DNA of 25,418 nt, taken from the IMG/VR virus record IMGVR_UViG_3300021964_010074, positions 1-25,418 of that record; one strand, 5' to 3'. Below are positions 1-25,418 of this stretch, one piece after another. Below the pieces are notes generated by a model. That model was not told the origin of the DNA and did not search any database. It saw nothing but the letters and a program-made list of their open reading frames with translations. This DNA is from a virus. Within the stretch, counting starts at the first letter, position 1; each line of letters begins with the position of its first letter. The position numbers and the translations under genes are program-made.

Positions 1-1
1 T

Positions 2-1669
2 TCAGTTTCTATCGATAGTGGCGGTGGCTATTATTCTTCAATACCTACTGTACAATTCCCTGTAGGTACGCTTTCGGCACAAACTGCCGAAATTTATGCA
101 TTTGCGAACACACAAACAAATGAACTAGGATCCTTTTCAATTGATAATGCAGGAATATACTATGACCAATCGCCTGATGTAACTATTCAAGATCCTCCTG
201 CATCAATTCAAGCAATAGCAACATCAACCAATACCGCTAATACTATTTCATTTAGTATGTCAAATAATGGCACAAATTATGAATCTGCAAACGCAACTAT
301 TGAATATGTAATTATTCAAGATGCTAATAATTATGTTGCTGAAGCCAGACATACTGATGAAAACATTTCATTGATAGGCACGGAATCTATTCCTTTATAC
401 GGTAACTCCGCTCCTATTGTTGGGCCTCAACCGTCTGATATATTTCAAACTGAAAGAGCAGTGTTAATTTTTAAAGTGCCTGACGGTTCTGACATGGTTG
501 CAAATACTGATTATCCTTTTACAAATGGACTTGATTACAATTTTGGATTTAGAAAAGAAGATAATGGCGATATTTTACCATACCACGAAATTGATCCAAC
601 TAATCTTTCAACATATGATACCGAAGGCACAGTTTATGATTTAGGTGGCAGAGAAGTAGGCACCACATCATTAAATCAATATGCAGGACAATGGATTCAC
701 ATTGGTATAGAACATAGGTTAAATACCAGTGGCACCAATTATTACTTTTTCTATATGTATTATGAAGATGCTCAAGGCACATATCAATTTCTCACACCAC
801 CGAGGTTTATTACAGTAAGAGGTATGCAATTTAATGTCCCAATATGGGCCGCCAATACAAATTCATTAGAAGTTACTGCTCCTCCGGGTTCTGCAATAGA
901 TTATGTAAACATGTTTAGATATAGATATGATAATGATGTTTTTGATGCAGGACTTACTGCCTTGTTTATGGACACAAATGATCCGTTTGAGGACGATTTA
1001 CCTGGCCCAGTTGATGGAGTAACATATTATTATGCTGATTTTGAAAATGCTGCTACGACAACAAAAACTAAAACAGTTTCTGCAACAATCAATAATTTTT
1101 CAATATCTGGTATTCCGTCAATTACGGATACAAACATTTTAAATGTAAATTCAATTTCAATACCTGCCCCAACTCCTGCAAGAACTGCTTTTGCATTTGC
1201 AGGTATAGATCAAGGAAAAGTTATAAATGTAATTTTTCAAGACAGAGGGTTTGGGTATAATTTTAACGATTTCTTTGTCAACGGAGATAATAAAGGCGCT
1301 CCTGTTGCAGAGTTTACGATTGATGCGCCAACTGGACTAGCTTCTCAATTTAGAGCACAAGGTACAGCAAATGTTGTTAACGGTGAAGTTGTTGATGTAA
1401 ACATAACATATGGCGGATTAGGATATGATGTAGGTAATCCACCTTCAATACTATTTGATCCACCCACATCAAGAACCGCAACTGCAAATGTTGTGATAGA
1501 TTCTGCAACTAAAGAAGTATCTAAAATAAATATTATTGATGGAGGAACAGGATATAGAAACCCTGCATCAATAATAATATCACAACCTGATGAAGTTACA
1601 ATTCCATATAATGATATTTCTTCAGATGACGACTGGGGTTATATTGTGCAAATAAGCGATGGTGAATAA
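2..1669 (+). CDS. Virion structural protein with GGxGY repeats, 5' truncated
   Basis: The reading frame is open from base 2, so the gene starts upstream of the window; the ATG at 257 is internal. The visible part is about 555 residues. It holds five copies of a short beta-type repeat, roughly [VI]x[IV]xxGGxGYxxxPxI: GGGYY near 20-34, a degenerate AGIYY at 149-163, GFGY at 1247-1258, GGLGY at 1412-1426 and GGTGY at 1541-1555. Between the second and third copy lies a non-repeated region of about 350 residues rich in aromatic, Asn and Thr residues (bases 210-1200). Its position just before the small terminase gene corresponds to the neck/tail-completion genes (13-15) of T4. The repeat style is common in large structural proteins of marine T4-like phages. 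I infer a neck, tail or fibre-associated virion protein and cannot assign a T4 gene number. Its stop overlaps the next start as TAATG. Confidence 0.75.
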   Translation, partial: SVSIDSGGGYYSSIPTVQFPVGTLSAQTAEIYAFANTQTNELGSFSIDNAGIYYDQSPDVTIQDPPASIQAIATSTNTANTISFSMSNNGTNYESANATIEYVIIQDANNYVAEARHTDENISLIGTESIPLYGNSAPIVGPQPSDIFQTERAVLIFKVPDGSDMVANTDYPFTNGLDYNFGFRKEDNGDILPYHEIDPTNLSTYDTEGTVYDLGGREVGTTSLNQYAGQWIHIGIEHRLNTSGTNYYFFYMYYEDAQGTYQFLTPPRFITVRGMQFNVPIWAANTNSLEVTAPPGSAIDYVNMFRYRYDNDVFDAGLTALFMDTNDPFEDDLPGPVDGVTYYYADFENAATTTKTKTVSATINNFSISGIPSITDTNILNVNSISIPAPTPARTAFAFAGIDQGKVINVIFQDRGFGYNFNDFFVNGDNKGAPVAEFTIDAPTGLASQFRAQGTANVVNGEVVDVNITYGGLGYDVGNPPSILFDPPTSRTATANVVIDSATKEVSKINIIDGGTGYRNPASIIISQPDEVTIPYNDISSDDDWGYIVQISDGE

Positions 1670-2070
1670 TGAGCAAAAAAGATGAAATAGGAAAATCTCT
1701 GAATCTACCACCTGTACAACAAGTTGAAGTTGTGCCTGTATCTGAGAAAAAATTAGAAAACAAAGATTCTGAAAAAGATTTTCAATATGCAAGAGAAAAT
1801 TTCTATAACGTTATTGAAAAAGGTACCTATGCTTTAGAAGAAATGCTTGAAGTTGCAAAGGCTTCAGAGCATCCAAGAGCATATGAGGTTGTATCAACTA
1901 TAATGAAAACTCTAGTTGATGCAAATAAAGATTTAGTTGCAATGTCAAATAAACAAACAGAATATCAACCTAAAGAGATGAAACCTGGTACTGTAAATAA
2001 TAATTTGTTTGTCGGTTCAACTTCTGACTTACAAAAAGTATTGAAGGATTTAAGAAATGACAACGGTTGA
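1669..2070 (+). CDS. gp16: Terminase small subunit (gp16-like)
   Basis: 133 residues, slightly shorter than T4 gp16. The small terminase recognises the DNA concatemer and regulates the gp17 packaging motor. The N-terminal 40 residues are polar and probably disordered. They are followed by a helical core (about residues 40-110) containing ARENFYNVIEKG and EEMLEVAKASEHPRAYEV, a pattern typical of the T4-type DNA-packaging protein A/gp16 family, with long helices that oligomerise into a ring. The C-terminus includes NNNLFVGSTSDLQKVLKDL. The start overlaps the previous stop by one base, and the 3' end overlaps gene 17 by 14 bases, which suggests translational coupling. Assignment rests on the sequence pattern together with synteny directly before an unmistakable gp17. 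Confidence 0.85.
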   Translation: MSKKDEIGKSLNLPPVQQVEVVPVSEKKLENKDSEKDFQYARENFYNVIEKGTYALEEMLEVAKASEHPRAYEVVSTIMKTLVDANKDLVAMSNKQTEYQPKEMKPGTVNNNLFVGSTSDLQKVLKDLRNDNG

Positions 2071-3667
2071 TAAAGGATATTTAGGTAACGCTAATCTTAA
2101 ACGTAAAGGTACTGAACTTGGGTTTACACCTGATATGGTTCAAGAGTACATTAAATCATCAAAAGATCCTATTTATTTTTCAGAAAAGTATATTCAAATT
2201 GTACACGTTGATAGGGGATTGATTCCTATCAAACTGTATGATTATCAAAAAGAAATTGTTGAAAAGATTACAAACAATCGTAGAGTAACTGTTGTAACTT
2301 CTAGACAGGCAGGCAAAACAACAACTGCAGTTGCCGTTATTCTTCATTATATTTTATTTAACGAACATAAAACTGTTGCATTGCTTGCTAACAAAGGTGA
2401 TGCCGCTCGAGAAATCTTAGATAGAATTAAAATTGCATATGAGGCATTGCCTAAATGGATGCAACAAGGTGTTATAGAGTGGAACAAAGGTTCTGTGGAG
2501 TTCGAAAATGGATGTAAGATTATTGCGGCAGCAACATCATCTTCCGCTATTCGTGGTAAATCAATATCTTTACTTTATATTGACGAAACGGCCTTTGTGG
2601 AAGGTTGGGATGAATTCTTTGCTTCTGTTTTTCCTACAATTTCATCAGGTGAAACAACAAAGATGTTATTTACATCTACACCTAATGGATTAAATCACTT
2701 TTATAAAACATGTGAAGGTGCTCGAGATGGGACAAACGGGTTTGAGTTTGTTGAAGTTTCTTGGGAACGTGTTCCTGGTAGAGATGATGAATGGAAAAAA
2801 GATACTTTAGCATCGATGGATTTTGATTCACAAAAGTTTGCACAAGAATTTGAGTGTGCGTTTTTAGGTTCATCTGGTACTCTCATCGAAGGGCACAAAC
2901 TAAAATCTTTAGTTATCAAAGAACCAATTAAGCAAAGTCAAAATGTAAAAATGTATGAATTACCTGAACAAGGTAAAACTTACTGTATGACCGTAGACGT
3001 ATCTAGAGGTAAAGGATTAGATTATTCTGCGTTTAGTGTATTTGATGTTACAAGTATGCCATACAAGCAAGTGTGTACATTTAGAGATAACACCGTTACC
3101 CCAATAGACTATGCAGAAATTATACATAGAATTACAAAAATATACAATGAAGCATATGTTCTTGTTGAAATTAATGATATTGGTCAACAAGTTTCTGATT
3201 TGCTTCATTTAGAGTATGAAGTTGAAGGGATATTGTTTACAGAAAGTGCCGGAAGATCAGGTAAAAGAATATCAGCAGGTTTTGGATCAAATGCTGATAA
3301 AGGTATTAGAACAACTAAATCTGTAAAAACAATAGGATGTAATATGATGAAAATGTTGATAGAGCAAGATCAATTAATCATTAGGGATTTTGATACGATT
3401 CAAGAATTATCTACATTTTCCAGAAGGGGGCAGTCGTATGAAGCGGAATCCGGATGCCATGATGATACTGTAATGTGTTGTGTTTTGTTTGGATGGCTTT
3501 CTGACCAAGCATTTTTTAAAGAACTGACTGACATTAATACAATGTACAAATTAAAACAAAGGCAAGACGACCTAGAAAGTCAGTTATTGCCTATAGGTTT
3601 TAACAATCTTGAAGATGATGAAGAGGAAATCATAATCGAGCATCCATGGCTAACTTATTTGAATTAG
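2057..3667 (+). CDS. gp17: Terminase large subunit, packaging ATPase/nuclease (gp17-like)
   Basis: 536 residues. This is the motor that cuts the concatemer and pumps DNA into the prohead through the portal. The N-terminal ATPase carries a deviant Walker A, SRQAGKTT (residues 82-89), a Walker B SLLYIDE (171-177) with its catalytic Glu, and a coupling motif TSTPNG (206-211). The C-terminal RNase H-fold nuclease shows TVDVSRG with an acidic residue near 314, a second Asp near 322, VEINDIG further on, and the late acidic HDDTV motif. The Arg-Gln in Walker A matches the T4 family, where a similar SRQxGKT is found. An adenine/Q-motif-like YDYQKEIV lies at about 61-68. It overlaps gene 16 by 14 bases and is followed by a late promoter for gp18. 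No intein or frameshift is apparent. Confidence 0.97.
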   Translation: MTTVDKGYLGNANLKRKGTELGFTPDMVQEYIKSSKDPIYFSEKYIQIVHVDRGLIPIKLYDYQKEIVEKITNNRRVTVVTSRQAGKTTTAVAVILHYILFNEHKTVALLANKGDAAREILDRIKIAYEALPKWMQQGVIEWNKGSVEFENGCKIIAAATSSSAIRGKSISLLYIDETAFVEGWDEFFASVFPTISSGETTKMLFTSTPNGLNHFYKTCEGARDGTNGFEFVEVSWERVPGRDDEWKKDTLASMDFDSQKFAQEFECAFLGSSGTLIEGHKLKSLVIKEPIKQSQNVKMYELPEQGKTYCMTVDVSRGKGLDYSAFSVFDVTSMPYKQVCTFRDNTVTPIDYAEIIHRITKIYNEAYVLVEINDIGQQVSDLLHLEYEVEGILFTESAGRSGKRISAGFGSNADKGIRTTKSVKTIGCNMMKMLIEQDQLIIRDFDTIQELSTFSRRGQSYEAESGCHDDTVMCCVLFGWLSDQAFFKELTDINTMYKLKQRQDDLESQLLPIGFNNLEDDEEEIIIEHPWLTYLN

Positions 3668-3686
3668 TGCTCGTAAATTGGTTTTT

Positions 3687-3694
3687 TATAAATA
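3687..3694 (+). promoter_or_regulatory. T4-type late promoter box before gp18
   Basis: Exact TATAAATA, preceded by a run of T, in the 86-bp gap between genes 17 and 18 and about 60 bp before the gp18 start. In T4 this octamer is the only promoter element required by the gp55-containing RNA polymerase. The box is common by chance in AT-rich DNA, so its position in the gap upstream of a structural gene is the main support. Confidence 0.75.
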
Positions 3695-3753
3695 ATACGA
3701 TACAAATACTTTGAGAAAGTTAAAACTTATTATAATAAACAAGGAGAAATGAG

Positions 3754-5610
3754 ATGGCTTTTCAACTAAGTCCAGGCATAAATGTAAGTGAAATTGATCT
3801 AACTACAGTTGTGCCTGCAGTAGCCACTACCGAAGGAGCCACCGTTGGTGTGTTTCGTTGGGGGCCTACAAATGAAAGAATTCTTGTCACATCACAAGTA
3901 GAACTAGCTAATAGATTCGGAAAACCTTATACGGAATACTCCAATACAGGTCTTGTTGACTGGACAAACCATGAGTCGTTTTTTACAGCGGCAAATTTTT
4001 TAGATTACAGTGATGCATTGTATGTAACTCGAGTAGTTTCTGACAATGCTGCTGCGTCAACATCCAATGCCGATGTTTTTGAAGCAAAATATGAAGGAAG
4101 TTTAGGCGATTCCCTATTTGTTTCGTATTCAGGCGCTAACGGATTCTATGATAAAGTTGGTACAGGAACAATCGAAATTGGACCTTCGGAATCTGAAGGA
4201 ACTGTTACATGGCAGACAACTTCTAATGCAGCGGTGGAGATTGCAGCTTTCGAAGAATTAATTACTATTAATGATAAAGTTCTTGTAAATGACCAAGAAT
4301 TAACAGTAACAGGAATTGTTGATCCGACTCAAACATCGGTTGCAAACACTAATCCTCAGCAGTATATATACACCGCCCAATTCCAATTCAAGGAAAAGTT
4401 TGTAACTGCTACAAACTTTAGCGGTGCATATCGTGTTAAATATGGGTATTATAACTCGTTTAATGTTACGCCAGCAGAAGGATTTTACAATATTATTGTA
4501 ATTGATGAAGATGGAGCCATTACGGGAACCCCAGGTACACAGCTAGAGAAATTTGAAAATGTTTCAGTAACACAAGGTGCTAAAACATATGACGGTGCAA
4601 CTAATTATTTACCTGAAGTTTTAGAAGCAAGATCATCTTGGATTAAAGCGGGTACAAATTGGAGAGCTGCACTAGTCACAGGTAGTGATGCAAATAAATC
4701 TAATTACTTATCGTTACAAGACGGAAATGATGGTGACGATGAAGAAGATATTACAATCGGTAAATTAGCGAATGGTTGGGATTTATATAAAAATTCCGAA
4801 GAAGTCGATGTGTCTTTGTTGATTACGGGTAGACCCCGAGGAACAGCGCTTGGCAATTACATTATTGACAATATTGCTGAAAAGAGAAAAGATTGTTTAG
4901 TATTCTTGTCACCTGAATATACAGACAATACAGCACAAGCCATTATTGATTATACATCGAGTCTATCACAAAGCACATATGCTGTTCTAGATAGCGGATA
5001 TAAATATCAATACGACAAGTACAATGATGTATATCGTTGGGTTCCATTAAATGCAGATATTGCAGGAACTTGTGCAAGAACAGACGATGCCAGAGATCCA
5101 TGGTTCTCTCCTGCAGGGTACAACAGAGGTAATTTGAAAAATGTTATCAAGTTATCTTTTAACCCTAATAAGGCTGAAAGAGACCGTATGTATAGAGAAG
5201 CAATCAACCCTGTTGTTATTGAGCAAGGTGTTGGTGCTGTCTTATTTGGCGATAAGACATATACGAAAACACCAACAGCATTTGATAGAATTAATGTTCG
5301 TAGATTGTTTATCGTTTTAGAAAAAGCTATCTCTGTTGCTGCAAGATCTACATTGTTTGAGTTCAACGATGAATTTACAAGATCACAGTTTGTGAACTTA
5401 ATTGAACCATTCTTAAGAGACGTACAGGGCCGTAGAGGAATTTACGACTATAAGGTTGTGTGTGATGATTCAAACAATACAGGCGAAATTATTGACAGAA
5501 ATGAATTTATCGGAGACATTTATGTTAAGCCTGCAAGGTCAATCAATTACATTCAACTCAACTTCGTAGCGGTCAGAAGTGGTGTTGATTTTACTGAGAT
5601 CGTTAGATAA
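3754..5610 (+). CDS. gp18: Tail sheath protein (gp18-like)
   Basis: 618 residues, close to the 659 of T4 gp18. It forms the contractile sheath around the tail tube. The N-terminus LSPGINVSEIDLTT and the following GVFRWGP and ELANRFGKP are typical of T4-like sheaths, in which this arm links neighbouring subunits. The C-terminal third (about residues 470-618) has the conserved polymerisation domain, including INVRRLFIVLEKAI, FEFNDEFTRSQF and NYIQLNFVAVRSG. The central part (about 110-300) is more variable and probably forms the surface domains. The ribosome site is an AAGGAG just before the start. The gene is expressed with gp19 from the late promoter upstream. Confidence 0.97.
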   Translation: MAFQLSPGINVSEIDLTTVVPAVATTEGATVGVFRWGPTNERILVTSQVELANRFGKPYTEYSNTGLVDWTNHESFFTAANFLDYSDALYVTRVVSDNAAASTSNADVFEAKYEGSLGDSLFVSYSGANGFYDKVGTGTIEIGPSESEGTVTWQTTSNAAVEIAAFEELITINDKVLVNDQELTVTGIVDPTQTSVANTNPQQYIYTAQFQFKEKFVTATNFSGAYRVKYGYYNSFNVTPAEGFYNIIVIDEDGAITGTPGTQLEKFENVSVTQGAKTYDGATNYLPEVLEARSSWIKAGTNWRAALVTGSDANKSNYLSLQDGNDGDDEEDITIGKLANGWDLYKNSEEVDVSLLITGRPRGTALGNYIIDNIAEKRKDCLVFLSPEYTDNTAQAIIDYTSSLSQSTYAVLDSGYKYQYDKYNDVYRWVPLNADIAGTCARTDDARDPWFSPAGYNRGNLKNVIKLSFNPNKAERDRMYREAINPVVIEQGVGAVLFGDKTYTKTPTAFDRINVRRLFIVLEKAISVAARSTLFEFNDEFTRSQFVNLIEPFLRDVQGRRGIYDYKVVCDDSNNTGEIIDRNEFIGDIYVKPARSINYIQLNFVAVRSGVDFTEIVR

Positions 5611-5622
5611 GGAGATATTTAA

Positions 5623-6177
5623 ATGGCTTTTAATATAAATGAAATGAGAAGCCAGCTAACCGGAGGCGGTGCTAAAGGATCTCTATTTCAGGTTCAAATC
5701 ACAAATCCAATTGATGGAGCCGGAGATCTCAAAGTACCGTTTATGGTTACAGCCTCTCAAATTCCACCTTCCGATTTAGGAACTATTGAAGTACCTTACT
5801 TTGGTAGAAGAATTAAATTAGCGGGTGACAGAAGATTTGGTCAATGGCAGGTTACTGTTATCAATGACGAAGACTTCTTAATTAGAAATGCAATGGAAGC
5901 TTGGAGCGCTGCTATTAATTCGCACCAGGGCAATATTCGTGGTACAGGAACTTCCAGTCCTTTATCATACAAATCACAAGCACAAGTTATTCAATATTCG
6001 AAAACAGGTGATATTTTAAGAACATACCAATTTAATGGTATTTTCCCACAGGCGATTGCTTCAATTCCTGTTGATTGGAATACAACCGATGATATTGAAA
6101 GATTTGATGTAACATTTGATTTTGATTGGTGGGAAGTAGTTGGCGGCACCACAGGCGATGGTGGCACAACTACCTAA
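5623..6177 (+). CDS. gp19: Tail tube protein (gp19-like)
   Basis: 184 residues. It is the monomer of the inner tail tube inside the sheath. Typical family features are an N-terminal segment with GSLFQVQITNP, a conserved FMVTASQIPPSDLGTIEVPY, then FGRRIKLAGDR and the C-terminal IERFDVTFDFDWWEV strand. The size is close to the 163 residues of T4 gp19. The C-terminus carries a short Gly/Thr-rich tail after the core fold. A strong AAGGAG ribosome site lies 12 bases downstream of the gp18 stop, so the two genes form one unit. A second, more distant member of the same fold is encoded at 13244-13747. Confidence 0.95.
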   Translation: MAFNINEMRSQLTGGGAKGSLFQVQITNPIDGAGDLKVPFMVTASQIPPSDLGTIEVPYFGRRIKLAGDRRFGQWQVTVINDEDFLIRNAMEAWSAAINSHQGNIRGTGTSSPLSYKSQAQVIQYSKTGDILRTYQFNGIFPQAIASIPVDWNTTDDIERFDVTFDFDWWEVVGGTTGDGGTTT

Positions 6178-6187
6178 GTATAACAGT

Positions 6188-6214
6188 GTAGGGGGAGGAA
6201 ACTCCTCCTCTTAC
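6188..6214 (+). other. Hairpin between gp19 and gp20
   Basis: An inverted repeat that can form a 12-bp stem with two G-T pairs and a 3-base AAC loop: positions 6188-6199 pair with 6203-6214, with core GGAGGA and TCCTCC. No T-run follows, so this is not a standard intrinsic terminator. It could be an RNA-processing or stability element that sets the gp19 to gp20 ratio. It lies 18 bases before the portal start. Confidence 0.6.
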
Positions 6215-6231
6215 AACGGAGTTAATATATA

Positions 6232-7767
6232 ATGGAATTATTCGGTTTCGAAATAAAACGCAAAGACGAAGAGAACAAAAATGTTAAATCTTTTGTCGAG
6301 CAAAATCCAGACGATGGTGCTGTTAGTTTAACCGCAACAGGCGGAGCTATCAGTAGTTATCTTGATCTTGAAGGAACAGCACGTTCCGAAGCAGATTTAA
6401 TCCAAAGATATAGAGCTATGATGCAGCAACCTGAAGTTCAGGCTGCTGTTGATGACGTTGTTAACGAAGCAATTAATATCGACTCAGACGAAAAAGTTGT
6501 TGAGTGTAATGTTGATGACATACAATTATCTGACGGAATAAAAACAAAAATTAAAGCTGAGTTTGATGAAGTATTAAAGTTACTAGATTTTAGTAACGTG
6601 GGATATGATATTTTTCAAAAATGGTATGTTGATGGCAGATTAAACTATCACGTATTAATTGACGAAACACAACCTAAAAAAGGTATTCAAGAATTAAGAT
6701 ATATTGATCCACGTAAAATTAGAAAAGTACGTGAATATGGAAAAGAAAAAGTTGGTAATACAACAAATACTATGTATGCCAAAAAAATAAAGAATGAATA
6801 TTATATTTTTAATGAAAAGGGATTTAATAATAAAGTAAATAATACTGCTGCAAATGGATATGAAGGTCCTTCTGCAACAGGATTAAAGATTGCAAAAGAT
6901 TCTATTGTAAATTGTAATTCGGGTCTTTTGAATGAGCAAAATACTTTAGTACTATCTCATTTACATAAAGCATATAAACCTTTAAATCAATTGCGTATGA
7001 TGGAAGACGCAGTTGTTATCTATCGTATTTCCCGAGCACCTGAGCGCAGAGTTTTTTATATTGATGTAGGTAACTTGCCTAAGATGAAGGCAGAACAATA
7101 TCTACGTGATATGATGACAAAGCATAAAAATCGTGTTGTCTATGACGCAAACACAGGTGAAATCCGTGATGATAGAAAACATATGTCTATGACAGATGAT
7201 TTTTGGTTGCCTCGTAGAGAAGGCGGTCGTGGAACTGAAATTACTTCTTTACCTGGTGGTGCAAACTTAGGTGAAATGGAAGATGTTATCTATTTCCAAA
7301 AGCGTTTGTATAAAGCACTTAATGTTCCCGTGTCAAGATTAGAATCTGATACAGGGTTTTCATTAGGCCGTGCATCAGAAATTTCTAGAGATGAGGTTAA
7401 GTTCAGCAAATTTATTCGTAGATTGCGTGCTAGATTCTCAATGTTGTTTGATAAAGTTTTAGAGAAGCAACTTATTCTAAAGGGAATTATTTCACCCGAA
7501 GATTGGAAAACTATTCAATATGGTATTCGGTATGACTTTATGACAGACAGCCATTTCCAAGAATTAAAAGAAGCTGAAGTTATTCAAAATAGATTACAAC
7601 TGTTAAGAGATATAGACGACTATACTGGAAAATATTTTTCTACTAAATGGGTCCGTGCTAATATTCTTCAAATGACAGAATCTGATATGGATGCAATGGA
7701 TAAAGAAATTCAAGCCGAAACACCTGAAGAGGACGAAGATCAACAAGATCAGGGCGGATTTCAGTAA
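6232..7767 (+). CDS. gp20: Portal protein (gp20-like)
   Basis: 511 residues, against 524 in T4. The dodecameric portal initiates prohead assembly and is the channel for DNA packaging. Recognisable parts are the N-terminal AEADLIQRYRAMMQQPEVQ-like segment followed by AAVDDVVNEAI, the wing region DGRLNYHVLIDE and IDPRKIRKVREY, then IYRISRAPERRVFYIDVGN, KHKNRVVYDANTGEIRDD, DFWLPRREGGRGTEI and the clip/stem region YKALNVPVSRLESDTGF, all strongly conserved in T4-like portals. The C-terminus is acidic and Gln-rich. The start follows a CGGAG ribosome site. The gene follows a strong hairpin after gp19 and precedes the prohead core genes, as in T4. Confidence 0.96.
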   Translation: MELFGFEIKRKDEENKNVKSFVEQNPDDGAVSLTATGGAISSYLDLEGTARSEADLIQRYRAMMQQPEVQAAVDDVVNEAINIDSDEKVVECNVDDIQLSDGIKTKIKAEFDEVLKLLDFSNVGYDIFQKWYVDGRLNYHVLIDETQPKKGIQELRYIDPRKIRKVREYGKEKVGNTTNTMYAKKIKNEYYIFNEKGFNNKVNNTAANGYEGPSATGLKIAKDSIVNCNSGLLNEQNTLVLSHLHKAYKPLNQLRMMEDAVVIYRISRAPERRVFYIDVGNLPKMKAEQYLRDMMTKHKNRVVYDANTGEIRDDRKHMSMTDDFWLPRREGGRGTEITSLPGGANLGEMEDVIYFQKRLYKALNVPVSRLESDTGFSLGRASEISRDEVKFSKFIRRLRARFSMLFDKVLEKQLILKGIISPEDWKTIQYGIRYDFMTDSHFQELKEAEVIQNRLQLLRDIDDYTGKYFSTKWVRANILQMTESDMDAMDKEIQAETPEEDEDQQDQGGFQ

Positions 7768-7784
7768 CCATAGGTATTAATTTT

Positions 7785-7810
7785 AATAAATAACCTTAAT
7801 AATATAAATT
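7785..7810 (+). promoter_or_regulatory. Probable late promoter region before prohead core genes
   Basis: Two 7-of-8 matches to the late box lie in the 60-bp gap after gp20: AATAAATA at 7785-7792 and TATAAATT at 7803-7810. The second is 18 bases before the next start, which is close. Either could serve a gp55-type polymerase, but neither is exact. Confidence 0.4.
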
Positions 7811-7827
7811 TTAACAGGAGTATATAC

Positions 7828-8358
7828 ATGGACGCAATTAAAAATTTAATTAAGTCAGCCTCTGAAAAAAACGTTTCGGAGTTTGAATCAAATTTTTCTG
7901 ATGCTATGGGACCAAAAATTGAAGATGCTTTATCTGCGAAGTATGATGCAATGTTTGGGACAGCAGAAGTAAAAGTTGAAGAAGATGCAGAAGAAGATGC
8001 AGAAATTGATGAAGAAACGATTAGTGAAGATACTCACCATGGTAGAGATTCTCATAATGATACAATCGGAGCCACCGGTTCTGTCAACAAGGCGTATGAC
8101 CATGTTAAATCTGCTCTAACAAAGGCAAAAAGCGCTAATATGAAAATTAATCATACACATTATGGCGATGATGGAAAGCCAAAAACTACTGCATTAGGTG
8201 GCGGTAAAGCTCATGCTAAACCACATGTGACTGCATACACAGAAACAGGCAATACTAAAGATCATTTTGGATATACGGTTCACAAAGGTGCACCGAAAGT
8301 TAAAGGTGTAGGAGATTCACATAAAACTACACTCCCAAGCATGTTCAATGAGGATTAA
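7828..8358 (+). CDS. Prohead core protein, gp67-like N-terminus with basic His-rich tail
   Basis: 176 residues. The first 60 residues form a helical segment (IKNLIKSASEKN, FSDAMGPKIEDALSAKYDAMF) followed by an acidic stretch of Glu, Asp and Ala. This is the same architecture as T4 gp67, a small prohead core protein encoded right after gp20. From about residue 64 the character changes to a Gly/Lys/His-rich, basic region ending in a PSMFNED tail. A possible T4-type protease site of the form IxE (ISE followed by D) lies at the junction. T4 gp67 is cut by gp21 and leaves acidic internal peptides. I infer a core protein whose basic part may stay in the head. A clear AGGAG ribosome site precedes the start. 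The gp67 relationship is based on position and layout, not on strong identity. Confidence 0.6.
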   Translation: MDAIKNLIKSASEKNVSEFESNFSDAMGPKIEDALSAKYDAMFGTAEVKVEEDAEEDAEIDEETISEDTHHGRDSHNDTIGATGSVNKAYDHVKSALTKAKSANMKINHTHYGDDGKPKTTALGGGKAHAKPHVTAYTETGNTKDHFGYTVHKGAPKVKGVGDSHKTTLPSMFNED

Positions 8359-8369
8359 GGTTAACAACT

Positions 8370-8963
8370 ATGAGAACTTTTAAGCAATTTACAGAAACAG
8401 TCGAAAGACGTAACTCAGAAGATGAAAATAATTTTATCGATAAGCATGTAGTTGATAAGAGAAAACATCCTGTTGCAAAAGATGACCAATTTGTTGCCAA
8501 AACAAAGAAAGATCATTCTAAAGCCGCTTCATACAAAGATGGTGAAGATAAAGATGTTTATGAGTCCTTTAGTAGTTTCCTAAACGAAAGTATTGTTACT
8601 CAGCCATCACACACAAAGAAATTTGCAGGTGATGAGCATTATAAGCACGCCCATGGTGAACATGCAGATAAAGAAGCTAATCTTTCTGATAAAGAAGCAA
8701 TGGATCATCATAGAGCATCGATGGGCCATGAAGATGCAGCAGCTCACCATCAAAGAATGGCTGGTAGAGCTACTTCCGGCAGATCTAGATCAGCTCATAT
8801 GAATGCTGCCCAAGCACACGCAGAAGCAGCTAAGTACCATGACAATGCACACTATCATGGCGCAACTAACCATGATGTACATATGGCTCATCATATTGGC
8901 GATTATGCAAATGACCAAAGTAGATATGTTCAATCTAGAATAATTAAGAAAAAGAGAGCATAA
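8370..8963 (+). CDS. His-rich putative internal head protein
   Basis: 197 residues, no firmly known family. It begins MRTFKQFTE, a short leader style seen at the N-terminus of several head proteins in marine T4-like phages. A second similar segment, ESFSSFLNE, lies at about residues 65-73. Both end in xxE, and the second fits the LxE rule of the gp21 protease. The part from about residue 85 to 182 is helical, Ala-rich and very rich in histidine (22 His in the whole protein, mostly here), with spacing such as DHHRASMGH, AAAHHQRMA and AHMNAAQAHAEAAKYH. The C-terminus is basic (IIKKKRA). Placement between portal and protease genes suggests a prohead core or packaged internal protein. DNA or metal binding through the histidines is only a guess. 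Confidence 0.55.
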   Translation: MRTFKQFTETVERRNSEDENNFIDKHVVDKRKHPVAKDDQFVAKTKKDHSKAASYKDGEDKDVYESFSSFLNESIVTQPSHTKKFAGDEHYKHAHGEHADKEANLSDKEAMDHHRASMGHEDAAAHHQRMAGRATSGRSRSAHMNAAQAHAEAAKYHDNAHYHGATNHDVHMAHHIGDYANDQSRYVQSRIIKKKRA

Positions 8964-8965
8964 TT

Positions 8966-10117
8966 ATGTTATTAAAAGAGGGTATTAACACAAAAGCGTT
9001 TGCAGCAGCAGAAAAAGAGCTTAAGTCTTACGCTGCAAAGAATGGAGGCATCGATAAAAAAGATTTTATGGATGTTGCCAAAATGCTCGGGCAAATTTCC
9101 CGTGTTAATATTCTTCAGGCGGGACAAGTCCTCGGTCAATTGAATAGAAAAGTACAAGGAATGGATACTGATCCAAGAGATAAAGTTTTTGAGATTTTGA
9201 AAAAACAAGGTCTTTACGAATCTGCAGAATCTGTTCAAGAAAAAATGACAGAAAAACAAATGAAGAAGCGTGAAGAGATTGTTAAGTCGATGAAAAAAAA
9301 TCAAGACGACTTCGAAGATCGCTACGGTGACCGTGCAAAAGATGTTATGTATGCCACAGCAACTAAAATGGTAATGGACGAAGATATTGAGCGTAGAGCA
9401 GACGTTAAGATGGTAAAAGTTAGATTGCCAGACGGTACAATGGTTATGCGTAGACAAAGACCTGAAGTCAAAATTGGCGATACAAGAACAGAAAATTCTG
9501 TACGTACAGAAGAAAAAGATACTCATAAGACAAAAGATGGCCGTACAGCAAAAAAAGGTTTGTACTATTACATTAATAAGAAAAAGGAAGAAGGTCGTAA
9601 GGCAAATCCTCCTGGGCATGAAGATCGTCCAACACAAGATGATTTTAAAGCTGCTGAAAAAACGGCTAAAGAAGAAGTACAACAGTTTGATGAGCTCTCA
9701 CCAGCTACTCATAAGAGCTATCAAGCAAAAGCATTTTCAAATGCTGCTTTAGGTATGGCTAAGAAAAGAATGGGTACTATGTCCTCTAAAGATGCTTATG
9801 ATAATGAGAAGAAGAGATATAAAGGTATTGATACCTCAAAGCACCTGAATCGTATGCATCATGGCGTCCTCGGGGACGAAGTTATCCATGAAGGCGTAAT
9901 TGATGATTTAAGAAATATCGTTAAAAGAAAATCTGCTATGGACGTAAAATTTTCGACAGGTAATAAAACTCGAGTCGATATGTTCACAGCATCAGCAATG
10001 GTTAAAGTCCATGATGCACTAAATGGCCAGAATCAAAAGAAGTTCGCAGACGCTATCAACAAGGATGAGCGTATGTTTATGAAAATGTTGGACTTCGCAA
10101 TGAGCAAGGTCAAGTAA
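8966..10117 (+). CDS. Modular head-associated protein of unknown function
   Basis: 383 residues, highly charged, start two bases after the previous stop with a GAGAG ribosome site. Visible modules: an N-terminal MLLKEG leader with an LxE-type site; a helical region of about 90 residues; the segment EKQMKKREEIVKSMKKN followed by DRYGDRAKDVMYATATKM-like sequence (about 95-135); a basic linker; the segment FDELSPATHKSYQAKAFSNA (about 240-260); and a C-terminal domain with FMKMLDFAMSKV. The two quoted segments recur, to my knowledge, in unrelated architectures among head-region proteins of marine T4-like phages, which suggests short recruitment or scaffold-binding modules. It lies directly before the gp21 protease. 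I infer a prohead core or internal protein. It is not recognisable as T4 gp68, although that is the positional equivalent. Confidence 0.5.
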   Translation: MLLKEGINTKAFAAAEKELKSYAAKNGGIDKKDFMDVAKMLGQISRVNILQAGQVLGQLNRKVQGMDTDPRDKVFEILKKQGLYESAESVQEKMTEKQMKKREEIVKSMKKNQDDFEDRYGDRAKDVMYATATKMVMDEDIERRADVKMVKVRLPDGTMVMRRQRPEVKIGDTRTENSVRTEEKDTHKTKDGRTAKKGLYYYINKKKEEGRKANPPGHEDRPTQDDFKAAEKTAKEEVQQFDELSPATHKSYQAKAFSNAALGMAKKRMGTMSSKDAYDNEKKRYKGIDTSKHLNRMHHGVLGDEVIHEGVIDDLRNIVKRKSAMDVKFSTGNKTRVDMFTASAMVKVHDALNGQNQKKFADAINKDERMFMKMLDFAMSKVK

Positions 10118-10127
10118 GGAGATAAAA

Positions 10128-10823
10128 ATGTCATTACTAATTAAAGAATTGACAGAAGAAGTTAAGTATATCGCAGAAGATATTCTTGATGAAGAAGGCA
10201 ATAAGCAAGGCCGTAACTATTTCATTGAAGGTATCATCATGCAGGGTGACATTAAAAACCGTAATGGACGTTGCTACCCAATGGAAACTCTCGCAAGAGA
10301 AACAAAAAGATATAACGAAACATATGTTAACAAAAAACGTGCATTTGGTGAATTAGGTCACCCATCTGGACCTACAATTAACCTAGACCGTGTATCGCAT
10401 ATGTTTACAGAATTAAAAGAGGACGGTTCCAATATCGTTGGTCGTGCAAAAATTATGGATACCCCTATGGGTAAAATCGTTAAAAATATTATCGATGAAG
10501 GCGGTCAGTTAGGTATTTCATCTCGTGGTATGGGTACGCTGAAGGCTTCAAAAGACGGAATCATGGAAGTTCAAGGTGACTTTATGCTTGCCACAGCAGG
10601 TGATATTGTTGCGGATCCTTCTGCACCTGATGCATTTGTTAAAGGTGTTATGGAAGGTGTTGAATGGATTTATGATATTGCTTCTGGAACATGGCAAGCT
10701 GCAAATGCATTTGACCAAATCGAAGAAGAGATTAAGGAAACGGCACGAATTTCTCAAAAGGATCTTGAAGCGAAAGCAAGCAGACTTTTTGAAAGATTTA
10801 TTAATAGTATTGCAAAATCGTAA
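10128..10823 (+). CDS. gp21: Prohead core protease (gp21-like)
   Basis: 231 residues. This serine protease is built into the prohead core and, after assembly, cuts the scaffold, core proteins and the gp23 N-terminus at (L/I)xE sites, then degrades itself. The family motifs are visible: NRNGRCYPMETL (about 44-55), GELGHPSGPTINLDRVSH with probable catalytic His78, and GQLGISSRGMG with a probable nucleophile Ser at 131 or 132. The fold is related to herpesvirus assemblin. The N-terminal 30 residues hold several possible self-cleavage sites (IKE, LTE, IAE, LDE). An AAGGAG ribosome site lies 11 bases after the previous stop. The size is close to T4 gp21 (212 residues). Confidence 0.94.
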   Translation: MSLLIKELTEEVKYIAEDILDEEGNKQGRNYFIEGIIMQGDIKNRNGRCYPMETLARETKRYNETYVNKKRAFGELGHPSGPTINLDRVSHMFTELKEDGSNIVGRAKIMDTPMGKIVKNIIDEGGQLGISSRGMGTLKASKDGIMEVQGDFMLATAGDIVADPSAPDAFVKGVMEGVEWIYDIASGTWQAANAFDQIEEEIKETARISQKDLEAKASRLFERFINSIAKS

Positions 10824-10827
10824 AAAA

Positions 10828-10835
10828 TATAAATA
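10828..10835 (+). promoter_or_regulatory. T4-type late promoter box before gp22
   Basis: Exact TATAAATA five bases after the gp21 stop and 40 bases before the gp22 start, in a 51-bp gap that also carries an AAGGAG ribosome site. It would allow extra scaffold to be made relative to the protease. Confidence 0.75.
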
Positions 10836-10874
10836 ATTAGATACAATTATCTGTATAATAAAGGAGAAAGTCAA

Positions 10875-11813
10875 ATGAGTGATAACCTAGAAGTTCAAGA
10901 CGTAGAGCTTGACGAAGTCAAAGCGACAGGTGAAAATTCAATGTCTGCAGATCCTGTAACACCAGCTGGCGGTGCTGTTAAAGCACGTAAAGGTGATGTT
11001 AAGAAAAAGGTTGATCCAACTGCTGACAATATTGAAGACACTGTCAAAACACCACAAGGTAAGAATGATACTGGCCTAAAAGAAGCTATTGATGGCTTAT
11101 TTGAAGGTACAGAGCTTACTGAAGATTTTAAAACAAAAGCAGTCGCTGTTTTTGAAGCAGCCGTACATCAAAGGGTTATTGCAGAGAAAGCTCAATTAGA
11201 AGAGCAATTCGAAGCAGATCTTTCTGAGCAGGTTGAAAAAGCAGTTGATGATTTGGTCGAAAAAGTTGACACATATTTAGATTATGTTGTCGAGCAATGG
11301 ATGGAAGCTAACGCAGTAGAAATCGAAAGTAACTTTAAAGTTGAAGTTGCGGAGTCTCTATTAGATGGCATTAAAGGTCTTGTTGCTGAGCACAACATTG
11401 AGCTTGACGAAACAGAAGCAGATCACATTTCTGACATTGAAACAAAGATGGAAGAAACTGCTACAAGATACAACGAAACAGTTGAAGAACTGATTGCTGT
11501 ACGTGAAGCAAAAGAAGAATTAGAGCGCCAAATCGCTTTCAAGCAGATTTCTGAAGGGTTGACAGACACACAAGCTGAAAAATTAAAAGTCCTTTCAGAA
11601 GGTATTTCATTCGAAACATTGGGTGACTATACCACAAAGGTAGAAGCTATTAAGGAAAACTATTTTACAGAAGACACAGTTGTTGCAGAGTCGACTGATG
11701 AAACAGAATTCTTAGAAGAGTCTACTGAAGAGCAAACACAAGCTGGTCAAACTGAAATCGTAGATCCATCTGTTGATTACTACGCTAAAGCCCTTGGACG
11801 CTTTGTAAAATAA
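10875..11813 (+). CDS. gp22: Prohead scaffold protein (gp22-like)
   Basis: 312 residues. It forms the main scaffold of the prohead core and is digested to peptides by gp21 before packaging. The sequence is acidic and dominated by long helical, coiled-coil-like stretches with Glu, Lys, Ala and Leu (about residues 70-260), for example GLFEGTELTEDFKTKAVAVFE, which is the typical 'ELTEDFK..A..IFE' start of T4-like gp22 proteins, and LVEKVDTYLDYVVEQWM. The C-terminus ends in YYAKALGRFVK, as gp22 proteins usually end in a short aromatic/basic tail that contacts gp23. LxE sites such as LDE occur near the N-terminus. It lies between gp21 and gp23 and has its own late box. Confidence 0.93.
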   Translation: MSDNLEVQDVELDEVKATGENSMSADPVTPAGGAVKARKGDVKKKVDPTADNIEDTVKTPQGKNDTGLKEAIDGLFEGTELTEDFKTKAVAVFEAAVHQRVIAEKAQLEEQFEADLSEQVEKAVDDLVEKVDTYLDYVVEQWMEANAVEIESNFKVEVAESLLDGIKGLVAEHNIELDETEADHISDIETKMEETATRYNETVEELIAVREAKEELERQIAFKQISEGLTDTQAEKLKVLSEGISFETLGDYTTKVEAIKENYFTEDTVVAESTDETEFLEESTEEQTQAGQTEIVDPSVDYYAKALGRFVK

Positions 11814-11819
11814 AGATTT

Positions 11820-11827
11820 TATAAATA
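11820..11827 (+). promoter_or_regulatory. T4-type late promoter box before gp23
   Basis: Exact TATAAATA six bases after the gp22 stop, 33 bases before the major capsid start, followed by an AAGGAG ribosome site. A dedicated promoter fits the high demand for capsid protein. Confidence 0.8.
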
Positions 11828-11860
11828 ATATTAGATAAAATCTCAAAAAGGAGAAATCAA

Positions 11861-13144
11861 ATGAGAAACGAAGAACTACTTAAAAAATGGAAGCCAGTCC
11901 TCGAGCATGATGCTCTTCCTGGTATTAGTGATCCGCACAGAGCAGCTGTTACTGCAACTGTTCTTGAAAACACAGAAAACGCCTTACGTGAAGGCAGCTC
12001 GTATTCTCCTCAGTCATTGACTGAAGCAGAAATCGGTCCTGTTAATCACACAGGTGAAGTACAAAACTACGATCCGGTGTTAATTTCACTTGTTCGTAGA
12101 GCAATGCCTAACTTGATTGCATATGATATTGCAGGTGTCCAGCCAATGACTGGTCCTACAGGCCTTATCTTTGCAATGCGTTCTAACTATGTTGACAGCA
12201 CAAACAACAGCATCAAAACAGAAGCTATGTTTGACGAAGCAGACACAGATTTCTCAGGTACTGGTGCACATGCTGGTACAACTGGATCTGGTGCAACTGC
12301 AAACACTGGTACAGGTATGGCAACATCAACTGCTGAGCAGTTGGGTTCGGACAACGGAAACGCTTTCCAAGAAATGTCATTCCAAATCGACAAAGTATCT
12401 GTTGAAGCGAAGTCAAGAGCGCTGAAAGCAGAATACACAACTGAACTTGCACAAGACTTGAAAGCTATTCATGGTCTTGACGCAGAAACAGAGTTAGCAA
12501 ACATGCTATCTGCTGAACTGCTTGCAGAAATCAACCGTGAAGTTGTTCGTACTGTTTATAACTCTGCCGTACAGGGTTCTACAGGTACAGCATCGCAAGG
12601 TACATTCAACTTGGATGTTGATGCAAACGGTCGTTGGTCGGTTGAGAAGTTCAAGGGTCTGATGTTCCAGATCGAAAGAGAAGCAAATGCGATTGCAAAA
12701 GCAACACGTAGAGGGAAGGGTAACGTAATCCTTTGCTCGTCAGACGTTGCATCTGCATTGCAAATGGCTGGTGTGTTAGATTACACTCCTGCTCTTAACT
12801 CTAATAACCTTAACCCAGATGACACAGGCAACACATTCGTTGGTGTCCTTAACGGTCGCTTCCGTGTGTACATCGATCCATATGCTGGTTCGAACTACAT
12901 GGTCATTGGTTACAAAGGTTCTAACGCCTTTGACGCTGGTCTGTTCTATTGCCCATACGTACCTCTCCAGATGGTCCGTGCTGTTGGTGAAAACAGCTTC
13001 CAGTCTAAGCTCGGCTTTAAGACTCGTTACGGCATGGTTGCAAATCCATTCGCTCGTGGCAAGTTAACAGCTGCTGCAACAGGCGCAATCGCTGATGGCA
13101 CAAACGTCTACTACAGACGTACAATCGTCAGCAACCTTCTTTAA
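11861..13144 (+). CDS. gp23: Major capsid protein precursor (gp23-like)
   Basis: 427 residues, shorter than T4 gp23 (521). It forms the hexamers of the head shell (HK97 fold). The N-terminus ELLKKWKPVLEHDALP matches the T4 precursor leader. LTE followed by AEIGP at residues 53-60 is in the same place as the T4 cleavage site, which also leaves a mature protein starting AEIG, so cleavage after Glu55 is predicted. Conserved body motifs are LVRRAMPNLIAYDIAGVQPM, EAKSRALKAEYTTELAQDLK, ELLAEINREVVRTVYNSA, GNVILCSSDVASAL, FRVYIDPYAGSNYMVIGYKG and FKTRYGMVANPFA. A short Gly/Thr/Ala-rich loop at about 131-153 replaces the longer insertion of T4. Codon choice is shifted toward C-ending codons compared with neighbours, as expected for the most abundant product. 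A terminator follows. Confidence 0.98.
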   Translation: MRNEELLKKWKPVLEHDALPGISDPHRAAVTATVLENTENALREGSSYSPQSLTEAEIGPVNHTGEVQNYDPVLISLVRRAMPNLIAYDIAGVQPMTGPTGLIFAMRSNYVDSTNNSIKTEAMFDEADTDFSGTGAHAGTTGSGATANTGTGMATSTAEQLGSDNGNAFQEMSFQIDKVSVEAKSRALKAEYTTELAQDLKAIHGLDAETELANMLSAELLAEINREVVRTVYNSAVQGSTGTASQGTFNLDVDANGRWSVEKFKGLMFQIEREANAIAKATRRGKGNVILCSSDVASALQMAGVLDYTPALNSNNLNPDDTGNTFVGVLNGRFRVYIDPYAGSNYMVIGYKGSNAFDAGLFYCPYVPLQMVRAVGENSFQSKLGFKTRYGMVANPFARGKLTAAATGAIADGTNVYYRRTIVSNLL

Positions 13145-13176
13145 TAATAAGAAGCTGGGTTAACCAGACAAAACTT

Positions 13177-13203
13177 AAGGGGGCTTTCGAGCCCCCTTTT
13201 TTT
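13177..13203 (+). terminator. Rho-independent terminator after gp23
   Basis: A perfect 7-bp stem, GGGGGCT (13179-13185) and AGCCCCC (13190-13196), closes a TTCG loop. Flanking AA and TT extend it to 9 bp, and seven T residues follow (13197-13203). UUCG is an unusually stable tetraloop. It lies 32 bases after the gp23 stop. A smaller CTGG/CCAG hairpin (13155-13167) lies between. Confidence 0.95.
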
Positions 13204-13208
13204 GTGCA

Positions 13209-13216
13209 TATAAATA
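13209..13216 (+). promoter_or_regulatory. T4-type late promoter box after the gp23 terminator
   Basis: Exact TATAAATA starting six bases after the terminator T-run and 28 bases before the next gene. It would restart late transcription for the tail-tube-like gene. Confidence 0.75.
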
Positions 13217-13243
13217 CTATTATAAAACATATTGAGGTATTCA

Positions 13244-13747
13244 ATGCTAGGTCAAAACTTTTTATCACCAGTAGAGTTTCAGTTTACGATTGAACGTATG
13301 CCTACGGTTCAATATTACATTCAATCGATTAATATTCCTGCTATCTCATCGGGTTATACAGAACAACAAACTCCATTTAAAAATACGTACAGACACGGTG
13401 ACAAACTTACGTATGATGATTTGTATATGACAGTTGCTGTTGATGAAAATATGAGTTCATATCTCGAAACTTGGGGTTGGTTAAAAGCTTTAACAAAACC
13501 TGAAGAATTTGAACAATATGCAAATTTGTTAGATGGTGATGGTTTATATTCTGATGCAACTTTGCACGTATTGAATAGTTCAAAAAATCCAAATATTAAA
13601 ATTCAATTTGCCGACTTGTTTCCTATAACTGTAGGTGCAATAAATTTAACAACTACATCAAGTGATGTTCCTGTTCCAACTGTTGACCTCACATTCAAAT
13701 ATAATAAATATTCTATAGAAGTCGCTGACACAAGAATTCAAGCATAG
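13244..13747 (+). CDS. gp19-family tail tube-like structural protein
   Basis: 167 residues. I chose ATG 13244 over the upstream TTG at 13232 because GAGG lies seven bases before it. The protein has the tail-tube-type layout: N-terminal strand VEFQFTIERMPTVQYYIQSI, then INIPAISSG and TPFKNTYRHGDKLTYDDLYM, a helix LETWGWLKALTKPEEF, and C-terminal strands PVPTVDLTFKYNKYSIEV. It is clearly different from the gp19 at 5623-6177 but seems to share the fold. T4 gp19-family paralogues in contractile phages include tube-initiation and baseplate hub proteins, so it may cap the tube or form its first ring. It has its own late promoter directly after the gp23 terminator. The family placement is moderately sure, the exact role is inference. 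Confidence 0.7.
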   Translation: MLGQNFLSPVEFQFTIERMPTVQYYIQSINIPAISSGYTEQQTPFKNTYRHGDKLTYDDLYMTVAVDENMSSYLETWGWLKALTKPEEFEQYANLLDGDGLYSDATLHVLNSSKNPNIKIQFADLFPITVGAINLTTTSSDVPVPTVDLTFKYNKYSIEVADTRIQA

Positions 13748-13776
13748 TTGACATTTTGACTAAACTGTGTTATTGT
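13748..13776 (+). promoter_or_regulatory. Sigma70-type promoter before uvsY
   Basis: Exact TTGACA at 13748-13753, immediately after the stop of the tail protein gene, 17 bp spacing, then TATTGT at 13771-13776 (4 of 6). Predicted start of transcription is near 13783, about 25 bases before the uvsY start. This marks the switch from late to early/middle genes. Confidence 0.6.
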
Positions 13777-13807
13777 ATATAAGATAATCTTTGCAATGAG
13801 GAAATCT

Positions 13808-14242
13808 ATGAAACTAGATGAAATATATGAATTGTGGTCAAAAGATTGTGAAATAGATCAAACAAATATTTCCAACGAATCTGCCAATATCCCTAAACTT
13901 CATAACAAATACTATGCATACTACATGCAAGAAGGTATGAAGTTACGAAAAATGAAGTTCGACTTAAAACAACTCAACAAACTTAAAATGGAGTATTATA
14001 AGGGTGAGTTGTCTATGGAAGAATTAAATGAATATGGATGGGAACCACAACCTTTAAAAATTCTACGAACTGATGTTCCTCAGTATATAGAAGCTGACCG
14101 AGATATTATCGATTTAAGTCTAAAAATCGGTATGCAAGAAGAAAAGGTTGATTATCTAGAAAGTATCATCAGACAAATAAACAATCGTGGGTTTCAACTT
14201 AAAACAATTGTTGATTGGGAAAGATTTAGAACTGGAGCTTAA
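13808..14242 (+). CDS. uvsY: UvsY-like recombination mediator
   Basis: 144 residues from ATG 13808, chosen because TGAGGA lies six bases upstream; the in-frame ATG at 13796 has no ribosome site. UvsY loads the UvsX recombinase on gp32-covered single-stranded DNA in T4. The protein has the size and layout of the family: an N-terminal region with MKLDEIYELWSKDCEID and a Lys/Arg-rich helix (KLRKMKFDLKQLNKLKMEYY), the central EYGWEPQPLKILRTD, IEADRDIIDLSLKIGMQ and the C-terminal INNRGFQLKTIVDWERFRTG, which corresponds to the conserved 'RGFxIKxIxxxxxF' end of T4 UvsY. It lies upstream of uvsW, as in other T4-like phages. Confidence 0.9.
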   Translation: MKLDEIYELWSKDCEIDQTNISNESANIPKLHNKYYAYYMQEGMKLRKMKFDLKQLNKLKMEYYKGELSMEELNEYGWEPQPLKILRTDVPQYIEADRDIIDLSLKIGMQEEKVDYLESIIRQINNRGFQLKTIVDWERFRTGA

Positions 14243-14244
14243 TT

Positions 14245-14805
14245 ATGAAAAAAATATATTATACATGGCAAGATATAGAAGACGCATGTGTAAACATTGC
14301 ATTAAAAATGTACAAAGATAAATGGATGCCTGATTACATTGTAGGTATCACTCGAGGCGGGAATGTTCCTGCTACCATTCTTAGTAATATGTTAGGTGTA
14401 CGTGGCGAAGCACTAAAAGTAAGCCTGCGTGATAACCAAGGCATTCAATGCGAATCAAACACTTGGATGAGCGAAGATGCTTTTGGATATAATAACCAAG
14501 AAGAAACGGGTATTACAGGTGCAAGGTGGGATATATCATTAAGAAAAAATATTCTTATCGTTGATGATATTAATGATTCAGGCGATACATTTAATTGGAT
14601 TAAGCAAGATTGGGAGTCAAGTTGCTTACCCTATGAGCGTGGTGCATGGGATAGTGTGTGGCACAAAAATGTAAAGTTTGCTGTGATTACAGAAAATATT
14701 AGTTCGAAATTTGAATCCGATTATTATGCAGATGAATGTAATAAATTAGAAGAAATGATATGGCAAGTATACCCGTGGGAAAAGGTAGGTAATTATGACG
14801 TATAA
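14245..14805 (+). CDS. Phosphoribosyltransferase (type I PRTase domain)
   Basis: 186 residues. A type I phosphoribosyltransferase fold is indicated by the early YIVGITRGGNVPA (about 31-43), which contains the RGG PPi-loop, and by the PRPP-binding motif NILIVDDINDSGDTF at about 102-116 with its two Asp residues and the SGDT phosphate loop. Between them is a flexible hood with several Trp residues. These enzymes join or release a base and phosphoribosyl pyrophosphate. Substrate (hypoxanthine, guanine, xanthine, orotate or other) cannot be told from these motifs. A GGAG ribosome site lies in the end of uvsY and only two bases separate the genes. Possible roles are purine salvage for phage DNA synthesis. 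A link to the deazaguanine genes downstream is possible but unproven. Confidence 0.85.
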   Translation: MKKIYYTWQDIEDACVNIALKMYKDKWMPDYIVGITRGGNVPATILSNMLGVRGEALKVSLRDNQGIQCESNTWMSEDAFGYNNQEETGITGARWDISLRKNILIVDDINDSGDTFNWIKQDWESSCLPYERGAWDSVWHKNVKFAVITENISSKFESDYYADECNKLEEMIWQVYPWEKVGNYDV

Positions 14806-14965
14806 CTTAAAAATTAAAATATATCAAGATTCAGAATTTGAATTTTTGCTAGATGAAAATCAAAAGCCTATGGTATTTAATACTGCCGAAGAAGCTACAC
14901 AGGAAGGTAAAGAAATAGATTTACCCTTTCAAGTTGTTGAACATGATAGAAAAAATTCAGATTGA
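14795..14965 (+). CDS. Small hypothetical protein overlapping uvsW start
   Basis: 56 residues (begins MTYNLKIKIYQDSEFEFLLD). It overlaps the end of the phosphoribosyltransferase gene by 11 bases and the uvsW start by 23 bases, and has AAGGTAGG ten bases upstream of its ATG. The composition is ordinary for this genome and without it a 137-base gap would remain. No family recognised. It may serve to couple translation into uvsW, which lacks an obvious ribosome site. Confidence 0.6.
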   Translation: MTYNLKIKIYQDSEFEFLLDENQKPMVFNTAEEATQEGKEIDLPFQVVEHDRKNSD

Positions 14966-16400
14966 AAAGGTAAATGAACTTTATGTAAGAGTACATGCGG
15001 ATCCTTCTACTAAAATGGAATTATCCGAATATTTTACATTTGAGGTTCCTGGCGCAAAATTTATGCCTGCATATAAAAATAAAGTGTGGGATGGAAAGAT
15101 TCGCCTATTCAATGCAATGACGGGAAAAGTGTATGCAGGCCTTTCTCCATATATACATTCATTTGCTAAGTCACGCAAATATGATATAGAACTTATAAAC
15201 GATGTTTATGATGTACAAACCATAAATAATGATGCAGGGTATCAATTAGCAAAAGAATTTGATTCCGCATTTGAACCAAGAAATTACCAAAATGACGCTG
15301 TAGTACACGCACTTACCTACAATAGATCACTATTGTTATCACCTACAGCGTCCGGTAAGTCATTTATTATCTATCTTTTAACTAGATTCCATTTACAAGA
15401 AAACAGAAAAACATTAATAATTGTCCCAACAACTTCTCTAGTTGACCAAATGAGTTCTGATTTTCTTGAATACAATAAAAATAGACCTCTTAACATTCAT
15501 AAGATTCGTGGAGGTGTTGATAAAAATACAGATGCAGATATTGTTATAAGTACCTGGCAATCAATCTATAAATTAGACAAATATTGGTTTGATAAGTTTG
15601 ACGTTATTATAGGCGATGAGGCACATTTATTTAAAGCAAAATCTTTAACAAAGATAATGGAGAAAACTCCAAATGCTAAATACAGATATGGGTTTACGGG
15701 TACTTTAGATGGTACCGATACACATAAATTAGTCTTAGAAGGATTATTTGGAAAAGTATATGAAGTCACCAAGACGGCGACACTTATCGAAGAGAAGACG
15801 CTTGCGGAGTTCAATATCAAGGCAATTGTTTTGGGTTACTCGCAAGAAACAAGAAAAACAAACAAAGGACTCGATTACCAATCAGAAATAGATTGGATTG
15901 TGACAAATCCTGCAAGAAATAAATTTATTAAAAATCTTGCACATTCATTGCCGGGCAATACGTTAATATTGTTTCAATTTGTTGAAAAGCATGGTAAGGT
16001 CTTACATCCTTTGCTTGACTCAGAAAATCATACTATTCATTTTGTGCATGGTGGAGTTTCAGCTGACGATAGAGAGGAAATTAGACATTCAGTTGAACAG
16101 TCCCACAACAACATAATTCTTGCCTCATATGGCACATTTTCAACAGGTATAAATATTAAGAGACTAGATAATATTATATTTGCATCACCATCTAAATCAA
16201 AAATCCGTAACCTTCAGTCTATCGGTCGTGTATTGAGAAAGGGAAACGGGAAAACACAAGCAACACTATATGATGTAGTAGATGATTTACAATGGAAATC
16301 ACAACAGAATTTTGCTGTCAAACATTTTATGGAAAGAGTAGATATCTATACTGAAGAAGGATTTGACTTCAAAATTTATAACGTAGATATAAAGGAATAG
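14943..16400 (+). CDS. uvsW: UvsW-like superfamily 2 DNA helicase
   Basis: 485 residues from ATG 14943; in-frame TTG codons at 14934 and 14937 could be alternatives. UvsW unwinds branched DNA, migrates Holliday junctions and removes origin R-loops in T4, switching replication to the recombination-dependent mode. Motifs in order: an N-terminal domain ending YKNKVWDGKIRLF (about 44-56), YQNDAV, Walker A SPTASGKS (133-140), IIVPTTSLVDQM (159-170), DEAH (225-228), FTGTLDG, and in the second RecA domain LASYGTFSTGINIKRL and QSIGRVLRKGNGKTQA. The order and the last two motifs match T4 UvsW closely. There is no clear ribosome site; it probably relies on coupling with the overlapping small gene. Confidence 0.95.
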   Translation: MIEKIQIEKVNELYVRVHADPSTKMELSEYFTFEVPGAKFMPAYKNKVWDGKIRLFNAMTGKVYAGLSPYIHSFAKSRKYDIELINDVYDVQTINNDAGYQLAKEFDSAFEPRNYQNDAVVHALTYNRSLLLSPTASGKSFIIYLLTRFHLQENRKTLIIVPTTSLVDQMSSDFLEYNKNRPLNIHKIRGGVDKNTDADIVISTWQSIYKLDKYWFDKFDVIIGDEAHLFKAKSLTKIMEKTPNAKYRYGFTGTLDGTDTHKLVLEGLFGKVYEVTKTATLIEEKTLAEFNIKAIVLGYSQETRKTNKGLDYQSEIDWIVTNPARNKFIKNLAHSLPGNTLILFQFVEKHGKVLHPLLDSENHTIHFVHGGVSADDREEIRHSVEQSHNNIILASYGTFSTGINIKRLDNIIFASPSKSKIRNLQSIGRVLRKGNGKTQATLYDVVDDLQWKSQQNFAVKHFMERVDIYTEEGFDFKIYNVDIKE

Positions 16401-16404
16401 TCCT

Positions 16405-16785
16405 ATGGATTACGTAAATTTTAAATTAAGAACTGGTGAAGATATTGTTGCAGTAAAGACATACGAAACAGATGATTTTATTATTATTCAGAATCCTATA
16501 GAAATAACTGTAGATCCCAGATTCGGTTATTTCGCAAAATCATGGATGATGTTGTCGGATGAAAATGAAATGAAATTGCATAAATGTGATGCTCATTGGG
16601 TCACTAAACCTAGTGAAAAAGCAATACGCCACTATAATGAGTTTTGTAATGAAATTAAAAATTCACCACACGAAGAAGAGAGTGATGACAACGGCATCGA
16701 ATGGGATACGGTTGAGGAGATGAACAACGATATTGAAGATATGTTTGCATCGATGATAGATTCAAAATCATCAACAAAACATTAA
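16405..16785 (+). CDS. Small beta-rich hypothetical protein, possibly Sm-like
   Basis: 126 residues. The N-terminal 60 residues read as short beta strands: YVNFKLRTGEDIVAVK, then DDFIIIQNPIEITVDP, with a 'L.tGe.i.g.v..t.d.i.i.NP' pattern that resembles Sm-like barrel proteins found in many marine T4-like phages. The C-terminal 45 residues are very acidic and probably flexible. AAAGGA lies eight bases before the start and the gene follows uvsW by four bases. Role unknown; RNA binding would be an inference from the fold guess only. The segment after its stop carries the two opposed promoters described below. Confidence 0.65.
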   Translation: MDYVNFKLRTGEDIVAVKTYETDDFIIIQNPIEITVDPRFGYFAKSWMMLSDENEMKLHKCDAHWVTKPSEKAIRHYNEFCNEIKNSPHEEESDDNGIEWDTVEEMNNDIEDMFASMIDSKSSTKH

Positions 16786-16813
16786 TTAAGTATTTTCCTT
16801 AAGCGCTAACGCT

Positions 16814-16842
16814 ATTATATCGTCAACTCTAGCCTTTGTCAA
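16814..16842 (-). promoter_or_regulatory. Perfect consensus sigma70 promoter on the minus strand
   Basis: Read on the minus strand, TTGACA (16842-16837), exactly 17 bp, then TATAAT (16819-16814): a full consensus match at both boxes with optimal spacing. Transcription would start near 16807 and run leftward, antisense to the small beta-rich gene and uvsW. An AGCG-loop-CGCT hairpin (16802-16813) would lie at or near the 5' end. No minus-strand gene is visible downstream. Confidence 0.6.
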
Positions 16843-16863
16843 CCAGTTTTTTCAGTTGACAAA
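16835..16863. repeat. Inverted repeat spanning both -35 boxes
   Basis: TTTGTCAAC (16835-16843) and GTTGACAAA (16855-16863) are perfect 9-bp inverted arms with an 11-base spacer. Each arm contains a TTGACA box, one for the minus-strand and one for the plus-strand promoter. The symmetry could simply come from back-to-back promoters or could be an operator. Confidence 0.8.
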
Positions 16864-16884
16864 AACAATTTTTAATGTTATATT
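16856..16884 (+). promoter_or_regulatory. Sigma70-type promoter before gene 55
   Basis: Exact TTGACA (16856-16861), 17 bp, TATATT (16879-16884, 5 of 6). Predicted start is near 16891, about 20 bases before the gene 55 start codon. It lets the host polymerase make the late sigma factor. Confidence 0.75.
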
Positions 16885-16910
16885 ATATGAATTAATATGA
16901 GGATACTTAA

Positions 16911-17480
16911 ATGCCACCTAAATCAAGAAATTACGTAAACAACCCAGAATTTTTGCAAGCATTAGTCAACTACAAAAATTTATGTAGTGAGGCTGATGAA
17001 GCGGGAGATGACCACCCTCCCATTCCTAATTACATAGGTCAATGTGTTTTTCAAATTGCTACACGTCTAGCCTCTAAACCTAACTTTTCTGGATACTCTT
17101 ATAAAGATGAAATGATATCAGATGGACTAGAAAATGCTATTCAAGCATTAGGTAACTTTGATCCAGAGAAATCTTCAAACCCATTTGCTTATTTTACACA
17201 AATAATTTGGTATGCTTTTTTACGCAGGATTGATAAAGAGAAAAAGCAATTATACATTAGACATAAAGTTATTGAAAATTCTGTTATCAATGGAACTGCG
17301 GTTGAAAAAGATGATAGAACAAGCGAAGGTGAACCTAATTACATTGACTTAAATAATGAGTATATGAACGATTTTGTGAAAACGTATGAAAATAAACTTG
17401 CTGAAAAGAAGGCAAAGGAAAATGAAAAGAAGGTCGGTCTTGAAAAATTTATGGACGAAGAAGATACAAAAAGCGAGTAA
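16911..17480 (+). CDS. gp55: Late transcription sigma factor (gp55-like)
   Basis: 189 residues, near the 185 of T4 gp55. gp55 is a reduced sigma factor that directs host RNA polymerase to TATAAATA late promoters, working with the sliding clamp. The sigma region 2-like core is at about residues 41-118: YIGQCVFQIATRLASKPNFSG followed by EMISDGLENAIQALGNFDPEK, then NPFAYFTQIIWYAFLRRIDKEKKQ, which is the signature of the family. The C-terminus has a long charged helix and then GLEKFMDEED, which could be the hydrophobic/acidic clamp-binding tail (inference). A GAGG ribosome site precedes the start and a strong sigma70-type promoter lies upstream. The matching late boxes occur elsewhere in this window. 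Confidence 0.94.
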   Translation: MPPKSRNYVNNPEFLQALVNYKNLCSEADEAGDDHPPIPNYIGQCVFQIATRLASKPNFSGYSYKDEMISDGLENAIQALGNFDPEKSSNPFAYFTQIIWYAFLRRIDKEKKQLYIRHKVIENSVINGTAVEKDDRTSEGEPNYIDLNNEYMNDFVKTYENKLAEKKAKENEKKVGLEKFMDEEDTKSE

Positions 17481-17520
17481 GTTAGTTTTTTTATTTTTTC
17501 TGATTAAGGGAATTTTATGG

Positions 17521-17550
17521 TTGACAATACCATTCCTTTTGTATTATTAT
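17521..17550 (+). promoter_or_regulatory. Sigma70-type promoter before the 47/46 genes
   Basis: Exact TTGACA (17521-17526), 18 bp, TATTAT (17545-17550, 5 of 6), in the 84-bp gap after gene 55. It would drive the small gene at 17565 and the downstream 47 and 46 genes. Predicted transcription start is close to the ribosome site, so the leader would be very short. A 15-bp-spaced TATTAT (17542-17547) is an alternative -10. Confidence 0.6.
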
Positions 17551-17564
17551 GAGGTTATACAATA

Positions 17565-17759
17565 ATGTGGGTATTACTATTTTTGACTTTGACTGTTGAT
17601 GGTCCAACGGTCGAAGTTGTGTCAACAAGCGAATCTATGGCTCAATGCTTTGAGGATAGAGAACTTTGGAAAATGGAAGTATATGCTATGATGGATAAGC
17701 CTTATAGTGAACACTTCCCACCTAATACACAGGCAGTATGTGTTCGTAAGGATTTTTAA
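17565..17759 (+). CDS. Small hypothetical protein with hydrophobic N-terminus
   Basis: 64 residues. The N-terminus MWVLLFLTLTV is hydrophobic and short, too short for a sure membrane span; it could act as a signal-like anchor. The rest is acidic with two Cys (about 28 and 59), reading ESMAQCFEDRELWKMEVYA and NTQAVCVRKDF. Similar small proteins with an N-terminal hydrophobic stretch and two Cys are frequent in marine phages, function unknown. GAGG lies ten bases before the start. Its stop overlaps the gene 47 start as TAATG, so it is part of the 47/46 unit. Confidence 0.65.
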   Translation: MWVLLFLTLTVDGPTVEVVSTSESMAQCFEDRELWKMEVYAMMDKPYSEHFPPNTQAVCVRKDF

Positions 17760-18826
17760 TGAAAATAGCGATTGTGAACGATACCCATTGGGGTGTACGG
17801 AATGACAATAAGGCACTTGCCGACTACCAAAAACAATTCTGGGAAGAGATCTTCTTTCCTTATCTCAAAGAAAACAACATCAAAACTATCTTTCACTTAG
17901 GTGATGTTGTTGACCGCAGAAAGTATATCAACTTTGTAACCGCAAAGCGACTCGAAGATGAGTTCATTCGACCTTGTGTTGATAATGATATTGATTTGTA
18001 TATGGTCGCTGGTAACCATGATACATTCTTTAAGAATACAAACGAAGTTAATGCATTAAGACAACTATATGGGTCCTCCTCGTACAGTAACATGCATCTG
18101 TATTGGGATGAACCTGTTGAGTTAAATATCGATGGATGTGATATAATGCTTTCACCATGGATTTGTCCGGAAAACTATGACAAGTCAATGGAAGCGTTTA
18201 AAAATACAAAAGCTCAAATCCTTATGGGTCATTTTGAAATTACAGGTTTTGAGATGGATAAAGGTCATATTTGTTCTAACGGTATGGACAAAAATATATT
18301 TAGTAAATTTGATGCAGTTTATTCTGGGCACTTCCATCAACCTTCATCTCACGGCAATATCACATATCTAGGTGCTCAGTTTGAAATGACTTGGGCAGAT
18401 TATGACCAAAAGCGTGGGTTTTCTGTATTTGATACACAAACCCGTGAAATGGAATATATCCAAAATCCTTTACACATTTTCCATAAAGTTTGGTATGATG
18501 ATACAGAAATGACTATTGAAGATGTTGCTAATCTGGACACCTCTCAATTAACTAATACTTACATTAAGGTTATTGTTTCGAACAAAGACAATCCTTATAT
18601 ATTTGATTTGTTCCTTGATAGGTTGACACAATCGGGTGCAACAGACATTAAGGTCGTTGATGACCATATGAATATGGATATTATTGATGAAGAAGAATTG
18701 GTTGATGAAGCACAAGATACAATGACTATTCTAAAAAACTATATTGAACAATTAGAAGTTAAAGCGGATAAGAAAAAAGTTGAAACATTTGTTTCTGAGT
18801 TATATCAGGAGGCTATAAACCTGTGA
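17759..18826 (+). CDS. gp47: Recombination endonuclease subunit, SbcD/Mre11-like (gp47)
   Basis: 355 residues, near the 339 of T4 gp47. It is the nuclease subunit of the Mre11-Rad50-type complex that resects DNA ends for recombination-dependent replication. The calcineurin-type phosphoesterase motifs are in order: VNDTHWG (residues 6-12), HLGDVVDRR (46-54), AGNHDTF (84-90), MGHFEITG and SGHFHQPSSHG, which carry the two-metal ligands. The C-terminal 100 residues are the cap and gp46-binding part with a helical tail. The start overlaps the previous stop by one base, and the stop overlaps the gp46 GTG start by four bases, so the two subunits are translationally coupled. Confidence 0.96.
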   Translation: MKIAIVNDTHWGVRNDNKALADYQKQFWEEIFFPYLKENNIKTIFHLGDVVDRRKYINFVTAKRLEDEFIRPCVDNDIDLYMVAGNHDTFFKNTNEVNALRQLYGSSSYSNMHLYWDEPVELNIDGCDIMLSPWICPENYDKSMEAFKNTKAQILMGHFEITGFEMDKGHICSNGMDKNIFSKFDAVYSGHFHQPSSHGNITYLGAQFEMTWADYDQKRGFSVFDTQTREMEYIQNPLHIFHKVWYDDTEMTIEDVANLDTSQLTNTYIKVIVSNKDNPYIFDLFLDRLTQSGATDIKVVDDHMNMDIIDEEELVDEAQDTMTILKNYIEQLEVKADKKKVETFVSELYQEAINL

Positions 18827-20532
18827 TACACTTTCAATATGTTAAGTATAAGAACATTCTTTCAACAGGAAATGTTTTTACACAAATTGACTTAGATAAG
18901 AATAAATCTACACTTATTGTAGGTGAAAATGGTGCGGGTAAATCAACTATGCTTGATGCTATTTGTTTTGCTCTTTATGGTAAGCCATTTAGAAAAGTTA
19001 ATAAACCACAATTAATGAACTCAATCAACAATAAAGAATTACATGTTGAAGTTGCATTTAAGACGGGTGGGAAAGCATATGTTATTAAGCGAGGTATCAA
19101 ACCTGACCTGTTTGAAGTTTGGCGAAATAATGAATTAATTAATCAAGATGCAGCAGCCCGTGATTATCAAACTTATCTTGAGGAACATATTCTTAAGATG
19201 AATTTAAAATCATTCGGACAGGTTGTTGTGTTAGGATCTAGTACGTTTGTTCCTTTTATGCAACTCCCTGCTCAGCAGCGGAGAGATATTATTGAGGATC
19301 TTCTTGACATTCAAATTTTTTCAACTATGAATGTATTGCTAAAAGATCACGCTTCAAATAACAAAACACTAATCAACGATATAAAACACGATATAGATAT
19401 GCTTGAGCATAAAATAGAATCTGCAAAAGAGCATAATGAATCTATTAAAAAAATAAAAGAAGTTGAAGTATCGAAGCTGAAAACAAAACTTAAAGAGCAG
19501 ATTGCGTACATCGAAGATGAACAATCCAAAATTGATGAGTTGATGCAATCTGTAACAGCTCTTACAAATTCAATAGCGGACAAACAATCAGTAAAAGATA
19601 AAATTCAAGACATAAAGGACGCTGACCGTGAACTTTCTAACCGACTTAAATCTTTACAAAAGGATATTGCCTTCTACACCGACCACGACAACTGTCCAAC
19701 CTGTAAGCAAGGCATCGAACACGAATTTAAATCACAAACAATCGAAGAATCAACAACAAAGTCAGCTGAAATCGAAACAGAAAGAAAAGAGCTCAAAGAT
19801 AGACAAGTGGGCTTAGAAACTCGTGTAGGAGAAATTGATGAAGTTGAACTGAAAATTTCATCAACAAACTTAGAGATGTCTGAACACAATGCAAACTATA
19901 AACTTGCTATGAAAACGTGTAAAGGTATTAAGAAAGAGTTAGAACAGGCAGAAAAAGAAGTCGAAGAAATTGATAATACTAAGATTCAAGAATTGTCACT
20001 TGAGTTATTAACTAGACATGATGAGCAAACTATTGCCTTTGAGCAGAAAGAAATTATAACCGTTGCCGCAAACATCTTAAAGGATGGCGGCATCAAAACA
20101 CGTATTATTAAGCAGTATATTCCTGTTATGAATAAATTGATTAATAAGTATCTTGCATCGATGGATTTCTTTGTTGATTTTCAACTTGATGAAAATTTTG
20201 GGGAGACAATCAAGTCAAGGTTCCGTGATACGTTTTCTTATGCATCGTTTTCAGAAGGTGAAAAATTACGTATCGACCTATCCTTATTGTTTACTTGGCG
20301 TGCAGTTGCTAAGTTAAGAAATTCTGTATCAACTAATTTGTTGATTATGGATGAAATTATGGATAGCTCTTTGGACAACGCAGGAACAGAAGAATTCTTA
20401 AAGATTATTAATGAAATTACAAGTGATTCTAATGTGTTCATTATCAGTCATAAGGGTGACCAACTGTTTGACAAATTTGATAATGTCATTAGATTTGAAA
20501 AAGTTAAAAACTTCTCAAGGATAGCAACATGA
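18823..20532 (+). CDS. gp46: Recombination endonuclease subunit, SbcC/Rad50-like (gp46)
   Basis: 569 residues, near T4 gp46 (560). It is the ATPase subunit that partners gp47. It starts with GTG at 18823 in a GTGA overlap, preceded by an AGGAGG site. Walker A is VGENGAGKST (33-42). A coiled coil runs from about 165 to 430, with a zinc-hook CPTC at residues 291-294 at its tip. The ABC signature is FSEGEKLRIDLSL (from 476) and Walker B LLIMDEIMD (from about 506), followed by FIISHKG with the switch His. All catalytic elements of the SMC/Rad50 family are present and no truncation is seen. Confidence 0.96.
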   Translation: MIHFQYVKYKNILSTGNVFTQIDLDKNKSTLIVGENGAGKSTMLDAICFALYGKPFRKVNKPQLMNSINNKELHVEVAFKTGGKAYVIKRGIKPDLFEVWRNNELINQDAAARDYQTYLEEHILKMNLKSFGQVVVLGSSTFVPFMQLPAQQRRDIIEDLLDIQIFSTMNVLLKDHASNNKTLINDIKHDIDMLEHKIESAKEHNESIKKIKEVEVSKLKTKLKEQIAYIEDEQSKIDELMQSVTALTNSIADKQSVKDKIQDIKDADRELSNRLKSLQKDIAFYTDHDNCPTCKQGIEHEFKSQTIEESTTKSAEIETERKELKDRQVGLETRVGEIDEVELKISSTNLEMSEHNANYKLAMKTCKGIKKELEQAEKEVEEIDNTKIQELSLELLTRHDEQTIAFEQKEIITVAANILKDGGIKTRIIKQYIPVMNKLINKYLASMDFFVDFQLDENFGETIKSRFRDTFSYASFSEGEKLRIDLSLLFTWRAVAKLRNSVSTNLLIMDEIMDSSLDNAGTEEFLKIINEITSDSNVFIISHKGDQLFDKFDNVIRFEKVKNFSRIAT

Positions 20533-20696
20533 CAAATGAAGATAGAATTAGTTTTTTGCAAGAAAAGCATGCACACCTAGACGATGTTATTCATGTATTA
20601 GAAGCAGAAAATGCTCCGGATGAAATCGTCACTCAAAGAAAAAAAGAAAAGTTGCATATCAAGGATGAGATTGAAAAATTGAAAAAAGAGCTATGA
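20529..20696 (+). CDS. YdcH/DUF465-like small coiled-coil protein
   Basis: 55 residues, overlapping both neighbours as ATGA (gp46 stop before, HAD gene start after). The layout RISFLQEKHAHLDDVIHVLE, a short acidic turn, then KKEKLHIKDEIEKLKKEL follows the DUF465/YdcH pattern: two helices, a conserved 'H..Ld..I..LE' and a 'KKxKLxLKDEI' end. Function of that bacterial family is unclear. The tight four-base overlaps on both sides and the family-like pattern make it a real gene. It is too short for a 60-residue ORF cutoff. Confidence 0.75.
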   Translation: MTNEDRISFLQEKHAHLDDVIHVLEAENAPDEIVTQRKKEKLHIKDEIEKLKKEL

Positions 20697-21397
20697 GTAA
20701 GAAATTTATTTTTGATGTTGATGGTACGTTAACACCCAGCAGAAAACCAATGGACCTAGAATTTAAAGAGTGGTTCAATCAATTTCAACTGTACTATGAT
20801 ACTTATTTGGTTACAGGTTCTGATAAAGCTAAGACAGTAGAGCAACTAGGTGAGGATACTTATAATCTATTCAACACCTGTTACCAATGTCAAGGTAATG
20901 ATGTTTGGATTGGCGAACAAAATATAAGAACAAGTGAAATTGAAATTCCAGAACAAATGCAAATTATATTTGATGAGTTTTTAAAAGATTCACAGTTTAA
21001 AATAAGGACAGGAAATCATATTGAAATTAGGCCAGGGTTAGTTAATTTTTCAATTGTGGGCCGTAATGCTAATCTAGAAGAAAGGTATAGATATATTAAG
21101 TGGGATGAAAGGACAAATGAAAGAGATTTAATAGCAAAAATGATATGTGAGGCACTCCCTATGTGGGATGTTAAGATTGCAGGTGAAACGGGAATTGATA
21201 TAGTTCCTTATGGAAAAGATAAAAGTCAAATTTTAAAAGACTTTACACTAGAAGATAAAATTGTTTTCTTTGGAGATGATACACAACCTGGCGGAAATGA
21301 CTACGAAATCGCAACATCTGTTATTGCAAGAGGAGATATTTCAGTACCAGTTGATGATTGGAAAGAAACATGGGAAATGTTAAAAATTTTAAACTAG
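20693..21397 (+). CDS. Phosphomannomutase-like HAD phosphatase
   Basis: 234 residues. HAD motif I is FDVDGTLTPS with the nucleophile Asp8 and acid/base Asp10. The segment HIEIRPGLVNFSIVGRNANL is typical of the eukaryotic-type phosphomannomutase branch of the HAD family, whose cap domain carries a comparable 'RxGxxNxSPxGR' motif. Motif IV is FFGDDTQPGGNDYEIA near the end. These enzymes convert mannose-6-phosphate to mannose-1-phosphate, or act as sugar phosphatases. A cytidylyltransferase gene follows after 13 bases, so the pair could build an activated sugar or polyol. The start overlaps the YdcH-like stop as ATGA. Family placement is fairly sure, substrate is not. Confidence 0.85.
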   Translation: MSKKFIFDVDGTLTPSRKPMDLEFKEWFNQFQLYYDTYLVTGSDKAKTVEQLGEDTYNLFNTCYQCQGNDVWIGEQNIRTSEIEIPEQMQIIFDEFLKDSQFKIRTGNHIEIRPGLVNFSIVGRNANLEERYRYIKWDERTNERDLIAKMICEALPMWDVKIAGETGIDIVPYGKDKSQILKDFTLEDKIVFFGDDTQPGGNDYEIATSVIARGDISVPVDDWKETWEMLKILN

Positions 21398-21410
21398 AGG
21401 GTATAGTATT

Positions 21411-21818
21411 ATGAAAGTAGGTTTTACGGCATCTGCTTTTGACTTGTTACATTCTGGTCATGTAGCAATGTTACGTGAAGCAAAGTCACAATGTGACTAT
21501 TTGATTTGTGGTTTACAAATTGACCCATCAATTGATAGATCCGAGAAGAATAAACCTGTTCAATCAATTGTTGAAAGATACGTCCAACTAACAGGAGTTA
21601 AGTATGTAGATGAAATTATTCCATATTTAACTGAAAAAGATTTGCTAGACATCTTGACATTACACAAAATTGATGTTAGAATACTAGGTAATGAATATAA
21701 AGATCAAAACTTTACGGGCAGAGAGGTGTGCGAAAGTTTAGGTATAGATCTGTATTTCAATTCAAGAAATCACAGATTTTCAACAAGCGATTTGAGAGCT
21801 AGAATCTCAAATGTATAA
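21411..21818 (+). CDS. Cytidylyltransferase-family nucleotidyltransferase (TagD-like)
   Basis: 135 residues, the usual size for glycerol-3-phosphate cytidylyltransferase (TagD). Motifs: GFTASAFDLLHSGHVAML with HSGH (residues 14-17), the RYVQLTGVKYVDEIIPY segment, GNEYKDQNFTGREV, and the C-terminal FSTSDLRARI, which corresponds to the family's ISTTxL[RK]. These enzymes join CTP (or ATP in related enzymes) with a phosphorylated polyol or sugar and release pyrophosphate. The substrate could be glycerol-3-phosphate, ribitol-5-phosphate or a sugar phosphate. It follows the phosphomannomutase-like gene, and its stop lies inside the late box before queD. Confidence 0.85.
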   Translation: MKVGFTASAFDLLHSGHVAMLREAKSQCDYLICGLQIDPSIDRSEKNKPVQSIVERYVQLTGVKYVDEIIPYLTEKDLLDILTLHKIDVRILGNEYKDQNFTGREVCESLGIDLYFNSRNHRFSTSDLRARISNV

Positions 21819-21821
21819 ATA
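21814..21821 (+). promoter_or_regulatory. Candidate T4-type late promoter before queD
   Basis: Exact TATAAATA overlapping the stop codon of the cytidylyltransferase gene, 44 bases before the queD start. Because the octamer is expected several times by chance in this AT-rich window, support is weaker here than before structural genes. Confidence 0.5.
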
Positions 21822-21826
21822 ATGGT

Positions 21827-21844
21827 ACGGTGCCCTTCCACCGT
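21827..21844 (+). other. Leader hairpin before queD
   Basis: ACGGTG (21827-21832) and CACCGT (21839-21844) form a 6-bp stem with a CCCTTC loop. If the late box upstream is used, transcription starts near 21828, so the hairpin would sit at the very 5' end of the queD mRNA, about 12 bases before the TAGGAG ribosome site. It may protect the mRNA or be regulatory. Confidence 0.6.
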
Positions 21845-21864
21845 CAACTAACTAGGAGATAGAT

Positions 21865-22335
21865 ATGGCATTTTATTCGACAAAAACATACGGTAACGAC
21901 CGTGGTCTTTCTTGCTGCTTCAGACAGTGGCGTTCCACACATTCTCATTGCTCACTTCTTCACGGGTATTCACTCGGATTCAAATTGATATTTGAATGTG
22001 ATACTCTAGACGAAAGAAATTGGGTAATGGATTTTGGCGGATTGAAAGAATTTAAAAATTGGTTAGAGGACAACTTTGACCATACTCTTGTTATAGCACA
22101 AGATGATCCGAAGCGTGAATACCTTATGACTTTAGGACCACAAACAGGTCTTGCAAAAGTTAAGGTTCTTCCTGCCGTTGGTGCAGAACGATTTGCAGAA
22201 TTAGCATTTAATAAAATGCAAAGTATTATTGATGAGCAAGTCGCAAACGGTACAGCACTTAATCCAACTGTAAGAGTTTTAAGCGTTGAATGTTTTGAAC
22301 ATGGCGCAAACTCAGCAATTTACCAGAGAGATTAA
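21865..22335 (+). CDS. queD: 6-carboxytetrahydropterin synthase (QueD-like), variant zinc site
   Basis: 156 residues. QueD turns 7,8-dihydroneopterin triphosphate, the product of FolE, into 6-carboxytetrahydropterin, the substrate of QueE. The order of family features is CCFRQWRSTHSHCSLLHGY (residues 17-35) with catalytic Cys29, WVMDFGGLK (53-61), NFDHTLV with Asp72-His73, and SVECFEHGANSAIY with Glu142. In the usual enzyme zinc is held by three His, two of them in LHGH. Here LHGY replaces LHGH, and the first AH element is replaced by CCF; His26 and His28 in THSHC may take over. I recall similar LHGY forms in other marine T4-like phages. An AGGAG site precedes the start. The gene heads the queD-queE-folE unit. 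Confidence 0.88.
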   Translation: MAFYSTKTYGNDRGLSCCFRQWRSTHSHCSLLHGYSLGFKLIFECDTLDERNWVMDFGGLKEFKNWLEDNFDHTLVIAQDDPKREYLMTLGPQTGLAKVKVLPAVGAERFAELAFNKMQSIIDEQVANGTALNPTVRVLSVECFEHGANSAIYQRD

Positions 22336-22336
22336 A

Positions 22337-23224
22337 ATGGAAAAAGAATACGCTTATTCAGAAATCTTTTACTCTATGCAAGGTGAAGGCAAATACACAG
22401 GCGAACCAACTGCATGGTTGCGATTCTTCTTGTGCAATCTACAATGTGATGGGTTTGGTCAAAAAGATCCTACGAAACCAGAAACATACGAACTCCCTTA
22501 TCAAGATATTGTTGCGACAGATTACGACCGTATTGAAGACCTTCCTGTCTTTGCATATGGTTGTGACTCATCGTATTCGTGGTCAAAGAAGTTCAAACAT
22601 CTTCAGCATAAATCAACACCTGCCGTTATTGCTGAACGAATCTTAGATACTATTCCTAATCGCAGATTTGACAACAATATCCATATGTGCTTTACTGGTG
22701 GTGAACCTTTGATGAAACATGCTCAAGAAGCATCTGTTGGTGTTATGCAACACTTTACAGATATAGGGCAAATGGTTCCTTCTGTAACATATGAAACAAA
22801 CGGAACACAACCTTTGACAGAGCAGTTCCTTGCATATTGGGAAGATGATCCGTACACTGAACTATTCTTTTCTATTAGTCCTAAGTTATGGACGGTTGCT
22901 GGTGAGCGTAGAGAAAGGGCAATTAAGCCAGGTGTAGTGGCAGAATACTCTAATCTATGCCCAGAGTCGGGTCAACTTAAGTTTGTGTGTAATGGCACAG
23001 ATGATGCTTGGAAAGAAATTGAAGAAGTGGTTGACATGTACCGGTCAGTTGGTGTAGAATACCCTGTATGGATAATGCCAATTGGTGGTACCATTGAAGG
23101 TCAAAAAGGCGAGATTGACGGACACCCACCTGCACATGTTATTGCAGATGAAGCATTGGCAAGAGGATACAGAGTAGCTGCTCGAGTGCATGCTTATCTC
23201 TGGGAAAACATTATTGGTAAGTAA
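22337..23224 (+). CDS. queE: 7-carboxy-7-deazaguanine synthase (QueE-like radical SAM)
   Basis: 295 residues from ATG 22337, one base after the queD stop; a longer reading from 22286 lies inside queD and has no ribosome site. QueE uses S-adenosylmethionine to contract 6-carboxytetrahydropterin to 7-carboxy-7-deazaguanine (CDG). Signs: IFYSMQGEGKYTGEPTAWLR at the N-terminus (the 'QGEG' and 'G.P..FvR' QueE entry), FLCNLQCDGFG, GCDSSYSW, FTGGEPLM (119-126), YETNGTQPL, and FSISPKLW. Cys33, Cys37 and Cys76 would bind the iron-sulfur cluster as CX3CX38C. In ordinary QueE the third Cys follows within 2-3 residues of the second, so about 36 residues are inserted. After the barrel, KFVCNGTDDAW and VWIMPIGGT follow. 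Confidence 0.93.
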   Translation: MEKEYAYSEIFYSMQGEGKYTGEPTAWLRFFLCNLQCDGFGQKDPTKPETYELPYQDIVATDYDRIEDLPVFAYGCDSSYSWSKKFKHLQHKSTPAVIAERILDTIPNRRFDNNIHMCFTGGEPLMKHAQEASVGVMQHFTDIGQMVPSVTYETNGTQPLTEQFLAYWEDDPYTELFFSISPKLWTVAGERRERAIKPGVVAEYSNLCPESGQLKFVCNGTDDAWKEIEEVVDMYRSVGVEYPVWIMPIGGTIEGQKGEIDGHPPAHVIADEALARGYRVAARVHAYLWENIIGK

Positions 23225-23225
23225 C

Positions 23226-23993
23226 ATGATAAACACGATTTTTGAACAAGAGTATGAATCTTACCATGATTATATGATGCGTAGAATGCGTGAGGAAGAT
23301 AGGAAAACTATGGCTAAATCAGATCAAATCAAAGCGAAGCTAAATGATGCAAATATTCGCTATTGGGCAGGAGATAACATCTCTGAAGTTTTGCAAGAAG
23401 GTGATAAAGAGGCATTGATTGACGAAGTTGCTGAGAAGTTTGAAGCAGTTTTAGATTCATTAATCATTGACCGTTTTACAGATCCTAATTCGATGGATAC
23501 AGGCAGACGACTTGCTAAGATGTATATCAATGAGATTATGTCTGGTCGATACGATCCAATCCCAAAAGCGACTGCATTTCCGAATGATAGAGAAGATCGT
23601 TACGAAGGTATGTTGGTAGTTCGTTCTGAACTCAAATCAGTATGTTCTCATCATCATCAACCTGTAACAGGTGTTGCATATATCGGTATCATTCCTAACG
23701 GTAAAGTCATTGGTTTATCTAAATATACAAGGATTGCCCAATGGTGCGCTCGTAGAGGTACATTGCAAGAAGAATTGTGTAATGACATTGCCCGTGAGAT
23801 TCGTAATGCAACAGGTGCAGAAGATGTGGGTGTTTATATTCAAGCAACTCATGGTTGTTGTGAGAATCGTGGTATCTCAGCACACAGTTCGTTGACACAA
23901 ACAACTGTATTGTCTGGGCGATTCCATGATGCAGATGTCAAGAAAGAATTCTTTGACAATATCAAACTACAGCAGGAGTTTGCACCACGATGA
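23226..23993 (+). CDS. folE: GTP cyclohydrolase I (FolE-like)
   Basis: 255 residues from ATG 23226, one base after the queE stop; ATG 23190 lies inside queE. FolE converts GTP to dihydroneopterin triphosphate, the first step toward both folate and 7-deazaguanines. The zinc site is visible: CSHHH with Cys140 and His143, and Cys211 or Cys212 in ATHGCCENRG. Other family parts are GVAYIGIIPNGKVIGLSKYTRIAQWCARR, given here only by its key elements IIPNGKVIGLSK and RIAQWCARR, and LQEELCNDIA. The N-terminal 60 residues are longer and charged compared with bacterial enzymes. As the first committed step in the pathway, its location beside queD and queE supports a phage-made deazaguanine supply. Confidence 0.93.
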   Translation: MINTIFEQEYESYHDYMMRRMREEDRKTMAKSDQIKAKLNDANIRYWAGDNISEVLQEGDKEALIDEVAEKFEAVLDSLIIDRFTDPNSMDTGRRLAKMYINEIMSGRYDPIPKATAFPNDREDRYEGMLVVRSELKSVCSHHHQPVTGVAYIGIIPNGKVIGLSKYTRIAQWCARRGTLQEELCNDIAREIRNATGAEDVGVYIQATHGCCENRGISAHSSLTQTTVLSGRFHDADVKKEFFDNIKLQQEFAPR

Positions 23994-24067
23994 TAATATC
24001 TGGGTGGATACTCCTAATCTGTTTAGGTGTTATTTGGTTTATGGTAAAAGGTGATAATAATGAGTGA
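23990..24067 (+). CDS. Tiny membrane peptide 1
   Basis: 25 residues: one hydrophobic span (GWILLICLGVIWFMV) then a short charged tail KGDNNE. ATGA overlap with the folE stop, and AGGAG about 12 bases upstream of the start. Membrane location is predicted from hydrophobicity. No family recognised. First of three similar tiny frames in a row. Confidence 0.55.
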   Translation: MIISGWILLICLGVIWFMVKGDNNE

Positions 24068-24155
24068 TTATATTGCAGTGCGTATGGCACAAGTATTTCT
24101 TTTGGTTGCCCTAGGTATGGGTATTGTTGGATTTGTACAGGATTTTGTATTATGA
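24060..24155 (+). CDS. Tiny membrane peptide 2
   Basis: 31 residues with a single hydrophobic stretch (QVFLLVALGMGIVGFV). It overlaps peptide 1 by eight bases and peptide 3 by four. AAGGTGA lies about eight bases before the ATG. One span, function unknown. Confidence 0.55.
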   Translation: MSDYIAVRMAQVFLLVALGMGIVGFVQDFVL

Positions 24156-24232
24156 CATTTTCAGAAGTATATTTTCACATAGTAGTTATATCTATGTGTA
24201 CAGCATTTTTAGCGGGAGTGATTTTAAAATGA
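24152..24232 (+). CDS. Tiny membrane peptide 3
   Basis: 26 residues, hydrophobic from about residue 8 (HIVVISMCTAFLAGVIL), ending in Lys. Starts in an ATGA overlap with peptide 2 and ends in an ATGA overlap with the next gene. No clear own ribosome site, so coupling is likely. Function unknown. Confidence 0.5.
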   Translation: MTFSEVYFHIVVISMCTAFLAGVILK

Positions 24233-24489
24233 GTGAAAAATATGAATGGCCTAGGATTCACAAGGCAGAAGAAAACATTGAGTCACAAGTAACTGATTGG
24301 GTATACGACCATGTTATGGAGTGGTTTGGCGTTGATGACATTGTAGAATTGACAACAGAGCAAATCCAGCAAGTCGAAGCATTCCGTGATGAATTGAATG
24401 AATATTCACCTATGCAATGGGGCTTTTCAAATTTAATTAACAACTGGGAAAACGAAACATGGGAAGAAAAGCAAGAGAACGTAGAGTAA
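24229..24489 (+). CDS. Small acidic hypothetical protein
   Basis: 86 residues from ATG 24229, which has GGGAG about 11 bases upstream; a longer reading with TTG at 24124 would run through the tiny membrane genes and is not believable. The protein is acidic and rich in Trp and Glu, with helical stretches (VTDWVYDHVMEWFGVDDIVE, then EQIQQVEAFRDELNEYS and WGFSNLINNWENETWEE). No known family recognised. It lies in the chain of overlapping small genes between folE and dpdA, which suggests a common transcript. Confidence 0.7.
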   Translation: MSEKYEWPRIHKAEENIESQVTDWVYDHVMEWFGVDDIVELTTEQIQQVEAFRDELNEYSPMQWGFSNLINNWENETWEEKQENVE

Positions 24490-24704
24490 AATACGTTAAT
24501 AAACAAGTCAAAAAAATTATGTTTATCGAACATCTTGACGAATCTGTTTATGGTAAAAATCAGCCATATCTTATGAAGCAATATGATTATAAAGGCAATG
24601 AAGCGGATTTGCCGGATCATCAAGAGATTAGAATGAGTCAAGAAGAATATGATAAAATGAAAACTATACTTACGGAAAATGGGTGGGTAATTGAAAATGA
24701 GTAA
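24459..24704 (+). CDS. Small basic hypothetical protein
   Basis: 81 residues, overlapping the previous gene by 31 bases. The first 20 residues are strongly basic (MGRKARERRVKYVNKQVKKI), followed by a mixed region with MFIEHLDESVYGKN and EEYDKMKTILTENGWVIE. The ribosome site is weak, and an internal ATG at 24519 is a possible start. The basic arm could bind nucleic acid, but this is only a compositional hint. No known family. Confidence 0.6.
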   Translation: MGRKARERRVKYVNKQVKKIMFIEHLDESVYGKNQPYLMKQYDYKGNEADLPDHQEIRMSQEEYDKMKTILTENGWVIENE

Positions 24705-24915
24705 CCAACGTGCAGGTAACTGGAAACCAGCTGCTATGAGTGACGGTGACCGTATGAGTATCCGTGAAGTTATTGGGTTTGCGAAATCAGCTCAAGAAAT
24801 GTTAGAATTGAAGGGTGAGGATGATGCGGCCTTTTATTTTGAGCAAGTTGCAGATTGGTTGCAAACTAATCCTCATAAAGGTTTGCGTGACGCAGGAACA
24901 GTATTAGGATTGTAA
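24697..24915 (+). CDS. Small hypothetical protein before dpdA-like gene
   Basis: 72 residues from ATG 24697, with GGGTGGG upstream; an alternative TTG start lies six bases earlier. It reads SNQRAGNWKPAAMSDGDRMS then IREVIGFAKSAQEMLELKGE and FYFEQVADWLQTNPHKGLRD, so mostly helical. It overlaps the previous gene by eight bases and the next gene by one (TAATG). Function unknown. Confidence 0.65.
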   Translation: MSNQRAGNWKPAAMSDGDRMSIREVIGFAKSAQEMLELKGEDDAAFYFEQVADWLQTNPHKGLRDAGTVLGL

Positions 24916-25418
24916 TGTTAAAATTAGAATATGTTGTAAGTGCAGTTGGGATGGCAGGTCCTTTAAATTCTCATCTATTGAAGTCACCTCACTTTCATAC
25001 AGATGTAGTTCCTGCTATCACAGGTGCAACGGATCTATTAAAGCAATCGGTTAAAGCATCGTGTAAACACACAGATCCTACGGTTGCTATGTTGTTTAAT
25101 GCTTACACAGAAAAGAAGTTCATAGATCATATTAAGGACTATGAACGACTTCATATGGATGGTATTTATGCAGACTCTGGTGGATTGCAGATGGTAACAA
25201 CTGGTAAGGCAGTAACATCACAAATTAAAGATGATATTTACGATGTTCAGACCTTCTCAGATTATGCTATGTGCTTTGATGATATTCCGCTGGAGTCTGT
25301 ATCCTTAGTTCGTACTCGAAATGAGCGTTCTAATGTTGGCAATAAAGTATTCAATCAAGATAGATTCGAAGAAACTGCAAGAGCAACGGGCGAGAATATC
25401 AAGCGTCAGATTGAATAT
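24915..25418 (+). CDS. dpdA: TGT/DpdA-like deazaguanine transglycosylase, 3' truncated by window
   Basis: 168 residues are visible and the frame stays open to the end of the window. The motif GIYADSGGLQMV has the DSGG[FL]Q signature of tRNA-guanine transglycosylases, with Asp87 as the likely base-binding Asp, and MCFDDIPLE resembles the 'FDxxxP' segment of the same fold. These enzymes exchange guanine for a 7-deazaguanine base. In phages with queD, queE and folE the homologue DpdA acts on DNA rather than tRNA. Sequence alone does not separate tRNA TGT from DpdA; context favours DpdA. The N-terminal part is not a standard TGT start (YVVSAVGMAGPLNSHLL). The start overlaps the previous stop by one base. 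Confidence 0.8.
   Translation, partial: MLKLEYVVSAVGMAGPLNSHLLKSPHFHTDVVPAITGATDLLKQSVKASCKHTDPTVAMLFNAYTEKKFIDHIKDYERLHMDGIYADSGGLQMVTTGKAVTSQIKDDIYDVQTFSDYAMCFDDIPLESVSLVRTRNERSNVGNKVFNQDRFEETARATGENIKRQIEY

Follow-up and report, generated by a model that had tools for sequence, protein, structure and literature searches.

Marine T4-like (Kyanoviridae-type) phages and some of their relatives have, where the late module ends downstream, a near-consensus sigma70 promoter that points backwards, against the genes that precede it. It is conserved in nearly all of the relatives analysed, lies at the border between the late and early modules, is followed in nearly all of the sequences scanned by neither an intrinsic terminator nor a conserved open-reading frame, and carries at its start site an inverted repeat whose two arms covary. 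The preferred reading, to which a probability of about 45% is assigned, is that this antisense promoter is active early in infection and holds down the end of the late module until the late sigma factor gp55 takes over.

The window, which is the whole stretch of 25,418 nucleotides analysed, belongs to a T4-like phage and contains the genes uvsY, a phosphoribosyltransferase-like gene, uvsW, a gene for a 126-residue protein, gp55, gp47 and gp46, in this order. Marine T4-like phages of Prochlorococcus, Synechococcus, Methylophilales and Pelagibacter have nearly this order too. About 98% of the coding in the window is on the plus strand. The original prediction of a perfect consensus sigma70 promoter on the minus strand is confirmed: TTGACA-17-TATAAT occupies positions 16842-16814, agrees with the consensus at 12 of 12 positions and has a spacer within the 16–18 nt typical of sigma70 promoters. 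It is the single 12/12 match to TTGACA-N15..19-TATAAT when both strands of the window are scanned. Shuffled windows are expected to hold 0.12 perfect matches and at least one was present in 12 of 100 shuffles, so that a lone copy is weak evidence. The features of the region are collected in Table 1.

Table 1. Features at the late/early border, in window coordinates
Feature	Position	Strand	Basis or remark
UvsW helicase, next gene along the path of the antisense RNA	14934-16400	plus	PHROG DNA helicase, E 1.8e-108; synteny with annotated uvsW
Sm/LSm-like protein, phrog_471 (database label "methylamine utilization"), final gene of the late module	16405-16785	plus	PHROGs, E 2.9e-9
Late sigma factor gp55, with which the early module begins	16911-17480	plus	phrog_234, E 9.2e-61
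-35 box TTGACA of the antisense promoter	16842-16837	minus	sequence match; 17-nt spacer to the -10 box
-10 box TATAAT of the antisense promoter	16819-16814	minus	sequence match
Start-site inverted repeat AGCG-TTAG-CGCT	16813-16802 (-6 to +6)	minus	flush with the -10 box, predicted +1 (A16807) at its centre
Predicted antisense transcript across the Sm-like gene, probably onward into uvsW	16405-16807	minus	inferred from the promoter
gp55 promoter TTGACA-17-TATATT	16856-16884 (-35 16856-16861, -10 16879-16884)	plus	sequence; conserved in relatives
9-bp inverted repeat, arms TTTGTCAAC / GTTGACAAA	16835-16843 / 16855-16863	both	formed by the -35 boxes of the two promoters
Late promoter TATAAATA before the gene at 13232	13209-13216	plus	motif match

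It is the conservation of the promoter in relatives that raises the observation above chance. From 400 IMG/VR loci with gp55, 277 non-redundant regions upstream of this gene were obtained, and a minus-strand promoter is present in 180 of them at a score of at least 11/12 and in 251 at a score of at least 10/12. The shuffle background for these regions is ~1% and 14%, respectively, and a control stretch farther upstream gave a score of at least 11 in 3 of 267. With the stop codon of the Sm-like gene as the anchor in place of gp55 (270 non-redundant regions), the promoter is found at 10/12 or better in 260 (96%) and at 11 or better in 193, as compared to 17 and 1 of 266 for a control within the Sm-like gene. 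The distance from this stop codon to the predicted start is 0–40 nt in 253 of the 260, and the spacer is 16 or 17 nt long among the relatives, with a few of 18 nt. In the 251 non-redundant relatives, which were chosen by total score and not by position, the first five positions of the -35 box (TTGAC) are nearly invariant, while in the -10 box positions 1, 2 and 6 (T, A and T) are at least 99% conserved and positions 3 and 5 are variable. The variation of the -10 box appears to be confined to sites which sigma70 tolerates, as would be expected of a sigma70 -10 element, and the positions that sigma70 requires are under selection. The test put forward earlier, that the boxes might be lost in relatives which keep the plus-strand promoter, had the opposite outcome, with both promoters retained; the existence of a strong antisense promoter under selection is supported by this conservation.

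In six long sequences, with 89–100% of the coding on one strand, this is the sole high-scoring antisense promoter that recurs at the same place, and a weight matrix ranks it first among all promoters of the contig in five and fourth in the sixth. The promoter is also present, with the same repeat design, in Stenotrophomonas phage DLP_6, in Sinorhizobium phage phiM7 and in relatives of phiM7. Vibrio phage CZ01, where the gene order differs, does not have the minus-strand element, and in one locus (L253) almost nothing separates gp55 from the Sm-like gene and neither promoter seems to be present. Other antisense promoters occur in two contigs: one (L035) has TTGACA-18-TATAAT followed by TGAC-CAT-GTCA on the minus strand ~15.1 kb upstream of gp55, within the late module, and another (L076) has a 12/12 promoter on the minus strand at about position 31022, 52 kb upstream of gp55.

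The place of the promoter relative to the two modules is seen from the distribution of promoter motifs. The late motif TATAAATA has seven matches in the window, all on the plus strand and six of them upstream of gp55, with 2.8 expected on both strands; besides the site in Table 1, those at 3687, 10828 and 11820 each precede a late-module gene. Within 16 kb of gp55 in the six sequences, this motif occurs on the gene strand 27 times upstream and 12 times downstream, whereas sigma70 promoters with a score of at least 11 on the same strand number 2 upstream and 33 downstream. The minus-strand promoter, therefore, lies where the late module ends and points back into it. Extra genes stand before gp55 in some loci (an 81-residue or a 201-residue product, or a larger block, in four loci), and the minus-strand element remains behind the Sm-like gene, which indicates that it is part of the late module and not of gp55. 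Altogether eight loci have insertions between the antisense promoter and gp55, encoding an 81-residue probable membrane protein, a protein of ~200 residues or, in L422, a multi-gene block, and the late/early border resembles a hot spot for insertions.

The gp55 promoter points away from the antisense promoter, and the two were proposed to form one control unit of gp55. This does not hold, since inserted genes separate them: the minus-strand promoter stays behind the upstream gene, while the plus-strand promoter usually accompanies gp55 and is mostly found directly before it, although in L422 it precedes the inserted block. The 9-bp inverted repeat, which is made of the two facing -35 boxes, is present in the window as described but is not a conserved unit, because the distance between the boxes in relatives varies from overlapping up to 68 nt. 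Its role as an operator was rejected on the same grounds.

The start-site repeat follows the -10 box directly in relatives as well, with arms of 4–6 bp and a loop of 3–8 nt, and the predicted start sits in the loop (TGT or TTA). Of 251 regions, 41% have perfect arms of at least 4 bp that begin at offset 0 and 22% have them at offset 1, while most other offsets account for a few per cent, with offsets -6 and -5 also raised. The arms themselves are diverse (AACC/GGTT, AACTCT/AGAGTT, AACGG/CCGTT, GGACT/AGTCC, CCCT/AGGG, AGCG/CGCT and CCTG/CAGG) and covary: a stem is possible in 65 of 177 distinct sequences, as compared to 27.6 +/- 3.5 when the 3' parts are exchanged at random within each lineage. 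The antisense promoter has the repeat in 5 of 7 cases and other strong promoters have it in 5 of 116, which makes it specific to the former. The whole promoter with its repeat is tandemly duplicated in several lineages (six loci), and the two copies of one of these (L043) have arms that differ yet are self-consistent, AGCG/CGCT and AGAG/CTCT.

The repeat had been taken for a hairpin at the 5' end of the RNA. Because it straddles +1, half of it would not be transcribed and the hairpin cannot arise in the RNA; this candidate was rejected. A terminator hairpin on either strand was also considered and rejected, as scans were negative in almost all loci. An intrinsic terminator has a G+C-rich stem that leads straight into a T run, but after the 4–6 bp repeat the plus strand reads ATTATA or AGTGTA, and the conserved TA---T marks the -10 box rather than a T run. 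Where a stem is intact apart from one non-Watson-Crick pair, T.G outnumbers C.A by 17 to 2 in the minus sense, which favours the non-template strand as the one that pairs, although a single lineage contributes most of these cases. The repeat of the window, when folded as single-stranded DNA, has -3.5 kcal/mol, ordinary for its composition. One guess is that the repeat acts through the non-template strand to adjust promoter opening or promoter escape. A bolder proposal, which is rather unlikely, is that it represents a new promoter element, in which a hairpin of non-template DNA formed during initiation or in a persistent R-loop would, where the late and early modules of marine T4-like phages meet, set the output of a single antisense promoter or open an origin of replication.

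The predicted product is an RNA antisense to the small β-rich gene, now assigned as Sm-like, and directed towards uvsW, and this part of the original prediction is supported, with no intrinsic terminator in its path; in the first 1200 nt of the minus strand one is absent in 207 of 209 relatives. The arrangement is that of a cis-antisense RNA, with a promoter directed against an annotated gene just behind its stop codon and a transcript that appears non-coding. No conserved minus-strand open-reading frame was found: the longest frames do not exceed those of a control stretch and have no relatives across lineages, and a small protein encoded on this strand was rejected for these reasons. In phiM7 a 50-residue minus-strand CDS, gp36, is annotated just behind the minus-strand promoter (1120-1272 of locus L436); it has a good ribosome-binding site and no Pfam match. 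A test for synonymous constraint under the antisense RNA is limited by the small number of codons in the Sm-like gene that are conserved or alignable among relatives.

We infer the activity, timing and role of the antisense promoter from its sequence and position. Early in infection, the host RNA polymerase with sigma70 would fire the promoter and produce a non-coding RNA against the Sm-like gene and uvsW, and perhaps deeper into the late genes. Leaky expression of late genes would be lowered by collision of polymerases and by pairing of the antisense RNA with the sense RNA, while the facing promoter would drive gp55 and the replication genes outward. Once gp55 has replaced sigma70, the antisense promoter would fall silent and late transcription would pass through. 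UvsW, if made early, would unwind R-loop replication origins. In T4, a late promoter drives the synthesis of UvsW, which takes apart the R-loops of origins (PMC3016281), so early UvsW is likely to be harmful and an antisense promoter of the host type, active early, would suit. The cyanophages do not have AsiA and MotA of T4 (PMC2984593) and the proposed timing thus rests on analogy. The missing conserved open-reading frame and terminator would be expected, because the act of antisense transcription may be what matters. The model leaves the covariation of the start-site repeat unexplained.

An unlikely alternative to early repression of the late module is that the promoter acts as an insulator or road-block, where polymerase loading at the minus-strand promoter would mainly halt late read-through into gp55 and the early module and the antisense RNA is a by-product. 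In 250 of 256 loci there is no plus-strand intrinsic terminator between the stop codon of the Sm-like gene and gp55, so something may be needed there; in line with such a block are also the location of the promoter at the end of the late module, its top score in most of the sequences checked, and the two tandem promoters in some phages. On the other hand, a near-consensus promoter in this orientation would not be needed, as a terminator is simpler and good ones exist elsewhere. The window itself has a strong hairpin resembling an intrinsic terminator, AAGGGGGCTTTCGAGCCCCCTT, at 13177-13198, after the gene at 11861-13144. Moreover, the late transcripts of T4 traverse its early regions without harm.

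It is improbable that the minus-strand transcript serves to form an R-loop that primes replication, as in oriF and oriG of T4, with the repeat folding in the displaced non-template strand and keeping the loop open. The oriE, oriF and oriG of T4 lie near the points where transcription switches strands, and oriF and oriG consist of a promoter and an A+T-rich unwinding element (PMC3016281). The repeat starts flush with the -10 box, where the open strand starts, uvsW adjoins, and the wobble pairs point to pairing in the non-template sense, with one lineage supplying most of them. Against this, the GC skew has its extremum at gp55 in none of the six sequences, and although a promoter is present, as in an R-loop origin, A+T just downstream is 70%, only slightly above the 65–67% of the coding region that follows. 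The GC skew of these six sequences reveals no shift of strand composition at gp55; oriA and oriC of T4 are likewise without such a shift (PMC3016281).

The neighbouring gene bears on a third alternative. The AlphaFold model of the 126-residue protein has a mean pLDDT of 84.6 and matches PDB 3by7 with a TM score of 0.86 by target length, and the family profile finds the same entry at 1e-12, while a PDB search with the protein of P-SSM4 alone gave no match. Pfam Sm_like matches the P-SSM4 relative at 8e-44, and the score of the window's own protein is under the gathering cut-off. By its model, the gene at 16405-16785 is thus predicted to encode an Sm/LSm-fold protein related to 3by7, and its product, encoded beside the antisense promoter, is a candidate for a phage RNA-binding protein. 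Proteins of this fold often serve small RNAs, and the promoter might produce a discrete trans-acting small RNA, perhaps bound by the adjoining LSm/Hfq-like protein; the antisense RNA CfrI, of ~225 nt, is known in cyanophage S-PM2 (PMC2984593). This reading, which the original prediction had also raised, is quite improbable: nothing indicates a small RNA with defined ends, because there is no intrinsic terminator within 1200 nt, no conserved open-reading frame and no Rfam match, so that a known RNA family was rejected too, and sequence conservation is slight beyond about +20. Finally, chance resemblance or inconsequential weak antisense noise is practically eliminated, even with perfect matches in 12% of shuffled windows, by retention of the promoter at a fixed spacing in 96% of the 270 regions from very divergent phages of several host groups, where the flanks and the neighbouring protein have strongly diverged.

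Few viruses of the sea are more abundant than the marine T4-like phages, which time their late genes without AsiA and MotA. A backward promoter present in ~96% of relatives at the late/early border, and the best match to the consensus in most of the sequences checked, provides a concrete regulatory element, and the start-site repeat should be of interest to researchers of transcription initiation. To our knowledge, a covarying repeat at a start site has no precedent. An antisense promoter fixed across the group and combined with such a repeat is not described in the literature searched, whose scope lay outside the Syn9 transcriptome and the S-PM2 antisense-RNA papers; the passages retrieved from the P-HM2 RNA-seq paper contain nothing on this site.

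The arrangement resembles divergent promoters of bacteria in that two promoters point apart, but no element is shared by the two promoters in the window, their distance ranges from overlap to tens of nucleotides, and they can be separated by inserted genes. The PeSL elements of T4-type phages, described as mobile regulatory cassettes, are likewise short intergenic units with a sigma70-type promoter and a stem-loop. Their stem-loop is reportedly a terminator and their early promoter is said to run in the same direction, whereas the repeat described here spans the start of a promoter that points backwards, and it keeps to a single locus. Like oriF and oriG of T4, the element places a promoter close to recombination genes, at a border of transcription, and may have an open non-template strand, but those origins have MotA-type promoters and an A+T-rich unwinding element. 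In this case the promoter is a full -35/-10 sigma70 promoter, the skew does not change and an unwinding element is not evident.

The antisense RNA is of a known kind, as such RNAs are found in a cyanophage and in T4. In T4, the anti-late strand is transcribed into “anti-late” RNA before the late genes turn on, similarly to what is proposed here. Antisense transcription of T4 gene 32 was reported as well (Belin et al. 1987, cited in PMC2988021). The early and late genes of T4 are on opposite strands, so its anti-late RNA can come from early read-through; in the phages described here, with nearly all genes on a single strand, the antisense RNA would start from a near-consensus promoter of its own. 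Another parallel is CfrI of cyanophage S-PM2 (described in PMC2984593, after Millard et al. 2010), which is also a non-coding RNA opposite to genes in a marine T4-like phage and covers psbA together with a gene for a homing endonuclease. CfrI was shown by experiment in one phage, whereas the promoter described here is predicted, lies behind the Sm-like gene and is present group-wide.
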